Source of the DNA: Vibrio penaeicida
Lineage (GTDB): Bacteria; Pseudomonadota; Gammaproteobacteria; Enterobacterales; Vibrionaceae
Length of the DNA: 64,000 bases
Reading direction: 5' to 3'
Assembly: GCF_019977755.1 (NCBI RefSeq)
Contig: NZ_AP025144.1
Coordinates: forward strand, 434,001-498,000
The position numbers were made by a program, and so were the translations under genes. The notes under the pieces are model-generated. The model had not been told where the DNA came from, made no database searches, and worked only from the letters and a program-made list of their open reading frames with translations. This document shows, in pieces, positions 1 through 64,000 of this stretch. Position 1 is the first letter of the stretch. The number at the start of each line of letters is the position of its first letter.

Positions 1-1553
1 TTACAATTTCCGTCGTATTTCGCAGGCTTAGTGATGTCGATTTGGTAGTTAACACCATCAATGACATCGAAGTTGTACGTACGGAAGTCGTCCCAATCAA
101 TCAAACTTTGTGGTGCCGATGAAGCAGTATCAATTTGTTTGAATTGACCCGGTGAACATTCAAGCCACTCTTTCACCTCTTTACCCGTCACTTTGAGTGC
201 GACTAACGTGTTCGGGTACAAGTAAAGATCGGCGGCGTTTCTGAACGTCAACTCACCAGATTCCACTTCAGTAAAGTTGGCTGGATCGTTCTTTCTCCCA
301 CCCGCTTTGAACGGTGCTGCCGCTGAAAGTACTGGGATTCCGTCTAGATCAGGATCACCTTGTATAAAGCGTTCCACGTAATCTTTCTGAGCTAAGTTGA
401 CGATCTGAATAGTTGGGTCATCTTGAACCAATGCTAAAAAGCTGTACATCACATCGTTAGCTTTACCTATTGGCTGGTTTACAAAGTCGCGAGTGCCTTT
501 GTGATCGGCTTCTAACACCTTCACCATGTCTTTATCTGGTTCTGCTAGCGAGGTTTTGGATTTTTTATCGAAAATTGGACGCGCTTCGGCTTGTCCGTTC
601 GATACCTTCCAGCCTTCCCCATCTTTTTCTAAGACAAGATCCATGACACCTACGTGGCTACCCCAGCGACCAGGCATTACAGACACAACACCATTAATGG
701 TGCCTTTTTTATTGTCAACGCCTTGGAGGTTATCAAACCCTTTACCCGGAAATACAGAGTGAGCGTGACCGAATGCAATCGCATCAATGCCTTCGACTTC
801 AGATAAGTAGAGTGTTGAGTTTTCGGCCCCAAGCTTGTACGGGTCACTAGAAATACCGGAGTGTGGAATGGCAACAATGACGTCAGCGCCTTCAGCTTTC
901 ATCTTTGGTACCAATTCTTCAGCTGTTTCTTTTATGTCTTTGGCAAACACTTTGCCTTCAAGGTTCTTTTTGTCCCACACCATAATTTGTGGCGGAACGA
1001 AACCGATGTAGCCAACTTTGACTTCCTGAACATTGCCATCCACATCTTTGAAATTATGAGTTTTGATGATGTAAGGCGTGAAATAGTGCTCGCCTGTTTT
1101 TTTGTCGAATACGTTGGCACTGATGTATGGGAAGTTAGCATCATCAATGGTTTCCATTAGGAAATCCAAACCGTAGTTGAATTCATGGTTACCAATGTTG
1201 CCCACATCATAGTTCAACTGGTTCATGGCTTTATAAACAGGGTGAACTTCGCCTTTTTCGATCCCTTTGGCTGCCATGTAGTCCCCCATAGGGCTGCCTT
1301 GGATCAGATCACCGTTATCAACCAGAACGCTGTTCGTCACTTCTTGCTGAGCTTGCTTCACTAATGTAGCTGCACGGGTTAAGCCAATCTTTTGAGATGG
1401 CTTATCTTTGTAGTAATCATAATCCATCACATTAGTGTGAATGTCGGTGGTTTCAATGATTCTCAATTTAATGGTGTCAGCCATTGCTGGACCCGCAATG
1501 GTCAATAAGCCACCAAGGACCGCAATAGAAAGAGGTTTCACAGCCAGTTTCAT
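1..1553 (-). CDS. cpdB: 2',3'-cyclic-nucleotide 2'-phosphodiesterase / 3'-nucleotidase, 3' end cut by window
   Basis: Periplasmic enzyme that hydrolyses 2',3'-cyclic nucleotides and 3'-nucleotides for nucleotide salvage. Translation from the ATG at 1553 gives a signal peptide ([15 protein letters not shown]...AMA), then the metallophosphatase motifs TTDIHTN (Asp/His metal ligands), [22 protein letters not shown] and GHAHSVFPG, and the start of the C-terminal 5'-nucleotidase domain ([14 protein letters not shown]). About 517 residues are present; the family is usually near 650-660 residues, so the C-terminus lies outside the window. It is transcribed divergently from the sulfate operon across about 366 bases. 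Identification is from motifs and overall resemblance to CpdB. Confidence 0.93.
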
Positions 1554-1919
1554 GGTTTGCTCCAGAGTCATAAGACGAAAAGTAATAGGATGAAAATTGA
1601 CATGTCGAAATGTAACAAAAATCAATGAAACAAATTTGTCTTGCTTATGAATAGTGTGATCTGTGGCTAAGTTGGAAATGTCAAACTGTTAGCTATAAGC
1701 CAAATTTTCTATTGGTTTTGTAATTGATAATTCCCTTAAACCGCATCTTATAAATGCAATTGGGCGCAATATAGGGGGAGTTTTTTCACGAAATGAATAA
1801 ATTGCTCAATATTCATGTCTCATGCTTTTTTGTTCTTATCAACTTTTCGAATAAAAAATGAAATTTTAGAATTTCAGGTAATAACGGATGCTGGTCATAA
1901 TGCCATCATCACAGGAAAA
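1554..1919. promoter_or_regulatory. Divergent promoter region cpdB / cobA
   Basis: AT-rich stretch between the divergent cpdB and cobA starts. It must hold promoters for both, but no convincing CysB, CRP or sigma-54 site was recognised. An upstream in-frame ATG at 1815 exists for cobA, but the extra 35 residues it would add do not look like conserved protein and are probably leader sequence. Confidence 0.4.
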
Positions 1920-2795
1920 ATGATGATGAGCACCATGGCCGGTATAGACACACTGACGCAATTCCCAAATAAAAAGCCTCGCTTAGTGGCAGAACGTTCG
2001 AGTTCAGCTCGAAAAAGTAAGCTGCGTCCTGGCGAAGTTGCGTTAGTTGGCGCAGGTCCGGGTGATGCAGAGCTACTCACTTTAAAAGCACTGAACTACC
2101 TTCAACAAGCCGATGTCGTTCTTTACGACTATCTTGTTTCCGATGAAATCATGGAGTTGGTTCCTGATGACACGATATTGGTGTGCGTGGGAAAGCGTGC
2201 GGGTCACCACAGTGTTCCACAAGAGAAAACCAACCAGTTGCTGGTGGATTTTGCCCTTCAAGGCCACCGAGTCGTTCGCATTAAAGGTGGCGATCCATTT
2301 GTATTTGGTCGTGGTGGCGAAGAATTGGAAGTTTTATTTGAAGCGGGTGTGCCTTTTCAGGTGATTCCAGGCATTACTGCAGCTGCTGGCGCGACAGCGT
2401 ACGCAGGGATCCCATTGACGCATCGCGATTATGCGCAATCGGCAATGTTCATTACGGGCCATTTGAAAGCGGAAAGCGATCAAATGGACTGGTCAACGTT
2501 AGCTCGTGGAAATCAGACATTGGTTATCTACATGGGGTTAATGAAATCCAGCTACATACAAGAGCAATTGATCAAATTTGGTCGCGATGCTGAAACACCG
2601 ATTGCCATCATCGAACGTGGTACTCAATCCTGTCAGAAAGTATTCAAAGGCCAGCTAAACGAATTGGCAGATCTCGCCGTGCATGCGGAATCACCTTCTC
2701 TCATCGTAGTAGGGGAAGTGGTTAATCTGTCCAGCAAGTTGAGCTGGTTTGGTGAAAACCAACAAGATTTAGAGCCGGCAATGAGTTTTGCCTAA
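1920..2795 (+). CDS. cobA: Uroporphyrinogen-III C-methyltransferase (siroheme synthesis)
   Basis: SAM-dependent enzyme that methylates uroporphyrinogen III to precorrin-2, the first step to siroheme, the cofactor of sulfite reductase. Motifs in order: [54 protein letters not shown] and [20 protein letters not shown], all typical of the SUMT family. It is the stand-alone methyltransferase domain, without the CysG dehydrogenase/ferrochelatase half. An AGGA at 1913-1916 precedes three consecutive Met codons (1920, 1923, 1926); any could be the start, and 1923 or 1926 has better spacing. It leads the cysDN operon, which fits siroheme supply for sulfate assimilation. Confidence 0.93.
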
Positions 2796-2823
2796 CTCTT
2801 GTTTGACTCTGAGCATATTTGAA

Positions 2824-2841
2824 AGCTCGTCGACGAGCCTT
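2824..2841 (+). repeat. Palindrome in cobA-cysD gap
   Basis: A perfect palindrome, GCTCGTCGACGAGC (2825-2838), lies 20-35 bases before the cysD start. It could fold in the mRNA or serve as an operator. No T-run follows, so it is not a terminator. Confidence 0.35.
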
Positions 2842-2858
2842 AAAGGAAGCAAAAGAAA

Positions 2859-3767
2859 ATGGATCAACAACGATTAACTCACTTACAACAGCTAGAAGCG
2901 GAGAGCATTCATATCATCCGTGAAGTGGCTGCTGAGTTTGATAACCCCGTCATGATGTACTCCATCGGTAAAGATTCATCGGTGATGCTGCATTTAGCAC
3001 GTAAAGCGTTCTACCCAGGGAAAATTCCTTTCCCATTGTTGCACGTCGATACCGACTGGAAATTCCGCGAAATGATTGAGTTTCGCGATCGCACAGCAGA
3101 AAAATACGGATTCGATCTTTTGGTTCACAAGAACCCAGAAGGTCTGGCAATGGGCGTTGGTCCGTTCACTCACGGTTCTTCAAAGCACACCGATATCATG
3201 AAAACTCAGGGCTTGAAACAAGCGCTGAACAAATATGGTTTTGATGCGGCGTTTGGCGGTGCTCGTCGTGATGAAGAGAAATCACGTGCGAAAGAGCGTG
3301 TGTATTCTTTCCGTGACAAAAACCACACATGGGACCCGAAAAATCAGCGTCCTGAGCTTTGGAAAACTTACAACGGTCAAGTAAACAAAGGGGAAAGCAT
3401 TCGTGTATTCCCACTTTCAAACTGGACCGAGTTGGACATTTGGCAATACATCTACCTAGAGAATATTGAAATCGTTCCATTGTACCTAGCAGACAAACGC
3501 CCTGTTGTAGAGCGTGATGGCATGCTGATCATGGTTGATGATGAACGTATGGAAATTGCAGCAGATGAAAAAGTAGAAGAGCGTAACGTTCGTTTCCGTA
3601 CTTTGGGTTGTTACCCGCTGACAGGCGCAATCGAATCTGAAGCGACTACGCTTCCGGAAATTATCGAAGAGATGCTAGTAGCAACATCGAGTGAACGTCA
3701 AGGACGTGCGATCGACCACGATCAGTCAGGATCGATGGAACTTAAGAAACGTCAAGGCTACTTCTAA
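2859..3767 (+). CDS. cysD: Sulfate adenylyltransferase subunit 2 (CysD)
   Basis: Catalytic subunit of ATP sulfurylase, which makes adenosine 5'-phosphosulfate (APS) from ATP and sulfate with CysN. The 302-residue length is standard. The PP-loop ATP-pyrophosphatase motif [17 protein letters not shown] is near residues 32-48, followed by [24 protein letters not shown] and the family C-terminus KKRQGYF. A good ribosome-binding site (AAAGGAAGC) precedes ATG 2859, and cysN begins 17 bases downstream, so the two are co-translated. Confidence 0.98.
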
Positions 3768-3784
3768 ATCTAAGGAAAGAAAAC

Positions 3785-5212
3785 ATGAACAGTGCTGTTG
3801 AAGCTCAATTAGCAGAGTTGGGGATCGAAGGATACCTCAATGAACACCAACACAAATCTCTACTTAGATTCCTGACTTGTGGTTCAGTAGATGATGGTAA
3901 AAGTACATTAATCGGTCGCTTGCTGCATGATTCTAAGCAAATTTATGAAGATCAGTTAGCCGCCGTTCACTCAGACAGCCAGCGTGTAGGGACAACAGGT
4001 GAAAAGCCTGACTTGGCTCTATTGGTTGACGGTCTGCAGGCAGAGCGTGAGCAAGGGATCACCATCGATGTAGCGTACCGCTATTTTTCGACTCAGAAGC
4101 GTAAGTTCATTATCGCGGATACTCCGGGACATGAGCAATACACTCGTAACATGGCGACAGGTGCATCAACGTGTGATGTGGCCGTTATCCTTGTGGATGC
4201 ACGTAAAGGCATTTTGGATCAAACGCGTCGTCACTCGTTTATTTCTAGCCTTCTTGGTATTCGTCATTTCATCGTAGCGGTGAACAAGATGGACTTGGTT
4301 GAATTCTCGCAAGATCGTTACGAGCAAATCAAACAAGAATACTTGGATTTCTCTAAGAAGCTTGAAAGCAATATCGATATCCAGCTGATTCCTATTTCAG
4401 CACTGGAAGGCGATAACGTGGTAGACAAGAGCCAGCCTATGAGTTGGTACGAAGGTCCATCACTGCTTGAGCTACTTGAAGATGTTGACGTAGACCAAGA
4501 AAGAGGCGACGGCGAATTCCGTTTCCCTGTTCAATACGTGAACCGTCCTAATCTCGATTTCCGTGGTTTCGCGGGCACGGTATCTTCAGGTTCGATTTCT
4601 GTAGGTGATGCGATTCGTGCTCTTCCTTCAGGTAAAACCTCGAAGGTGGAAAGCATTGTTACGTTCGATGGCAACTTAGAATCTGCGCAAGCGGGTCTAG
4701 CCGTAACATTGACCTTAGAAGATGAAATCGACATTAGCCGTGGCGACTTGATTGTGCTTGAGAAAGCCAACATCGATTCAACGAACCGTATTTTGGCGGA
4801 TGTTGTATGGATGACGGAAGAGCCACTTAAGCCGGGCAAAGATTACGACGTCAAGATAGCGGGTAAGAAAACGGTTGGTCAGGTTGAAGCGATTCAATAT
4901 CAATATGACATCAACAACCTATCTAAGCATGACGCACAAGAAGTACCGCTAAATGGTATTGCTGCATGTGAGTGGTCTCTGAATGAGACTGTTGCTTTAG
5001 ATGCTTACCAAGACTGCGCTGATACAGGTGGCTTTATTATCATTGACCGTCTAACCAATGTCACCGTTGGTGCTGGTCTGATTCGTGAGCGTTTAAGTGA
5101 AACTGAAGTACAAGCGGGCGATTTCTCTGCCTTTGAGCTTGAACTGAATGCTTTAGTTCGTAAGCATTTCCCTCACTGGGATGCGAAAGACTTAAGCAAA
5201 TTGCTTAAATAG
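3785..5212 (+). CDS. cysN: Sulfate adenylyltransferase subunit 1 (CysN GTPase)
   Basis: GTPase subunit of ATP sulfurylase; GTP hydrolysis drives APS formation by CysD. It has translation-factor-type GTPase motifs: GSVDDGKST (P-loop, about residues 33-41), [17 protein letters not shown] (G3) and NKMDLV (G4), followed by EF-Tu-like beta-barrel domains. The 475-residue length fits a CysN without the fused CysC domain; APS kinase is the separate gene at 7056. The RBS AAGGAAAGAAAAC lies before ATG 3785. Confidence 0.98.
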
Positions 5213-5238
5213 AAGCTCAAGGGTGAAAGCCCTTAAAT

Positions 5239-5265
5239 AAGGGAGCGACAACGCTCCCTTACTTT
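5239..5265 (+). terminator. Hairpin after cysN
   Basis: A perfect 9-bp stem (AAGGGAGCG / CGCTCCCTT, 5239-5247 and 5252-5260) with a 4-base loop, followed by ACTTTTC. The short T-run suggests partial termination or mRNA stabilisation inside the cys operon rather than a full stop, because the next operon gene follows only 16 bases later. Confidence 0.6.
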
Positions 5266-5281
5266 TCTCAGAGAGTAGGGT

Positions 5282-7006
5282 ATGTGGGAACAAGGATTTG
5301 TATTAGCGGTGTTACTTGGCATCGTGACCTGTTTATTGGTCACGCGCATTAAGCCGAGTATTATTTTTGCTGGTGCGGCATTTCTCGCTTATATGGCTGG
5401 ACTGAGCGACATCACCGAGATCGCCGCAAACTTTACTAACTCATCATTACTGACATTAGTGCTATTGATACTGGTGTCTTGTGCGCTGGAAAAATCTCGC
5501 TTAATCAGCTGGGTAAGCCGCCATATCTCAGAAGGACGTTTGGGATCGGTAGTGGCAAAGCTGGGGATTTCGACTGCGTTGCTTTCGTCGTTTACCAACA
5601 ATACCGCGGTTGTAGTGTCATTGATTGGTGCGATAAAGCGCAATCAACAACATTCACCATCGCGATTGTTGATTCCTCTCAGCTATGCCGCGATTTTAGG
5701 CGGAACGCTGACATTGATCGGCACGTCGACAAACCTGATCATCAACAGTTTTGTGGAAGATGCAGGTTTACCGAGTTTAAACTTTTTTACCCCAACGATG
5801 ATCGGCTTGTCGGTCTTGGTTGGTGGCATGTTGATCCTGATTCCGTTGAGCTATCTTCTTCCGAATCATGAAGATCATTCTCAAGACGATTTACCTTATT
5901 TCTTAGAAGCGATAGTAGAGCCAGGCTCTCCATTAGTGGGTAGAACCATTGCTGAAAATAATCTGCGTGCCTTAAGAAAGCTGTTTTTGGCTGAAGTGAT
6001 ACGCGATGGTGAAACTACCGCCTCAGTTGACCCTGATTTTGTGCTGCAAGCAAAAGATCGCCTGCTGTTTTGTGGCGATGTAGAAAGCGTCGCTACATTA
6101 CAGGAAATTCAGGGGTTGAAGCTGTTTGGTCAGCACCATCTTAACGGGCAAAGCTTTCTGGAGGTGGTTGTCAGCTCTTCTGCATCTATCTGCAATAAAA
6201 CACTGAAATCTTCGCAATTCCGTGACCGTTTTGATGCCGTAGTGGTGGCCATTCGCCGTGGTCATGAGCGATTAGAGGGTGGGCTAGGCAACGTACGTTT
6301 GACTGCGGGTGACACATTAGTGCTCGTTCCCGGTAAACGCTTTGAAGCAGAAAGACGAACACACAGCAGAGAATTTGTACTGGTTAACGACCTTGATTCC
6401 ACTGCAAGGTTGGATTCGAATAAATCCACTATGGTACTGCTCGGTTTTGCGAGTGTGATTGGTTTAGCGCTACTGGAAGTGCTTCCATTGCTGAAAGGCT
6501 TAGCAGGTTACTTACTGGTATTACTTGCGGCTGGCACCGTAACGTTTAACGAGCTCAGAAGACGTTTTCCTACCGATATCGTGGTGATTGTGGGCAGCGC
6601 ATTGACGATTGCTCAACTCATGATGTCGTCGGGCTTGTCGGTGAGGCTGGGGGACATGTTCATTGAAGCGTTCAATGGATGGGGTGTGTTTGGCGCATTG
6701 GTCGCAACCTACTTACTCACATTGGTACTGACAGAGCTCATTACAAACAACGCCGCCGCTGCGCTCGCGTTCCCATTAGGGTACAGCATGGCGATTGGTT
6801 ATGGGGTCGACCCGATGCCATTCATTATGGCGGTGTTATTTGGGGCAAGTGCCAGCTTTATTTCGCCATACGGTTATCAAACCAATTTATTGGTGTACAG
6901 CGTAGGCAATTATCACATAACGGATTATTTGCGGGTTGGCTTACCTATTTCACTGGTGTATTCAGCTCTAGTGCTGACGCTGATCCCTTACTTTTTTCCA
7001 TTTTAA
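5282..7006 (+). CDS. SLC13-family permease with two RCK_C domains (probable sulfate transporter)
   Basis: Polytopic inner-membrane anion/sodium symporter-type protein of 574 residues. N- and C-terminal halves each carry several hydrophobic segments with the SLC13-type signatures FTNNTAVVVSLIG and LTELITNNAAAALAFPLG. The middle (about 210-370) holds two soluble TrkA-C/RCK_C-like domains (EAIVEPGSPLVGRTIAE..., and EVVVSSSASICNKTL...). It lies between cysN and cysC in the same direction, so sulfate is the likely substrate, by context. This layout replaces the cysTWA ABC importer seen in enterics. Substrate is inferred; family is clear. Confidence 0.9.
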   Translation: MWEQGFVLAVLLGIVTCLLVTRIKPSIIFAGAAFLAYMAGLSDITEIAANFTNSSLLTLVLLILVSCALEKSRLISWVSRHISEGRLGSVVAKLGISTALLSSFTNNTAVVVSLIGAIKRNQQHSPSRLLIPLSYAAILGGTLTLIGTSTNLIINSFVEDAGLPSLNFFTPTMIGLSVLVGGMLILIPLSYLLPNHEDHSQDDLPYFLEAIVEPGSPLVGRTIAENNLRALRKLFLAEVIRDGETTASVDPDFVLQAKDRLLFCGDVESVATLQEIQGLKLFGQHHLNGQSFLEVVVSSSASICNKTLKSSQFRDRFDAVVVAIRRGHERLEGGLGNVRLTAGDTLVLVPGKRFEAERRTHSREFVLVNDLDSTARLDSNKSTMVLLGFASVIGLALLEVLPLLKGLAGYLLVLLAAGTVTFNELRRRFPTDIVVIVGSALTIAQLMMSSGLSVRLGDMFIEAFNGWGVFGALVATYLLTLVLTELITNNAAAALAFPLGYSMAIGYGVDPMPFIMAVLFGASASFISPYGYQTNLLVYSVGNYHITDYLRVGLPISLVYSALVLTLIPYFFPF

Positions 7007-7055
7007 GTCCACAGCCTAAGATTGGGTGTGGCGGTTTATAAAGGACTGAACGACT

Positions 7056-7673
7056 ATGACAACAGCAACCGTGCAACGCGATGAAAACGTCGTATGGCAT
7101 CAGCATTCGGTAAGTAAGGCTTCGCGTGCTAACCAAAAAAATCAACAGCCAGCGGTGCTGTGGTTTACGGGATTATCGGGTGCAGGTAAATCAACTGTCG
7201 CTGGTGCACTGGAAGTGAAATTAGCGGAATTGGGTTATCACACTTACCTGTTGGATGGTGACAACGTTCGACACGGGTTATGTAGCGATTTGGGTTTTTC
7301 ATCACAAGATCGCCGCGAAAACATTCGTCGTATTGGCGAGCTAGCAAAATTAATGGCTGATGCTGGTTTGATTGTGCTGTCTGCGTTTATTTCACCGCAT
7401 CGTGCTGAGCGCCAAATGGTTCGCACAATGCTCGACGAAGGCGAGTTCCTTGAGGTATTCGTAAATACTTCTTTAGATGTGTGTGAGCAGCGAGATCCTA
7501 AAGGTCTTTATAAGAAGGCTCGTGCTGGTGAAATCAAAAACTTCACAGGTATTGATTCTGAATATGAAACGCCAGAAAACCCTGAAATTGATTTGCCAGC
7601 TGGTGAGAAGAGCATCGATGAACTGGTTGAATTGTGTTTAGCTGATCTAAGAAGCCGCGGCATCATTAAGTAA
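7056..7673 (+). CDS. cysC: Adenylylsulfate kinase (CysC)
   Basis: Phosphorylates APS to PAPS, the second activation step of sulfate assimilation. The P-loop [14 protein letters not shown] is at about residues 39-52, then [43 protein letters not shown] and the [22 protein letters not shown] region, all typical of CysC. The 205-residue length is standard. It ends the sulfate operon, 50 bases after the permease, and is followed by a strong terminator. Confidence 0.98.
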
Positions 7674-7725
7674 GCCACTTTTAGAAATAAATAGCTTAGA
7701 CATCGATAGCTTAGATACAGAAAGT

Positions 7726-7757
7726 AAAAAGGGAATCACTCAGTGATTCCCTTTTTT
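7726..7757 (+). terminator. Rho-independent terminator after cysC
   Basis: A long stem formed by AAAAAGGGAATCAC and GTGATTCCCTTTTTT around a TCA loop, ending in a six-T tract. It is A/T-symmetric, so it could also end the convergent minus-strand gene at 7799-8692. Confidence 0.9.
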
Positions 7758-7798
7758 GATTTTAGTGTTCCGGCTTTAAGAGTCAGTTCATAAGCGAG

Positions 7799-8692
7799 CT
7801 ATACACTTTGATTAACGTGACTGCCTGCTTCTGTTTGGACGGTGAATTTTTGTGCCAATAGCGCCATAAGTTGGTCGTAATAGTTGGAATTGGGTTTGTT
7901 ACCTAATAAGCGGCAAAGTTCATCGCCCGTTGGTGTAAAGCGGTAGTAGAGCAAGCGGATGCCTTTGTTCATTGGCTGAAGTGCTATCTGTTTACCTTGA
8001 TAGCTTATTAGCAGAGCAGGGTCGAAATCCACTTCACCTGACTCTAACTCCGTACCGAGCACTAATCCGAGCTCTATCAAATGCAACAAACTGGAGTATG
8101 GAAGCTGATAGGTCCCCATGTTGACGACCGTGGTATTTTCCTTTTTGTAGAACCCTAAAAAACCCTCTTTCGACTTAAAACCGAGCAGCAGTTTTTTGCT
8201 GTTATCGCTGCCAAAGCTACACGCTAATGATGCAGCGCGTTGTAGGTTTTGAGCTTCTTTTGGCGACATGTCTTTTAGAACTTGAAGGGCTTTCATAGAC
8301 GTTGAGCCCGGGTTGGTGATTTCACGCTTAAGGACTTGGCTCCACAACTTTTGCATTGAGGAGTTGTGAATGTCTTGCGCCATATCGAAGAAACGGTATA
8401 GCCAATCGGCATCGGGCTCACCTGCGGTTTCGTTATTGCAGCTGTCGTGCGCAAACTTAAGAATTTTCTCTAAGTTCTTTTGGCGTTGCTCTTGGCGTTT
8501 CTTCTGGCGACTGATGGCTCGTTCAATAGCAGATGTTTCAGGCGGCTCGTCTTCTAATAAGGCATCCAACTGATGTACCTGAGCGATTTGAATCACTCGG
8601 CTTGCACTGTCGCGTATAAACGTCTTCTTTTTATTGGATGTGCCTTTCGTGTTGGCTTGTTCTATAACTACAGGCTTTTTGTCGTCTGCCAT
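7799..8692 (-). CDS. TIGR03899-type conserved protein of unknown function
   Basis: A 297-residue soluble protein with no signal peptide. It has a basic N-terminus, a charged coiled-coil-like stretch (about 60-85, RQKKRQEQRQKNLEK), then a core with DWLYRFFDMAQDIHNSSMQKLWSQVLKREI and a C-terminal region ending near LLAQKFTVQTE. I recognise the overall pattern as the uncharacterised TIGR03899 family of Vibrio and relatives; function is unknown. It is convergent with cysC and monocistronic. Confidence 0.75.
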   Translation of the reverse strand: MADDKKPVVIEQANTKGTSNKKKTFIRDSASRVIQIAQVHQLDALLEDEPPETSAIERAISRQKKRQEQRQKNLEKILKFAHDSCNNETAGEPDADWLYRFFDMAQDIHNSSMQKLWSQVLKREITNPGSTSMKALQVLKDMSPKEAQNLQRAASLACSFGSDNSKKLLLGFKSKEGFLGFYKKENTTVVNMGTYQLPYSSLLHLIELGLVLGTELESGEVDFDPALLISYQGKQIALQPMNKGIRLLYYRFTPTGDELCRLLGNKPNSNYYDQLMALLAQKFTVQTEAGSHVNQSV

Positions 8693-8846
8693 TGATTCGA
8701 TTCCAAATAAAGTTTAAGTGCTCGATTACTATACTAAAGTGGCTTTCCAGCCCGAGTCCAGCAAACTTAATGGAATTTTATCAAGATTTTGACTATTCCT
8801 AATGATAACGATTTGTTAAAATTGTTGCGAGTATATTGGAGGTGAT

Positions 8847-8951
8847 ATGCAGGAGATGAAAGGGGTAAAGCTTAGAAAGCATGTATCAATTGCGTTGTTG
8901 CTTTTGATCTATATTGCAGTGTTAGCCTACCTTTCTAAATTCATTGTTTAG
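8847..8951 (+). CDS. 34-residue single-pass membrane miniprotein
   Basis: Too short for usual gene finders. ATG 8847 is preceded by a near-ideal Shine-Dalgarno sequence (TTGGAGGTGAT). The peptide has a basic N-terminus (MQEMKGVKLRKH), one hydrophobic segment of about 20 residues (VSIALLLLIYIAVLAYL) and a short tail, SKFIV, which gives a typical positive-inside miniprotein topology. It stands alone between a divergent minus-strand gene and the convergent zinc operon end. Function is unknown; the strong RBS plus clean topology is the argument that it is real. Confidence 0.6.
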   Translation: MQEMKGVKLRKHVSIALLLLIYIAVLAYLSKFIV

Positions 8952-8981
8952 CAGGCAGACTAACATTCCTATTTTAGCGGC

Positions 8982-9482
8982 TTAAGCGTCGTCGTACTCT
9001 TCTATTTCAATTCCTTCAATCAAATAGCCTGTCTCAGCCAAATCGGAATTGATGGTCTCAGTTTTCAACGTTCCTACCACGTAAATGACATCCCACAGTT
9101 GATGTATCGGAGCACCTTTTTCAAACTTCACGTAGATAATTTGGTTTGGTGGCGGTGGCGGGACATGAACACAAGCGCCGAAGTAGGGAACCAATAAGAA
9201 CTCTGTCACCTTTTTATCGTCGCCTTCTAAGGGGATAACAAAGCCTGGGATTTTCACTTTGCTGCCATTCAATTCTGGGCGAACGCTGCCCACTTTGGAT
9301 TGACGAACAACGTCTGTGTTGTGATCCGCAACCGGCATCCCTCCAGCTGTAAATTGCTTTCTTTCGTTCTCTGGGATGAGATCAATCCAGTCCAGGGTTA
9401 ATGTTTCTACAGTCACTTTGTCTGCGTATGCGGGAGCCATAAAGCTCAAGGCGCAGCAAAGGATGAGTAGGATTTTTTTCAT
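8982..9482 (-). CDS. DUF3299 periplasmic protein of the zinc operon
   Basis: A 166-residue exported protein with a signal peptide (MKKILLILCCALSFMAPAYA). The core has the DUF3299 pattern: GSKVKIPGFVIPLE...VTEFLLVPYFGACVHVPPPP, with a single Cys and His in the FGACVH motif, then NQIIYVKFEKG. It is the last gene of the operon, 17 bases after the ABC permease. The family often accompanies MacB/FtsX-type ABC systems. A role as an accessory periplasmic factor for metal handling is inferred from context only. Confidence 0.85.
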   Translation of the reverse strand: MKKILLILCCALSFMAPAYADKVTVETLTLDWIDLIPENERKQFTAGGMPVADHNTDVVRQSKVGSVRPELNGSKVKIPGFVIPLEGDDKKVTEFLLVPYFGACVHVPPPPPNQIIYVKFEKGAPIHQLWDVIYVVGTLKTETINSDLAETGYLIEGIEIEEYDDA

Positions 9483-9499
9483 CTTATATCCTTATATCC

Positions 9500-10756
9500 T
9501 TATATCCTAATGGTCATACCGTCCGCCAGAGATTGACGATACGCTCTGAATGCGGGAATAAACCCGATGAGTATACCTGCACTTTGTACTAAACCAAGTA
9601 ACATCCACTCGTGAGCACTCAACACGGTAAGTTCTATATTTATGCCATACAATTGCGCTGCAATGGGGCTTATTATTGCAATTAATATGTAAAGAAGTGC
9701 GATGCCAAATACAATACCTGCAAGTGTTAATGCGCTGGCTTCGCTAATCAGTAAGAAAAAGATGTGCTTAGGGCGCGCACCCATCGCACGCAATATCGCC
9801 ATTTCTCTTCTTCGCTCTTGCAAGCTGGTTAACAGGCTGCTTAGCATACCCAGTAGCCCAGCAACGACCACAAATCCCGATACTGCCAGCAATGCTTGTT
9901 CAGCCACCGACATCATCCCCCAAAGTTCGTGAAGTGCGATACCAGGTAAAATCGCACTCATGGGTTCTTTGTTGTAGGTGTTGATCTGGCGCTGCAGCGC
10001 AAAGGTATGAATCTTCGATTTCAGCCCTAGCATAAAGGAAGTGATTTGCTTTGGCTGGAAATTTTGTTGCTCTAGAACCTCTGAGCTCGGTGTTTCGCCA
10101 ATTTTTGCACCGGACTCCCAACCCACGTGAATCGCTTCAATCGCTTGCAGGGAAACATGAACGGTTTTATCTACTGGTGTTCCTGTTGGCGCAAAGATGC
10201 CCACAATTTTAAAAGGAAGGTTGTCGTGGCGAGTGAATGACTTATCACTAATGCCATGGGCAATAATGATTTCGTCACCTACCTTGTAGTTAAGTGCTTT
10301 GGCAACATCGGCACCGATCACCGTCTCAAATAGACGGTTGAAAGGCTTACCTTCACGCAATTCTAGCGGCTGCTTTTTGCCATAACGAAAATGCTCGAAG
10401 TAACTTTGGTTTGTACCAAGCACGCGGAACCCCTGATGGGAGTCACCTAGAGACATTGGAATCGCCCACTTTACTGATCGGTGCTGGCTAAATTCTTCAA
10501 AGCTTCTCCAGTCGATATTATTTGTGGCATTACCAATTCGAAAAACAGAATAAAGCAGCAGGTTGACTTGACCCGATCGAGAGCCAACGATCAAATCGGT
10601 ACCTGAAACCGTATTGGCAAAGCTGCTTTTGGCTTGCGTGCGTATGCGTTCTACTCCAAGGAGTAACACCACTGATATGGCGACGGTGAGAATCGTTAAG
10701 AATGCCGTTGCTTTGCGATTGCCCAGACTTTTACGGGCAAGATGAAGAATAGCCAT
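9500..10756 (-). CDS. ABC transporter permease, MacB/FtsX type, of the zinc operon
   Basis: A 418-residue inner-membrane protein with the MacB/LolC layout: N-terminal membrane helix (about 15-35), large periplasmic domain (about 40-270), then three helices with the FtsX motif SLLTSLQERRREMAILRAMGARP at about 310-330. It overlaps the ATPase gene by one base (start 10756), so the two subunits are translationally coupled. Together with the upstream His-rich protein and Zur box it resembles the zrgABCDE zinc-uptake operon described in V. parahaemolyticus. The direction of transport is not deducible from the sequence; MacB-type permeases usually act as mechanotransmitters, so import is not assured. 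Confidence 0.88.
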   Translation of the reverse strand: MAILHLARKSLGNRKATAFLTILTVAISVVLLLGVERIRTQAKSSFANTVSGTDLIVGSRSGQVNLLLYSVFRIGNATNNIDWRSFEEFSQHRSVKWAIPMSLGDSHQGFRVLGTNQSYFEHFRYGKKQPLELREGKPFNRLFETVIGADVAKALNYKVGDEIIIAHGISDKSFTRHDNLPFKIVGIFAPTGTPVDKTVHVSLQAIEAIHVGWESGAKIGETPSSEVLEQQNFQPKQITSFMLGLKSKIHTFALQRQINTYNKEPMSAILPGIALHELWGMMSVAEQALLAVSGFVVVAGLLGMLSSLLTSLQERRREMAILRAMGARPKHIFFLLISEASALTLAGIVFGIALLYILIAIISPIAAQLYGINIELTVLSAHEWMLLGLVQSAGILIGFIPAFRAYRQSLADGMTIRI

Positions 10757-11469
10757 TAGCGATCGCCTCCTAAAGCCTGATTAATATTTGGTAGATCGAT
10801 GGTTCGATCAAAGAAAGACTCCAACGTTGGGTCGTGGCTAACAAATACTAAGGTGGTATTGGCTTGTGTGGCTTCTTCCATTAGAAGTTCAATAAAGGCG
10901 GCACGGTTGTCATGGTCGAGTGCGGACGTGGGTTCGTCGGCAATCAGTAATTCAGGGTGACCAATCAAAGCTCGGGCAGCAGCAACACGCTGTTGTTGAC
11001 CAATACTGAGGTCAATAACGGGAGAGTGGATCTTATCTTTTGGTAGGTGCAGACGCTCCAGTAAATGCTTGGCTTCTTGTTCCAGCGATTGTTTGACGTT
11101 ATTTTTTCGAAGGCTAGAAAACTGGCAAGGTAAGAGCACATTATCAATCACTGACAAATACGGCAGCAAATTGAATTGTTGAAATATGTAACCGATATGA
11201 TCGGCTCTAAAGCGATCCCGTTGTCCTTGTGAAAAACTGGAAACCGTTTCACCTAATATAGACACGCTGCCGTGTTGGGGCGTTAAGATACCGGTTAGTA
11301 AGCCCAGTAATGTCGATTTACCGCAGCCACTTGGCCCTTTGATGAAGATTCGCTCTTTTTGTGAAACGGCAAATTCAGAGATATTCAAGGTATCCGGTGC
11401 ATCTGGTGTCCAAGTGTAACGGATATCTTTCAGAGAAATTATCTGTGAAGAGGTAGGAGAGGCTGTCAT
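10756..11469 (-). CDS. ABC transporter ATP-binding protein of the zinc operon
   Basis: A 237-residue ATPase of the LolD/MacB class. Walker A is GPSGCGKSTLLGLL (about residues 39-52), Q-loop FQQFNLLPYLSV, signature LSIGQQQRVAAARAL, Walker B LLIADEPTSALD and switch His in VFVSHD. It sits between the ZrgA-like gene and the permease and overlaps the permease by one base. It powers the FtsX-type partner. Confidence 0.93.
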   Translation of the reverse strand: MTASPTSSQIISLKDIRYTWTPDAPDTLNISEFAVSQKERIFIKGPSGCGKSTLLGLLTGILTPQHGSVSILGETVSSFSQGQRDRFRADHIGYIFQQFNLLPYLSVIDNVLLPCQFSSLRKNNVKQSLEQEAKHLLERLHLPKDKIHSPVIDLSIGQQQRVAAARALIGHPELLIADEPTSALDHDNRAAFIELLMEEATQANTTLVFVSHDPTLESFFDRTIDLPNINQALGGDR

Positions 11470-11512
11470 GGTGCGATCCGTTCTGTTTTAGCGTCAATAG
11501 ATCCTGTTTATT

Positions 11513-11591
11513 CAATACCCAGTTAGGACCGGTTTATCTTTCGTGGTTAAACCTTTCGAAAGATAAACCGAACTCGGTATTCTGGGTATTG
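11513..11591 (-). repeat. Nested inverted repeat between zrgA and the ABC genes
   Basis: Two nested perfect stems: CAATACCCAG (11513-11522) with CTGGGTATTG (11582-11591), and CGGTTTATCTTTCG (11530-11543) with CGAAAGATAAACCG (11557-11570). In RNA this folds into a long hairpin between the binding-protein gene and the ATPase gene. Such hairpins commonly protect the upstream mRNA or reduce read-through, giving more binding protein than transporter; that role is inferred. Confidence 0.7.
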
Positions 11592-11624
11592 TTTTATCTG
11601 ATTTTATGAATCAATAACAGATTG

Positions 11625-12389
11625 TTAGAACGAAACCTTGTGGTTGTTCTTACTCAGCTCGGTTGCTACTTGAGCTTTTTCGGTGATCATGTTTACGCTC
11701 ATTGATTCTGTTGATGGGAAGTGTTTGAACCATTGAGTATCAATCTGGTTTAATTTTGCGATATTGCCACAATCGAAGTGGTATTCAACGATGAACTCAC
11801 CGTGACCGCCATGTTCTTCATGATCATGCTTATCGTGATCGTGTTTATCATGGTCGTCGTGATGATCATGTTTGTCATGATCGTGTTTATCATGGTCATC
11901 GTGATGGTCATGTTTGTCATGATCGTGCTTATCATGGTCATCGTGGTGGTCATGTTTGTCATGATCGTGCTTATCATGGTCATCGTGGTGGTCATGTTTG
12001 TCATGATCGTGCTTATCATGGTCGTCGTGATGGTCATGCTTGTCATGATCGTCGTGACCGCCATCTTCTCCAAGTGTATGGCGAACTTCAGTAAAGGTCG
12101 GCTTACACTGAGCTGCACTAGAAAGCGTCATTACTTTGTCTGCTTTGTTTAATACAGACAACGCGTTTGCTAGCTGTTTCTTTTGCTCTGCATTTTTAGG
12201 TGCACTTTCAAAACCAACAACATCAGCGCCAGGAGCATGGATTTCCATCAACAGCTCGTCACCGTCTTGTGCAATGTTAAGTTCTACAACACCGTGGACG
12301 TGCGCATCATGTTGACGAAATTCTTCTGCGTGTGCCGATGTTGTAACGATAGCCGCTGCCAATAGTGAAAGTTTAAATACGTGGTTCAT
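11625..12389 (-). CDS. zrgA: ZrgA-like zinc uptake protein (DUF2796) with His-rich repeats
   Basis: A 254-residue periplasmic protein with a signal peptide (MNHVFKLSLLAAAIVTTSAHA). The N-terminal DUF2796 region has QHDAHVHGVVELNIA. Residues about 111-198 are nearly all His, Asp and Lys, built from a 14-residue unit (HHDDHDKHDHDKHD) repeated about five times. The tail has YHFDCGNI and ends VSF. Such a domain binds zinc or similar metals. DUF2796 proteins beside MacB-type ABC genes match ZrgA of V. parahaemolyticus, a zinc-regulated zinc-uptake factor. The Zur-like box upstream of the operon supports zinc control. Confidence 0.85.
   Translation of the reverse strand: MNHVFKLSLLAAAIVTTSAHAEEFRQHDAHVHGVVELNIAQDGDELLMEIHAPGADVVGFESAPKNAEQKKQLANALSVLNKADKVMTLSSAAQCKPTFTEVRHTLGEDGGHDDHDKHDHHDDHDKHDHDKHDHHDDHDKHDHDKHDHHDDHDKHDHDKHDHHDDHDKHDHDKHDHHDDHDKHDHDKHDHEEHGGHGEFIVEYHFDCGNIAKLNQIDTQWFKHFPSTESMSVNMITEKAQVATELSKNNHKVSF
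11813..12060 (-). repeat. 42-bp coding tandem repeat in zrgA
   Basis: About five head-to-tail copies of a 42-base unit encoding the His/Asp/Lys segment. Copies differ by a few silent bases (for example cgtgatgg versus cgtggtgg). Copy number is likely to vary between strains by slippage or recombination. Confidence 0.9.
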
Positions 12390-12428
12390 GTTTACCTCTG
12401 TTTATAAATTTGAATGAAAAGTAGATGG

Positions 12429-12713
12429 CTAAACGAGAACACGTGGTGGAGAGCGAGCATGGTAATACGGCAACGGTGCAAAGCTTGGTTTCAGAACATC
12501 GTAGGCTTTTGTCCAGAAAAAATGCGGCACATATGGAATTGATGGAATGGACCCTGAAAGCGCATACTTACTGATCGAAAACATCTCACACGCATGTTCT
12601 TCATGGTGTGCGGGTTCCCAATCCTGACTGTGTACAACAAACGCCGCACTCAACCAAAGCACACAGCTAATGGCGAGAAAAACGAAGAATTGTTGAAACG
12701 TCCGTAAATGCAT
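12429..12713 (-). CDS. DUF2607-family small protein, first gene of zinc operon
   Basis: A small protein with an N-terminal membrane or signal segment (about residues 8-28, FFVFLAISCVLWLSAAFVVH) and a His/Cys patch PAHHEEHACEM that could bind metal. It precedes zrgA by 39 bases and resembles the uncharacterised DUF2607 proteins of Vibrio. The ATG at 12713 is preferred; an in-frame TTG at 12722 would add three residues. Its place directly behind the Zur-like box suggests a role in zinc homeostasis. Confidence 0.7.
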   Translation of the reverse strand: MHLRTFQQFFVFLAISCVLWLSAAFVVHSQDWEPAHHEEHACEMFSISKYALSGSIPSIPYVPHFFWTKAYDVLKPSFAPLPYYHARSPPRVLV

Positions 12714-12740
12714 TTGAGTCAAATATCAAAAATAAAGGCT

Positions 12741-12760
12741 AAATGTAATAACATAACAAG
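12741..12760 (-). promoter_or_regulatory. Zur-like operator upstream of the zinc operon
   Basis: The sequence AAATGTAATAACATAACA is a close match to the gammaproteobacterial Zur consensus (GAAATGTTATANTATAACATTTC). It lies about 30 bases before the first operon gene. It predicts repression when zinc is plentiful. The match was judged by eye. Confidence 0.65.
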
Positions 12761-12819
12761 GGTGCTGCAAGCGAATTTTCTACCCTTTCAAACCGGTGTC
12801 ATTATTCCAACAACAAAGA

Positions 12820-12842
12820 GCGACCTAAGTGGTCGCTCTTTA
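12820..12842 (-). terminator. Hairpin downstream of pyrI
   Basis: The stem AGAGCGACC / GGTCGCTCT (around 12817-12839) lies just after the pyrI stop and is followed, on the minus strand, by TTGTTGTTGG. It is likely the end of the pyrBI transcript, and perhaps a boundary with the zinc operon promoter. Confidence 0.6.
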
Positions 12843-12866
12843 TACTAACAAGGTAATCTACGATGA

Positions 12867-13328
12867 TTAAAGTTCGGTGACAATCTCACGCGAAAACGCT
12901 TTCTCACAGTACTTACACTTCAAACGCACATCTTCATTTCGCTCGATGAGAGAGAATGACGTATCGATAGGCTCGAAGTTTGAGATGCAGTTGCTATTAG
13001 GGCATGCGAATACCCCCAAGATTTTTTCAGGCAGTGTTAGCGCTAGCTTTTTCACAACCTTGTACTCTTCAATTTGATTCACGGTTGCATGGGGAGCATA
13101 CAGCGCCAGCTTTTGCGCTTGATCTTCATTGATAAAGACATTTTCAATCTTCAGAAGATCTTTTGCGCCTAATGCAGAAGACGGTAAGTTTAATCCGATG
13201 GTGACACGCTCTTCTGAATTGTGCATATCGAACAAGCGCAAAACCTTAATACCGATTTGAGCAGGAATGTGGTCGATAACGGTACCGTTACGAATCGCTT
13301 CTACCTGCAATTGAGTTTCTTTAGCCAT
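12867..13328 (-). CDS. pyrI: Aspartate carbamoyltransferase regulatory subunit
   Basis: Allosteric subunit of ATCase, which binds CTP/ATP and couples to the PyrB trimer. It is 153 residues, as usual. The N-terminal nucleotide-binding domain has the [17 protein letters not shown] motif. The C-terminal zinc domain has the four-Cys set CPNSNC...CKYC that holds the PyrB contact. It follows pyrB by 15 bases. Confidence 0.98.
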
Positions 13329-13343
13329 GATCTTTCTCCTCAG

Positions 13344-14273
13344 TTACAGAGTGTCGTTAAGTACAAGTGCCAACAGTGCTTCACGGGCGTAGACGCCATT
13401 TTCAGCTTGCTGGAAGAAATACGCGTAAGGGGTTTTATCGACATCCACTGTAATTTCATCCACACGAGGGAGTGGGTGAAGGACTTTTAGGTTGTCTTTA
13501 GCACCGGTTAGCGTGGCAGCAGATAACACGTACGCCGATTTGATATGGGCATATTCAGATTCATCAAAACGTTCTTTTTGAACTCGAGTCATGTACAGAA
13601 TATCGAGTTCTGGGACCACACTTTCCATTTCTGTATGCAGGCTGTATTCGATGCCAGCATCATCCAGTTCTTCACAAATGTAATCCGGCATTGCCAATGC
13701 TTCTGGCGCAATGAAGAAGAAGCGGTTATTGCTGAACTTAGCCAAGGCTTGTGTTAGTGAATGCACCGTGCGTCCGTATTTTAAATCACCCACGAAGGCG
13801 ACGTTTAGGTTGTCTAAACTTCCCTGAGTTTCGTAGATGCTGAATAGGTCTAATAATGTTTGTGTTGGATGCTGATTTGCACCATCGCCAGCGTTAATCA
13901 CTGGAACATTATTAGAGAATTCAGACGCAAGGCGAGCTGCCCCTTCTTGTGGGTGGCGCATAACGAACGCGTCGACGTAAGAAGATATGACTTGCACAGA
14001 ATCCGCTAGAGTCTCGCCTTTCTTAGCCAGAGAGGTGTTGCCATCGTTATCAAAGCCAATTACATCGCCACCAATACGTTGCACTGCGGTTTCAAATGAA
14101 AGACGTGTTCGGGTGGAAGGTTCAAAGAAGCAACTTGCGATAACTTTGTTTTTAATGAGCTCTGGTTGAGGTTCATTTTTCAGCTGACCTGCTGTTTTCA
14201 CGATCAGCTCCAGCTCGTCACGAGACAGCTCAGAAATGGAGATAATGTGTTTTTGATAGAGTGAGTTCGCCAT
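13344..14273 (-). CDS. pyrB: Aspartate carbamoyltransferase catalytic subunit
   Basis: Condenses carbamoyl phosphate and aspartate to N-carbamoylaspartate, the committed step of pyrimidine synthesis. Carbamoyl-phosphate motif [13 protein letters not shown] (about residues 50-62), [10 protein letters not shown], the aspartate-binding loop MTRVQKERF and HPLPRVDEI are all intact. The 309-residue length is standard. Expression is probably set by the attenuator and leader peptide directly upstream. Confidence 0.98.
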
Positions 14274-14299
14274 GATCTTCTTCCCTATGGTGATGCCAT

Positions 14300-14329
14300 A
14301 AAAAAGCCCCCCTATTGAAGGGAGGCTTT
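14300..14329 (-). terminator. pyrBI attenuator terminator
   Basis: On the minus strand AAGCCTCCC and GGGGGGCTT form a G/C-rich stem followed by six T residues, all before the pyrB ATG. This is the E. coli-type arrangement in which UTP level, by coupling translation of the leader to RNA polymerase pausing, decides termination. Confidence 0.88.
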
Positions 14330-14417
14330 AAAAAATAATACGGGAACAATAAAACAAAACAGGGAAGCCTAGTCGCTTCTTAATCATCACTAAATCAGGG
14401 ATGAGAGTGTGTTTCAT
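14328..14417 (-). CDS. pyrL: pyrBI operon leader peptide
   Basis: A 29-residue reading frame from ATG 14417 (start MKHTLIPDLVMIKKRLG, end FYCSRIIF). Its stop codon overlaps the attenuator stem. The second half is rich in U codons on the RNA (GTTTTGTTTTATTGTTCC and ATTATTTTTTAA), which matches the UTP-sensing pause region of the enteric pyrL leader. It is not homologous in sequence beyond this layout; function is inferred from position and the U-rich run. Confidence 0.75.
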   Translation of the reverse strand: MKHTLIPDLVMIKKRLGFPVLFYCSRIIF

Positions 14418-14500
14418 TAATCGTTCCTCAGACAAATTGCGGAGAATTATACGCCTAAGGAACGTGATCGCAAGCGATTACATTGTGTTTTTTGTTACTT

Positions 14501-15505
14501 CTATTGTCCTAGGGTTGCCACCATAACGGCTTTGATTGTATGCATGCGGTTTTCGGCTTGATCAAAAACAATGGATTGCTCAGATTCAAACACCTCTTCA
14601 GTAACTTCTAGTCCTTTTAAACCGTACTTGTCGGCTATCTCTTTCCCGATGGTGGTTTCATCGTTGTGGAAAGCAGGCAGGCAATGCATAAATTTGGCGT
14701 TCGGGTTACCTGTGGCGCTCATGACCTTAGCGTTAATTTGGTAAGGCGTCATTTGTGCCACGCGCTCATCCCATGCTTCAGGTGCTTCTCCCATTGAAAC
14801 CCACACATCTGTGTAGAGGAAGTCCGCACCCTGAACACCTGTTTCTACATCTTCGGTGAAGTGTAAAGAAGCACCTGTGGATTGAGCGATGGTTTGGCAT
14901 TCATCTATTAACTCTGAACTTGGCCAATAGGCTTTTGGTGCCACCACGGTAAAGTGCATACCCATTTTGGCTGCGCCGACTAAAAGAGAATTCCCCATGT
15001 TGTAGCGGGCATCGCCAAGGTAGGCAAATTGAATTTCATTCAGCGGTTTACCATTACTGTGTTCAAGCATGGTTAAAAAGTCTGCAAGGATCTGAGTGGG
15101 GTGGAACTCATCGGTAAGCCCATTCCAAACAGGCACGCCAGCGTGTTTGCCGAGTGTTTCGACGATGTCTTGCCCAAATCCACGATATTGAATGCCATCG
15201 TACATTCTGCCTAGTACACGAGCCGTATCTTTCATCGACTCCTTATGACCAATCTGAGAGCCCGATGGACCGATGTAGGAAACTTGGGCGCCTTGATCAA
15301 AAGCGGCCACTTCAAATGCGCATCGAGTTCGGGTAGAGGCTTTTTCGAATATTAATGCGATATTCTTCCCGATAAGCGTTTTCTGTTCAGTGCCTGAATA
15401 TTTCGCCGCTTTTAACTGCTGAGACAGTTGAAGCAGAAAGTCAATTTCCTTGGGCGTATAGTCAAGCAGCTTTAAGAAGTTGCGATTGCGTAAATTGAAA
15501 GCCAT
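14501..15505 (-). CDS. argF: Ornithine carbamoyltransferase
   Basis: Forms citrulline from ornithine and carbamoyl phosphate, or the reverse in the arginine deiminase pathway. Motifs: [13 protein letters not shown] (STRTR, about residues 54-66), [24 protein letters not shown] and [13 protein letters not shown] with the catalytic HCLP. It is 334 residues. It sits between pyrB and arcA, so a catabolic (arcB) role is possible, but the two ARG boxes upstream argue for ArgR control as in anabolic argF/argI. Confidence 0.95.
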
Positions 15506-15544
15506 AAATCTTCCTTCGATAAGGCAAGTACGTTAAAAATCATT

Positions 15545-15583
15545 TATACATATAAATTCACTTTTTGTGAATGTTTATTTTAA
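15545..15583 (-). promoter_or_regulatory. Tandem ARG boxes before argF
   Basis: Two ArgR half-site pairs in tandem: TACATATAAATTCA (15547-15560) and TGAATGTTTATTTT (15568-15581), each matching 12 of 14 core positions of TGAATWWWWATTCA. The cores are exactly 7 bases apart, which is the spacing of paired 18-bp E. coli ARG boxes separated by 3 bp. They lie about 40-75 bases before the argF ATG. Confidence 0.7.
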
Positions 15584-15590
15584 ATAAAAC

Positions 15591-15625
15591 AAAAAAAGGT
15601 TGACGCTGTTAGCATCAACCTTTTG
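15591..15625 (-). terminator. Terminator after arcA
   Basis: On the minus strand the stem AAAAGGTTGATGCT / AGCGTCAACCTTTT with loop AAC ends in a run of seven T. It separates arcA from argF, so argF has its own promoter. A second small hairpin (AACCCAC / GTGGGTT, 15634-15653) lies between it and the arcA stop. Confidence 0.85.
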
Positions 15626-15672
15626 AGTGTAGTAACCCACATCAAGGTGGGTTGAAGGAGAGCGGGTGTTTT

Positions 15673-16893
15673 TTAGATTCCGTCGCGTTCAATAGGACAG
15701 CTCATACAGCGAGCGCCACCTCGTCCACGTCCTAGCTCGTTACCCGGAATAGTCAGAACTTCAATCCCTGCTTTATCGTATTTTTCGTTGGTGTAAACGT
15801 TGCGTTCGTATGCGACGACAACACCAGGCTTCACTGTCAGAACGTTATTAGCATCATTCCACTGTTCGCGTTCTGCTTCGTAATTATCGCCACCTGTCGT
15901 AATAATTTTAAGGTGATCAACATCCAGCGCTTGTTCAACGGCATGAATATAGTTTGGCACTTGCTCTACGTTCATCGCTTTGCCGCCATTTGGCGTAAGG
16001 CGCCAAGTTTCCAAGTCGTTACGCATGATTTCTGGATAGACCGAGAACGTATCAACGTCCATGTGCGTCATCACAGTATCTAAGTGCATACAGGAACGGT
16101 GCTTGGGCAAGTTAATCGCAATCACTTGAGATGCTTGACCTGACTCAAATAACCCTGCTGCCAAGTTCTCGACACCCTGAGGCGTGGTTCGTTCTGACAT
16201 ACCGACCAAGACGGCACCGTTACCAATAACCAAAACATCGCCGCCTTCAATATTTGCGTTATCGTAATGCAAATCTTCATCACCGAAGTATTTGATAAAA
16301 TCTTGACCTGCAAACACAGGGTGCCAACGGTAAATGGCGCGCAAATGGTTCGTTTCACGCTGACGTGCAGGCATCATCATCGGGTTCAGTGATACCCCAC
16401 CGTATACCCAGCAAGACGTATCGCGGGTGAATAGGTGGTTTGGTAAAGGCTCTATCACAAAGTCCAAAGGTTGATGCATCTTCGGTAGCATGGAAGCGGA
16501 AGCAATAGGCAACTCTGAATAGGCTAAACCACCAAGCAAAACTGTCGCTAGGTGTTCGTTGTCCATTTCACTCAGGTAATGACGCAACTCACGCGCGAAA
16601 GTTGGACCGTAGCGAAAATCTGAAATCTGAGTATTAAGCAGCCATGTTCTGGCCTCTGGCACGGCTAAGGTTTCAACAAGAAGATCGTGAAGCAGCAATA
16701 CTTCTACGTCTTGTTCTCTTAGTGTTTGTGCAAAAGTATCGTGTTCTCCACCTGCCGCTTCTACTGCTAAAACGTCGTCAAACAACAGCTCCTGACAGTT
16801 AGAAGGGGTTAAGTGGGTGAGTGCGCGCTCGGGACGATTTAACAACACTCTGCGCAATTGACCGACTTCAGAGCCGACATACAGCTTACTCAT
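15673..16893 (-). CDS. arcA: Arginine deiminase
   Basis: Hydrolyses arginine to citrulline and ammonia, the first step of the fermentative arginine deiminase pathway. It is 406 residues, as usual. Motifs: [19 protein letters not shown] (start), [43 protein letters not shown] with the catalytic His, and the C-terminal catalytic Cys in [17 protein letters not shown]. It is upstream of argF in the same direction but separated by a terminator. No arcC or arcD was seen next to it. Confidence 0.97.
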
Positions 16894-17555
16894 TGGGTGT
16901 CCTTTCTAATAATTCCGTGACTGACCCTTTGCTTTAATCCGATTCCACTTTCTTGTAACAAGTGCTCGCAACAAACGCTGCAATAAGCCAGTGGTTTAGA
17001 TGAAACAAAAGGGCGACCTACTTTAAAATGAGGTCCGACTCACATTTATGACAAGGATGAAGACAAGATGCAAGTCGGTAATTTAGTGATAATGTCGATG
17101 TTTAGGGCGTATTTTTAGAGGATTAGTCCTTTTTGGCTTGTGTTTGTAAATTTTAGTGTTGTTTTTGAGTGAAATGGATACAGTGCTGGGGTGCCTGAAT
17201 ATTCATGTCGGATGGTCAGCGAAGCGTCATGATACCCATTACTGTGTGAATGAAGATGCATTAATCTGGTCAAATCACGGTGAATCGTTAGATTTTATGC
17301 AGTTCTATGGATTTCAACTCTATGCAATATTGAGTCATAAATCGGCGTATTTATTAAAAAACGCGGTGAAAAGCCTGACCTGACTTTGTTCTGTTTCAAA
17401 AAAAGTAAGTACATTTGTTAATATTTTGTTTCTGTGACTCAAGGTTGGTTTTGGTTAGCAGAAAAAATGCTCAAGGATCGAGTTTGCTGGTGGTAATTTG
17501 CTGCGAACCGTGCCATATTTCACGCGTTTAATTACCCAGAGAGCGGAGCAATCGA
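16894..17555. other. Divergent intergenic region arcA / rraB
   Basis: About 660 bases without a convincing gene. A TTG-started 75-codon frame at 17156-17383 has no clear RBS and no recognisable family. No confident ArgR, FNR or CRP site was found; a lone TGAATATTCA (about 17196-17205) lacks the ARG-box spacing. Confidence 0.5.
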
Positions 17556-17969
17556 ATGTCTCAACAAGATGAATACCTATCGGTAGAAGCGTTACTTGAA
17601 ATTCAAAAAGAAGACACTCGCGAAATCATCAGTGCATTACTTGAAGACGGCAGTGAACCTGATGCTCTGTATGAAATTGAACATCACCTGTTTGCCGAAG
17701 ACTTCAATACGCTAGAAAAAGCCGTAGTAGAAGCGTTCAAAATGGGCTTTGAAGTCCTTGAAGCAGAAGAAACAGAAGATGAAGATGGCAACAAACTTCT
17801 TTGTTGTGATGCCGTGATGGAATCAGCTCTAAATGCTGAACTCATCGATGCACAAGTCGAAAAGCTGGTTAACCTTGCTGAAAAATACGACATCATCTAC
17901 GACGGGTGGGGTACATTTTATGAAGGTGAAGATGCCGCTTACGACGTTGAAGAAGACGACGAAGAATAA
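17556..17969 (+). CDS. rraB: Ribonuclease E inhibitor RraB
   Basis: Regulator of RNA abundance that binds RNase E and modulates mRNA decay. A 137-residue, very acidic protein with the family pattern [39 protein letters not shown], the [11 protein letters not shown] segment, YDGWGTFYE and a Glu/Asp tail. RBS GAGCGGAG lies 9 bases before ATG 17556. Enteric rraB (yjgD) is also near argI/argF, so the linkage is conserved. Confidence 0.96.
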
Positions 17970-17987
17970 CCTTCCCATCCTCATCGA

Positions 17988-18018
17988 GAAACGCTGGCTT
18001 AATGCTGGCGTTTTTTTA
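17988..18018 (+). terminator. Probable terminator after rraB
   Basis: Short stem GAAACGC / GCGTTTT around a 13-base loop, followed by a T-rich tail TTTTTTTATA. The stem is weak but the position and T-run fit. Confidence 0.5.
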
Positions 18019-18141
18019 TATCTAAACGCAGACCTTGGCTCCCATTTTGATCATGTGGTGGTCAGACAATTGAAATTTCATTAGAAATTATGTGTCTACT
18101 TTCATTATAATGCCTCCAAACTTGATCTGGCTCAATTTATC

Positions 18142-18939
18142 ATGCAACTTTCGCTCGCTGGTCTTTGGCAGCTTTCACCGCTCACAGACCTCTCTATCCC
18201 GCAGGACGATATCACCTTCCCAGCACCGCTTAGCGATGTGTTGCCTGAGTCTATTTCTGAATCTGACATCCGAAATCAAGAATGGCATTTAATGCATGAT
18301 ATTGAAGTCGATGATGCGATGTTGGCTTTTCCAGCGGTGGATTTGGTGATGGCTGGTGTTGATTACTATGCCGAGGTGCGGATTAATGGTGTCGCGGTAT
18401 TTGATTGCGATGGCACTCAGAATCGTTATAAGAAGGACATTCGCCCCTATTTACAGCCAGGTAGAAATCGCTTTGAAATTTTGTTCTTGGAACAAGATGA
18501 AGACTGGCTACTGGACGAAACACCAGAGATTTGCCAGTTGAACCCAGAGCCTGTGTTAGAAACAGATAAGCGAGTTGGAATATGGCAGGCTCCATACCTG
18601 CAATTTATTCGTAATTTGAGGCTTGATCATATTACCACTGAGCAGATCTGGCACCATGGTGGTGGTTGTGAGTTTAAAGTGGATCTCTATTATCAGACCT
18701 TCGCTGCGGGATTGGTGTCGGCATCGGTGAAATTTGATGGCATGACCTATCATATTCCTATTGATGTCAGAGCTGATCACGCCACAGCGTTGTTCCAAGT
18801 CGAAGCACCACGCTACGCTAACCCGATCTTCCCAGACGATCGCGATCTCTACCAATTGGATGTGATGCTAGACGGGCAAAGCCAAAATATGCGGATAGGG
18901 CTCAGTAAAGATCTCTGCGTGATGCATTTTCCTGTTTAG
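18142..18939 (+). CDS. Protein with glycosyl-hydrolase-2-type galactose-binding domain
   Basis: A 265-residue protein resembling the N-terminal sugar-binding domain of beta-mannosidases (GH2 family): start LSLAGLWQLSPL, then DDAMLAFPAVDLVMAGVDYYAEVRINGVAVF, RYKKDIRPYLQPGRNRFEILF and VGIWQAPYLQF. The catalytic barrel is absent, so it is a stand-alone binding domain and not a glycosidase. No signal peptide is evident. Role unknown; carbohydrate binding is inferred from fold-type motifs. Confidence 0.78.
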   Translation: MQLSLAGLWQLSPLTDLSIPQDDITFPAPLSDVLPESISESDIRNQEWHLMHDIEVDDAMLAFPAVDLVMAGVDYYAEVRINGVAVFDCDGTQNRYKKDIRPYLQPGRNRFEILFLEQDEDWLLDETPEICQLNPEPVLETDKRVGIWQAPYLQFIRNLRLDHITTEQIWHHGGGCEFKVDLYYQTFAAGLVSASVKFDGMTYHIPIDVRADHATALFQVEAPRYANPIFPDDRDLYQLDVMLDGQSQNMRIGLSKDLCVMHFPV

Positions 18940-19049
18940 TGAAGTGCAACGAATTGGTATTACTACTAAATGTGGCAGCTATCGGTTCCCTCCATATTAT
19001 GATTTTATGTTAGCAGCTCAACTTGGCTGTTTTACATAAAGGATCTAAT

Positions 19050-19574
19050 GTGTTTTTTCATGCAAGTGACATCAGCGATACGCTTAAAAATCAGATAATA
19101 GAAGGCAGAAATAAGAGCTTTCCGAATCATTCGTCAAATAACTACTTTTACAAACAAGTGCCTTATGGGGTTATTGTGATATTTGATGGGGATAAATTGG
19201 TCTCTCAATGTTCGATAATTTATCGGTACATAAATATTGATGAATCGTTCTTACCCATTCTTGGGGTGTCGGATGCATGGGTCGATGAAAAGTACAGGAA
19301 GAAAGGGTTCTTAAAATCCATGCTTGATGAGGTTCAGACCATGAGCTGGGATATGGGAATAGAATGCAATGTCCTTGTGGCCGACGTTCCGAGCATCTAC
19401 TCCAAATATGGGTTTGTTGAATACAATCCGGTGGCACAATGGCTTAGAGTTCATGAAGGTAAGAACTATGGAGTGTCTGTAGAAAAAATCAAAGGCATTA
19501 TGATCAGGAGTCTAGGAACGAGCAAGCCCCCTCAAAAAATGACAAGTATAGACTTCTTAGGGGAGTTGTTTTAA
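19050..19574 (+). CDS. GNAT-family N-acetyltransferase
   Basis: Predicted acetyl-CoA-dependent acyltransferase of about 174 residues. The GNAT core is VSDAWVDEKYRKKGFLKSMLDEVQ (motif A, acetyl-CoA pyrophosphate loop) followed by YSKYGFVEYN. A GTG start at 19050 is preferred because AAAGGA lies 7 bases upstream; a TTG at 19023 would add nine residues. Substrate unknown. Confidence 0.75.
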   Translation: MFFHASDISDTLKNQIIEGRNKSFPNHSSNNYFYKQVPYGVIVIFDGDKLVSQCSIIYRYINIDESFLPILGVSDAWVDEKYRKKGFLKSMLDEVQTMSWDMGIECNVLVADVPSIYSKYGFVEYNPVAQWLRVHEGKNYGVSVEKIKGIMIRSLGTSKPPQKMTSIDFLGELF

Positions 19575-19587
19575 TTAAACCAATGAC

Positions 19588-20502
19588 CTAAAGCGCCTTC
19601 GCCATTACCACTTCACAGGCATCATGACCGGTATCCCCCCACGGGGCGTCTAAATGTTTAAATCCGAGATTTTCATAGAGTTTGATGGCGGTTTTTAAAC
19701 ATTGGGTGGTTTCAAGGTAGCATTGCTTGAAACCTTGATGTTGGGCGTGCTCCATGGCCATTTTTGCGATGGTTTTGGCTAACCCCTTACCTCTGGCTTC
19801 CGGTAAAAAGTACATTTTCTGTAATTCGCACACGTCATCTCGACCACGTAAAGGGGCGTAACCACCTCCTCCGACTATTTTTCCATTGTTCTCGATAACC
19901 CAGTATTGGGAGCGGGGCTGCGAGTACACGTCGTATAAAAATTCTAGAGTCGGGTCCGCCACGCTATAGCCTTTATCTGAAGAAAGCCCATGCTCTTCTG
20001 AGACCGTTCGGATCACCGCAGCTAATGCGGCGTTGTCGCTTTTTCGTATTGGGCGTAGCGTTAATTCATAGCTCATTTTGGAGGATGTCAGTGAGCGAAT
20101 GTAGTGATCCAGAGCGCTCTGTAAACTTGCTTGCTCTTCAAAAGACATTTGGTTTAGTGCGGCTTCGTAGCGCACGTCTTGTTGGTGGTTTAACTGTTGA
20201 AGAAGATCGTACCCCTTTGCCGTTAATGTATAGAGAACACTGCGTTTGTCCTGTTGATTCGTTGTGACTTCAATGCACAGCTTGCTGGCGAGGCTTTTAA
20301 GTGCTCGGCTGGCGTTGGATTTGTCGATGTTCAGCCTTTGAGCAACCTGATTTACGGTGAGTACCTGCTGCTCTAATTCAATTAAGCAGTGCGCTTGAAT
20401 CGGAGATAAATCGATGTTCCCACATTGTTTATCGAGTAAACCAAGTTCACGAACAAGGTTGCGAGAAAGGGTACGTAGCGTTGAGGTATCCATATTAACC
20501 AC
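19588..20502 (-). CDS. MarR-type regulator fused to GNAT acetyltransferase
   Basis: A 304-residue two-domain protein. Residues about 1-145 are a MarR winged helix ([49 protein letters not shown]). Residues about 150-304 are a GNAT domain ([60 protein letters not shown]). Such MarR-GNAT fusions are known as stand-alone regulators. Its own upstream region holds AACTATATTTAGT (about 20506-20541), an imperfect palindrome and probable operator. Confidence 0.9.
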
Positions 20503-20503
20503 T

Positions 20504-20545
20504 AAATATAGTTGCGACTAACAACTATATTTAGTGTGATGTGGC
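20504..20545 (-). promoter_or_regulatory. Candidate MarR operator
   Basis: Inverted repeats ACTAAATATAGTTG (20501-20514) and CAACTATATTTAGT (20523-20536) surround the predicted promoter of the MarR-GNAT gene. They are exact inverse copies of 14 bases, separated by 8 bases (CGACTAA and neighbours). Autoregulation is a natural inference. Confidence 0.6.
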
Positions 20546-20568
20546 AACTAAATCAAGAGGCAAGGATG

Positions 20569-20961
20569 TTAAATGTGGTTGTGTTGGCAAATTGGAGCCA
20601 AACGGCTTCGCTTTAGCCAAATTCTTTCATGGAAATAGTAGGCAACCGTATTAATACTGGGTTCCAACAATGCCATGACGCCACCAATGAATGCATCCCC
20701 TGTTATTAAGTAGGTGACGGTAAATGCGACACCAAAATGCACACTGGCAAAGCTGGCTGTTTTTAATTGAGTTTGGGATTGGTAGCGTCTTAGCCACGGT
20801 ATTTGCCCCCAAGCTTTTTCATGGAAATAGAAAGCAACGGTATTAACTGAGGGCTCTATCATCGCAATTAAACTGCCAGGTAAAATATCCCCTGTTAGTA
20901 GGTACGCGACAGAAAATGCGATTGAAAAATGGAGTACGGCGAAAGTGAGTGTTTTCTTCAT
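20569..20961 (-). CDS. DUF2061 tandem-domain membrane protein
   Basis: A 130-residue protein of two copies of the DUF2061 unit: KTLTFAVLHFSIAFSVAYLLTGDILPGSLIA...EPSVNTVAFYFHEKAW and KTASFASVHFGVAFTVTYLITGDAFIGGVMA...EPSINTVAYYFHERIW. Each unit has two membrane segments and the conserved N-T-V-A-Y/F-Y/F-F-H-E motif, so four helices in total. Function is unknown; single-domain relatives are common in marine bacteria. Confidence 0.85.
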   Translation of the reverse strand: MKKTLTFAVLHFSIAFSVAYLLTGDILPGSLIAMIEPSVNTVAFYFHEKAWGQIPWLRRYQSQTQLKTASFASVHFGVAFTVTYLITGDAFIGGVMALLEPSINTVAYYFHERIWLKRSRLAPICQHNHI

Positions 20962-21306
20962 TATTCTGTCCTCGTAAGTGAATAGACCCTAGTATCTCTA
21001 CTTTTATTGGTTCGGTAAAAACGATTGTTTCTATCGTTTTAATTGCTAATACCTAACATTGTTGGAGTGCGCATTGCTTGATTCGCAATATTGAAAATAA
21101 AGTTGAAGCGAATGAATTGGTTAGTGGCTGATATTTGATCAGGCTGGTATTTTAGATAGCGGTTATTTTTAACCGCCATTAGCTAATAATGGTAATCACT
21201 CTCTCGCTCCGAGTCCGAAGACAGCGATCTAAATAAAACAATGATCTAAACAAAGCTGCGATCTCGGTAAAAAAGGTATGGGGCGAACACGTCAGAATGG
21301 AAAAAT
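20962..21306. other. Intergenic region, divergent
   Basis: About 345 bases with no gene found. It carries the start regions of the DUF2061 gene (minus) and of the YjgN gene (plus). I see no strong operator. Confidence 0.4.
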
Positions 21307-22542
21307 ATGGAACAGAACAACAGGCTTGAACAGAACAACTCTATCGAAGAGAAGAACAACAAGTACCCGTTCAAATTTGAAGGGGAAGGCGCCGAGTTTT
21401 TTGGGATTTGGATCGTTAATGTTCTCTTATCCGTGATTACGCTGGGTATTTATTCGGCGTGGGCGAAGGTGAGAACCAATCAATATTTTTACGGCAACAC
21501 TCGGCTCGATGGTGATGGTTTTGAATATCACGCTAAGCCGATTCAAATTTTAAAGGGTCGTATTATAGCGGTGGTTGTTTTTATCATTTGGAGCGTATCA
21601 AATCAGTTTGCACCCGAAGTGAGTGGGGTTCTGATGTTGGCGTTTCTCGCCATTCTACCTTGGCTGGCTTGGAGTAATGCGCGTTTTGATTCCGCAATGA
21701 CCAGTTACCGCAATGTGCACTTCTCTTTTACTGGGACATTAAAGGAAGCTTACATGGCTATTCTAGGAAGAGGGATGGCAATCATTGCGTTGTTTCTTTC
21801 TGCTATGGCGGCAATTAGCTTCGAGATCGTTCCGGTTGGTGTACTTTTACTGCTGACGATACCTTTTGTGTTCGTCTGGGTTTTGGTGGGAATTTCGAAC
21901 TATTTTGCTAACGGATACCGTTATGGTAAGCGCAAGTTTTCTGCTCAATATACCGTCAAGGCTTACTTAGCGATTTATCTTAAAACCATGCTGTTTGCGT
22001 TTGGCTTGTCGATTGCGTTTGGTGTTGTTGCGTCTTTGTTCGCAGGGGCTTCTTTGCTTTCAATGGTATCTTCAGACTTTACACTTTCTGATGGCGGGTT
22101 CCCTAATTTTGCTTTCTTCGGTTTGATTATCGCTATTTACATTGGGCTTTTCTTTGTTGGGGTTATCGCTAATGCCTTTAAAACGGCTCAAATGCGTAAT
22201 TACACCTTTGCACAATTAAACATTGATGCAAGCGACCAAGCTAAGAGTGAGCACCTTCAAGGTGATGAAGACAAACCAGAAAATACGGGCTTTGCGTTTG
22301 AATCAACGTTGGCAACGTGGAGCTTTGTCTGGCTGATAATGACGAACTTTTTGCTGCAACTGGTGACTTTCGGTATCGCAAGACCGTGGGTCATGGTTAG
22401 AACCAGCCATTTCCTTGCTAACCATACCTATGTGATTGGCGATCTGCCAAACCTAGTGGTAGAAGGGGAAGATCAGGACATGAAATCGGCGGTTTCCGAT
22501 GAATTGTCTAATGTCTTTGATGTCGACATCGGGATTGGCTAA
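21307..22542 (+). CDS. YjgN-family (DUF898) membrane protein
   Basis: A 411-residue polytopic protein with the DUF898 signature FKFEGEGAEFFGIWIVNVLLSVITLGIYSAWAKVRTNQYFYGNT near residues 20-65 and a second copy near 325-370 (FAFESTLATWSFVWLI...LLQLVTFGIARPWVMVR). About eight membrane segments. Its last base overlaps the next gene's ATG by one base, so it is coupled with an M48 protease, a frequent YjgN neighbour. Function unknown. Confidence 0.9.
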   Translation: MEQNNRLEQNNSIEEKNNKYPFKFEGEGAEFFGIWIVNVLLSVITLGIYSAWAKVRTNQYFYGNTRLDGDGFEYHAKPIQILKGRIIAVVVFIIWSVSNQFAPEVSGVLMLAFLAILPWLAWSNARFDSAMTSYRNVHFSFTGTLKEAYMAILGRGMAIIALFLSAMAAISFEIVPVGVLLLLTIPFVFVWVLVGISNYFANGYRYGKRKFSAQYTVKAYLAIYLKTMLFAFGLSIAFGVVASLFAGASLLSMVSSDFTLSDGGFPNFAFFGLIIAIYIGLFFVGVIANAFKTAQMRNYTFAQLNIDASDQAKSEHLQGDEDKPENTGFAFESTLATWSFVWLIMTNFLLQLVTFGIARPWVMVRTSHFLANHTYVIGDLPNLVVEGEDQDMKSAVSDELSNVFDVDIGIG

Positions 22543-23534
22543 TGCGAGTCAAAGGGATCGCCCACCCCCCCAAAAGCTCTGTACGCATAGAGGCGGAGCT
22601 GGATTTGTCGCAGCGTGACTTTATGTATCTACATGTGGATGGGCAGATTTTCAGTGCGTCCATCCATGATATCGACATCACAGCTTCACCTGGCAAATTG
22701 CCACCGAAAATCCGGTTACCTTCTGGGTGGTTGTTTGTGCCCAGCAGTGCTGAGAAGATCAATGAATTTCTAGTACAGCATGGAAAAAAGAGCAGCCTAA
22801 GTCACCTGGAAAAAAACGCAAAAGCGATCATAGTAAGCACATTGCTGATCGTTGGATTAACCATAGGTTCTTTTACCCATGGTATTCCTTGGTTTAGCAA
22901 GCAGGTGGTGAATTGGTTGCCTCATGAAGCACATGAAGTGTTGGCTGATTATGTCTTAACTTCCATTGATGAAGAGTGGCTTTCACCTTCTGAATTACCT
23001 ATTGAGCAGCAAGATGCCATTAGAGCGCGATTCTATCAGCATTTAGGTAAACTCCCGCCCGCTCCATTTGCCCCTCAGCTGGAGTTTCGCTCGTCTGATG
23101 GTTCACCTAATGCCTTTGCATTAAGTGGAGGCGTGATCATCATGCTTGACGAGATGGTCGAGCTTGCTCAGACAGAAGAAGAACTCGACGCAATATTGCT
23201 GCATGAACTGGGGCATATTTATCATCAGCATGTCATGCATAGGCTCGTCTCATCCAGTTTGGTTTCTGCAACGGTAGCCGTGATGACAGGTGAAAGCTCG
23301 GGGCTCATTGATACTATGGTTGGAGCCGGTGTTTTTGTTTTGCAAAGTGGGCATTCCCGAGAAGCAGAAAAAGAAGCGGACGAATTTGCTAAAAAGTCGC
23401 TAAAGAAGATATACGGGACGAGTGAGCCGCTGGCTGTGATTTTTGAGCGCTTACAAGAGGAATCGAGTGATATTCCGGAGTGGCTAAGTTCACACCCTGA
23501 AATGGAAAAACGCATTCAAGAGGCGAGAGAATAG
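22542..23534 (+). CDS. M48-family membrane metallopeptidase
   Basis: A 330-residue zinc protease. The catalytic HELGH is in DAILLHELGHIYHQH (about residues 223-237) and the third zinc ligand is in REAEKEADEFAKK (about 275-287). One hydrophobic segment near 90-112 probably anchors it with the catalytic domain in the periplasm. The N-terminal about 85 residues have no recognised domain. It overlaps the YjgN-like gene, which suggests joint function in the envelope. Confidence 0.9.
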   Translation: MRVKGIAHPPKSSVRIEAELDLSQRDFMYLHVDGQIFSASIHDIDITASPGKLPPKIRLPSGWLFVPSSAEKINEFLVQHGKKSSLSHLEKNAKAIIVSTLLIVGLTIGSFTHGIPWFSKQVVNWLPHEAHEVLADYVLTSIDEEWLSPSELPIEQQDAIRARFYQHLGKLPPAPFAPQLEFRSSDGSPNAFALSGGVIIMLDEMVELAQTEEELDAILLHELGHIYHQHVMHRLVSSSLVSATVAVMTGESSGLIDTMVGAGVFVLQSGHSREAEKEADEFAKKSLKKIYGTSEPLAVIFERLQEESSDIPEWLSSHPEMEKRIQEARE

Positions 23535-23577
23535 GGTTCTAATTTCTACTCACAGTAGATAGAGGTTGGACATAAAA

Positions 23578-23603
23578 AAACGAGCGTCAGTGCGCTCGTT
23601 TCT
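23578..23603. terminator. Bidirectional terminator between M48 and ridA
   Basis: Stem AAACGAGCG / CGCTCGTTT with loop TCAGTG. An A-run precedes it, which is a U-run on the minus strand, so it best serves the ridA transcript and probably also ends the plus-strand M48 transcript. Confidence 0.8.
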
Positions 23604-23611
23604 GTATTCAT

Positions 23612-23700
23612 TTCAAAGACGTATTTTATCAAAACCGAGTCTTGTCAAAAGCTTGTCTTTTCAAAGCCGTATCTTATTAAAAGCTTGTCTTTTCAAAAAC
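23612..23700. repeat. Degenerate ~32-bp tandem repeat
   Basis: AAAAGCTTGTCTTTTCAAA occurs twice (23647-23665 and 23679-23697), 32 bases apart, with a diverged third copy upstream (TCAAAGACGTATTTTATCAAAA, about 23612). It lies between the ridA stop and its terminator. Function unknown. Confidence 0.7.
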
Positions 23701-23705
23701 TAAGA

Positions 23706-24095
23706 CTATTTACGTACCGCAATCGCTTCAATTTCGATTTTTACATCTTTTGGCAGGCGAGCAACTTCTACGCATGAACGCGCTGGGTAATTCGCTACAT
23801 CGTGCTCATCGAAAAACTTACCATACACTTCGTTTACTGTTCCGAAGTCGTTCAGATCTTTTACAAAAACTGTAAGTTTTACGATATCTGCAACCGTCAA
23901 ACCTGAAGATTCAACGACTGCTTTTACATTCTCAAGAGATTGGCGCGCTTGTGCTGCGATGTCTTCTGGTACTTCACCAGTTGCTGGAACCACTGGGATT
24001 TGACCAGAAGTCAGTACCATGTTGCCAAGGTCAACACCTTGTACATATGGGCCAATAGCAGCAGGGGCAGATTCAGTGTGCAAAACTTTCGTCAT
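23706..24095 (-). CDS. ridA: RidA-type reactive enamine/imine deaminase
   Basis: Hydrolyses reactive 2-aminoacrylate-type enamines made by PLP enzymes such as threonine/serine dehydratases. A 129-residue protein from ATG 24095 (MTKVLHTESAPAAIGPYVQG). Family motifs: GNMVLTSGQIPV, VVESSGLTVADIVKLTVFVKDL and YPARSCVEVARLPKDVKIEIEAIA with the catalytic Arg. A GGAA sits upstream. It lies 75 bases after a PLP-dependent deaminase in the same direction, which would produce enamine products. Confidence 0.95.
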   Translation of the reverse strand: MTKVLHTESAPAAIGPYVQGVDLGNMVLTSGQIPVVPATGEVPEDIAAQARQSLENVKAVVESSGLTVADIVKLTVFVKDLNDFGTVNEVYGKFFDEHDVANYPARSCVEVARLPKDVKIEIEAIAVRK

Positions 24096-24170
24096 TATTT
24101 TTGTTTCCACGTTGTTCAAAAGGGGTTTCAGTGTGCCTTTTGAGTCACTATTCGTAAAGAGGTGAGCGTT

Positions 24171-25424
24171 TTAAAAATGCGTTTCTACTAAATGCGTCAC
24201 TTGGTAGTCGTTATCACACACACAAATATAGCGCCACTTATCAAAGGTTAAACAAGGGTGAGATGTTGAAAATACAACAATGTCACCAACAGTCAGCTCA
24301 CTGTTCTCAGGAATCGCTAAGAACGTATGCTGATCCATAATATCGGTCGCGGTTAGCCCTTCGATACTTATCGCATCGCCATTGCGATAGACGCGTTCAG
24401 GTATGGGTAAACCGGCATCGAACGCCACATCTCGTTTTCCCATACCGATAATGGCTTTTCCCGGCTCAGGGATGGACAAAACATACGCCCAAAGCTCTAA
24501 GGAAGACGTGAGGTCTCCACCCATATGACAAGCCACACTATTGTCGCGCTGGCTGCGTTCCATGACGGTTTGCTGCGCATCTTGGTAAATACCTTTATCG
24601 TGAATGAGGTAACAGCCAGGTCGAATGATGGTGGTGAGGCGTGATTGGTTAGTAAAGCATTCAGCCACCACGTCATACCAAGCTGAACCTGCTCCTGTCA
24701 GAATGGGGCACTGGCGCTTTATCAAGCCTTGCTGTTTGAAAGACAGAGTGAGTTCAACAGCGCTGCCAATAAAATATCGGATCCGACGTTCTGAATCTTC
24801 ACATTTGGGGATCGCCCCCTCATAGAATTCGATGCCATGAAGATCGACGCCAGGCAAATTTCGGATCATCATCGCCATGTTTTGCATCGCCTCTGGGTGC
24901 CTGACACCACAGCGTCCGCCGGCCATACCGTATTCTATCAATAGGTTGATCACTTGTTGGCGTTCTTGGAAAAATCGACTCAGTTGCTCTACGTTTTCTT
25001 GCGAATCGACGCAGCAAAAAAACTCGACGTCATTTTGAGACAGCAATTGAGAGGCTCTAGCCATATTGGCTTTACCCACCAATTGGTTCGCAAGCAATAT
25101 ACGTTTAGCGCCCGCTTCATAGGCAACCCAAGCCTGCTGAATATTGGCGACTGTTATTCCCCAAGCCCCTGCTTCCAATTGCTGTTGGAACAAATCTGGC
25201 GTCATGGTGGTTTTGCCGTGAGGCGCTAACTTAACACCATGCTGGTCGGCGAAGTTTTGCATCCATTGGAGGTTACTTTGTATCGCTGATTGTTTGATAA
25301 CTGCGGCTGGCAGCATGATCTCTTCATTGATCAAACTGTATTGACCTTTACTATTGTTTTCAGCCCAAACGCCTTTGGAACCCACGGCTTCAAATTTGTT
25401 TTGGTAATGAGTAACGCTCTTCAT
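24171..25424 (-). CDS. Fold-type III PLP enzyme, D-serine dehydratase-like amino acid deaminase
   Basis: A 417-residue enzyme of the alanine-racemase-fold D-serine dehydratase/D-threonine aldolase family. The PLP lysine is in the motif LAPHGKTTMTPDLF (about residues 66-79), with LIEYGMAGGRCGVR, GIEFYEGAIP and RPGCYLIHDKG further on. The metal/C-terminal beta domain has STSHPCLTFDKWR with a candidate Cys/His pair. It is divergent from a D-aminoacylase gene and is followed by ridA, which supports a D-amino-acid deaminase role. The exact substrate is not determined. Confidence 0.85.
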   Translation of the reverse strand: MKSVTHYQNKFEAVGSKGVWAENNSKGQYSLINEEIMLPAAVIKQSAIQSNLQWMQNFADQHGVKLAPHGKTTMTPDLFQQQLEAGAWGITVANIQQAWVAYEAGAKRILLANQLVGKANMARASQLLSQNDVEFFCCVDSQENVEQLSRFFQERQQVINLLIEYGMAGGRCGVRHPEAMQNMAMMIRNLPGVDLHGIEFYEGAIPKCEDSERRIRYFIGSAVELTLSFKQQGLIKRQCPILTGAGSAWYDVVAECFTNQSRLTTIIRPGCYLIHDKGIYQDAQQTVMERSQRDNSVACHMGGDLTSSLELWAYVLSIPEPGKAIIGMGKRDVAFDAGLPIPERVYRNGDAISIEGLTATDIMDQHTFLAIPENSELTVGDIVVFSTSHPCLTFDKWRYICVCDNDYQVTHLVETHF

Positions 25425-25509
25425 GGATTTACTTTCCTACCTGTTGTTTTTCTAACAAGGTCAAAACTTCAATCAGTACTTTGCCTTATCTCGATTCTAG
25501 CTTTAATGA

Positions 25510-25526
25510 GTGATAGAAACTATCAC
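25510..25526. promoter_or_regulatory. Perfect palindrome between D-amino-acid genes
   Basis: GTGATAGAAACTATCAC is a perfect 17-base inverted repeat with a 3-base centre, in the roughly 350-base gap between the divergent deaminase and D-aminoacylase genes. It is 86 bases from the deaminase ATG. It is likely an operator for a regulator of the pathway; no regulator gene lies in the immediate neighbourhood. Confidence 0.55.
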
Positions 25527-25775
25527 ACACCGTTTTTTAAACTGTGCGTCCTCTCACTGTTTGACCATTTAATTCCGCCTAGTATCCACTTTACATTAAG
25601 ACCGTAAGAGTGTGGGTTTCTTTCCTATTCTAAGTTTAATTCGTTGTTTTATTAGGCTTATTATGTTTCATCTTTAATGATGGGATTGTTGTTGTAATAG
25701 TGTGCCTTATGCTCGTGACTCTTATGTTAGAAAAAAACATAGGCTAGGTGGTAATACCCAAATTGAGGAAGGGAA

Positions 25776-27224
25776 ATGCAATACGATGTTGTGTTCCGAA
25801 ACGTGCTTGTTGTCGATGGCACGGGTGAGAGCACGTACAGTGCAGATGTAGCCATAAAAGAAGGGCGTATTTTGGAGGTGGGTGATCTTGCCAATGCTGA
25901 TGCGATCACCTTGATCGATGGCAATGGCTTGGCGCTTTCTCCCGGTTTTATTGATGTGCACACGCACGATGATACGAATGTGATTCGCTACCCAGATTGC
26001 TTGGCCAAGATAAGCCAAGGCGTGACAACCGTGGTTGTCGGTAACTGTGGAATTAGCGCTTCTCCTGCGATTCTAGCAAGCGATCCCCCTGACCCAATGA
26101 ACCTGCTTGGTAAGCAATCAGATTTTCAATATCCAACTTTCCAATCTTATGCTCAAGCAGTTGAAACCGCGAAGCCTGCCGTAAATGTAGCAGCTCTGGT
26201 TGGGCACACCACGCTTCGTAACAATGTGATGGATGAGTTGCACCGCGCAGCATCGACTCAAGAAATAGCGGCAATGAAAGAAGCATTGAATCAAGCAATG
26301 CAAGAAGGGGCGCTAGGGTTAAGTTCTGGTTTGGCTTATGCCAGCGCCAAACAAGCTCCCACAGAAGAGGTCATGGCTTTAGCGGAAGAGCTTGCTGAGT
26401 TTGGCGGTATTTATACCACTCACATGAGAACCGAATTCGAACAAATACTAGAAGCAATGGATGAAGCTTTTCGTACAGGAAAACATGCGAAAGTCCCAGT
26501 TGTTATTTCTCATTTAAAATGCGCAGGAGCAGGTAACTGGGGACGCACCGTTGAAGTGTTGGACTTGATGGAGAAAACTGCGAAGCATCAAGATATTGGC
26601 TGTGATTGTTACCCCTATTCTGCGAGCTCTTCCACGTTGGATCTTAAGCAAGTCACCAGTGACTTCGATATCTTCATTACTTGGTCGGATACCCGACCTG
26701 ATCTCGCGGGGCGGATGCTCAAAGACATTGCCAGTGAGATGAATTTATCGTTAATGGATACTGCGAAAGCGCTACAGCCTGCTGGCGCGGTTTATCATTG
26801 CATGGACGAATCGGATGTCGAGCGTGTATTGAAATACAAACTCACCATGGTCGGGTCCGATGGATTGCCGAATGATCCCCATCCTCACCCTAGGCTCTGG
26901 GGGGCGTTTCCCAAAGTATTGGGTCATTACAGCCGCGAGCGAAAGCTATTCACGTTGCCAGTGGCAATACACAAAATGACGGGCATGTCTGCCAAGCGCT
27001 TTGGGTTAGCCAAAAGAGGGGAAATAAAATCGGGTTACTTTGCTGATTTGGTGTTGTTTGACCCTAACGAAATTAGCGACGAAGCGACATTTGAAAACCC
27101 CGTTGCAGCGGCAAAAGGTGTTCACCTCGTTATGGTGAATGGAGAAATCAGTTATCAAAACGGGCGTGTCGCCCAATCGCGACATGGTCGATTCTTGTAT
27201 AGAAACGAATACAGAAACAATTAA
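25776..27224 (+). CDS. N-acyl-D-amino-acid deacylase (D-aminoacylase)
   Basis: Amidohydrolase-family zinc enzyme of 482 residues that releases D-amino acids from N-acyl forms. Metal motif GFIDVHTHDDTNV (HxH, about residues 64-76), VGNCGISASP, ALVGHTTLRNNVM, HLKCAGAGNWG and SDGLPNDPHPHPRLWG are D-aminoacylase hallmarks. RBS GAGGAAGGGAA precedes ATG 25776. It is followed by a RidA-family gene 55 bases downstream and faces the PLP deaminase, giving a D-amino-acid utilisation unit. Confidence 0.92.
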   Translation: MQYDVVFRNVLVVDGTGESTYSADVAIKEGRILEVGDLANADAITLIDGNGLALSPGFIDVHTHDDTNVIRYPDCLAKISQGVTTVVVGNCGISASPAILASDPPDPMNLLGKQSDFQYPTFQSYAQAVETAKPAVNVAALVGHTTLRNNVMDELHRAASTQEIAAMKEALNQAMQEGALGLSSGLAYASAKQAPTEEVMALAEELAEFGGIYTTHMRTEFEQILEAMDEAFRTGKHAKVPVVISHLKCAGAGNWGRTVEVLDLMEKTAKHQDIGCDCYPYSASSSTLDLKQVTSDFDIFITWSDTRPDLAGRMLKDIASEMNLSLMDTAKALQPAGAVYHCMDESDVERVLKYKLTMVGSDGLPNDPHPHPRLWGAFPKVLGHYSRERKLFTLPVAIHKMTGMSAKRFGLAKRGEIKSGYFADLVLFDPNEISDEATFENPVAAAKGVHLVMVNGEISYQNGRVAQSRHGRFLYRNEYRNN

Positions 27225-27279
27225 AGCGAAGGGCAAAGCCCTCACGTACAGAACTGGAATGTAAGAACTGGAGATTATT

Positions 27280-27672
27280 ATGACAATTAAGCGTTACGGC
27301 ATTGAAGGCGGAACGGGAACGGGTGGTCAGCATTTGCCATTTGCAAGGGCAACAGAAGCGGGCGGCTTTTTGTATGTGTCGGGTCAAACGCCGATGACAG
27401 ATGGAGAAGTGGTGGAAGGTGGGATTGTGGATCAATCTCGTTTGGCGATTCAAAACTGTGTCGACATCATGACTGAAGCCGGATATGGGCTTGAAGATGT
27501 GGTTCACGTTAAAGTGGTTTTGACAGATTCTCGCTACTTTCAGTCGTTCAATAAGGTCTTTAAAGAGTTCTTTGGTGAACACCCGCCAGCACGTATCTGC
27601 ATGGTGTGTGATTTGGTGGTGGATGTGAAAGTCGAAGTGGATGTGACTTGTTATCGAGAAGATCGCCGTTAA
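27280..27672 (+). CDS. RidA-family protein of the D-amino-acid unit
   Basis: A 130-residue YjgF/YER057c-type protein: GGFLYVSGQTPMTDGEVVEGG, YGLEDVVHVKVVLTDSRYF and PARICMVCDLVVDVKVEVDVTCYRE, with the conserved Arg in PARICM. It is not identical to RidA at 23706 and is probably a subgroup member dedicated to this pathway. RBS GGAG lies before ATG 27280. Confidence 0.9.
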   Translation: MTIKRYGIEGGTGTGGQHLPFARATEAGGFLYVSGQTPMTDGEVVEGGIVDQSRLAIQNCVDIMTEAGYGLEDVVHVKVVLTDSRYFQSFNKVFKEFFGEHPPARICMVCDLVVDVKVEVDVTCYREDRR

Positions 27673-27696
27673 AACAACGACGCTCGTTGAATTGAA

Positions 27697-27722
27697 AAGA
27701 GCGCCGTTTGGCGCTCTTGGTT
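27697..27722 (+). terminator. Terminator after the D-aminoacylase unit
   Basis: Stem AAGAGCGCC / GGCGCTCTT with loop GTTT, then GGTTTATAC. It is symmetric and may also serve ytfJ on the other strand. Confidence 0.75.
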
Positions 27723-27775
27723 TATACACAAAACGGTTTCTGTAAAAAGGACACCGTTATTCAAAGTAAGAAACT

Positions 27776-28327
27776 CTACAAGCTGGTTTTAACAAGCTCG
27801 ATCACTTTGGCGATTTCGTCTTCCGTTAGTGATCCTTCTTTCACAAACAGAACCGTTCCTTCTTTGTCGAGCACTGCAATGGCGGAGCTTTCTTCTTTCA
27901 GCTCCCACGCGCCAGCCGCCGTACCGTCTTTATCCAATACGATGGAAGACCAAGAGAACTCTTTTTTACTGTCTTCTGCTGACGATTTTACAAAAGATCC
28001 TGTTCCCCACATGGCATCATCTTGGTTGATAATGGTGGTGGTTTGGTAGGCATCTTTAGAGAAGTCGGCAGCGGTAATCGCTGTCATCAGAGGGGCATTC
28101 ATTTTTTTAGAGCTAGAACGTCCAGCGATTGCCTGAATGACTCGCACTTTGCCTGTCAATTTGGCTGTGGACCATTCGGCGTATTCGATTTTGTCACCTT
28201 GTAGCATAAGTTCACCGTGGCTAGCGACATTCACAGTAGGCAAGCCTTTGCCTATCTCTATGGTGTGCGCCATGCCCATCATTGGTGCAGCAGCAAGGAT
28301 CAGGGTGGAGAGCAATTTCAGTTTCAT
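27776..28327 (-). CDS. ytfJ: YtfJ-family periplasmic protein
   Basis: A 183-residue exported protein with signal peptide (MKLKLLSTLILAAAPMMGMAH). Thioredoxin-like YtfJ pattern: IGKGLPTVNVASHGEL, GKVRVIQAIAGRSSSKKMNAPL, TTIINQDDAMWGTGSFVKSSAEDSK and FSWSSIVLDKDG. No CxxC motif. It is divergent from the ytfK homologue, as in E. coli. Function is not established. Confidence 0.93.
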   Translation of the reverse strand: MKLKLLSTLILAAAPMMGMAHTIEIGKGLPTVNVASHGELMLQGDKIEYAEWSTAKLTGKVRVIQAIAGRSSSKKMNAPLMTAITAADFSKDAYQTTTIINQDDAMWGTGSFVKSSAEDSKKEFSWSSIVLDKDGTAAGAWELKEESSAIAVLDKEGTVLFVKEGSLTEDEIAKVIELVKTSL

Positions 28328-28536
28328 AATATTATCCGGCTGATTTTATTGATTAGTTATTTGCAAGAACGGCACATTCTGTAGATGCGATGTGTCCGCA
28401 TTCACAGGTTAGCTTAATTTTGCGTTTTAACGCGAATACTTGGCGCTCAATTTGCCGATTTGGCTCTAATTTTGCAGAGCTGAACACAAAGTCATCACGA
28501 AATTCAAAAAGCGTCAAAAAAAGGATGGAGGGAATC

Positions 28537-28746
28537 ATGGAACGGGTCTTTAAACACTATCATCCAAAGCAGATTGCTAAATTCGTCAAGATTCTGTTCA
28601 AAGGATCATTTTGTATTGCTGGTATCGGAATGTTTTATTTTGAACAAGGTAAAGTTGTACTGCCGGACATTAATAACAAGCAGATGCTAGGTGTTATGAA
28701 GGAAGTCAATGCAACGATTGACTCCCTTTCGAGCTTTTCAGCCTAA
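28537..28746 (+). CDS. ytfK: YtfK-family (DUF1107) stress protein
   Basis: A 69-residue protein from ATG 28537 with RBS GGAGGGAATC. It aligns by eye with E. coli YtfK: HYHPKQIAKFVKILFKG (compare RYNPLQVAKYVKILFRG) and FYFEQGKVVLPD...MLGVMKEVNATI. E. coli YtfK promotes SpoT-dependent (p)ppGpp accumulation under phosphate or fatty-acid starvation. The neighbours ytfJ and msrA match the E. coli locus. Confidence 0.9.
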   Translation: MERVFKHYHPKQIAKFVKILFKGSFCIAGIGMFYFEQGKVVLPDINNKQMLGVMKEVNATIDSLSSFSA

Positions 28747-28784
28747 TTGGGTATTTAACGCGATTAAGCTGAATGGAGCCGAAT

Positions 28785-29417
28785 TTAGCTTTCAGGGGGG
28801 AAGCAAACGCCTGTTCCCCCGATACCACAGTATCCCTGAGGATTTTTTGCTAAGTATTGCTGGTGGTAGGTTTCAGCAAAAAAGTAAGTAGGAGCAGGCA
28901 ACACTTCGGTGGTTATGGCGTTTCTTTGTTCAGCGGACAATGCTTTTTGATATTCCAGTTTCGAATCCAACGCCAACATCATTTGTTTTTCGCTGTACAC
29001 GTAGATTGCTGAACGATATTGTGTGCCCATGTCGTTCCCTTGTCGCATGCCCTGAGTCGGGTCATGACTTTCCCAGAAAGTTTTCAACAATGTGTTAAAC
29101 GAAATAACTTCAGGGTCAAATATCACTCGCACCACTTCTGTATGCCCTGTTTGTCCTGTGCACACTTCCTCATAAGTTGGATTTTGCGTAAACCCGCCTG
29201 CATACCCAACCGAGGTGGAGACTACGCCATCCAGTTTCCAGAACAGTCGCTCTGCACCCCAAAAGCAACCTAAGCCAAGCAAGACTTCTTGTTGGGTGCC
29301 TTTTGGTGCGTCGAAGAGGTTTGATTGATTCACAAAATGCGTTGCTTCTACGTTAAGCGGTGTGCTTCGACCTGGCAATGCATCGTTGGCTGACACCATT
29401 GTGAGTTTGTCTGCCAT
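28785..29417 (-). CDS. msrA: Peptide-methionine (S)-S-oxide reductase
   Basis: Repairs oxidised methionine in proteins using thioredoxin. A 210-residue enzyme from ATG 29417 ([20 protein letters not shown]), preceded by AAAGGAATCAAC; a longer frame begins at 29453. The catalytic motif [13 protein letters not shown] (about residues 51-63), [49 protein letters not shown] are diagnostic. C-terminal [11 protein letters not shown] could hold resolving cysteines. Confidence 0.97.
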
Positions 29418-29453
29418 GTTGATTCCTTTCGTTTCTGAGGTTCTTATCTGCAT

Positions 29454-29947
29454 TTAACAATAGTTGAGGTAGAAGAATCAATGACGGATTGATATCAACT
29501 CGCATCTTGAGGAGGTTTTGGTGTGAATCTTCGATCCCTCATTTTGAAGTTACTTGGGTATAATAACCCCGCTTAAGTAAAATATTATTGTGCAGATTAA
29601 TTAGAGTTTGGTGTTACTCGTTGATTGTTTTAATAATAGAATTATATTGGGTTCAGAATCCATATGGTAACAGTTATAATTTTTATTTACTTTTTATGAA
29701 TTATTTCATTATTAATGAATATGCTTTATCTGTATATATAAAATGTTACCTTACAGCTCTAAACTATCTAGCATGAATCGCCTCAATTTGTTTTATCTTC
29801 TATCTCAATTCCTTGTTTTATAGTGTTCTCTTACATTATCCATGCATCGAATCACTCGTAAAGATCGTAATAAACACCAATATTTTAATAAGTTGCCCAA
29901 TTAGGATATGTGTTCAACATAACTTGGCTAGATAAAAGGATTTAATT
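29454..29947. other. AT-rich intergenic region upstream of R-body regulator
   Basis: About 490 bases, markedly AT-rich and unlike the flanking genes, with no gene found. A copy of the Vibrio repeat end (ATTTTGAAGTTACTTGGGTA, 29541-29560) lies near the msrA side. The low GC marks the start of the accessory Reb locus. Confidence 0.6.
29541..29560 (+). repeat. Vibrio short repeat, single end
   Basis: ATTTTGAAGTTACTTGGGTA is 19 of 20 identical to the inverse of the left end of the element at 46591-46853. Here only one end is evident, with a GCATCTTGAGGAGG segment 40 bases upstream. Confidence 0.55.
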
Positions 29948-31141
29948 TTGAACATAATATCCAATACGAAAAATACAGAGGCTAGTATTTTTGAACAAAG
30001 TAAAACACTGAGTGAAATAATTAAAAGAGAACCAATAATAGGAAGTTCACCTTTAGTTCTAAAAATAAGGCAGCAGACACACTTTGCTGTTGAAATGAAA
30101 ATGTCGGTTTTTATTACCGGAGAAATGGGTACCGAAAAGAGTGAAGTGGCCGAGTTTATCCATAAAAAAAACCGAATACCAGTCAGTCGTTTTATCCGTA
30201 TTCCATCCAGTTTTAGTGGGGTTGACGTGTATCAATCTCACTTAGAGAAAGCTTTAAAGGAAGCGAAAAATGGGACGTTATATCTGGAAGACATCGACGT
30301 GCTATCAAGAGACATACAGGACTTCTTGATTAGCCAATTTACTATGGGTTTGTACCATGATTTGTTAATTAATAATAATGTGAGGTTAATAATATCTTGC
30401 CGTAGATCATTAGGTGATCTAAAGAAAAATAATGCTTTTGTTGACGTGTTGTTAGAAAGCAATTTACCGTACATTGAAATTAATATTCCACCATTGAAAA
30501 AGAGAAATGATGATATCCCTGAATATGTAGCACATATTTTGTGTGAGTTTGGTATTGAGAAGAATATACAAGTCTCTCCGAGTGCTATGTCTTTACTTAA
30601 ACAGTATGAATGGCCTGGTAATATTACTCAGGTTCGAAGTTTTTTGATATTACTAGCATCATGCTGTGATGGCATAATTCGTGAAGAAGATGTATTATCT
30701 TTAGGGGTTATTTCTAAAAAAGATTGTACATACGATATATTCGAAACCATATTGGAACAACGATTTGATAGGCTTGAAAACTTGCACCCAGCGTTGAGAA
30801 AAGCATTGATTTTTCTTGGCAATAATTATACAGAATGCATAAAGCTCAGCGATATGGCTAGTGCGGCTTATACCAGCCCCTCTCACCTTTCTTATCTTTT
30901 TCGAGAGCACCTTAATCTCTCCTTTAAAGCCATTCTTGTTCAAGTTCGTATTCAAAAAGCCATGCAGCTATTTGATGCCTCTCCAATGCTTAAAGTCACG
31001 GACGTGTGCTTGCAAGCTGGATTCGGTGACCTTAGCCATTTCGAGAAGATGTTTAAACGCTATGCCGACTGCACACCTCGCCAATATCGAGCGCAAAAAA
31101 GACAGCGTACTCAGTTTGCTTTTGCCAGTGCACCAGCTTGA
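29948..31141 (+). CDS. Hybrid AAA (NtrC-like) / AraC-type transcriptional regulator of the Reb locus
   Basis: A 397-residue protein. Residues about 30-255 resemble the NtrC AAA+ domain: IIGSSPLVLKIRQQ, degenerate Walker A GEMGTEKS, KNGTLYLEDIDVLSRDIQDFLI (Walker B-like), PPLKKRNDDIPEYVAHIL and YEWPGNITQVRSFL. The GAFTGA loop that contacts sigma-54 is missing. Residues about 290-385 are an AraC-type double helix-turn-helix (LSDMASAAYTSPSHLSYLFREHLNLSFKAIL, then VTDVCLQAGFGDLSHFEKMFKRY). So it is likely a sigma-70 class activator with an AAA-like sensor. The start is TTG at 29948 after AAAAGGA. It precedes and probably controls the small reb genes. Confidence 0.8.
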   Translation: MNIISNTKNTEASIFEQSKTLSEIIKREPIIGSSPLVLKIRQQTHFAVEMKMSVFITGEMGTEKSEVAEFIHKKNRIPVSRFIRIPSSFSGVDVYQSHLEKALKEAKNGTLYLEDIDVLSRDIQDFLISQFTMGLYHDLLINNNVRLIISCRRSLGDLKKNNAFVDVLLESNLPYIEINIPPLKKRNDDIPEYVAHILCEFGIEKNIQVSPSAMSLLKQYEWPGNITQVRSFLILLASCCDGIIREEDVLSLGVISKKDCTYDIFETILEQRFDRLENLHPALRKALIFLGNNYTECIKLSDMASAAYTSPSHLSYLFREHLNLSFKAILVQVRIQKAMQLFDASPMLKVTDVCLQAGFGDLSHFEKMFKRYADCTPRQYRAQKRQRTQFAFASAPA

Positions 31142-31156
31142 TATGAAGCCCTTGAT

Positions 31157-31220
31157 TGTCCGTTGTTTTCGCCAAGTCTGACTCAGCGGTGATACGTAAT
31201 ATGAACCACATGAACGGACA
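31157..31220. promoter_or_regulatory. Inverted repeat before first reb gene
   Basis: TGTCCGTT (31157-31164) and AACGGACA (31213-31220) are exact inverse copies about 50 bases apart, between the regulator gene and the first small reb gene. Within lies CAGCGGTGATA (31184-31194), repeated upstream of another reb gene at 32413. AraC-type or looping operator is a plausible guess. Confidence 0.4.
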
Positions 31221-31234
31221 CAAAGAGCATTTTG

Positions 31235-31435
31235 ATGGAAATCGATATTGAGAAGATGTTGCGCGAGTTTTCTCCCGTTACCTCAAGAAACATGCACCTA
31301 ACGATGGTGGCGGATTCCATAGGGAAAGCGGCTGAAAATACCACTCATGCACAGCAGCAAATTCAAACCATCTTAGTGACAAACACCGCACTGGGATCTG
31401 GGCTTATCTATTCCATTGCAGCAAAAGGTTCTTAA
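31235..31435 (+). CDS. Small Reb-like protein
   Basis: A 66-residue protein with NMHLTMVADSIGKAAENTTHAQQQIQTILVTNTALGSGLIYSIAA. The A-x-x-N-x-T-x-x-Q-Q-Q pattern and the terminal VTN-A-LGSG segment parallel RebB proteins, but the N-terminal VTDSVTQVNT block is missing. It opens the Reb cluster, 93 bases after the regulator. A shortened or divergent Reb subunit is the likely identity; the family assignment is moderate. Confidence 0.6.
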   Translation: MEIDIEKMLREFSPVTSRNMHLTMVADSIGKAAENTTHAQQQIQTILVTNTALGSGLIYSIAAKGS

Positions 31436-31487
31436 CCGTTTCTGAGGTGCATTTTTGTGCACCTCTTCATCAACAGGAGCACTAACT

Positions 31488-31757
31488 ATGTCAGTGAACG
31501 GAGCCGTTACAGATTCTGTAACGCAAGTAAATACCTCTGTGGTCGGCGAAACGCCCGCTATGGCAGGAGGAAACCTACTGCTCGCAACCAGCCAAGCAAT
31601 GGGGATCTCTGCACACAATAGCACCGGCGCAAATCAACAGGCCCAATTGGTACATCAGACAGCAACAATTCAAGGCGTGAACTCGTTGTTTGCCACAGGC
31701 ACAGCGGTGATCGGACGAAGTGTTGAGCTGATTTTAGAACCTCAACCAGCAGCTTAA
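31488..31757 (+). CDS. RebB-family R-body protein
   Basis: An 89-residue protein with the RebB ('killing trait') motifs: VTDSVTQVNTSVVGETPAMAGGNLLLATSQAMGISAHNSTGANQQ, then TATIQGVNSLFATGTAVIG. RebB subunits polymerise into R-bodies, coiled protein ribbons that unroll to disrupt membranes. RBS CAGGAG precedes ATG 31488. It is the first of three clear RebB paralogues in tandem. No cleavable signal is seen, as expected for a cytosolic polymer. Confidence 0.9.
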   Translation: MSVNGAVTDSVTQVNTSVVGETPAMAGGNLLLATSQAMGISAHNSTGANQQAQLVHQTATIQGVNSLFATGTAVIGRSVELILEPQPAA

Positions 31758-31781
31758 TTAATAGTAAATTAGGAGATTATT

Positions 31782-31997
31782 ATGGGTGATACAGTAAACG
31801 CACAAGTAACGGATTCGGTAACACAGGTGAACACAAAAGTTGTGGGTGAAACCCCTGCAATGGCAATGGGCAACCTGCTTATGTCTACCAGTCAGGCATT
31901 GGGCACAGCCGCTCATAACTCCACAGCAGACCAACAACAAGCGCAAATCACTATGCAAGCGGCAACGGTGCAAGGTGTTATCGAGAAAGACGCGTAA
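31782..31997 (+). CDS. RebB-family R-body protein, short paralogue
   Basis: A 71-residue protein: VTDSVTQVNTKVVGETPAMAMGNLLMSTSQALGTAAHNSTADQQQ then a truncated TATVQGV-like end. It shares the first two thirds with the 31488 protein but lacks the C-terminal ALxTxxIGxxxE region, so it may be a capping or regulatory subunit. RBS AGGAG before ATG 31782, 24 bases after the previous stop. Confidence 0.85.
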   Translation: MGDTVNAQVTDSVTQVNTKVVGETPAMAMGNLLMSTSQALGTAAHNSTADQQQAQITMQAATVQGVIEKDA

Positions 31998-32054
31998 TAA
32001 AGAAAGCACCTTTACCCATAAAACGGTAAAGGTGCACTCAAAGGAACGACAGAT

Positions 32055-32348
32055 ATGAAAGATCTTAATTCACCGCCCGATCAAGACAACTCCGCTTTTA
32101 ATGCGGCGAACCAGTCGATTGCATAGTCTTCTGCTATGGCGTTAGCGGATGCGACTGATGACTTAAGAAACCTAAGTATCTTGAGTACAACCGCTATTGG
32201 GACAGCGTTAAGTCAAATGCTGGAAACAGGGGACACCAAGTACTTTCAGATCATCGATCAGGCACAAAGAGTCGTCACTAATGGCGCGGAAAACTTTGGG
32301 GTGGTCGGTGAGAAAGTCGCAACGGTATTGCAAGACCAAGCTCAATAA
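32055..32348 (+). pseudogene. Reb-locus small gene interrupted by in-frame amber codon
   Basis: Reading from ATG 32055 gives a 23-codon head (start MKDLNSPPDQD) then TAG at 32124-32126, then 73 further codons to the stop at 32348. The part after the TAG (MALADATDDLRNLSILSTT AIGTALSQML) matches residues from the paralogue at 33907 (IAIQDAADNLRNLNTMSTT AIGVALSELL), which has CAG (Gln) at the amber position. Either it is a recent nonsense mutation (CAG to TAG) or expression restarts at ATG 32136. Sequencing error or amber readthrough cannot be excluded. Confidence 0.75.
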
Positions 32349-32464
32349 TTCGTCGTATTTTTTCTGCCAGGCGGTCTTTTTAGTAGATAGGTAACTTTCA
32401 TTCTCGCGAAACAGCGGTGATAGGTCACAACACATCATTATCCAGAGATCAAAGAGGAGCGAAC

Positions 32465-32908
32465 ATGGATAAGCAGGATACGCGCTTTGAAAACGAATTT
32501 GAGCATGAAGTCTCAAGCAAAACGATTGATGAATTTAATACGCTTCAGGCTTTTTCTGTTCAGCCAACCAGCCTGCTGGAAACCACTTTAGCAGATACGC
32601 TTGGTCTCTCGATGCATAATGCTGTGACCAGTCAGCAGCAGTCTCAAATGACCACCGCAGCCTCTGTCACCAATGCGTGTGCAAGGTTACTTCAAACTCA
32701 GATTAAGCCAGCGCCACTTGTGCAAGTGAATACGCCCATAGAAGAGCCTGCATTACCAAACACTAAGGTGCAAAGAATGGGGCACGATGAAGAGCCTTTA
32801 ACCTCTGTCGCTGAAGAAGCAACAGAGGTGGAAGAACCCAAAAAAGGCAAATTTAGCTTACTGGGTTTTTTGAAGAAAGATAAAGGAGAGAGCAGTGGTG
32901 AGCAGTGA
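32465..32908 (+). CDS. Reb-like protein with acidic C-terminal tail
   Basis: A 147-residue protein with a central Reb-like segment: SLLETTLADTLGLSMHNAVTSQQQSQMTTAASVTNACARLLQ, similar to the 33631 protein (SDTMGLHMQNAVTTQQGMQTVANASTSTACALIL). The remainder is an acidic, Pro-rich tail ending KKGKFSLLGFLKKDKGESSG, which may be a membrane- or partner-binding extension. RBS GAGGAG before ATG 32465. Its 3' end overlaps the next gene. Confidence 0.65.
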   Translation: MDKQDTRFENEFEHEVSSKTIDEFNTLQAFSVQPTSLLETTLADTLGLSMHNAVTSQQQSQMTTAASVTNACARLLQTQIKPAPLVQVNTPIEEPALPNTKVQRMGHDEEPLTSVAEEATEVEEPKKGKFSLLGFLKKDKGESSGEQ

Positions 32909-33155
32909 TAATGCGTTGAATTTTGATGTAAAAAAACAGTTAGAACAAATCGAAGCCTTTACTCGAGATCAGCAGCAAGAAGTGCAAGAGATGATCGCCA
33001 AATCTCGTGAGCAATTTAACGTTTCCGATCCTGAAGAATCCGTCGATAGAATCGAATCTGAAGTGAATGGCATGCTCAGTAATATTGAGGGCTTGCTTGA
33101 ACAAGAGATAAGAAAAATCAATGAGCAGCTTCAGCAGTTGCTTCCTAATGACTAG
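32895..33155 (+). CDS. Coiled-coil protein of the Reb locus
   Basis: An 86-residue, highly charged protein that is almost entirely predicted helix with heptad-like Leu/Ile/Met spacing (VKKQLEQIEAFTRDQQQEVQEMI ... INEQLQQLLPND). It overlaps the upstream gene by 14 bases and starts with GTG at 32895 or 32898 after AAAGGAG. It has no Reb motif; it may be a chaperone or assembly factor for the R-body. That role is inferred from location only. Confidence 0.65.
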   Translation: MVSSDNALNFDVKKQLEQIEAFTRDQQQEVQEMIAKSREQFNVSDPEESVDRIESEVNGMLSNIEGLLEQEIRKINEQLQQLLPND

Positions 33156-33171
33156 CAAATAAGGAAAGAGT

Positions 33172-33450
33172 ATGGCAAAGCCACCAAAAGTGAATGAGCA
33201 AATTACGGATTCCGTAACGCAAACTAACACCCAAGTATTGGGCAGCGCTCCCTCGAATGCGATGGGTAACCTGTACACATCCATGGGACTCGCAATGTCT
33301 AACCTAAACAACAACGCAACCAATGCTCAGCAGCAAGCCAATATTGGTATGCAAGCAGCAACAGTTCAAGGTGTTAATGCGTTAACAGCGATTGGGACTG
33401 CCGCTCTCAGCAGAGCAACGGAAGAAATTGTTGAGAAAGACAGCGAGTAA
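33172..33450 (+). CDS. RebB-family R-body protein
   Basis: A 92-residue RebB paralogue: ITDSVTQTNTQVLGSAPSNAMGNLYTSMGLAMSNLNNNATNAQQQ, then AATVQGVNALTAIGTAALSRATEEI. It differs most from the first paralogue around the middle, suggesting a second structural subunit. RBS AAGGAAAG before ATG 33172; it begins 16 bases after the coiled-coil gene. Confidence 0.9.
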   Translation: MAKPPKVNEQITDSVTQTNTQVLGSAPSNAMGNLYTSMGLAMSNLNNNATNAQQQANIGMQAATVQGVNALTAIGTAALSRATEEIVEKDSE

Positions 33451-33521
33451 GCCATAAAGCCGATTCGTCATCCCTGTCATTCTTGAAATGTTTGAGAAAA
33501 CTCCACCCTGATACCCCATTT

Positions 33522-33550
33522 AGGCCAACCCTCTTAATTGGCCTTTTTTT
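33522..33550 (+). terminator. Terminator within the Reb locus
   Basis: Stem AGGCCAA / TTGGCCT with a 9-base loop, followed by TTTTTTTATA. It ends the first reb transcript, so genes 33631 and 33907 need their own promoter. Confidence 0.8.
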
Positions 33551-33630
33551 ATAGAGAGCGATGACCTTGAGGTAAGCCTTTGTTTTACGAGAAACGACCT
33601 TAGGCAAATGGACGAGTTTAGGAGATAACT

Positions 33631-33819
33631 ATGAGTGACGACGGAAAAAAAGATCTGGAACAGGTTTCGGAGATGATCGTTCAACTCGCCGACTCTGCTA
33701 TGTCCGACACCATGGGCTTGCACATGCAAAACGCGGTCACGACGCAGCAAGGCATGCAAACGGTCGCGAACGCCTCAACGTCTACCGCTTGTGCTCTGAT
33801 TTTGAAAAAGGGTGGTTAG
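33631..33819 (+). CDS. Small Reb-like protein
   Basis: A 62-residue protein with SEMIVQLADSAMSDTMGLHMQNAVTTQQGMQTVANASTSTACALI. The A-V-T-T-Q-Q core is shared with the 32465 protein, of which it looks like a version without the acidic tail. RBS AGGAG before ATG 33631. Probably a minor R-body component; assignment moderate. Confidence 0.65.
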   Translation: MSDDGKKDLEQVSEMIVQLADSAMSDTMGLHMQNAVTTQQGMQTVANASTSTACALILKKGG

Positions 33820-33906
33820 CTTTTTTGGGTAGAGGAAAGCTTTGGTAGAGAAAAGCTTTGGTAGAGAAAAGCTATGTGTAGAAAAAAGCTAGGGTAGAGG
33901 AACGTT
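33818..33906 (+). repeat. ~17-bp tandem repeat between two reb genes
   Basis: About five degenerate copies of AGCTTTGGTAGAGAAA fill the gap between the 33631 and 33907 genes. The last copy carries the GAGGAACG that serves as RBS of the 33907 gene, so changes in copy number could move or alter translation signals. Confidence 0.75.
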
Positions 33907-34173
33907 ATGGCGGGCGAGAGTACAACTGACAAAGCGAAACAATCCGTTGCCCAATCTACCGCTATTGCTATTCAAGATGCCGCAGATAACCTCCGTAACC
34001 TAAATACCATGAGCACCACAGCCATTGGTGTCGCCCTTTCAGAGCTTTTGGCCACCGGTGATCCTAAATATGTCCAAGTCATAGAACAAGCTCAAAAAAT
34101 CATGGAAAAAGGCACTGCCAATTTTGCTGAATTGGGCAGTAAGGCTGCCGATGTTGCAAAGAAATTTGATTGA
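33907..34173 (+). CDS. Reb-locus small protein, intact paralogue of 32055
   Basis: An 88-residue protein: VAQSTAIAIQDAADNLRNLNTMSTTAIGVALSELLATGDPKYVQVIEQAQKIMEKGTANFAEL. No standard RebB motif, but location, size and the tight paralogy with the amber-interrupted 32055 gene show it is a recurrent part of the system. RBS GAGGAACG before ATG 33907. It is the last reb-like gene. Confidence 0.7.
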   Translation: MAGESTTDKAKQSVAQSTAIAIQDAADNLRNLNTMSTTAIGVALSELLATGDPKYVQVIEQAQKIMEKGTANFAELGSKAADVAKKFD

Positions 34174-34302
34174 GTAGCGGTATGGGGCATATTTATCCGA
34201 ATACGTGATTTCGCCTAAAAACCCCCTGTTCTTACTGGGTTTCTAACCCTCAATCCTCATTACAATCCTGGTTTTGTGCAGATGTTTTAATAAGGACACA
34301 CA

Positions 34303-34410
34303 ATGCGAATTCTTGAAATACTGATCATAGCCTGGCTAACTTTTATCTCTCTTTATTTATTCAATTCCGCTTTTAAAGCCATGGTGGACGCTTGGCTATT
34401 GGTTTCGTAA
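34303..34410 (+). CDS. 35-residue membrane miniprotein
   Basis: A short frame with RBS AAGGACAC before ATG 34303. The peptide (start MRILEILIIAWLTF) is one hydrophobic helix with a short polar C-terminus (AFKAMVDAWLLVS). Position just after the reb genes suggests it could belong to them, for example as a membrane anchor or small regulator. Below standard gene-size limits; support is RBS plus composition. Confidence 0.5.
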   Translation: MRILEILIIAWLTFISLYLFNSAFKAMVDAWLLVS

Positions 34411-34447
34411 TTTCCAACTCATTGGAAAGAACGTAATCTAATAGGAA

Positions 34448-34481
34448 AATCCAAGTTGAATGACGTCACTCAACTTGGATT
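34448..34481. terminator. Perfect 12-bp inverted repeat
   Basis: AATCCAAGTTGA (34448-34459) and TCAACTTGGATT (34470-34481) form a perfect stem around ATGACGTCAC. It is followed on the minus strand by TTTTCC, so it most likely ends the RTX-like gene transcript and separates it from the miniprotein gene. Confidence 0.7.
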
Positions 34482-34562
34482 GATTATCTGGGTCTCAGAC
34501 CCACGTAGGGTTTTGAAAGCGAACGTCTACTTTGAGAAAAGCAGAAGTTTATTATTTGTTCA

Positions 34563-35459
34563 TCAAACCACTACGTCACAGCAGCTATCAGTAAGAATGG
34601 TGAATGTGTCATTACCATCAATTACCGTTAAAGCGGAATAGTCATCATCGTTATAGCCAAGCCAATTGAGATACGCTTCTTGAGTATGACTCAGGTTGGA
34701 ATGAGAAACAGAATCTACATCCGTTAAAGCAAAGTTTGAACCAGTAACAATCAGGCCGTGAGGTTCAAATCCATTGTTTCTTAGGTGTTCAGACGTTAGA
34801 TTGAAGTTGGACGTTTGAGCCGTGCCCACAATCACTTCAAAATTTCTGAAATCGACAGAGTCATCGGACCCAAACACAAACTTGTCAAAACCCGATCCCC
34901 CATCGACGTCTCGAACAATGCCATCTGCTGCGTTTTTCAGTTTGGATATATCGACATAATCATGCCCTGAACCGGCATCGATGGTCACATCAGTTAGGTG
35001 CGAATTTTTACTGTCCACCATGGTGATAACATCACTGCCTGCACCAGTGCTTATATCAAAATCGTTTTCCCAAAGGCTGTTATTGGACTGAACAGAGATA
35101 TAGATTTTGTCGTGACCGCATCCCGTTTCAATGTCACCACGCTTTGAGTTGTTGATCAGTACTTTTGAGCCGCAGTAATTGTTAAGTGTTACGTTTACGT
35201 CAACGAAGTTATCTAAGTAAACCCAGCTAGAGTCGCCCTCTACCTTGACCTCCTTATAATTTCCTTTATCCCATTCTTCCGTTCTGGCGTAAATTTTACC
35301 GCCATGACCCCAGTCGCAATTGACCAGATCAACCCCTTCGTCTAACCCGAAAGACCAACCTGTGCCAATGATTGCTTGTGTAGCATTTTCAACTGTTAAA
35401 TTTCCGGCTGTTCCAGTGCTATCTAAGTTTGTAGTGCCTACTAACAGTACATCTTTCAT
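34563..35459 (-). CDS. RTX-like calcium-binding repeat protein
   Basis: A 298-residue acidic protein from ATG 35459 (RBS GGAGG, spacing 8). It contains hemolysin-type Ca2+-binding repeat units such as STGAGSDVITMVDS, DAGSGHDYVDISKL and DGGSGFDKFVFGSD, in which G-x-G/S-x-D turns coordinate calcium. No signal peptide and no obvious type I secretion partner in the window; the C-terminus (FTILTDSCCDVVV) is unlike typical RTX secretion signals. Function unknown; a surface or matrix protein is one possibility. Confidence 0.7.
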   Translation of the reverse strand: MKDVLLVGTTNLDSTGTAGNLTVENATQAIIGTGWSFGLDEGVDLVNCDWGHGGKIYARTEEWDKGNYKEVKVEGDSSWVYLDNFVDVNVTLNNYCGSKVLINNSKRGDIETGCGHDKIYISVQSNNSLWENDFDISTGAGSDVITMVDSKNSHLTDVTIDAGSGHDYVDISKLKNAADGIVRDVDGGSGFDKFVFGSDDSVDFRNFEVIVGTAQTSNFNLTSEHLRNNGFEPHGLIVTGSNFALTDVDSVSHSNLSHTQEAYLNWLGYNDDDYSALTVIDGNDTFTILTDSCCDVVV

Positions 35460-35753
35460 AACAATAACCTCCATTTAATTGAAACGACATGTTTCGATTT
35501 GGAGTCTATTTGTTAATTTTGCGTTAGGAAATGTGTGAAGGAGACATTCACCTCAATATAGGGCGCAACGTATGACGAATAGGTTACCGTACGTTTTTCT
35601 AATTCATTTGATGGGTTTAGTTGCACTGAAATTAATTTAATAAATCTAATACTATAAAATTAGTTTTATTTAATAAGTGAGTGTTAACCTTTTGAGTCTT
35701 AGCGACTTTCATTGGCTGTTTTATGCTTCTTGAGTATATGTCTTATTTCTTCG
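35460..35753. other. AT-rich intergenic region
   Basis: About 290 bases, strongly AT-rich (for example 35630-35690), between two minus-strand genes. It holds the RTX-like gene promoter; I see no gene. Confidence 0.4.
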
Positions 35754-36323
35754 TTATATCTCATAAGCCCACTGATCCTGAGTCATCTTCTCAATCTGAT
35801 TAGACTCCAATGAATAGAGCTTGGCAGCATTCAATGGGGGGGAATAGACGTGAAGAGTGACTAAGTCTTGCCCGTTGGATTGCAAATTGGAGATTTGATG
35901 GATTTGGTTATCACAACTGGAAGTGATTTGATCTCTTTCTAGTTTGGTTGAACCGAGCGCGAAGATGTGCCCATTTTCTGCTCGCTCAAAATAGGTTTCT
36001 GTGGCTTCTCCTTTCAGTACTTTCACCCCGCAATTAGAACCTTCATGATCGTGTATTCGGCTTCTCTGACCGTTTAGCCACCCAAGAATGAGGACTTCCA
36101 CATGATCACTTTGATACAAGTAGCGTCGATGGTATTGGGTACGATCAAAAACAGACAGTTCCTCTATCGTTGCTTGATCTACCCGAACATGCTCTAGCAA
36201 GAAACGGATCACCGGCAGCGAAAGCGGCTGGGAAGGTTGATCTAAATGAGAAACAAGTTCTTTGACACATATAGGCTGTACCGACGACGGGGTGATGGAT
36301 AGCAATTCCGTTAGCACGTTCAT
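35754..36323 (-). CDS. Cysteine dioxygenase-family enzyme
   Basis: A 189-residue cupin-fold non-heme iron dioxygenase that would convert cysteine (or a thiol analogue) to the sulfinate. The iron-binding motif is SRIHDHEGSNCGVKVLKGEATETYF (HxH, about residues 87-111), and a third His is in VTLHVYSPPL (about 157-166). Bacterial CDO and 3-mercaptopropionate dioxygenase share this fold, so the substrate is uncertain. No taurine-pathway genes lie next to it. Confidence 0.88.
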   Translation of the reverse strand: MNVLTELLSITPSSVQPICVKELVSHLDQPSQPLSLPVIRFLLEHVRVDQATIEELSVFDRTQYHRRYLYQSDHVEVLILGWLNGQRSRIHDHEGSNCGVKVLKGEATETYFERAENGHIFALGSTKLERDQITSSCDNQIHQISNLQSNGQDLVTLHVYSPPLNAAKLYSLESNQIEKMTQDQWAYEI

Positions 36324-36543
36324 ATTCGTTGAGTCCGATTCGATAAAGGTAGTTTTATCTTAAAGTCGGCGAAGGAGAATTAGTTTTTAACTTGTTGCTG
36401 AATTGTTAATTTTTGAGCGATGTTTTTCTCATAAACGGGCATATTCGAGAAAGGATTGCTGAATATTGATCTTTGAGAAAATAATCGCAAATTTAATTCA
36501 AAAGCGAGTGTTTCGTGTCGACCCTATGTTTAGGGTTTAACGC

Positions 36544-37338
36544 TTACAGAGATAAATCGAGCCCGTACTTATCAAGAATGTCATCATAAACGCCATTTTC
36601 TTTAATCCGTTTAAGTGCTTCGTTAAAACGTTTTGTTAATGCTTTTGCGTTGGGGTATTCAGGAGAAACCATTAAATATGAATCCCAATTTGGGTTCCCG
36701 CTTTGATTGAGCATTTCTTCAAAGGTTGTGTCGAGAGTAGTAAATAGGTGTTGTTCATTTGGATAAAGCTTGCGAATCAGATACCAACCCAACAGTTCAT
36801 CCATCAATATCAGATCGACTCGTCCTGCGTGTAGCCGCATAATGTTTTGGCTATCCTTCGAAACCAACTCAAGTCGTATGCCGGCTTCCTCCAAAGTAGT
36901 AATAGAAGCTTCGCCGGCTAAACTGCCAAATTTGTATGATTTAAGTTCGGAGAGTTGCTTAGCATCTTTTGGTATATCAAATCTTGATTTTCGGTAGAAA
37001 AATCGACCATTTGGATTAATGAGTACTCTGTCGGAGAAGCTGAAATTTTTGATACGCGCAGGAGTGATAGCGTAGGGAAATGCAGCAAAAGCGTCGCCAT
37101 TTTTAACCATGTGTTCTGCTCTTTTCCACGGTACAAATTTATAGTCAGGCGTCATTCCCATTTCAATGACAACGGCGGTCGTGATCTCAGTGACAATGCC
37201 ATAACCCTCCAGTTCGGCAGAGGTATAAGGCGGCCATTCGCCCGTTGCAAGGGGGAGTCGTTCTCGCTCTTGCGCTAAAGATTGTGATGCACTGATTCCC
37301 CAAAGCAATAAGCTCATGATAAGTAAAAGTTTCATCAT
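36544..37338 (-). CDS. Periplasmic substrate-binding protein, amino-acid type (SBP_bac_3-like)
   Basis: A roughly 264-residue exported protein with signal peptide (MKLLLIMSLLLWGISASQSLA). Pattern LPLATGEWPPYTSAELEGYGIVTEI..., GRFFYRKSRFDI, AGRVDLILMDELLGWYLI and the C-terminal NEALKRIKENGVYDDILDKYGLD typical of family 3 amino-acid-binding proteins. It has no ABC permease next to it, so it may be an orphan sensor-binding protein, as many Vibrio SBP_bac_3 proteins are. Start at the tandem ATG (37338 or 37335). Confidence 0.85.
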   Translation of the reverse strand: MMKLLLIMSLLLWGISASQSLAQERERLPLATGEWPPYTSAELEGYGIVTEITTAVVIEMGMTPDYKFVPWKRAEHMVKNGDAFAAFPYAITPARIKNFSFSDRVLINPNGRFFYRKSRFDIPKDAKQLSELKSYKFGSLAGEASITTLEEAGIRLELVSKDSQNIMRLHAGRVDLILMDELLGWYLIRKLYPNEQHLFTTLDTTFEEMLNQSGNPNWDSYLMVSPEYPNAKALTKRFNEALKRIKENGVYDDILDKYGLDLSL

Positions 37339-37446
37339 CGTCCCCAAACTGCTTTATTTTCCCTTTTGAAAAGTATAGTCGTTAAGCCAAATTATAGGCG
37401 GTCTCTATTGTGGTTAGGTTGATCAGATTTTTACTAAAACAATATT

Positions 37447-37464
37447 GATAATGGTTATCATTCG
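37447..37464 (+). promoter_or_regulatory. Fur box
   Basis: GATAATGGTTATCATTC matches the Fur consensus GATAATGATWATCATTATC at 16 of the first 17 positions. It lies about 50-67 bases upstream of ATG 37514, in a good place to repress the gene when iron is sufficient. Confidence 0.75.
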
Positions 37465-37513
37465 TATATTGTATTTGAGATTTAGAACAAACGAAATCAC
37501 TGCGGAGACGAAA

Positions 37514-38068
37514 ATGGAACAAACTGATATTACTAAGCTGCTTATTCCTCAAAGTGACTGGGCATCCCCCGAGCTTTTTCTTTACGAAAATGAAGACCAA
37601 TTACGCCTTGATTTAGCGTCAGCCATTCAATTTAGTGGTATTAACAGCGTCGGTGGGGTTGTTTTAGGCTTTCGACTGGTGCAGTACGCCGTAGAATTAA
37701 CGTCTGGAAACATGCCCTTACAGCGAGATGGTATCAGTATTTATACGTCTTTCCCCGGTCGCGGAACACAAGATGCGTTTGAATACACTTGCCGTGCACT
37801 TCGCGATAAACGTTACTGTTGCGATACCACATTGCATCACCCTGGCGCGCAATCCGGTCAAAGAGGGCAATTTTTGTTTACCATGCGCGTGAATGAGCAA
37901 TCTATGGTGATGACTCCGGCTGATGGTATGCCTCAACACAGTTATTTTGAAGCAGACAGACGATCGAAAGACAGCCATGAAGCCGCAATGAAATGGCGAG
38001 ATGAAAAAATCAATTTTGCCAATACCCTATTAAGCTTACCGCCTGAAAAATGCTTGCGAGTACTGTAG
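37514..38068 (+). CDS. Fur-regulated protein of unknown function, weakly FmdE-like
   Basis: A 184-residue soluble protein from ATG 37514. It has LASAIQFSGINSVGGVVLGFRLVQYAVEL, SFPGRGTQDAFEYTCRALRD, GQRGQFLFTMRVN and LPPEKCLRV. The order of elements recalls FmdE-type proteins (sensor-like domain with a substrate-binding Cys and second-half GKVAFTF strand) but the HxCPG metal motif is not present. Treat that as a faint similarity. Expression should rise under iron limitation because of the Fur box. No recognised siderophore genes adjoin it. Confidence 0.6.
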   Translation: MEQTDITKLLIPQSDWASPELFLYENEDQLRLDLASAIQFSGINSVGGVVLGFRLVQYAVELTSGNMPLQRDGISIYTSFPGRGTQDAFEYTCRALRDKRYCCDTTLHHPGAQSGQRGQFLFTMRVNEQSMVMTPADGMPQHSYFEADRRSKDSHEAAMKWRDEKINFANTLLSLPPEKCLRVL

Positions 38069-38172
38069 GTGTTATTGCCTCTAGCTAACCATTCAGAATA
38101 GACCAGATCAGAATGGATCAGCGGTGCCTATTATTCATAGCCCACACCGCTGATTTTATCTAAGGCAGACTG

Positions 38173-39942
38173 CTATTTCTTACTGTGCAGCTTGTCGGCC
38201 AAGTCTTGCGCTAGCGCCACCATCGTTAACGTTGGGTTCCATGAGCCGCCTTGTGGCCATAACGCGCCACCAGTGATATAAACGTTGGCTGTGCCTTTGA
38301 GTTTATAATTTAAATCAACAGGTGCGGATTCTTCTTCACCAATGTGAAGTGTGGAGCTTTCATGAACGGGGGCATCGACACGGATATCTTTGGCTGCTGG
38401 TCGCGAGCCCACCCATTCCCCATGATCTTGCCCATTTTCAAAGCGTGGATGCCAATATTCCACCACACCCGAACCATTCGGTGAAAGCACGGTTTCCAAA
38501 ATATCAAAAGTGGACTGATCCATCTTATCCCACGTTTCAATATCAAGTTTGTTGGTGGTAATCTGCAGTAACGAATTAGTCGTCACATTATCGTCTGCTG
38601 CGTTTTGCTTAAACCAGTTATTGAAGTTCTTATAGTCAAGCTCACCCAATACCGCACATACAAAAACGACGTGATCAGGTGAGGATTGCAACTGTTCCAT
38701 TGAGGCCGTTGCAACCACATCCGGCATGTACCTTAGTGCGAGCTCTGCGTTTTTCTCTGGGTCGGAATCCCACAAGGAAGAAAGTTGTATGTGGAACTGT
38801 TGATCAAAGCTATCGTTGGCAACACCTGCCACGTAGTTTGCCCCCAATTCTAACTGACCAAATTGCCCATGAGGATCTAAATCGGATTTAGGCACACGAG
38901 CCACAATCGAGCTAATGAAGTGAGCGGAAAAACGCGATCCTAAATTCGGAATCGTTGGGAATGAGTTACGAACCAACGTAGTCGGTGGCAAAGTTCCCAT
39001 TGCCAATACGAGTTCAGCATTGCCCAGTGGCAATACACCACGAGAGGTTTGCAGTGCGGTGGCTTTTCTTTCTCCGTTCAGCTCTTGCTGGTGGATCTCT
39101 TCGACAGTACATGCGCTGACAATATCGAGCTGAGGTCCAACGCGTTCGCCATTTTCGTCGACTTTATTAAATTTCTCTGCCAGTTCAAGTAATTCACCTG
39201 GCGTTGCAAATTTTTGGAAATCAATGCCATTTTCCTGCATAGAGGCTGAAGCCAGTGGAGCAGGGTCGGTACGATAAATGCCACTCACGCCTGTACCGAG
39301 CTCTTGCAATAATCCTTGTACTTGTCTTTGTAGCGCACCATAAACAGGACGAGTGCCAGAGACAAAATTCGCAATTTCTTGATTTGGGAAATTATCGATC
39401 TCGTCTGCATTTTGCACCCTAAGTAGAGTTTTAGCTGTTTCGAAATTATTTCTTGCTGCTTCAATGGTATGTGTTGGCCAACCTGCAAACTCTTCGCTAT
39501 TCGGTATTGGGCACCATGCGCTCCAAAGTGTAGATCTCCCGCCAAAGAAAGGCACCATGCCGTGTTGCCACTTAATAAGGGATTCTGGCTGCTGATTTTC
39601 AATCGACATTGTCCACGGGAAGGTTTCCGATAGCCCTCCTAATGTATCTTTAAAGGGGAGGGGGAGGTTTTGGAAGTGCTCAGGCAAAAAGAACGTGCCT
39701 CGTTCAATCAATAGAATTCGAGCATTGGAATTTTCTTTTTCTAGAATTCGCTCTGCAAATGCCAAGGCACAAAAGCCAGTACCGACCACGATGTAATCGT
39801 AATCATTTTCTTCACGCGCTTTCTTCCATTCGCCATTAGATAGGAAAAACACGTGATCCATGACTTTTTGAGCCGTTGGGCTTTGTGGCCCCGGAGTTGG
39901 GTAGCCATACTGAAGTTTGTTACTTGATGCCGCTGTTCCCAT
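38173..39942 (-). CDS. GMC-type FAD-dependent oxidoreductase
   Basis: A 589-residue flavoprotein. Dinucleotide-binding start DYDYIVVGTGFCALAFAERIL (about residues 47-67), NARILLIERGTFF, FGGRSTLWSAWCP, and the C-terminal GMC domain with NVYITGGALWPQGGSWNPTLTMVALAQDLADKL. An alcohol or sugar dehydrogenase/oxidase is expected. It is third in an operon with a PAS protein and a DUF985 cupin; gap to the cupin gene is 44 bases. No twin-arginine signal is evident. Confidence 0.9.
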   Translation of the reverse strand: MGTAASSNKLQYGYPTPGPQSPTAQKVMDHVFFLSNGEWKKAREENDYDYIVVGTGFCALAFAERILEKENSNARILLIERGTFFLPEHFQNLPLPFKDTLGGLSETFPWTMSIENQQPESLIKWQHGMVPFFGGRSTLWSAWCPIPNSEEFAGWPTHTIEAARNNFETAKTLLRVQNADEIDNFPNQEIANFVSGTRPVYGALQRQVQGLLQELGTGVSGIYRTDPAPLASASMQENGIDFQKFATPGELLELAEKFNKVDENGERVGPQLDIVSACTVEEIHQQELNGERKATALQTSRGVLPLGNAELVLAMGTLPPTTLVRNSFPTIPNLGSRFSAHFISSIVARVPKSDLDPHGQFGQLELGANYVAGVANDSFDQQFHIQLSSLWDSDPEKNAELALRYMPDVVATASMEQLQSSPDHVVFVCAVLGELDYKNFNNWFKQNAADDNVTTNSLLQITTNKLDIETWDKMDQSTFDILETVLSPNGSGVVEYWHPRFENGQDHGEWVGSRPAAKDIRVDAPVHESSTLHIGEEESAPVDLNYKLKGTANVYITGGALWPQGGSWNPTLTMVALAQDLADKLHSKK

Positions 39943-39986
39943 TATTTATTCCTTTTATAAATTAGAGGTGGCTGGTTACGTAGCAA

Positions 39987-40529
39987 TTAGCTCTTAGCAC
40001 CGAATGCCAAGCGCTTAATGATGTCTGCTTGATCTGGATAATCTGAGATAAGTTGCTGAATATCGGATTCGGTAGGAGTGATTGAATCTTCCGGATCCCA
40101 CCCAGGCGCTAAACTGCATGCGCACAGAGCAAAGTCGGAATCGTCTTGGAGTTCAGCCCCGAACCAAGTGTTATGAGGGGCTGAGCACAGTAAAACCTGA
40201 TCCAGCTCCAGCTTGTCTCCTACAGTAATTTCTTTGAACTCACCATTAGATAAAAACAGATAGAGCTTGAGCGCCGCTCCTTGTAAAAAGAACCACTGCT
40301 CATCTTGATTTAATTGATGCAAAGCCAAACGAGTAGAGGGAGTTGGAGACGCTAAGTCACGCGCAAGCATGTAATAATTGTTTGAATAAAATCGTCTGTC
40401 TGATTGGAATCTATCCGGTAGTGCTTGCTGAGGAATGACCTCGTCGGAGGCTTCACCTTCACCAAAAAATCCACCTAGCTCAATGGCTTCTAGCTTTAGG
40501 TGATCAAGCCAGTATTCTGCGCCTTTCAT
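39987..40529 (-). CDS. DUF985-type cupin protein
   Basis: A 180-residue cupin of the DUF985 (Cupin_5) group: YWLDHLKLEAIELGGFFGEGEA, YYMLARDLASPTPSTRLALHQLNQDEQWFFLQGAALKLYLF, and CACSLAPGWDPEDSITPTESD near the C-terminus. The His that usually binds metal (LHQLNQDEQWFF) is present. ATG 40529 overlaps the upstream stop as ATGA. Function of the family is not established; oxygen or metal chemistry feeding the GMC enzyme is a guess. Confidence 0.82.
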   Translation of the reverse strand: MKGAEYWLDHLKLEAIELGGFFGEGEASDEVIPQQALPDRFQSDRRFYSNNYYMLARDLASPTPSTRLALHQLNQDEQWFFLQGAALKLYLFLSNGEFKEITVGDKLELDQVLLCSAPHNTWFGAELQDDSDFALCACSLAPGWDPEDSITPTESDIQQLISDYPDQADIIKRLAFGAKS

Positions 40530-40939
40530 CACGCCTCCTCAGGTGGGTTGACCAGTGAAAAGCACACGGTGATGCCCTTGATCAGGTCTGGGTTTTTGGT
40601 GTCTCGCCAAAGCCCTTTCTGAGTTACGATGGGTTCGTCTTTGAGGCCGCCAGAACCATCAGGAACGGGGATGGTTTCATGTAAGTTGAGGATAGGTTTT
40701 CCGGATGCGATAACCAGTTTGTCGTGGGCAACATGAGCAGCAAACTGGTCTTTTTGTCCAATTAAGTCACTTTTTGGGACGCCAATTAAATCGGAAAAGT
40801 TTTGGTTGACCCAAATAAAAACAGAATCTGTATTCTTGATAACATAATAAATACCATCTTGCGTATCTAAAACGTCCATTAAGATGTCCGAATTAAATTC
40901 CTCAGGACTAATAGGGGGCTCTATAACATTTTTAAGCAT
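40529..40939 (-). CDS. Single PAS domain protein
   Basis: A 136-residue protein made mostly of one PAS fold: DVLDTQDGIYYVIKNTDSVFIWVNQNFSDLIGVPKSDLIGQKDQFAAH...HETIPVPDGSGGLKDEPIVTQKGLWRDTKNPDLIKGITVCF. No HTH, kinase or GGDEF domain, so it is a stand-alone sensor or a partner that binds another protein. First gene of the PAS-cupin-GMC operon and overlapping the cupin start. Confidence 0.85.
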   Translation of the reverse strand: MLKNVIEPPISPEEFNSDILMDVLDTQDGIYYVIKNTDSVFIWVNQNFSDLIGVPKSDLIGQKDQFAAHVAHDKLVIASGKPILNLHETIPVPDGSGGLKDEPIVTQKGLWRDTKNPDLIKGITVCFSLVNPPEEA

Positions 40940-41346
40940 ATTTTGATCCTTATTATTGGTGCAAAATTACTTATTTAGAGTAGAGCGGTTTTTATTTGTG
41001 TGTAAAAGGTTATTAAATTGAGATGTGATGGCTGGATAATTTATTGTGCTTATTGAGTTTGCAATAAAAATAAATCGGAATCTTCTGCTTTGTGGTGTGT
41101 TTAATTGTTGATTATTAAGGGTTATTTTTGTTTTTTATGCTTTGGGTTAAAGGTGGGAGGAGAGGTTTATGTTATACAGGTGTATTAAATTATTTTTTAT
41201 TTTCTTTAAATTTTAATGACTTAAATATATTAAGGTTAATTATAAATAAAAAAATCAGAAATAATCTAATCTGGACTTTTACTAAAACCAAATAAAACTA
41301 TACCGATTAAATACTATTGTGGGCTATAAGGAGTATTGGTTTTTTA
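40940..41346. other. AT-rich intergenic region
   Basis: About 400 bases, strongly AT-rich, between the PAS-operon promoter and the TetR gene 3' end. No gene or strong site was found. Confidence 0.4.
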
Positions 41347-41922
41347 TTACATTCCACTCTTAGCTTCCGTTAGCCAAGGTAAAAAACGTTGAATGCTGTC
41401 GGTCAGTACTTCACTCGCATTTTTCTGATACCCATATACTCGAATACCAAAAATCACCATCATGAGTTGATGCGCGTAATTTTGTGCCTCCGACGTTGAA
41501 AATGTGCTTTCTAGATGGTGGCAGTACGTCTGCTCTATCACTTGCAGTTTGTCTGTGGCTAAGAACTGCAAATCATCATCCAAAGCGGACAATTCTAGTT
41601 GCGATTTAACCAAAAAACAGCCGCAGTAGGGGGATTCTTTCGTTTGCTCAATAAGCTCTGTGAGAATGTGTTGTATTCCTTTGATGGCACTCCCCGTTTT
41701 TTGGACAGCGGTATGAATTTCTTCAACAGAATGATTGGCATAGCTTTCTAACGCCATGCGAAACACCCCTTCCTTACTGCCAAACTCGTTGTACAAACTA
41801 CCGGGCTTAAGACCTGTTTTTTTCGAGATATGTTGAATGCTCGTCGCAGAGTACCCTTGGCTCCAGAACAAGTCCGTTGCCTGTGAAATGACCTCTTCGA
41901 TTGAATACTTCTTTTTTGCCAT
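41347..41922 (-). CDS. TetR/AcrR-family repressor
   Basis: A 191-residue regulator. N-terminal helix-turn-helix: YSIEEVISQATDLFWSQGYSATSIQHISKKTGLKPGSLYNEFGSKEGVFRMAL (about residues 6-58). The C-terminal half is the ligand/dimer domain. It is divergent from the 42051 gene, and two matching palindromes lie between them, so it most likely represses itself and that gene. The effector is not deducible. Confidence 0.93.
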   Translation of the reverse strand: MAKKKYSIEEVISQATDLFWSQGYSATSIQHISKKTGLKPGSLYNEFGSKEGVFRMALESYANHSVEEIHTAVQKTGSAIKGIQHILTELIEQTKESPYCGCFLVKSQLELSALDDDLQFLATDKLQVIEQTYCHHLESTFSTSEAQNYAHQLMMVIFGIRVYGYQKNASEVLTDSIQRFLPWLTEAKSGM

Positions 41923-41960
41923 GCGATCTTAATCTCCTACTGCTGAGGACATAATAGCAG

Positions 41961-41980
41961 TTTTGAACGATCACTCAAAA
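41961..41980. promoter_or_regulatory. TetR operator, copy 1
   Basis: TTTTGAACGATCACTCAAAA, a 20-base imperfect palindrome. It is 39 bases upstream of the TetR ATG (41922) on the minus strand and aligns with copy 2 (TTTTGAA-N-GA-N-C-NN-TCAAAA). Confidence 0.6.
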
Positions 41981-42010
41981 AATATTTGACAGGCAAACTT
42001 TGGATATATA

Positions 42011-42030
42011 TTTTGAATGAACGTTCAAAA
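42011..42030. promoter_or_regulatory. TetR operator, copy 2, overlapping promoter
   Basis: TTTTGAATGAACGTTCAAAA. It overlaps the -10 region of a promoter (TTGACA at 41986-41991, TATTTT at 42009-42014, spacing 17) for the 42051 gene, the classical position for repression. Copies are 50 bases apart. Confidence 0.65.
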
Positions 42031-42050
42031 TAATTTAAAAAGGATAATTC

Positions 42051-43118
42051 ATGAAAAAATCACTTTTAACTTCGCTTAGTACACTCGCCATAATGGTTTC
42101 ATTCAACGCGTCAGCGAGCGACCTGAATGTTGTTCATCAACTGGATCATAAAGCGCCTCCGGGGAATATTGCCGCTTCTTCGTCTGGTCGAATATTTATG
42201 AGTAATCATCACTTCTACGGGGCAAAAAACAAGATTGTCGAAATCACCGCTGAAGGCAAAGCCGTCGCTTACCCAAATGAAGTATTTAGCCAAAGTCTTA
42301 ACCCTGTTTTGGGAGTGATTTTGGATAAGAAAAACGTGCTATGGATGCTAGAAACGGCAGATTCTGACACGCGTGTCGGGCGTCTTGTTGGTTGGGATAC
42401 AGAAAAAAACGCACTGCACAAAGTGGTTTACATCGCAGCGCCTACGATTCCACAAGACTCCTTTCTAAACGATCTGGCCGTCGATAGAGACAATGAAGTG
42501 GTTTACATCACCGATACTGCTGCTGGGCGTAATTCCGCATTAATCGTGATTGATTTGAAGACCGGCGTGACTCGACGCGTGCTAGATGGGTCTCCTTTTA
42601 CGCAGCCAGAAGACATCGACATGGTGATTGACGATAAAGTCGTCACGCTTGGTGGGTCGCCAGCACGCATTGGCGCCAACCCCATTACACTGGATACAAA
42701 AAATGAATGGCTCTATTTTGGCGCAATGAGCGGTACTAAACTGTATCGAGTTAATACGTCTGATTTGCGTAATCCAGCGTTGTCGGCGAAGCAGTTAGAA
42801 CAGCGGGTAGAAACATACGCCAACAAGCCGATCAGCGACGGTATCGCCATTGATCTGGACGACAATGTCTACATAACGGATATCACCAACGATGCGGTTG
42901 GGTACATTGGTCAAGATCGCCAGTATCGAGTATTACATTCCGATTCAGAACTGCTGAGTTGGAGCGATGGCTTTGCAACAAAAGCCAATGGGAAGATTCT
43001 GGCTACGGTCAATAAGCTTCACAAATCACCGGTGCTAAATCAGAACAAAGATGAAAGTGGCGATCGCTATTACATCGTTGAATTTGATGCCCTAGGAAAA
43101 ACACAAGTGGGTCGATAA
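42051..43118 (+). CDS. Secreted MRJP/SMP-30-type beta-propeller protein
   Basis: A 355-residue exported protein with signal peptide (MKKSLLTSLSTLAIMVSFNASA). It has the major-royal-jelly/yellow (L-dopachrome tautomerase-related) beta-propeller pattern: GNIAASSSGRIFMSNHHFYG, NPVLGVILDKKNVLWMLETADSD, NDLAVDRDNEVVYITDTAAGR, NPITLDTKNEWLYFGAMSGTKLYRV and DGIAIDLDDNVYITDITNDAVGYI. Likely periplasmic sugar or lactone-binding/hydrolysing protein. Gene is under TetR control and is followed by a hairpin (43125-43154). Confidence 0.85.
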   Translation: MKKSLLTSLSTLAIMVSFNASASDLNVVHQLDHKAPPGNIAASSSGRIFMSNHHFYGAKNKIVEITAEGKAVAYPNEVFSQSLNPVLGVILDKKNVLWMLETADSDTRVGRLVGWDTEKNALHKVVYIAAPTIPQDSFLNDLAVDRDNEVVYITDTAAGRNSALIVIDLKTGVTRRVLDGSPFTQPEDIDMVIDDKVVTLGGSPARIGANPITLDTKNEWLYFGAMSGTKLYRVNTSDLRNPALSAKQLEQRVETYANKPISDGIAIDLDDNVYITDITNDAVGYIGQDRQYRVLHSDSELLSWSDGFATKANGKILATVNKLHKSPVLNQNKDESGDRYYIVEFDALGKTQVGR

Positions 43119-43124
43119 AGATAG

Positions 43125-43154
43125 AGGTAGGGGAAGATGGAACTTCTCCTACCT
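43125..43154 (+). terminator. Hairpin after the beta-propeller gene
   Basis: AGGTAGGGGAAG and CTTCTCCTACCT pair over 12 positions (one G-T) around a 6-base loop. No T-run follows, so termination is uncertain. Confidence 0.5.
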
Positions 43155-43545
43155 AACCTTAGGTATAGTCACCAATCTTGAGGTTTATTCGGTTTGAAAT
43201 ATCTCTATAATTCAATCATCTAATCTTAATGAATGGGCGAGCCCGATGCCAATCCCTGCGCCGCAATGGCCAAAACTCATATTGCCCACCAATTTTTTCG
43301 CCAGTTTTCATCAAGTGTTTAGTTTCAATTTTTGAAGCTAAAAGTGGAAGCTGTAACATGACCCCCCCTCTTCCTTACACCCAATATTTTATGAAATCCA
43401 GATGATTTAGCAGACTATTGCATTCCTCAAGCCGAGTAAGGCGCACCTGCGTTGATTTAAATTCAAGGTAGAAAGAAATTGAAGTCGCATTTCGCCACTT
43501 CAAATTAAAGCTTTCTATCAATGACTATCAACAAAGGAGTGAACA
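43155..43545. other. Intergenic region with possible gene remnant
   Basis: On the minus strand, 43212-43307 gives a stop-terminated stretch (GNMSFGHCGAGIGIGLAHSL) that resembles the C-terminal G-H-x-G-A-G block of class C beta-lactamase-like serine hydrolases, with an in-frame stop just before it. It may be a decayed gene end. No other feature found. Confidence 0.3.
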
Positions 43546-44040
43546 ATGCGCTTAATCTATGCCTTGCTTTTGTCAGTTGTCGCACTGGCATCTAATGCAA
43601 CAGAATCTAATTTTATTTTGGGAAGTTCTATCTCTAAAATCTCGCTAGGTGATGCCAAACTCGATACATTTGTAGTGTCTGTTGGGCACGAAAGTAAATT
43701 GAAGAACAACTTTTCAATCATTCCAGAAATCAAGCTAGGTACTGGTATAAGAGACAGTCGTAGTGGTGATACAGTCACGAGGCTTGAACGCTATGCATCT
43801 TCTGGTGTCAGGCTACAACATGATGTAACAGAACAGTTGTTTGTCTACCTATCGCCTACTTTTGCAAATTTTAAGGTCAATTCATCTTCCTCTACACGCC
43901 TACTCACAAGGAGCACTTCCCATTTTGGGGTTGGTTTCGGCGTAGGCTATCAAATTGATGACAGTATTCTAATTGATGGTTCGATTGAAGAATTTGATGA
44001 GTTTGATCTCTTTCAGGTGGGTTTGAAAGTCTCGTTTTAA
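43546..44040 (+). CDS. Outer-membrane beta-barrel protein
   Basis: A 164-residue exported protein with signal peptide (MRLIYALLLSVVALASNA). Alternating residues and the terminal aromatic (…DLFQVGLKVSF) fit an eight-stranded OmpA/OmpX-like barrel, with turn motifs such as GTGIRDSRSGDT and HFGVGFGVGYQIDDS. RBS AAAGGAG before ATG 43546. Function unknown; its neighbour is a holin-like protein. Confidence 0.78.
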   Translation: MRLIYALLLSVVALASNATESNFILGSSISKISLGDAKLDTFVVSVGHESKLKNNFSIIPEIKLGTGIRDSRSGDTVTRLERYASSGVRLQHDVTEQLFVYLSPTFANFKVNSSSSTRLLTRSTSHFGVGFGVGYQIDDSILIDGSIEEFDEFDLFQVGLKVSF

Positions 44041-44104
44041 AACAGCAGTGCTCGTATACGGGCACATTGCCAGCTAAATGTGTACAGAATAAGTGAGGAG
44101 CATT

Positions 44105-44422
44105 ATGGCTTGGAGTGTATACAAAGTTTGCAAAGCAACTTTACTGGAACGGTTGGTCAGCCACAAAAAAATACAGCGTGCTCGGGCAGAAGCAAAAATT
44201 CGGCTAATCGACCAGACGAGCGTAGGTTTCGGCTGGCAAAGCGAATGGTTGACGATGATTTTCTGCCTGCCTTTTATCTTAAGTTTTATACCTGTAGTCA
44301 GGGACTACATCCTTCCTGGGTTCACCCTTATCTCTGAGTTTCCAGAGTGGTATCGGTGGCTTTTAGGGTTAGTAGTAGTTTCAAATTATGCAATACGTGT
44401 CGCCGACCGGTGCAATTTATAG
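44105..44422 (+). CDS. Holin-like (3TM type) membrane protein
   Basis: A 105-residue protein with basic N-terminal helix (KATLLERLVSHKKIQRARAEAKIRLIDQ) and two or three membrane segments (WLTMIFCLPFILSFIPVVRDYIL and WYRWLLGLVVVSNYAIRV). The order recalls the GTA_holin_3TM family (W-x-x-E-W-L-T ... P-x-W-Y-x-W-L-L-G). RBS GAGGAG precedes ATG 44105. No terminase, portal or tail gene is near, so if it is a holin it is detached from a phage. Lysis or secretion support is an inference. Confidence 0.6.
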   Translation: MAWSVYKVCKATLLERLVSHKKIQRARAEAKIRLIDQTSVGFGWQSEWLTMIFCLPFILSFIPVVRDYILPGFTLISEFPEWYRWLLGLVVVSNYAIRVADRCNL

Positions 44423-44479
44423 CGTCGCAAACAATAACAGTGGCTAGTTAAATCAGTCCTTTCAATTGTAGGAGGGTGC

Positions 44480-45082
44480 ATGTCAGACAAAGATCTTGAT
44501 GAGTTAGAACAGATAGAGCAAGAACTTAAAGACTTAGAAGAGGAGGAACATACCAAAGCAAAAGACCGATCAAAGCCCCAGGAAGTGGTTATGGTGCTTG
44601 TTGGAAGATGGGCAATGCCTACAACAGTGGTGTTAGTACTTATTACCTGTATGTCTGGCTATTTCCTTGAGGTGGAAGCGTTTACGCCAGTGGTGGGTAT
44701 GATTGCTCCGGTTGTGATGGCTCTTATTATGGTTATTCGTGAGGCTTCTGTGGGTAAAGAGGAAGACGAAACCTACAAAGACAGAGAGCGTGAGAGAGAA
44801 GAGCGAATAAAACAGTATCAGATGGAAAAAGAAGTCAAACTGGCTCAAATGGAATTTGAAGACAAAAGACATCAACAAGAAATGGCAGAAAAAGCCAGAC
44901 AGTTCGATGCCAACTCAGTGTCGACAAGCGAGTTTGTCGGTTTAGCGAGAGAGATGAACAGTCAGTTGGCAGAGATCATGAAAAAAGAAACAGAACTGGT
45001 TGTTGGCGATACACGAATCAAGGTGGCCGATGGCAGTACAAAAGTTGCGCAAGACATAAAAGAGGGGAAGAGTAACAAGTAA
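44480..45082 (+). CDS. Membrane-anchored coiled-coil protein
   Basis: A 200-residue protein with an acidic N-terminus, two membrane helices (about residues 35-58 and 67-88, VVMVLVGRWAMPTTVVLVLITCMSGYF and VVGMIAPVVMALIMVI), then a long basic/acidic coiled coil (ETYKDREREREERIKQYQMEKEVKLAQMEFED) and a C-terminal domain. RBS GGAGGG before ATG 44480. Co-directional with the holin-like gene by 57 bases. Spanin-like or scaffold function is speculative. Confidence 0.65.
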   Translation: MSDKDLDELEQIEQELKDLEEEEHTKAKDRSKPQEVVMVLVGRWAMPTTVVLVLITCMSGYFLEVEAFTPVVGMIAPVVMALIMVIREASVGKEEDETYKDREREREERIKQYQMEKEVKLAQMEFEDKRHQQEMAEKARQFDANSVSTSEFVGLAREMNSQLAEIMKKETELVVGDTRIKVADGSTKVAQDIKEGKSNK

Positions 45083-45245
45083 TCCAAGCCCTCTACACTG
45101 ACCAATGGGGTAAAACAGCGTCACCAAATTATTAAAGGCTGGAGCGAGCGGTAGGAGTGATAACCTCGACTAGCGAGTATCATTAGTGCTGTCCCATCAA
45201 TGCTACCTAAGTACTTTGCGATTTTTCTGTATTTGGTAGTTGCCA

Positions 45246-46234
45246 TTGCTTGCGGTTAGCTATCTGGGAAGCCGAAATTCTGAGACTTGCTTTCTTTTGA
45301 GTGTCGGTGGAGCACGTTTTATCGACTCTTCTTTACCAATTATATTCTCCCTTTCCAGTTCTGTGCAGGCTTCAAGCCAGGTTTCTTGGCTAATGCCTAA
45401 CCGATTCAGAATAGGTGGGAGAGTGTTAGAGGTGTGCCCTCGTTTGTCGTTCCGAATATGCCTGCCTCTCCAGCCAACTAACTCTAAGTAATCCATCAGC
45501 CTAAAGGGAATGCTGGTTGGTCCGACGAAGGGATGCAAGCAAGGGGCTGTGGCTTTGTTCTCTTTGAGTGGATCAATTCTGGATTTAACAGAAGTGTATT
45601 CGGATACTTTGGGGCTGTCTGCCATGTTCGCTCAAATAGGGTTTAAATCCACATATGCCATGGCAGCTGCGGGGGCTGGTTCATCGAGTAGTGCTTGGCT
45701 TTTAAACCGCCCTTCCCAAAAGTGCCTGGTACAACCGTCTTCTTTGTTGGCTTGAGTGACAATGTCTTGATTCAACATACGCACGAACCAATTGATACTG
45801 GCTAACCTATCCTACCAGGTATTAATAATGTCATGAATTTTCAGTGCTTCTGTGAGGGCTTCTTGCCTTAACTATTTTTGAATCGGTAGTGGTGGGGTGT
45901 GAAAGCTCAACCATCTTTCACAAACGTCTTGGTCAGACAGGGATTACATTTCTTCTTGGTTGATATGCAGTACCATGTGGTAGTGGTTACTCATGATGGC
46001 GTAGGCACATAAATCAATACAAAACACTTAGCTAAGTTTGAGCAATCGCTCTTCAATCCAGCCTCGGCGGTGTTCAAAGCATTGGTTTCTCTCTGAATCA
46101 TAACCGCATAAAAATGAGCGCCGAACACAGCGTGATACACAGTGGTAATAGAGCGTCGCCTCTATGCCGATTAGCTGAGTACATGCTTTAGTCATGATTA
46201 GTGAAGCTCTCATTTGAAGAAGAAACATCACCAT
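45246..46234 (-). pseudogene. Decayed REP-type (Y1) transposase
   Basis: A diverged and broken copy of the intact transposase at 50261. Pieces still align: MTKACTQLIGIEATLYYHCVSRCVRRSFL then LLKLS followed by a stop (TAA) where the intact gene has CAA, and a C-terminal piece (SEYTSVKSRIDPLKENKATAPCLHPF) missing the YPRTNQPT segment. Several more frameshifts separate them. It points in the same direction as the intact copy; the DUF2589 operon lies between the two. Confidence 0.85.
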
Positions 46235-46942
46235 ACGCGAAAGCCTTAGAGCTCGAAATGATCAGGGATTACCCGTGTAGCGATAGGTAAAACTCACTGT
46301 AATTGGTGGGTTTCGTGTTTTCTTACAACGAGTATCTCTGATATTTCTGTTGCTTACTTCATTAATGATTGTACTCATTTTACTCGGTGCTCAAAAATGC
46401 CGGTGTGGATCAGTCTTGTGTACATTCAGGCATTGGATGTTGTACGAATAACTTTAGGGAAATCAGGGAATGCTATATTAGCTCTTAATAAATCTGAGAT
46501 TGGGTCATAAAGCGATTACGATTATTATTAACGTTTCGCTATCCAAATTGATGAGATTTATTGCCCTTTACGTTCATGGGAGCATCTATGTACCCAAGTT
46601 ACTTCAAAATATTTGGTTTCTGGGTAGTGAGAGTTAACTGGCTCTCAAGCAGGGTACCGAGAGGAGGAGATAGTCGCTCTACATCAAACATAGGTAATGC
46701 AGTATGACAGCCAGTTAAAATTGTCTGTGGGAGCCCATATTTGGTACCATTTCATCGTCAAAGAACTCGGAAAGGACCCGTCATTTTAAGTTATTCTCCT
46801 TGAATTGGAACAGAATATAGGCTCTGAATCCTGCATCTTGAGGTTACTTGGGAACATGTCCCATTGGTTATTCATTTTTTGGATACCTAAACTTGAAGTG
46901 AAAGGCTAAAGAAATGTTCTCAATAAGCAATTCCTTTGCTGA
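46235..46942. other. Intergenic region with a Vibrio repeat element
   Basis: About 700 bases without a gene. The first part (46235-46370) is still homologous to the flank of the intact transposase (51263-51390). The rest includes a repeat element at 46591-46853. Confidence 0.55.
46591..46853. repeat. Candidate MITE-like repeat with inverted ends
   Basis: Left end TACCCAAGTTACTTCAAAAT (46591-46610) and right end GCATCTTGAGGTTACTTGGG (about 46833-46853) are imperfect inverted repeats. The interior has AGTTAACTGGCTCTCAAGCAGG and later TGACAGCCAGTTAAAAT, which pair in part. A related end is at 29541-29560, so the element family is present at least twice in this window. Confidence 0.55.
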
Positions 46943-47164
46943 TCACGTCTCGTAATTTTGAGCGTGGTTAGTCGCATTACTGCGCATGGTTTCAAACTTA
47001 TTGAATGCATCTGAGACGACAGCTTTATCAGTACCAGTTAACGAAAGCGTTACACCGCATGCTGGGTTTGAACATGGAAAAGCCTGACCAGATAGCAACA
47101 AACTCGATTCAAAATGGATAGGCATACCGCAATCTGGGCAATCTACTTTAGATTTAATGCTCAT
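46943..47164 (-). CDS. Small zinc-ribbon protein
   Basis: A 73-residue protein with two metal-binding Cys pairs: CPDCGMPI (about residues 10-17) and PCSNPACGVTL (about 30-40), typical of a rubredoxin-like zinc ribbon. It is the last gene of the DUF2589 operon, 12 bases after its predecessor. RBS AAGGAATT before ATG 47164. Protein-protein or nucleic-acid contact is possible. Confidence 0.7.
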   Translation of the reverse strand: MSIKSKVDCPDCGMPIHFESSLLLSGQAFPCSNPACGVTLSLTGTDKAVVSDAFNKFETMRSNATNHAQNYET

Positions 47165-47176
47165 AGTATAAATTCC

Positions 47177-47770
47177 TTATTTTTTAGTTGGGATAGGCGT
47201 TATATTCTTTGAAAAAAGCTCTAAGATCGTCGTAATTCCATTTGGCAGCGGTAATTGACCTGCTTCTAACATGATTTCATAACTGGCATGTGCTGAGCCT
47301 ATTTGCTGGTCAGCTTTCTGATTAGATTGAGCAAGCGTGCCATGCAGTTCTGTTTCAGTTTCATGATCTGAGGTATTTTTTCGCTTGTCTGTTCTTTTTC
47401 GTTCCGTTGCCTTTTCATTTTTTATTTCACGCGAGCTTTTTACCTCCATGCTGAACGCAACAGTTAACTTTTCTAGCGCCAGTGAATTCAAAGGTATTAG
47501 TGTCATCAATGGAATAGATATATCCATTTTTAATGGTTCTTCGCTCATCAATCCATTTTGGTCGATAGTTGACCGTGACAATGTAAAATTCACCATAATA
47601 GGTTCAAGTTGCTCATCATTGTCCTTATCACGCTTAAAACAAGTTGATAATAAAAATTGCGTTTGTGCATTGGCAATCATTGCATTTGCATCGGTAGCCG
47701 CTTTTAGAGGTGCTCCAATGAGTGCTTTCATTGGCAACCCTGAAAATTGCGAAGCGATATTAGAGTTCAT
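47177..47770 (-). CDS. DUF2589-family protein
   Basis: A 197-residue protein of the uncharacterised DUF2589 family: FSGLPMKALIGAPLKAATDANAMIANAQTQFLLSTCF, PIMVNFTLSRS, IPLMTLIPLNSLALEKLTVAFSMEV, and the C-terminal LEAGQLPLPNGITTILELFSKNI. A Lys/Glu/Arg-rich loop (KSSREIKNEKATERKRTDKRK) interrupts the fold. RBS AAGGAC before ATG 47770. It is the second of three DUF2589 genes here. Confidence 0.85.
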   Translation of the reverse strand: MNSNIASQFSGLPMKALIGAPLKAATDANAMIANAQTQFLLSTCFKRDKDNDEQLEPIMVNFTLSRSTIDQNGLMSEEPLKMDISIPLMTLIPLNSLALEKLTVAFSMEVKSSREIKNEKATERKRTDKRKNTSDHETETELHGTLAQSNQKADQQIGSAHASYEIMLEAGQLPLPNGITTILELFSKNITPIPTKK

Positions 47771-47786
47771 ATTGCGTCCTTAAATA

Positions 47787-48281
47787 TTAACCTGGTATCT
47801 GTGCTCTTAATGCACGCTCATACCCTTCAATCAACCTTTTTAATCCTTCAGGCGGTTCGTTACCTGTAAGAGTGATTTCTAGGCTAGCATTGGCAGAACT
47901 GTCATTTTTCGGTTGACCTAGCATCTTATTTTTTATTCCTGGTTTATCCGCTTTACGCGCAAATGAGACCATTAACTGATTCATATCATTAGTATTGATC
48001 TCCAGTTCAGTATGAAACTTCACCTCTGTGATACGCGGTGCAGATACAGGTACTAATGCTAACAAAGGCACTTCAGCACTAACATTCTCAACCCCATGCT
48101 CTGTTCGGCTGGGAAACTGCATATTACAAGTTTTAGGGGTGTAGCTTGGCGCATCTCCCTCTTCACCTAGGTGCTCATCAAAAAAGCGCTTAACAAAGTC
48201 AATGGTTTCACCTTCTACCGACTTTGCAGCGTCTTTAACCCCTTTATGGATGGCCTGCATTAACGATTGAAATTCGATCAT
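47787..48281 (-). CDS. DUF2589-like protein, divergent
   Basis: A 164-residue protein: VSAEVPLLALVPVSAPRITEVKFHTELEI and SLEITLTGNEPPEGLKRLIEGYERAL match the middle and end of DUF2589 proteins (VPLLALVP... and G-x-L-P-x-G-x-x-x-L), but the N-terminal PMKALIGAPLKAAT block is absent and replaced by MIEFQSLMQAIHKGVKDAAKSV. RBS AGGAG before ATG 48281. Confidence 0.7.
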   Translation of the reverse strand: MIEFQSLMQAIHKGVKDAAKSVEGETIDFVKRFFDEHLGEEGDAPSYTPKTCNMQFPSRTEHGVENVSAEVPLLALVPVSAPRITEVKFHTELEINTNDMNQLMVSFARKADKPGIKNKMLGQPKNDSSANASLEITLTGNEPPEGLKRLIEGYERALRAQIPG

Positions 48282-48311
48282 ATGTTTCTCCTACTATTGG
48301 CTTTGTAAAAT

Positions 48312-48331
48312 GAGGAAGCCGGAGCTTCCTC
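48312..48331 (-). terminator. Hairpin between DUF2589 genes
   Basis: GAGGAAGC / GCTTCCTC with a 4-base loop, followed on the minus strand by ATTTTAC. Probably partial termination, giving more of the first gene product (48356-48973) than of those downstream. Confidence 0.55.
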
Positions 48332-48355
48332 GGTTTAAACAATCAATATTTGTGA

Positions 48356-48973
48356 TTACTCTGGTTTTTCGATGATAGGTTCAATGTTTTTAGTGAATGC
48401 ATTGATAATGGTTGTTACACCTGTAGGTAGTGGGAGTTGACCTGCATGAACATCTACCTCATATTTTGCTTTATTTGATGCCTCGTAGTGTTCTTTCTGC
48501 GTTGAACTTGATTTATTACTATGAGATACCGAACCACTAACTTCAACGGAGAAAAGACCAGCATTGTATTTTGCCGTAATATCTGCTTGTGCAGCTGTTT
48601 CTTGCTCAGTTTTCTTTTCATTATCTGTTGAGGTTGAACTTGATACTTCCATTTCAAAATGTACTTTCACATCGTCAACGGCTAACGAGTTAAGTGGTAT
48701 AAGAGTAAGAAGTGGTAGTCTTAGCGTGATCTCTGCGTCGGTACCTGCGCTTCCGTCGGCTTTAATCACTGGGCGTTTCAAGATGAACTCAACCATAATT
48801 GGTTCTAGTTGACCATTACCACCTCCACCGTTAAAACACGTACTCAGCATAAATTGAGTTTGTGTTCTGGCCATCATACCGTTTGCATCTGTTGCTGCTT
48901 TTAGTGGACCACCGATAAGGGATTTCATTGGCAAGCCACCAAACTGCTGTGCCATTGATACTAATCCAGACAT
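48356..48973 (-). CDS. DUF2589-family protein
   Basis: A 205-residue protein: QQFGGLPMKSLIGGPLKAATDANGMMARTQTQFMLSTCF, LEPIMVEFILKRP, LPLLTLIPLNSLAVDDVKVHFEMEV, then a Ser/Thr/Lys-rich stretch and VHAGQLPLPTGVTTIINAFTKNIEPI. It is closest in plan to the 47177 protein. It heads the operon, behind hairpins in the 5' region (CAGTACC-TTT-GGTACTG at 48997-49013). RBS AGGAG before ATG 48973. Function unknown. Confidence 0.85.
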   Translation of the reverse strand: MSGLVSMAQQFGGLPMKSLIGGPLKAATDANGMMARTQTQFMLSTCFNGGGGNGQLEPIMVEFILKRPVIKADGSAGTDAEITLRLPLLTLIPLNSLAVDDVKVHFEMEVSSSTSTDNEKKTEQETAAQADITAKYNAGLFSVEVSGSVSHSNKSSSTQKEHYEASNKAKYEVDVHAGQLPLPTGVTTIINAFTKNIEPIIEKPE

Positions 48974-48996
48974 AAAGTCTCCTAATTATTTTGTTG

Positions 48997-49064
48997 CAGT
49001 ACCTTTGGTACTGAGTTGATAAAGTAATACTCGTTTTTGAGCTGCACTTTGTTTCTAAGTGCAG
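48997..49064 (-). promoter_or_regulatory. Two hairpins in DUF2589 leader
   Basis: CAGTACC-TTT-GGTACTG (48997-49013) and CTGCACTT-N7-AAGTGCAG (49042-49064) are perfect inverted repeats just before the first DUF2589 gene. They may be operators or 5'-UTR stems. Confidence 0.45.
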
Positions 49065-49410
49065 TGCTATATTAGGTTCTTGCACAGGAGCTTAATCGGG
49101 GGAAAAAATGGATTTTTCAGTCATTGAAGGGGAGGTGCTAAATTTAAAATTGCACAACATAGAACCTTGGAAGCTCATAGTACTTATTAGTATCAATGAG
49201 TACATACGCATACCAAAAAAGTCGTTAAGTTTTTTATGACATACAGCGTTATTGGTGGAGTTACATATATATAAGGCTTTTCAAATAACTTGAAGTGGAG
49301 ATAAAAACAGGCGAAATTAAACGCCTGTAATGCCCATTATTAGATAAAAATTTCGAGTGAATTTTGATTTGGAATCCGTCAACGAGAATGGCTAAGAGTA
49401 TGCACTTCTG
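49065..49410. other. Intergenic region upstream of the DUF2589 operon
   Basis: About 350 bases with no gene. The minus-strand terminator at 49302-49327 lies at its right side, next to the truncated MFS gene. Confidence 0.4.
49302..49327 (-). terminator. Terminator for the truncated MFS gene
   Basis: CAGGCG / CGCCTG with an 8-base loop, followed on the minus strand by TTTTTATC. Confidence 0.65.
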
Positions 49411-50045
49411 CTACTCAAACGTCTGCCTTGGGGCTAACAGCTCATACACAAAGAACACCAGCAGCGCACAGCCAAAGGTGATCAGCACGGTGGTCATCCC
49501 TTCTGAACCCATCCAGTCGAGCATAAAGCCGATCACCAACAAGCCCGTCATGCCGCCTAACGAATCCATAATGGTGTAGCTCATGTTGGCGCTCATTTGA
49601 TCTTGTTGGCAGAAGCGCTCGCCTACCGCCGTTAAGCCAATGGCGTAGATGCCCCCCATCGAGCCTCCCCAGAAAAACAGCAGCGTCAGTGCCAGCCAGT
49701 ATTCGGTGTACACCGCCAGAGAAAGGTACACCGCGCACACCACCGAGGTAAAAATGCAGCCCAACACCACAATACTGCGGTTAAGGAACGAGGCTCCGGT
49801 ACTCACAAAGATGCCAAGGGTGACGCTACCAAACATAAACATGGTCAGCAGAAGCTGCGACTGTGATTCGGTGAGCGCGTTTTCCATACCATATAAGGTG
49901 AGAAAAGAGGGCAACCCAAAGAAGCTGATGCCGCCAACAAACGCTGAAACTAAAATAACTTTGGCGTGGCGCAGCGCAAACCTTACCCGAACGGTTCCCG
50001 CATTGTCGGAAGACTGCGTTTTTTGCCCCGCAATCAGCAAAAACA
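49411..50045 (-). pseudogene. Truncated MFS transporter, duplicate of the 52187 gene
   Basis: The encoded 208-209 residues are identical at the protein level to the last ~209 residues of the 52187-53332 transporter, although the DNA differs at scattered silent sites (for example CAGCAG vs CAACAG around 49451). Homology begins at AAAAACA (50045) and ends at ACTCAAACG (49412). The N-terminal half is missing, and the upstream DNA is unrelated. So it is a fragment copied from an allele of the same gene. Confidence 0.9.
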
Positions 50046-50141
50046 GAAATAAACCGGGACAGGCAGTCTAAAAAAGGCGACTGAGACGATCCTTAAAATC
50101 CCACCGTCAGGTCGATGACAGCTTGGAGTCCGGTAAGTTAT

Positions 50142-50156
50142 CTGGGAAATTCCCAG
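50142..50156. repeat. Palindrome near transposase
   Basis: CTGGGAAATTCCCAG, a perfect 15-base palindrome between the truncated MFS gene and the transposase. REP-type transposases act on such hairpins, but no second copy was seen nearby. Confidence 0.35.
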
Positions 50157-50260
50157 TGCATAGGCGTGATTTTAAGCAGTTTTACGCTTTTTAAGGCGAG
50201 TGACATCAGCAAAGCGTGCTTTGAGAGAGGTTGAGAGGGAAGTGAAGTGGGGGCGGAGGT

Positions 50261-51223
50261 TTAGCTATCTGGAAGCCGATATCCAGAGACTCGCTTTCTT
50301 TTGAGCGTCGGTAGAGCACGCTTTACCGACTCTTCTTTACCAACTACATTCCCTCTTTCCAGTTCTGTACAGGCGTGAAGCCAAGTTTCTTTGCTAATGC
50401 CTAACCGACTCAGGATAGGGGGAAGAATATGATCGATGTGCCCTCGTTTATCATCACGAATATGTCTGCCAGTCCAGTCAACTAATTCTAAGTAATCCAT
50501 CAGCCTGAACGGGATTCCGGTTGGCTGGTTTGTTCTAGGATAACCGACGAAGGGATGCAGGCAGGGTGCTGTGGCTTTGTTCTCTCTGAGTGTGTCCACT
50601 CTGGCTTTAACTGAAGTGTATTCCGATGTTTCGGGGCTGTCTGCCATGTTCGCTCGAATTGGATTTAAGTCCACATAAGTCATCGCGGCGGCAAGGGCTT
50701 GCTCGTCGAGCAGTGCTTGGCTTTTAAACCGCCCTTCCCAAAAATGCCCAGTACAACCGTCTTCTTTGTTGGCTTGAGTGGCAATGTATTGGTTTAGCAT
50801 GCGCATAAACCAACTGATGCTGGCTAATCTCTCCCGCCAAGTGTCAATGAGATCATGAACTTTTTCCGCTTCAGCTTCTGTTAGGGATTCTTGCTTTAAC
50901 CACTTTTGAATCAGCAATGGTGGGGTGTGAAAGCTCAACCATCTTTCACAAACGTCTTGGTCAGACAGGGATTGCATTTCTTCTTGGTTGATATGCAGCA
51001 CCACGTGGTAGTGGTTACTCATGATGGCGTAAGCACAGACATCAATACAAAACACTTGGCTAAGATTGAGCAATCGCTCTTCAATCCAACCGCGGCGGTG
51101 TTCAAAGCATTGGTTTCGCTCTGAATCGTAACCGCAGAGAAAGGAGCGTCGAACGCAGCGAGATACACAGTGATAATAGGGTGTCGCTTCTAAGCTGATT
51201 AGCTGAGCACGTGCTTTGGTCAT
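50261..51223 (-). CDS. REP-associated (Y1) tyrosine transposase
   Basis: A roughly 320-residue single-strand DNA transposase of the IS200-like/RayT type. Motifs: ATPYYHCVSRCVRRSFLCG, the HUH pair YAIMSNHYHVVLHI (HxH), TYVDLNPIRANMA and WFMRMLNQYIATQANKEDGCTGHFWEGRFKSQAL (catalytic Tyr region). The start used is the ATG at 51223 (MTKARAQLISLEATPYYHCV); 51262 is a longer option. It is near a decayed copy at 45246, in the same orientation. Confidence 0.92.
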   Translation of the reverse strand: MTKARAQLISLEATPYYHCVSRCVRRSFLCGYDSERNQCFEHRRGWIEERLLNLSQVFCIDVCAYAIMSNHYHVVLHINQEEMQSLSDQDVCERWLSFHTPPLLIQKWLKQESLTEAEAEKVHDLIDTWRERLASISWFMRMLNQYIATQANKEDGCTGHFWEGRFKSQALLDEQALAAAMTYVDLNPIRANMADSPETSEYTSVKARVDTLRENKATAPCLHPFVGYPRTNQPTGIPFRLMDYLELVDWTGRHIRDDKRGHIDHILPPILSRLGISKETWLHACTELERGNVVGKEESVKRALPTLKRKRVSGYRLPDS

Positions 51224-51419
51224 GATTCGCGAAGTTCTCATTTGAAGAAGAAACCCCACCATACGTGAAAGCCTTTGAGCTAGAAATAAGCAAAGATTAC
51301 TGTTGTGGCTTGAAGCATGACTGGCTGTAATTGATGGGTTTCGTGTTTTCTTAGAGTGAGTGTCCCCGTTATTTTTTTATTTCATCCTTTCCAGTTTCTC
51401 TAATCAACTTTTGTTCGTT

Positions 51420-51971
51420 TCACATTCTCCTCTCAAACCGAAAGATTATTCTAGGTTCGAAGCGAACCGGCTTTTCTTGCCGCTTAAAACCAAAGCTATG
51501 CAGTAAGTTTTGAGAAGCATAGTTGTTGTCGAACACATCGGCATACAGCTGGGTTATGTCTTGCTGCCTGAGTTGGTGGATAAGCTGCTCGATGGCTAAT
51601 GAAGCAAAGCCTTTGCGTTGGTAGGGAGCGGATATCCAGTAATAGATAAAGGCATGAGGTTGTCGCTGGTCAGTCTGTAGGTAGTAGCCCACGCAGCCGA
51701 TGAGTCCAAACTCGCGATGAAATACCCCTTGCCGAGTATGTGGCTTGCCACTGTTTTCTAAGATGTAATTCTGCGCACTTTCAATGGAGCTTATCGGTGA
51801 GCAGTTCAACGCTTGGCAAATGCCTTTGCTCATGCGCTTTAGGATGATCGGGGCATGCTTAAGTTCAATGGGGGCCAGCTGAATCGTATTTGGTTGTGGA
51901 ATCACATCCGTTTTGGCGGTTTGCTTTTTAACGGTGTGATTGTTGAATTGTTTTAAAGGGCTGGATGACAT
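51420..51971 (-). CDS. GNAT-family N-acetyltransferase
   Basis: A roughly 183-residue enzyme. GNAT motifs: YWISAPYQRKGFASLAIEQLIHQL (motif A), ITQLYADVFDNNYASQNLLHSFGFKRQEK (motif B). The N-terminal about 45 residues are extra. Start chosen at ATG 51971; a TTG at 52010 would add 13 residues. It resembles ribosomal-protein or amino-acid acetyltransferases; substrate unknown. Confidence 0.78.
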   Translation of the reverse strand: MSSSPLKQFNNHTVKKQTAKTDVIPQPNTIQLAPIELKHAPIILKRMSKGICQALNCSPISSIESAQNYILENSGKPHTRQGVFHREFGLIGCVGYYLQTDQRQPHAFIYYWISAPYQRKGFASLAIEQLIHQLRQQDITQLYADVFDNNYASQNLLHSFGFKRQEKPVRFEPRIIFRFERRM

Positions 51972-52101
51972 AGTTAACGAAAAGTAAGCATATCGAGGGG
52001 AAGTACTCAATGGCTTCTTATGAGCATAAAGAAATACACAAAATGGGCGACGAAAAGGGTTTTTATACCCACCTGTTGCCGTATATGTGCTTGCATGTAA
52101 A

Positions 52102-52138
52102 GGGCGACAGAAAGACCTATTGAATAGGTTTGTCGCCC
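52102..52138 (-). terminator. Terminator after the amine-channel operon
   Basis: Stem GGGCGACA / TGTCGCCC with inner stem ACCTATT / AATAGGT, followed on the minus strand by CTTTACATG. Ends the four-gene operon. Confidence 0.7.
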
Positions 52139-52186
52139 AATTTGTGTCGTTTGGGCTTTACGTCCATTAGGGTCAATAGATACTAA

Positions 52187-53332
52187 TTACTCAAACGTCT
52201 GCCTTGGGGCTAACAGCTCATACACAAAGAACACCAACAGCGCACAACCAAAGGTGATCAACACAGTAGTCATTCCTTCCGATCCCATCCAGTCGAGCAT
52301 AAAGCCGATCACCAGTAAGCCCGTCATGCCGCCTAACGAATCCATAATGGTGTAGCTCATATTGGCGCTCATCTGATCTTGCTGACAGAAGCGCTCGCCT
52401 ACCGCCGTTAAGCCAATGGCGTAAATTCCTCCCATTGAACCTCCCCAGAAAAACAGCAGCGTCAGTGCCAGCCAGTATTCGGTGTACACCGCCAGAGAAA
52501 GGTACACCGCGCACACCACCGAGGTAAAAATGCAGCCCAACACCACAATGCTGCGGTTGAGAAAAGACGCTCCAGTGCTAACAAAAATGCCAAGGGTGAC
52601 GCTACCAAACATAAACATGGTCAGCAGAAGCTGCGACTGTGATTCGGTGAGCGCGTTTTCCATACCATATAAGGTGAGAAAAGAGGGCAACCCAAAGAAG
52701 CTGATGCCGCCAACAAACGCTGAAACTAAAATAACTTTGGCGTGGCGCAGCGCAAACCTTACCCGAACGGTTCCCGCATTGTCGGAAGACTGCGTTTTTT
52801 GCCCCGCAATCAGCAAAAACACAAAGGGCAAGCTGGTGATGATGGCGCTGGTTTCCAGTTGCCATTCGGGGTCGATATACGGCAGTTGCAGCAGTAATGG
52901 CCCCAGTGCAAGCCCGCCAGACAACGCCGCCGAAAATAACCCCATCACCAAACCTTTTAGCTTGCCTTGAATACAGGTGTTTAATGAGGTTTGGATAATC
53001 ACCAGCATCATCCCTGTGGATGCGCCGTAGCAAAAAATACCCACCATCCATAACGGGTAGTGTTGGCTGTGAGAGAGCAAAATAAGGCTCGATGCCCGAA
53101 GTGCCGACATCAGAAGAATGGAGGGAGACAGCCCCCATTTTTCCACGCAACGAGAAAGGGGACGATAAAGCAAAAGGATACCGATGATCTCAAAACTCAT
53201 GGCAAACCCAATTAAGGTATTGCCATAGCCTTGCTCACTCATGGTGAGCGGTATGGTGACGTAGTTAATGCCAGAGGAAAGCTGAACAAACAAGGTCGCG
53301 ATGATCAGTAAAAAAGGGGCGATTTTCGTCAT
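52187..53332 (-). CDS. MFS transporter, last gene of the amine-channel operon
   Basis: A 381-residue permease with about 12 membrane segments. MFS pattern: ATLFVQLSSGINYVTIPLTMSEQGYGNTLIGFAMSFEIIGILLLYRPLSRCVEKWG and central-loop switch around residue 170-180 (GQKTQSSDNAGTV). It overlaps the upstream gene by four bases (ATGA). Since its partners make and sense an amine, export or uptake of that amine (or its precursor amino acid) is likely. Substrate not proven. Confidence 0.88.
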   Translation of the reverse strand: MTKIAPFLLIIATLFVQLSSGINYVTIPLTMSEQGYGNTLIGFAMSFEIIGILLLYRPLSRCVEKWGLSPSILLMSALRASSLILLSHSQHYPLWMVGIFCYGASTGMMLVIIQTSLNTCIQGKLKGLVMGLFSAALSGGLALGPLLLQLPYIDPEWQLETSAIITSLPFVFLLIAGQKTQSSDNAGTVRVRFALRHAKVILVSAFVGGISFFGLPSFLTLYGMENALTESQSQLLLTMFMFGSVTLGIFVSTGASFLNRSIVVLGCIFTSVVCAVYLSLAVYTEYWLALTLLFFWGGSMGGIYAIGLTAVGERFCQQDQMSANMSYTIMDSLGGMTGLLVIGFMLDWMGSEGMTTVLITFGCALLVFFVYELLAPRQTFE

Positions 53333-54666
53333 TCCGTATTCTCCTTATACACTTTCCAAATCAGTTCGATTCGGTTTTTTTCACCCGAGACCAAGTCGAA
53401 GCCCATTTGCCTTAGGCGATTGATGGTGCTCATGATGCCGAGCTCGTCTGGGGATTGTTGTGCCATATAGGCGCTGCCCGTAATGTGTTCAAACTCGTTG
53501 GCTATCAAGGAATGTAGGGCACTGAGTTTAGAAGATGTATCCAAATAAAAATGAGTTGAAAATGCCCAGCAATCGAGGTGCTCTTTTAATAAGCTGGTCT
53601 CGGCTCTGAGCGGTTCCGATTGTGCTCTCGCCAGTTGGGCGTGTAATTGTGTTAACTCTTCCGTGATTTTATCGCTGGTGAACACCGCTTCTGTTTGCAT
53701 TGGGATGTGCCAGTCATGAAAACCTTTGCAACGTTTGTAGGTGTGTTGATCCAATGAGTGGAACCAATCCTGAACCGATTGCTTGTCTGATTGAAAGGCT
53801 AAGGGTCTCAAGCTTTGCGAGTAATGATAAAGCGCTCGAACACGTGGTGTGTGCTTCACCAAATCCCTTGGAATACGCTTGTAAAAATACGTCGTTAATC
53901 CCGACAGCAGTACATTTAAATGATGTGCACGAGAGAGCTTTTCTTTGGCGTTGGCTTCTCGATGGCGAATGATATTGAGGTGATTGACTTGCGAACGGCG
54001 TATCCACCAGATGATCATCCCAACAATCAGCCCCAAGAACAGAATGATGATCTTGGCTTTATCGAACACTCGTTCAATGCTCTCTAGCCTTTCTTGGAAA
54101 GCGCTCACTTCCAAATCCATGGCCAATACACCGGCAAAGTCCCCTTCGTTACTATAAAACGGTGCATACGCACTGATGAAACTGCCCCATTGGTCGCTGT
54201 AGGTGCTGATCTCAATGCTGTATCGCTCGAGTGAGCGTTTTAACTCGACTGGCGCATCGTCATACAGGGTCATCAGGGCGGGGGGAGGGTCAGGCAAACC
54301 ATCGCCATCGGCGTCATTTTGTGGGCTTGGGTTCACCATAAAGTAGACGTTGCCATCTTTGAGCACGCTGGTGTAAATGTAGCGAACATCCGCGGCGGAA
54401 CGTCGGATTTTCTCCATTTTCTCAGCCATGGCTTGATAGTTTGCATCGGACGCTTTGGTGCTTTCATCAAAGGTAAGATGCATTGCGCCATCAAGCGTTG
54501 AAGCCGAGGTTTTCACTGTCGAAATCAGCCCTATTTTGATTTGGTCTTCCAACGCATTGAGCGATTTGGAATAGAGCAAGTAGGTGGTGACCCCGAGCAG
54601 TAAGATGAAGATGGATGAACAGATCACCGCTTCAATGATGGTCTGTAAAGATTTGGATGGTCTCAT
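53329..54666 (-). CDS. Membrane sensor with Cache domain and unknown C-terminal domain
   Basis: A 445-residue protein from ATG 54666 (MRPSKSLQTIIEAVICSSIF). Residues about 12-35 and 230-252 are membrane helices that flank a periplasmic Cache-type sensor domain (DVRYIYTSVLKDGNVYFMVNPSPQNDADGDGLPDPPPALMTLY, YSIEISTYSDQWGSFISAYAPFYSNEGDFAGVLAMDLEV). Residues about 255-445 show no kinase, GGDEF or HTH pattern I recognise. It overlaps both flanking genes, so it is part of the operon. It may sense the same ligand as the channel. Confidence 0.8.
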   Translation of the reverse strand: MRPSKSLQTIIEAVICSSIFILLLGVTTYLLYSKSLNALEDQIKIGLISTVKTSASTLDGAMHLTFDESTKASDANYQAMAEKMEKIRRSAADVRYIYTSVLKDGNVYFMVNPSPQNDADGDGLPDPPPALMTLYDDAPVELKRSLERYSIEISTYSDQWGSFISAYAPFYSNEGDFAGVLAMDLEVSAFQERLESIERVFDKAKIIILFLGLIVGMIIWWIRRSQVNHLNIIRHREANAKEKLSRAHHLNVLLSGLTTYFYKRIPRDLVKHTPRVRALYHYSQSLRPLAFQSDKQSVQDWFHSLDQHTYKRCKGFHDWHIPMQTEAVFTSDKITEELTQLHAQLARAQSEPLRAETSLLKEHLDCWAFSTHFYLDTSSKLSALHSLIANEFEHITGSAYMAQQSPDELGIMSTINRLRQMGFDLVSGEKNRIELIWKVYKENTE

Positions 54667-55658
54667 AGCTGGCTGTTTACTCCGATCAAGATGGCTATCG
54701 CGGCAAGGAAAAAGGTCGGGAATGCGGTTCGGCAATATGGAATTAAAGCGTGGGTAGTTTTGCCTTTTTCTTCGCGGATTTTGACGAACACGATGATCAA
54801 AATGGCGGCGAAAATACTGACGTATCCCATGATGATCATGCGCTCAATGAATGTGGTGTAGGGCAGCCGTGGCAGTAGGCTACTGGTGTAGAAGGTATAC
54901 GCCACAACCGTCAGCATCATGGTGAATGACGTCATCAGGCGCTCGGAAAACCCTTCAATCCAAAATACCGCCCAGCTCGCGACCAATATTAACGACAGCG
55001 GAAGAATAAACTGCCAAAGGTAATAGTTCGGTTTTCTGTTGGCATCAATGGTCACGGTTAAGCGGGAGTAGTAGGTGCTTTCGGTATCATCCAAATGGTG
55101 GTAGCTGTGTTGGCTCACTTTCGCGGTGGGGGTACTTTCCATATCCCATTCGCTGATGATTTTGTTGGTTAGTTCCTCCACATACACACTGGCGTCACCA
55201 AACTTTAAGCGTTCTTGATCGAACGAAAAGGGTTCCATGATGATTTCAAAAGACTGGCGATCAAACGGGAAGCGGCGAAAGTCCATTTCTGTGGTGAAGG
55301 TGCCTTGAAATCGCTCGTTATAGGTAATATCGCCATTGCTGGCGATCACCAAGCGCTTATTAGGGGTGAGGCGTTGCCCTATGATGTTGATGAATTCAAA
55401 CGCGGGCACCCACGAGCCTTCTTCAAGCAGTTTGTCTAGGTGCTGATTTTCTATCAATCGAACTCCCGATTTTGGCTTAAGAGGGTGCTTAACGTCTTGC
55501 CAAGTGGCTACGAGGTAACCATCGATTTTGTAGGTTTGATCAATGGTGTTCACACCGTAAATTTTATTGATCGAAAACGAGGTGTGAATGACGTGCTGTG
55601 CCTTTGTTGAAAAAGACAAAAAGACCAGGAAACACAGCAATGGAAATAACGTTTTCAT
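54663..55658 (-). CDS. Pentameric ligand-gated ion channel (ELIC type)
   Basis: A 331-residue Cys-loop-superfamily channel with signal peptide (MKTLFPLLCFLVFLSFSTKA). It is clearly related to ELIC of Dickeya (Erwinia) chrysanthemi: INKIYGVNTIDQTYKIDGYL, VPAFEFINIIG, NKRLVIASNGDITYNERFQGTF, FRRFPFDRQSFEI, and TM1-TM3 stretch NYYLWQFILPLSLILVASW, FSERLMTSFTMMLTVVAYTFYTSSLLPRLPY. ELIC binding-site residues appear conserved: Glu in PAFEF, Arg in NKRL, Asn in YNERF, Glu-Pro-Phe (EPFSF), aromatic Tyr in SYHHL; ELIC Phe188 is Tyr here. ELIC is gated by primary amines. It overlaps both neighbours by 4 bases, within a decarboxylase operon. Confidence 0.93.
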   Translation of the reverse strand: MKTLFPLLCFLVFLSFSTKAQHVIHTSFSINKIYGVNTIDQTYKIDGYLVATWQDVKHPLKPKSGVRLIENQHLDKLLEEGSWVPAFEFINIIGQRLTPNKRLVIASNGDITYNERFQGTFTTEMDFRRFPFDRQSFEIIMEPFSFDQERLKFGDASVYVEELTNKIISEWDMESTPTAKVSQHSYHHLDDTESTYYSRLTVTIDANRKPNYYLWQFILPLSLILVASWAVFWIEGFSERLMTSFTMMLTVVAYTFYTSSLLPRLPYTTFIERMIIMGYVSIFAAILIIVFVKIREEKGKTTHALIPYCRTAFPTFFLAAIAILIGVNSQL

Positions 55659-57151
55659 GGGCTCTCCTTTAGAGTGTTTGGGTGAATAGGACTGGGTTGA
55701 TGGTGAACCGAGCGAGATTGAGGTCGATAAAAGTTTGGCTGGCTAACCAAGGGGTTGAGCGTCGGTAATGTATGGGGTTCAAACGCATTAGAGGCGGAGA
55801 GTTCAGCCAAAAATTGATCAATCAAAGGGCGCTGAACATGGCTCAGTAACACGGCGTGGCTAAAGCGTTGTGGCTTGCCTTCTATCAATATGTACTCTTG
55901 CGCGAGGGAATATTTCTTATTGATATGAGCAGATGGCGACGAGAACCGAACAATGTTGGCACCAGGCATTCGAGGTAATACGATGAACTTCTGTTGCTGT
56001 AGGCGTTTTGAATTCGCGAGCTGTTGCAGTGCGGCTTGTAAGTATTCAGTATTACTTTCATTTTGCTGAGCGATCTGTTTTAGCCCTTGAGTGCCAAGGG
56101 AAGTGAGCCGTTCCCAGAGATAAAGGGAGTAAAGCCCTTGTCGAGACCCCGCAATGGTGGAATCACGTCCAGCTATGTAGGTTGGGCGATTGGATGAGCC
56201 GACTTTGTACCTTTCCTGCATCAGGAAAATACCGCAGCTCCACGGTGCGCCGAGCCATTTATATGGGCTGGTACACATCGACATCACCTCTCGGTGGCGA
56301 AACTCATAAGGTTCTGAAGAGACAGAAAAAGGATCCGATTGCAGAAACGGTGAGAAATTGGCCGAGAGAGCGCCATCGACGTGCACCCAGTAACGTCGAT
56401 TGCATTCTGTGTTGACGCCCAATAGAGGTTTTAATGTGGTCAGTATGCGAAAAATGGCATCACTGCCACCGCTGAAGGTGGTGCCGTGATTCAAAAATAA
56501 AATAACCGGATGCTGTCGCTCTACAAAAAATTCGGTGAGACGATATAAGTCTTGCTCGATAACCGACCCGTATTCATCTACCGTGAGGCTTTTCTGCCAA
56601 TCCCCTTGGTTAATGGGGCAAGTGCCGAGCTTTTCACCGACTTGGTTGAAGGTGGGGATACCTAACATTTGGCAAGCTTTATAAATCGAGTAATGCGTAC
56701 AGGATGAGCTGATTAACACTGGCGGGTTTGGCACATGCACCGATTTTTCATACCCTTCTACGGCACTACCGCTTAAGTAATCCCTAGCATTCCATAGGGC
56801 ATATAAGTTGCCTTCTGTGGAGCCCATTGCAGTGACGTAACCCCAATAATTTCGCTGCGAGTTAGGCATCGTCATGCCCCACAATCGGGCGTAATAATCG
56901 AGCACAGCACGCTCAAATTGCTTGGCATTGATTTGATAAGACCCCTCTTCATACCCATCACCAAGGTTGAGTAAATTTAGTGATAAAAAGGGGCGCATTT
57001 CAGGTGGAAAAATGACTTCCTGGTTGGTTTGATAGCCTAAAAAATGCGTTTTTTTTAGGCGCATTTCATCCAAGTAATTCCCCAAAATATGGTTTTTTTC
57101 GGATGTCGATATGCCATTTTCACAGATGGATAAATAGTGAGGAAAGCTCAT
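55655..57151 (-). CDS. PLP-dependent amino acid decarboxylase (group II, histidine-decarboxylase-like)
   Basis: A 498-residue enzyme from ATG 57151 (RBS GAGG). It belongs to the pyridoxal-dependent decarboxylase family: GYVTAMGSTEGNLYALWNAR, SSCTHYSIYKACQMLGI, VHVDGALSANFSPFL (PLP-contact Asp) and the PLP lysine in TSPYKWLGAPWSCGIFLM, followed by RPTYIAGRDSTIAGSRQG. Product is an amine: histamine is the first candidate from family similarity, but substrate is not determinable. It overlaps the ion channel start as ATGA. It would make the ligand in the cytoplasm. Confidence 0.9.
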   Translation of the reverse strand: MSFPHYLSICENGISTSEKNHILGNYLDEMRLKKTHFLGYQTNQEVIFPPEMRPFLSLNLLNLGDGYEEGSYQINAKQFERAVLDYYARLWGMTMPNSQRNYWGYVTAMGSTEGNLYALWNARDYLSGSAVEGYEKSVHVPNPPVLISSSCTHYSIYKACQMLGIPTFNQVGEKLGTCPINQGDWQKSLTVDEYGSVIEQDLYRLTEFFVERQHPVILFLNHGTTFSGGSDAIFRILTTLKPLLGVNTECNRRYWVHVDGALSANFSPFLQSDPFSVSSEPYEFRHREVMSMCTSPYKWLGAPWSCGIFLMQERYKVGSSNRPTYIAGRDSTIAGSRQGLYSLYLWERLTSLGTQGLKQIAQQNESNTEYLQAALQQLANSKRLQQQKFIVLPRMPGANIVRFSSPSAHINKKYSLAQEYILIEGKPQRFSHAVLLSHVQRPLIDQFLAELSASNAFEPHTLPTLNPLVSQPNFYRPQSRSVHHQPSPIHPNTLKESP

Positions 57152-57179
57152 AGATGCCTCAGAATATTTGAACGAATGT

Positions 57180-57196
57180 CTCGTTAATTTAGCGAG
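57180..57196. promoter_or_regulatory. Candidate operator before amine-channel operon
   Basis: CTCGTTAATTTAGCGAG is an imperfect palindrome (7 of 8 in each arm) 29 bases upstream of the decarboxylase ATG. It is in the right place for a transcriptional repressor or activator; no regulator gene is next to the operon. Confidence 0.45.
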
Positions 57197-57314
57197 GCTT
57201 ACCCGTTCAAGCGTGGGCAATGCTGCGTTTAAATCGGGGTTTAAAAAGGAATGGTCATAAATGTGAGCCTTTCGAGTGATTTTCTGGCGTTAGATTGCGC
57301 TTGGGATTAGCTGC

Positions 57315-57331
57315 CGGTACTTGTGATACCG
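57315..57331. repeat. Weak hairpin between clusters
   Basis: CGGTA / TACCG with a 7-base loop, downstream of the 57359 gene. Too weak to call a terminator firmly. Confidence 0.3.
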
Positions 57332-57358
57332 ACAGGTCTGGTGATGAAGCGAACCGAT

Positions 57359-58315
57359 TTAAGACGCCATAGCCCATAGGGCAGCGTCTTCCATTTTGTG
57401 GAGATTGAGCGTGTGTTGGTGAGTGGCGCTGGCTAAATCAAAATCGGAAATGATGTCGGAACGAAATGCCAAGCCCAGCTCAATGCATTGAATTTGCTGA
57501 TTGCACGGGTAATAGCTGATTTGTTCGCTCAACGAATGGAGATGGTGTGATTCCTCTCTATTGAAATTGAGGTGTTCTAACAGTTCTTTTACCGTTGGAT
57601 ACATGGGTTTGTTCTGCTGTCTGTCCTCTGTGCTTTTTGCAAAGCTTTCCTCCCATTGAAAGGTGGTGCCAAACAAATAACAGCGAATGGCATGCATCAG
57701 TAACCAGTAGGTTGATTTGATGTTTCCACCAACGTGTTTTTGGTGGCTTTTCCAATAGAAATAGAGCGCAGCAATGAATTTGCTTTGTGCTTGGCTGTCG
57801 GTGTCCATCATAGCCAACATTATGGCTTGGTTGATTTTATGTGGGCGTGGGATTGCTTTAGCCACTTTCGATGTACCTTTATCGCTCGATGCCTTTTTTG
57901 TGAACGATGGCTTTGTTGTAAATGGTGGCTTCGTTGTGAATGATGATGTGTAGCGAGCAGATTTGGTCGAAAACGGAGATGACCGGCGCAAGCCAAGCCG
58001 TAAACCTCTTTCGTTTAATTTACCTCCACCCAACCAGTCGACGTGATTCAGTGGGTTGATTGGGCGAACGAACGTATTCATAGCACGTGATTCCGGTTCA
58101 ACAATCGCACTAGAATGCATGGCATGTGATTGTATTACTTCGGATTCGGGTACAAAGGTTTTGGGCTTTGTACTGGATGCGGAACACGGCTCTGAGTGTG
58201 GGCTTGAAAGGTGGATATACGCCAACTGATAAGCCAACTGCTGCGCAATTCCGGGCTCTGCTCCTGCCATTAATGCGGCGCTGAACGCCGCATAGTACAT
58301 GTCGTCTGAACTCAT
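57359..58315 (-). CDS. Unknown protein, low-complexity middle
   Basis: A 318-residue protein. N-terminal helix MYYAAFSAALMAGAEPGIAQQLAYQLAYI, a Ser/Lys/Thr-rich middle with repeated SFTTKP units (about residues 120-150), and a folded C-terminal half (NQAIMLAMMDTDSQAQSKFIAALYFYWKSHQKH...) . No recognised family. RBS AAGGAG before ATG 58315; only 4 bases after its neighbour. No signal peptide. Confidence 0.65.
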   Translation of the reverse strand: MSSDDMYYAAFSAALMAGAEPGIAQQLAYQLAYIHLSSPHSEPCSASSTKPKTFVPESEVIQSHAMHSSAIVEPESRAMNTFVRPINPLNHVDWLGGGKLNERGLRLGLRRSSPFSTKSARYTSSFTTKPPFTTKPSFTKKASSDKGTSKVAKAIPRPHKINQAIMLAMMDTDSQAQSKFIAALYFYWKSHQKHVGGNIKSTYWLLMHAIRCYLFGTTFQWEESFAKSTEDRQQNKPMYPTVKELLEHLNFNREESHHLHSLSEQISYYPCNQQIQCIELGLAFRSDIISDFDLASATHQHTLNLHKMEDAALWAMAS

Positions 58316-58319
58316 GGCA

Positions 58320-59042
58320 TTACTCCTTACTGGAGAGAGAGTCCGGCGCGTTTAACGCTTTGATACTGCTGTTATATTGAGGCAATGCTTCGACAAAGCG
58401 ATTGATGACTTGCTCCGCGGTGGTGGCTTCGATGGGTTTTTCATTAATGTAGGTATCGACTTCGGTACGAATGTGCCCACCAGTCAGCGCGTCTTTTTCT
58501 CTTTGAATCACTATCGCATGCACCGATTGGCAAAACGCAAACGGATCGGTTTTGCAATAAATACGATGCTGGCTGCCCGTGTTGCCACTTTCTGGGTAAC
58601 GTGCAGAGGCATAAGACACCATATAGGGCTGGGTACTCCGATCATTACCGATGAGCTCTTCGCAAGAAAATAGGACGAAATCGGTAGAGCGATAGCGATC
58701 CATCATGTCATTGCAAATGGGCAAGTCAGCTTCTATGGCAAGGTTGTAGTCGCAGAAGAATACGTCCACTCCCGGAATTAAGCTTGAAATCATGGTGTCG
58801 AATGCGGATTGCAGCCCTTCTGGTAGTTCATCATCGTCGGGGAGCTGCTCAAATTCTTGTGAAGTGACTGAGTAAGAAGCGCGCCACTTGGCGAGTAATT
58901 CTTGCCCGTTACCGTTATCTCTGAATTTGTAGGCAACTTTATAACCACTGTCGAACATGTCTTCGACATCCGGCTGGTCTGTTAAAAAAGCGAATTGGCG
59001 TCCGTCAGACGCTTCACATAAGCGAAAAAGTAGTTGTCTCAT
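58320..59042 (-). CDS. Unknown protein with receiver-like stretch
   Basis: A 240-residue soluble protein. The segment GVDVFFCDYNLAIEADLPICNDMMDRYRSTDFVLFSCEEL (about residues 90-128) looks like strand-Asp-loop-helix of a receiver (CheY-like) domain, with Asp at the phospho-acceptor position and a strand with Ser (FVLFS). N-terminal acidic pair typical of CheY was not clear, so the match is weak. RBS AGGAG before ATG 59042. Confidence 0.6.
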   Translation of the reverse strand: MRQLLFRLCEASDGRQFAFLTDQPDVEDMFDSGYKVAYKFRDNGNGQELLAKWRASYSVTSQEFEQLPDDDELPEGLQSAFDTMISSLIPGVDVFFCDYNLAIEADLPICNDMMDRYRSTDFVLFSCEELIGNDRSTQPYMVSYASARYPESGNTGSQHRIYCKTDPFAFCQSVHAIVIQREKDALTGGHIRTEVDTYINEKPIEATTAEQVINRFVEALPQYNSSIKALNAPDSLSSKE

Positions 59043-59127
59043 GGTGATCTCCTGTTGAGGTATAACCTCTACAGAATAATCAAGCGTAGTAATGAGTTCT
59101 TGGCGTAATGGAGGAAAAGGTAGGGGG

Positions 59128-59988
59128 TTACGGGTAGTTTTCAGACATTAGGCTTGGCGCGATACCCGACAATTTTCTAAGATGAGGACCAACGTGTTTT
59201 CTCTTGTCTTCTAATGTTTCCGATTTCTTGATTGCTTCATTTTTTGCGGCTGGTGGCGCAGAGGAAAAAGTGGTTTCCTGTCGTTCGCTTTTCCTTTCAG
59301 CGTCGGGCGCTATTGAGGTATTAGGGGGCATTCCACATGATTGTTGAGAGGCACTGCACGTATCTAGGTTGACCGTTTCTGGGTCAACTCTCACTGGATG
59401 GACAAGCTCTGGTGTATGTGTGTTGATTTCATCAGGTGCTATCGAAATGGTGGTCTGTCCGGTAAAGCTCTCCTGCTGATATTCATTCCGAGTAAAGACC
59501 TCATCGGGCATGCCAGCCAGTGAATTCGACATGTCTTGCAGGTAATTTTTGTAAGGGTTAAATGCGTCATCAAAGGTGGCAACTTGGCTTTTTTCGTCGT
59601 ATTCCATCTGCGCGTCAACAACGGTTTTTTCTTCTTTCTTGACCGTGCTGTTTCTAGTTGCACAGTCGCCCTTTGCTAAATAGCTATTATCAGTGGTAAC
59701 GCTAACCTCGGACGAGCGGTCAGTTTGGTTTTTTGTAGTGCTAGGTTGGCCAACCGATGAATTTTCATTTGGACCAATATTCGCGGTGTCACCTAGTTTT
59801 ACTGAGACGGTTTCATCTATTTTTTGCTCATTATGAGCTTGATGTTGTTGATGACCGTGAGAGTGGCGAGACGACTTTTTAATGGTCGCAGCAGGAACAC
59901 GCTGGCGAATGACTGCTTTTTTCAATTTGGCTCGTGGTTTCAGCCGATAGCCATACGGAACCCAAATGATGCGTGTTCGCTGCTTCAT
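59128..59988 (-). CDS. Disordered protein of unknown function
   Basis: A 286-residue protein. It starts with a basic segment (MKQRTRIIWVPYGYRLKPRAKLKKAVIRQRV), then a long polar stretch rich in Ser, Thr, Gln, Asn, Glu, and a His-rich patch (SRHSHGHQQHQAH). No domain recognised; likely disordered. Its low complexity suggests a linker or secreted/packaged component. RBS GAGAGG before ATG 59988. Confidence 0.6.
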   Translation of the reverse strand: MKQRTRIIWVPYGYRLKPRAKLKKAVIRQRVPAATIKKSSRHSHGHQQHQAHNEQKIDETVSVKLGDTANIGPNENSSVGQPSTTKNQTDRSSEVSVTTDNSYLAKGDCATRNSTVKKEEKTVVDAQMEYDEKSQVATFDDAFNPYKNYLQDMSNSLAGMPDEVFTRNEYQQESFTGQTTISIAPDEINTHTPELVHPVRVDPETVNLDTCSASQQSCGMPPNTSIAPDAERKSERQETTFSSAPPAAKNEAIKKSETLEDKRKHVGPHLRKLSGIAPSLMSENYP

Positions 59989-60018
59989 AATGCCTCTCAG
60001 TGGTGTTGGTATATGTGG

Positions 60019-60318
60019 CTAAAGAATGGTTTGCGCTAGCGCGTGAAATGTCTTGTTCACCACTTTTTGGACGTCAGCCTTGGCCGCGATTTGCCAAGTC
60101 AGCATCTCTGCTTCTACGAGCAGCCTTTCTCTATCCAGTTCTAACTGGAATTCATCTTCACTGAGTTGCCCTTGTTTTTTTGCCATAAGCAACATCTCAA
60201 GTTCGCTCATTCGCTCGTCCGCGCACGATTTTAGTGCGCTGCTAAGCAAATCTTTCATTGGTGAGTCGTCTAACTGCGAGGTGACGGTATCGATCACGGA
60301 GTTAATACTTTCTTGCAT
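60019..60318 (-). CDS. Small helical protein
   Basis: A 99-residue, almost entirely helical, acidic protein (SSALKSCADERMSELEMLLMAKKQGQLSEDEFQLELDRERLLVEAEMLTWQIAAKADVQKVVNKTFHAL). No family recognised; potential four-helix or coiled-coil adaptor. RBS AAGGAT before ATG 60318, 15 bases after the lipoprotein gene stop. Confidence 0.65.
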   Translation of the reverse strand: MQESINSVIDTVTSQLDDSPMKDLLSSALKSCADERMSELEMLLMAKKQGQLSEDEFQLELDRERLLVEAEMLTWQIAAKADVQKVVNKTFHALAQTIL

Positions 60319-60333
60319 GACAATATCCTTACG

Positions 60334-60759
60334 TTATTTTTTGGCTAGTTCGCCTTCGATCAAGGCATCAAAAAGTCTTCGGTATTGGCTAGTGCGGCGG
60401 CTGATAATGAAATCGGAGAGGGTGTTGTTTTTCTTATGAGTGGCGTCGTCTTGTATCCAGAACCCCAAAAGAGTTTGGGTTTGCTTTAGAGATTCTGTGT
60501 TTTTCTCTCTTCGTTTTTGTCGTCTTTCTAAGCTTCGAATTTGTAGTAAAACCTCTTGGTAACGTTTCGCGAATAAGCGGTAATGCCTTTCTTCCATAGG
60601 GGTAAAAGACAAATCCATATAAAGCCTGTCGACTTCACGATCGATCATCTCGATTTGCTTTAACGTTTCGTTGTCGTAACTGGCAATAAACTGAAGTGCA
60701 CAGCCAGACAGCGCGAGTATAAGCGTGAACCAGCTGATGATGAGCAATTTGTTCTTCAT
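60334..60759 (-). CDS. Small lipoprotein with helical body
   Basis: A 141-residue lipoprotein from ATG 60759. Lipobox LILALSGC (Cys at about residue 20) after a basic-hydrophobic signal (MKNKLLIISWFTLILALSG). The mature part is charged and helical (EERHYRLFAKRYQEVLLQIRSLERRQKRREKN). Spanin-like or envelope-anchoring role is possible, since a muramidase is nearby. Confidence 0.7.
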   Translation of the reverse strand: MKNKLLIISWFTLILALSGCALQFIASYDNETLKQIEMIDREVDRLYMDLSFTPMEERHYRLFAKRYQEVLLQIRSLERRQKRREKNTESLKQTQTLLGFWIQDDATHKKNNTLSDFIISRRTSQYRRLFDALIEGELAKK

Positions 60760-60903
60760 GACCAAATCCAGAGTAGGGGGAATGTGTTTTCATCTTGGCT
60801 CAATAAAGGGTAGGAAAGCTCAGGGAAATGGACGAATTTGTTCGTTGTTTTTGCCAAGTTTTTATAAGGGCAGTGAAGTAGTGTTTTGGGTAGGAGGTCA
60901 GTT

Positions 60904-61164
60904 ATGGAAGACATACTAAAAGCATTAGAATTGGCGATAAAAGCCCTTAAAAAACGCCCTCAGAAACCTAAGTTAACCCCCGAGCAATTTAAACAATTGG
61001 CAAAAGTAAAAAAGGAAATAGAGAGTATTTTGTTGGGGAAGCAATCGATCGCCGAGCTCTCCAATGAGACGAATGAAATGTTGATGAAACTCACGAAAAC
61101 CTTTATTGAACAAGCGCCAGAGAAAGCGACTAAGAGCGTGTCTTCGGTTGAGAAGAAACCGTAG
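60904..61164 (+). CDS. Small helical protein on the opposite strand
   Basis: An 86-residue basic-helical protein (MEDILKALELAIKALKKRP...FKQLAKVKKEIESILLGKQ). RBS AGGAGGT with 5-base spacing before ATG 60904. It is the only plus-strand gene of this cluster and overlaps the 3' end of the 61130 gene by 35 bases, convergently. Family unknown. Confidence 0.6.
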   Translation: MEDILKALELAIKALKKRPQKPKLTPEQFKQLAKVKKEIESILLGKQSIAELSNETNEMLMKLTKTFIEQAPEKATKSVSSVEKKP

Positions 61165-62074
61165 TATCGGTGTTGCGGCGAATCCCATCAATTAACCGAT
61201 CTAGAAGGGTAAACATGACTTCAATGCTGTAACCCGCCAAAAAAGCCAACGCCATAGGGGAAAGCGTCATATCGCCCATTTCGGGTTTCAACAGCCAACC
61301 GGTTATCATCCCAGCCAAACAACCCAGAGTTAGCCTGAGCCGATACCCCACTTCGCGGCTGGCGGTATAGGTGAGGTTTCGAACTTGCTGGAGCAAACTC
61401 CGCAATACAAATATAAAAGCCCCAAGCAATCCGTACATTAAGGGTAAAACGTAATTCTGTAGCATTTGGAGAACCGACTGTGCCGAAATGAGGTTGGCTT
61501 GGTATTCGAACTCCGATTCAGTGTTGGTCTGGGTATTGAATTGAAATTCTTGCCCGAACATCCATATGCCGTTCCATTTCTTTAAAAGCTGATAATTGGC
61601 TTCTAAATCTTGGCTAAGAGGAAATTCGGCTTGCGGCAGCGATTTGACCAATGTTTGAGTCAGGGAGTGACCAAATAGGTAGAACATTTGAAAGGCGAGC
61701 AAACATATCAGTGTGAGCACAGTGTAGCGTCGATACCATGTGATTACGCGTGCCGCCCCGTTAAACGAGGCTTTGCCGTCGGTCACATTTGGCACCACGG
61801 CTTTGATGCTTTCAACGGTGACGGGGTACACTTGCTTGGCGAGTCGATCAAAACAGTGCAGCAATTGAATTTCGTCTTCCGTGCTCCAGTATTTCGTGCC
61901 CATTTTCTCATTTGCCCTAGCAATGCCCATAGCGATGTCGGCATCGATAGAAAGGTCCCCGTGCCGCGCCACATAGTGCAGTAGAAGACACCCGTCATTG
62001 GCGAGGCGTTGTAAATCCTTGCCTGATTGGGGGCGGGAGTCGTTCGCTAATGTCTTCACTGGTTTATTCGACAC
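61130..62074 (-). CDS. Four-helix membrane protein of unknown function
   Basis: A 314-residue protein. The first 100 residues are soluble (LANDGCLLLHYVARHGDLSIDADIAMGIARANEKMG). Hydrophobic segments: about 117-135 (YTVLTLICLLAFQMFYLF), 210-228 (VLQMLQNYVLPLMYGLLGAFIFVL), 255-270 (LRLTLGCLAGMITGWLL) and 280-298 (LSPMALAFLAGYSIEVMFTLL). Start is GTG at 62074. No family recognised. Confidence 0.65.
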   Translation of the reverse strand: MSNKPVKTLANDSRPQSGKDLQRLANDGCLLLHYVARHGDLSIDADIAMGIARANEKMGTKYWSTEDEIQLLHCFDRLAKQVYPVTVESIKAVVPNVTDGKASFNGAARVITWYRRYTVLTLICLLAFQMFYLFGHSLTQTLVKSLPQAEFPLSQDLEANYQLLKKWNGIWMFGQEFQFNTQTNTESEFEYQANLISAQSVLQMLQNYVLPLMYGLLGAFIFVLRSLLQQVRNLTYTASREVGYRLRLTLGCLAGMITGWLLKPEMGDMTLSPMALAFLAGYSIEVMFTLLDRLIDGIRRNTDTTVSSQPKTRS

Positions 62075-62115
62075 GGGGAAAACCTAATAGTTAGTGGTAT
62101 ACCTAATGGCTGGAG

Positions 62116-62889
62116 TTAATACTGATAACTTGCTACTTCATGGTCGAGGTAATCAAACAGTTTGCACCCACCCCTTTCGTTGTTCCAAATAGCACGAGGG
62201 CTATCAAAGCTGAACTCGTTGTCACCAAGGTTACTCTTATTTGTGAAGATCTTTAGCGTGGACTGAGCATTCAACCGCGTGCCTTCAGGGAAAGTAAAGA
62301 CACTTTGGTTGCGAATGGATTCAAGCCGCCAAAGGCTAATGTCTACGGTGTTGTCTGAAATATTGGATATTTCGACATACTCGTCACCTTCAGTGTGTTT
62401 TTCTTCGCCGTCGAAGTGCACATTACTGATCAGTACATCGGCATAGGCATCGCCACCATAAACCAATCTAGCGACGACTTGCCCGTTTGGGTCCAGCAGC
62501 GTTGCGGTATCCCCGTGGTTGTTCCAAATCGGCATTTTAGATTGGAAACTGAATTCACCTTCACCAGCCGTGGCGACGTTTAGTTGTCCATACGGTGCCA
62601 AAACCGCGCCTTCAGAAAACGTGAATTCTTGATCGGGGGAGCCTGCTTGAATTGTCCAATTGCTCAAATCAATGGCGAGCCCACCACGGTTATTCAGCGT
62701 AATGGATTCATCCAAATGGTCTGTTTGCCCTCTAAAGTTCAGCTCGCCAATCTCAATTTGGCAAAGCCACTGCAGCTGGTTTAGTTTCTCCCAGTAATTG
62801 TCGAGATCGTTTTTGGATGCTGGCACGGTAAGTATTTCGTCTGTTATGTTTTTTAATGTGCTTTGGATAGTTTTCAGTGTAAGAGCCAC
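62116..62889 (-). CDS. Lamin-tail-domain protein (two LTD units)
   Basis: A 257-residue protein with two lamin-tail-type beta-sandwich domains: SITLNNRGGLAIDLSNWTIQAG...FTFSEGAVLAPYGQLNV...FSFQSKMPIWNNHGDTATLLDPNGQVVA and DEYVEISNISDNTVDISLWRLES...FTFPEGTRLNAQSTLKIF...FSFDSPRAIWNNERGGCKLFD. Bacterial LTD proteins often accompany membrane-linked or secreted hydrolases. No signal peptide. A GTG at 62889 after AAGGAG is preferred; a TTG at 62910 would add seven residues. Confidence 0.88.
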   Translation of the reverse strand: MALTLKTIQSTLKNITDEILTVPASKNDLDNYWEKLNQLQWLCQIEIGELNFRGQTDHLDESITLNNRGGLAIDLSNWTIQAGSPDQEFTFSEGAVLAPYGQLNVATAGEGEFSFQSKMPIWNNHGDTATLLDPNGQVVARLVYGGDAYADVLISNVHFDGEEKHTEGDEYVEISNISDNTVDISLWRLESIRNQSVFTFPEGTRLNAQSTLKIFTNKSNLGDNEFSFDSPRAIWNNERGGCKLFDYLDHEVASYQY

Positions 62890-62948
62890 GTTGTTCTCCT
62901 TGATGTGCAAAATGCAGCTGTTGAAGTGTTTTAAAGTCGGTTTCGCCG

Positions 62949-63839
62949 TTACCCAGCGTATTTCTGGTAAGCAGAAAGCAGTTTTTCATCGTATCGATTT
63001 TCAGCGTAAGCTGGGCCGTTGTAGTAGCGAGCAAACGTCGCCCAATCCAACTCTTGAATCGCGTTGTGCATTTTCGGATTCGATTTGATGAAACTGACAA
63101 ACGCAAACAAGTGGAAGCGTTCAGCGAAGAACATGTCACGAACAAAGGTTTCAACATCGTCATAGCCCGCTGCAGCGTGGTTGAACCCCATGATTTGATA
63201 GCGACCATAAGACGCCGATTTTAAGGCGGCTCTTCGGTCTAGCGTCATTGCTTCTTGCAAACGCTCGTATTCTTTTTCTCTGCCAACATAGAGCGAGCGA
63301 TCCCATTTACGCGAGGAGATCTCTGGGTGAGACTCATCAAACTTTCGGTCGCTGTATTTGGAGAAAATATGCGCTTCAAACAGAATACAAGGTGGACCAC
63401 TGGCAAAGAAACCGCTGCCTGCCGATTCCACTTCCGACACTGCTTTTACAGCAGCAACGTCACAACCCAATGACTCGGCAGCTTTTTCAAAGTCCTCATC
63501 CGACAAACCCTCTTCAGGTTCGATGTGAGGCAAAAACAGGCTTGGCGCAAAACCCAGTTCATCGGAAGCGGCTTCTGCCAATGCTTTGTGGCTTTTGCCG
63601 TTGCAGTCGATACGACCATCAGGATTTTTGAACCCCAATAATGTTGCCTGCATCTTGCAGATCGCTTGGCACGTTTTTGAGTGCTCAAAATCACCCTCAA
63701 TAACGCCATCTTCTTTTAATGGTTCTTCTAGCCCAATGTTTTGGGCTGCTTCATTTAACGCTTTTTGAATAGCAAGTACGTCTTCTTCTCGATTTTCAGC
63801 ATGGCTTCCGACAGAGGAAGTGAGTGGTATGTCTTTCAT
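62949..63839 (-). CDS. N-acetylmuramidase (DUF3380 type) with N-terminal PGB-like domain
   Basis: A 296-residue peptidoglycan hydrolase from ATG 63839 (RBS AGGAG). N-terminal about 20-100 resembles a peptidoglycan-binding domain (AIQKALNEAAQNIGLEEPLKEDGVIEGDFEHSKTCQ). The C-terminal muramidase domain: VAAVKAVSEVESAGSGFFASGPPCILFEAHIFSKY (catalytic Glu in VSEVESAG), SASYGRYQIMGFNHAAAGYDDV, WATFARYYNGPAYAENRYDEKLLSAY. The family occurs in phage lysis and contractile-device operons. No signal sequence, so release needs a holin-like partner or lysis. First gene of the cluster. Confidence 0.9.
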   Translation of the reverse strand: MKDIPLTSSVGSHAENREEDVLAIQKALNEAAQNIGLEEPLKEDGVIEGDFEHSKTCQAICKMQATLLGFKNPDGRIDCNGKSHKALAEAASDELGFAPSLFLPHIEPEEGLSDEDFEKAAESLGCDVAAVKAVSEVESAGSGFFASGPPCILFEAHIFSKYSDRKFDESHPEISSRKWDRSLYVGREKEYERLQEAMTLDRRAALKSASYGRYQIMGFNHAAAGYDDVETFVRDMFFAERFHLFAFVSFIKSNPKMHNAIQELDWATFARYYNGPAYAENRYDEKLLSAYQKYAG

Positions 63840-64000
63840 AGTTGGCTCCTGATTACGTAATGTTGTCTTCATTACGGTATCTGAGAGCCAGTAGGTAAAA
63901 CTTGGTGGAATTGAGGGGAAAAGCTGGGGGAGTCATGCTTCCAAACCACAAGCTTAGGTATGCTGGAATTTTGTTTACGCACAAGGCAAAGTTTTCACAA
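63840..64000. other. Upstream region of the muramidase cluster
   Basis: About 160 bases to the window edge with the probable promoter of the cluster. No further feature recognised. Confidence 0.4.

Follow-up and report, generated by a model that had tools for sequence, protein, structure and literature searches.

Does the enzyme beside an ELIC-type channel supply its ligand? A recurrent bacterial operon of a decarboxylase, a channel, a Cache-like protein and an MFS transporter

Does an enzyme encoded directly beside a bacterial ligand-gated channel make the compound that opens it? The question is raised by a locus in Vibrio penaeicida, where the gene for an amino-acid decarboxylase overlaps that of a channel related to ELIC. 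As a structural model of neurotransmitter receptors, ELIC belongs to the most thoroughly studied. According to a 2016 survey, the biological role in vivo had been studied for none of the microbial pentameric ligand-gated ion channels (pLGICs) (PMC4795631). The locus was analyzed within a window of 64,000 nucleotides (contig NZ_AP025144.1, positions 434,001 to 498,000), to which all coordinates below refer.

Genes and protein families of the operon

Positions 52187-57151 of the minus strand hold four genes. These encode a PLP group-II amino-acid decarboxylase (DEC; 55655-57151, 498 residues), an ELIC-type pentameric ligand-gated channel (54663-55658, 331 residues), a membrane protein with a Cache/PDC-like domain (53329-54666, 445 residues) and an MFS transporter (52187-53332, 381 residues). 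Consecutive genes share 4-base ATGA overlaps at 55655-55658, 54663-54666 and 53329-53332, from which it is inferred that the four are translated as a unit. An earlier note, made from the sequence alone, had described four minus-strand genes with three such overlaps, and every reading frame and junction was found where it had placed them. The length of DEC is counted from the ATG at 57151, with the mechanical reading frame opening at a TTG at 57220; the ATG is preceded by GAGG just 5′ (together 57149-57160, minus strand), a probable ribosome-binding site. A scan for promoters and terminators yielded no usable signal: shuffled sequences averaged 7.6 promoter-like sites where the real sequence had 3, and of the 11 terminator-like sites (6.0 in shuffles) none of those listed lay just 3′ of the operon. 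A GNAT acetyltransferase gene on the 3′ side (51420-52010, minus strand; PF00583, 51 bits) is a doubtful member: a match was found ∼0.4 kb downstream in locus L002 and ∼5 kb downstream in L005, and was absent from the remaining loci screened.

The family assignments of the same note held for DEC, the channel and the transporter, each of which exceeded its Pfam cut-off, while the Cache match of the window protein was weak. DEC scored 55.9 bits against PF00282 (cut-off 27). Its closest solved relative was the L-methionine decarboxylase of Streptomyces (7cif, 233 bits), followed by serine decarboxylase (121 bits) and histidine decarboxylase (81.5 bits), all PLP group-II enzymes. Assignment as a glutamate decarboxylase (GAD) was rejected (TIGR01788, 31 bits against a cut-off of 380.4), as was the name histidine decarboxylase by itself (NF002748, 202 bits against 305).

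DEC retains the PLP lysine (Lys298), the stacking histidine (His153), the pyridine-contacting aspartate (Asp259) and the catalytic-loop tyrosine (Tyr325). The loop tyrosine lies 27 residues past the lysine, a spacing that matches AtSerDC, in which the essential Tyr341 follows Lys314 (PMC11407765). The histidine that normally precedes the PLP lysine in group-II enzymes binds the PLP phosphate (PMC11407765); in DEC this position is a tyrosine. DEC thus differs from 7cif in having SPYKW for SGHKW, and it also lacks several inserts of that 557-residue enzyme. SPYKW was present in 12 aligned operon enzymes and in the enzyme of L016. Across 121 rows, comprising the window enzyme and the 120 matches listed out of 360, HK occurred in 82 and YK in 39. 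Saccharobesus litoralis encodes a relative of DEC that shares this motif; none of the channels listed could be placed in this organism, in a list that is incomplete and lacks ELIC itself. Loss of the phosphate-binding histidine could mean that the tyrosine-bearing enzymes of the window and its relatives catalyze some other PLP reaction in vivo. Retention of the lysine, stacking histidine, aspartate and loop tyrosine argues against this, and we regard it as very improbable.

The channel scored 58.8 bits against the ligand-binding domain model PF02931 (cut-off 26) and 20.1 bits against the generic membrane model PF02932, under its cut-off of 28.1. ELIC chains were its best solved relatives (∼350 bits, E about 1e-104). 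The alignment with ELIC spans residues 24 to 325 and includes the four-helix membrane domain; over the same residues the protein is 53% identical to a Dickeya undicola channel. The N-terminus is hydrophobic and, by eye, resembles a signal peptide. The agonist pocket of ELIC comprises Glu77, Glu131, Phe133, Tyr38 and Asn103 (PMC3119659). All five residues were identical in 18 of 18 aligned decarboxylase-linked channels, the window channel included; Asn103 was lost in all three aligned channels without a decarboxylase.

The window Cache protein gave 16.4 bits against PF02743, below the cut-off of 45. In an alignment of 37 members (A3), PF22673 was matched by 27 and PF02743 by 17 at E ≤ 0.05, and the Cache protein of L010 exceeded the PF22673 cut-off. 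By eye, the Cache/PDC-like domain is flanked by two hydrophobic helices, and the C-terminal part is variable. A histidine-kinase identity for the latter was not supported: Pfam scans showed no kinase family there, and the PDB gave only faint matches (E 0.04-0.055), one protein being RetS and the other a histidine kinase. The transporter scored 80.3 bits against PF07690 (cut-off 33.4).

Recurrence of the gene set

Gene neighbourhoods were compared between 23 ELIC-clade channel loci and 46 loci of other pentameric channels. The full four-gene order was present in 17 of the 23. A PLP decarboxylase lay directly upstream of the channel in 19, or in 20 if one ∼6 kb upstream is counted, and a decarboxylase of either type described below was found at 0 of the 46 other loci. 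The enrichment of the order across genomes, on which the earlier note had made its proposal depend, was therefore borne out, resting in part on close relatives, as nine of the 23 loci are from Vibrio. The Cache gene was kept in 18 ELIC-clade loci and was followed by the MFS gene in 18 (a contig end intervenes in L007); five loci lacked both. No decarboxylase was within reach in L013, L014 or L015, the last having only 1.9 kb of upstream sequence.

Among 196 Vibrio genomes, the channel, DEC and the Cache protein were all present in the same 9. Within these, DEC scored 849-901 bits (next best in the sample, 367) and the Cache protein 589-621 bits (next best, 52.5). Enzyme and channel identities ran in parallel, with Spearman coefficients of 0.83 for 21 pairs and 0.71 for 15, the pairs being non-independent. 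The association of the genes is not due to chance, and bacteria well outside the species, distant ones included, share the order.

Parts of this arrangement were already in print. Zimmermann and Dutzler noted in 2011 that the ELIC operon contains an amino-acid decarboxylase gene, for which they suggested a part in ligand processing; this adjoining gene was annotated as a glutamate decarboxylase (PMC3119659). Tasneem et al. described in 2004 Cache fusions of bacterial pLGICs and one Cache neighbour, in Rhodopseudomonas (PMC549065). The statement in the earlier note that no described bacterial system of this composition was known to its author was thus partly wrong. The ELIC operon resembles that of the window in its orthologous channel and in a putative decarboxylase gene adjoining on the same operon. 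It differs in the enzyme as annotated: with a GAD cut-off of 380 bits, the enzymes of two Dickeya-type genomes reached 25 and 27, and that of a third did not match the model. These genomes exclude the ELIC strain itself, and the channel of one of them (L104) is nearly identical to ELIC. All three Dickeya-type enzymes group with the methionine-decarboxylase-like family of the window, and the three loci (L006, L104, L105) also carry the Cache and MFS genes. The systems of Tasneem et al. similarly pair a pLGIC functionally with a Cache protein, but decarboxylases are not mentioned in PMC549065, and the Cache protein here is a separate membrane protein with an additional C-terminal part. In the literature searched, mainly openly accessible papers and so no proof of absence from print, a pLGIC was tied to a decarboxylase gene only in PMC3119659. 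As far as that search extends, the distance of the Dickeya-type enzymes from the GAD family and the exchange of decarboxylases set out below go beyond what has been printed.

An exchangeable decarboxylase

The decarboxylase position is occupied in gammaproteobacteria by a relative of methionine, serine and histidine decarboxylases, and in Flavobacteriaceae and Cohaesibacter by a true GAD. All five enzymes tested at this position passed the TIGR01788 cut-off of 380 bits (L008, 401; L009, 395; L010, 411; L012, 478; L017, 414), and the displaced GAD of L011 scored 404 bits. The channel-linked GAD was the only gene above this cut-off in 6 of 6 genomes. Glutamate decarboxylases were the closest solved relatives in both cases tested.

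That a GABA-making enzyme replaces the decarboxylase in some copies of a recurring gene set suggests the channel's signal to be a product of the enzyme next to it. We favour, with moderate confidence, a conserved module for ligand production and ligand sensing built around an ELIC-type channel, in which the decarboxylase would make the primary amine that gates it. The cytoplasmic decarboxylase would convert an amino acid to a small primary amine, which the MFS protein would carry, or exchange for the amino acid. The amine would bind the channel from its periplasmic face, leading to opening and cation entry. The Cache protein may tune the response by sensing this amine, the precursor of the amine, or calcium. 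For Vibrio, Dickeya and their relatives a short aliphatic amine is the probable product and GABA is not, with methionine, valine/leucine, cysteine, serine and alanine as candidate substrates; for Flavobacteriaceae and Cohaesibacter the product is probably GABA. Weighing against this reading are the ELIC-clade loci with no decarboxylase in reach or without Cache and MFS genes, the tyrosine before the PLP lysine of DEC, the S. litoralis relative with no listed channel, and the low potency of known ligands. Known agonists of ELIC include ethylamine, propylamine, cysteamine and GABA, which act only in the high micromolar to millimolar range (PMC3119659); the EC50 for GABA is 1.6 mM (PMC3430861).

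Such low affinity would also fit high amine loads, as expected of an acid- or energy-stress module. The decarboxylase would then consume protons, the MFS protein would exchange amino acid for amine, and the channel would be a charge or osmotic safety valve for outside amine and not a signalling receptor. A decarboxylase with a transporter is the standard acid-resistance pair, as in the gadBC and hdc systems, and true GADs do fill the slot in five loci. The window operon shares with gadBC an amino-acid decarboxylase and a membrane transporter, but adds a ligand-gated channel and a Cache protein, and its transporter is of the MFS type whereas the gadBC antiporter is of the APC type. A large cation conductance would moreover drain the proton motive force, and the conserved Cache protein suggests sensing. 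We consider a stress module unlikely.

Both Dickeya and V. penaeicida are pathogens, of plants and of shrimp respectively, and the channel and Cache protein might instead detect amines or GABA released by hosts or other microbes, the decarboxylase serving only to set a resting tone, to supply a competitor or as a metabolic follow-up. Chemoreception was proposed by Tasneem et al. (PMC549065), and Zimmermann and Dutzler pointed to putrescine and GABA around plant roots (PMC3119659). Environmental sensing alone leaves unexplained why the slot keeps a decarboxylase though the family changes, and is judged slightly less likely again than a stress function.

Under the favoured reading of linked ligand production and sensing, the conserved operon leads to the hypothesis that every ELIC-clade channel has as its natural ligand whatever the neighbouring enzyme makes. 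The ligand of ELIC is then predicted probably not to be GABA made by the adjoining enzyme, and marine bacteria with GAD-linked loci would be the place to look for GABA-selective channels. A bolder proposal, which we hold only tentatively, is that a counterpart of chemical transmission is here assembled in one bacterial operon (synthase, transporter, gated channel and second receptor). The transmitter would be changed by swapping the decarboxylase, and in Flavobacteriaceae and Cohaesibacter GABA from the sole recognizable GAD of the genome would act on a channel that belongs to the superfamily of GABA receptors.

Channel sequences were also compared by column between 11 window-type rows plus ELIC and 6 GAD rows, with L016 left out. 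At column 91, which corresponds to a ligand-tail residue, channels linked to a window-type enzyme carry Arg or His, whereas Gln is found in the GAD-linked ones. This column was rejected as proof of ligand co-adaptation, since 28 of 303 columns, or 17 of the 187 extracellular ones, tell the two groups apart in any case and phylogeny confounds the comparison. In a quick tree with several weak or long branches and a non-monophyletic outgroup, most GAD-linked channels formed one clade, with L012 standing apart.

Operon layout and gene neighbourhoods

The minus strand carries a tandem run of four genes at 52187-57151, in the order decarboxylase, ELIC-type channel, Cache-like membrane protein and MFS transporter, with an ATGA overlap at each of the three junctions. 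The decarboxylase ATG, at 57151 as placed by the earlier note, has GAGG directly upstream. The source genome (6.78 Mb, 3 contigs) contains one PF02931 channel, and the channels of two V. penaeicida records are 97 and 98% identical to it. The MFS gene recurs in part: its 3' portion (52187-52830) is found again ~2.8 kb downstream (49411-50040), with 94% identity over 300 nt. A GNAT gene and a Y1 transposase gene of the REP-associated type (50261-51262, below curated cut-offs) lie between the copies.

A first scan of genome contigs gave 20 pentameric ligand-gated channel (pLGIC) loci, and further samples were searched from Vibrio, the gammaproteobacteria, the families of Dickeya undicola and of locus L008, and the order of Cohaesibacter. 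The ELIC-clade was defined as first-scan loci of at least 34% identity (L002-L017) plus later genome-sample matches above 360 bits. After L037, L038, L040 and L042 were dropped as duplicates of L002, L005, L004 and L003, whose contigs they match in length, 23 distinct loci were retained (the window, L002-L017, L035, L036, L039, L041, L104 and L105). ELIC-clade channels are rare, occurring in 9/196 Vibrio genomes and, for the two families and the Cohaesibacter order, in 3/119, 2/397 and 2/297 genomes. The gammaproteobacterial class sample (369 genomes) contained one in the window's genome only, with weaker channel matches in 17 others.

Loci were screened with profiles, built from the same loci, for the channel, Cache, MFS and two decarboxylase types. 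The window-type decarboxylase lies directly upstream of the channel in 14/23 ELIC-clade loci (the L016 copy is cut by the contig end) and glutamate decarboxylase (GAD) in five (L008, L009, L010, L012, L017). At L011 a same-strand GAD lies ~6 kb upstream, and neither type was found near the channel at L013, L014 or L015, the last having only a short upstream stretch. Cache and MFS genes follow the channel in 18/23 loci. The contiguous four-gene order is present in 17/23, which, with the ATGA overlaps, bears out the four-gene pattern claimed by the earlier note as real and conserved. The frequency of a decarboxylase near channel genes, which that note proposed to tabulate, is 19/23 directly upstream in the ELIC-clade against 0/46 at other pLGIC loci (L018-L021, L043-L046, L106-L143) for either type by profile; a third, distant type would escape these profiles. 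Some of the 46 control loci are on short contigs, a few are from a shared genome and eight are weak channel-model matches of 32-49 bits (L134, L136, L137, L139-L143).

In Maribellus, the ELIC-clade channels lacking a decarboxylase are neighboured by genes with an eCIS_core domain at L013 (8173-9543) and with a match to inositol polyphosphate kinase at L014 (8696-9922). DUF2589-like genes occur near the operon in 8/23 ELIC-clade loci (window 47787-48973; L003, L007, L008, L009, L011, L012, L105) and 0/46 other channel loci, with varying flank lengths.

Co-occurrence was also examined in reverse. The search of the 196 Vibrio genomes placed the operon decarboxylase (849-901 bits; the next match reached 367) and the Cache protein (589-621 bits, against 52.5 for the next) in exactly the nine with an ELIC-clade channel, adjoining it. 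Any decarboxylase-model match was found in 184/196, the weaker matches in most being other PLP enzymes by score. In two Marinomonas and in Celerinatantimonas the channel, decarboxylase and Cache protein are on contigs of equal length and therefore probably on the same contigs. Another four Vibrio genomes (L043-L046) have a pLGIC of a different kind, not ELIC-type (143-150 bits), and the profile screen of these loci found no decarboxylase, Cache or MFS neighbours of the operon type.

Two decarboxylase families beside the channel

The window decarboxylase is a group-II PLP enzyme. Among solved structures its closest relatives are L-methionine decarboxylase at 233 bits, serine decarboxylase at 121 and histidine decarboxylase at 81.5. 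It keeps the PLP lysine, the stacking His and the Asp. An invariant Tyr lies 27 residues past the PLP lysine in the operon decarboxylases, the same spacing as in Arabidopsis serine decarboxylase, where the essential Tyr341 follows Lys314 (PMC11407765). Tyr replaces the phosphate-binding His before the PLP lysine in the window enzyme; among 121 rows (the window and 120 matches listed of 360), 82 have HK and 39 YK, and SPYKW is present in 12/12 aligned operon enzymes and the partial L016 enzyme. YK rows among the matches listed include Saccharobesus litoralis P0124 and seven more distant proteins (P0137, P0138, P0142, P0143, P0151, P0159, P0218; 34-38% identical). A valine decarboxylase is presumably also a relative. 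That enzyme yields n-propylamine and other short amines (PMC7794544).

The decarboxylase family is exchanged among the loci. The enzymes of L008, L009, L010, L012, L017 and L011 pass the curated GAD cut-off (TIGR01788, 380), and for the two tested the best-aligning proteins are glutamate decarboxylases from plants and bacteria. The channel-linked gene is the only one above this cut-off in 6/6 genomes, some of them drafts; a glutamate decarboxylase (467 bits) is encoded elsewhere in the window's genome, on a different contig. Identities of enzyme and channel run in parallel within each decarboxylase type. In the two Cohaesibacter species the GAD-channel operon is directly preceded by same-strand transporter genes, of a TRAP system at L010 (5317-8148) and of an ABC system at L017 (4632-8291).

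The earlier note knew of no described system of this composition, but the core idea of a decarboxylase-ELIC pairing has been in print for Dickeya since 2011 (PMC3119659). The ELIC neighbour was reported there as an annotated glutamate decarboxylase, and the GABA argument rests on that annotation. In the three genomes with Dickeya-type loci (L006, L104, L105; the ELIC strain is not among them) the GAD model gave 25 bits, 27 bits and no match, so that the annotation and the GABA argument are unsupported by these models. A literature search found no earlier account of the decarboxylase-family exchange or of the Dickeya-type enzyme having a different identity.

A quick tree of 49 channels placed the window-type-linked channels except L016 in one group (SH-aLRT 96, 22 rows) and those of Flavobacteriaceae and Cohaesibacter in a second (SH-aLRT 95, 13 rows), many rows of both being metagenome proteins placed without gene neighbourhood. 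The L012, Cellvibrio and Maribellus channels branch outside both groups with weak support, and the branching order is unsure because of long branches. GAD may be the older partner, as hinted by L012 carrying GAD outside the main GAD group, but L016, likewise outside with a window-type motif, counts against this.

Agonist pocket, calcium site and proposed roles

Among solved structures, ELIC chains are closest to the window channel (~350 bits; GLIC ~102-104 bits). Its identity to the channel of Dickeya undicola is 53%. The channel alignment comprised 22 rows: 12 linked to window-type decarboxylases, six to GAD (L011 at a distance), three without decarboxylase, and ELIC. Glu77, Glu131, Phe133, Tyr38 and Asn103, which line the ELIC agonist pocket (PMC3119659), are identical in 18/18 decarboxylase-linked rows. 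Position 103, where alanine abolishes the ELIC response (PMC3119659), is Asp or Thr in the three rows without decarboxylase (L013, L014, L015). L016, closest to L015 in the channel tree, has a decarboxylase and keeps Asn103; the contrast between linked and unlinked channels is small and in part phylogenetic.

In the proposed mechanism the ligand would be made in the cytoplasm by the decarboxylase and moved by the MFS protein; the channel would open to it and the Cache protein would provide a second reading. The Cache domain has a conserved DxDxDG-like loop (residues 118-126) in the alignment, which, speculatively, could bind calcium. Calcium both passes through and inhibits ELIC, and alanine mutants of the inhibitory site, Asp113 and Asp158, have an apparent Ki for calcium of ~5 mM instead of 0.26 mM (PMC3502511). 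Four rows, ELIC and the three of Dickeya type, have both residues and the other 18/22 rows are missing one or both; such an absence might suit marine cells.
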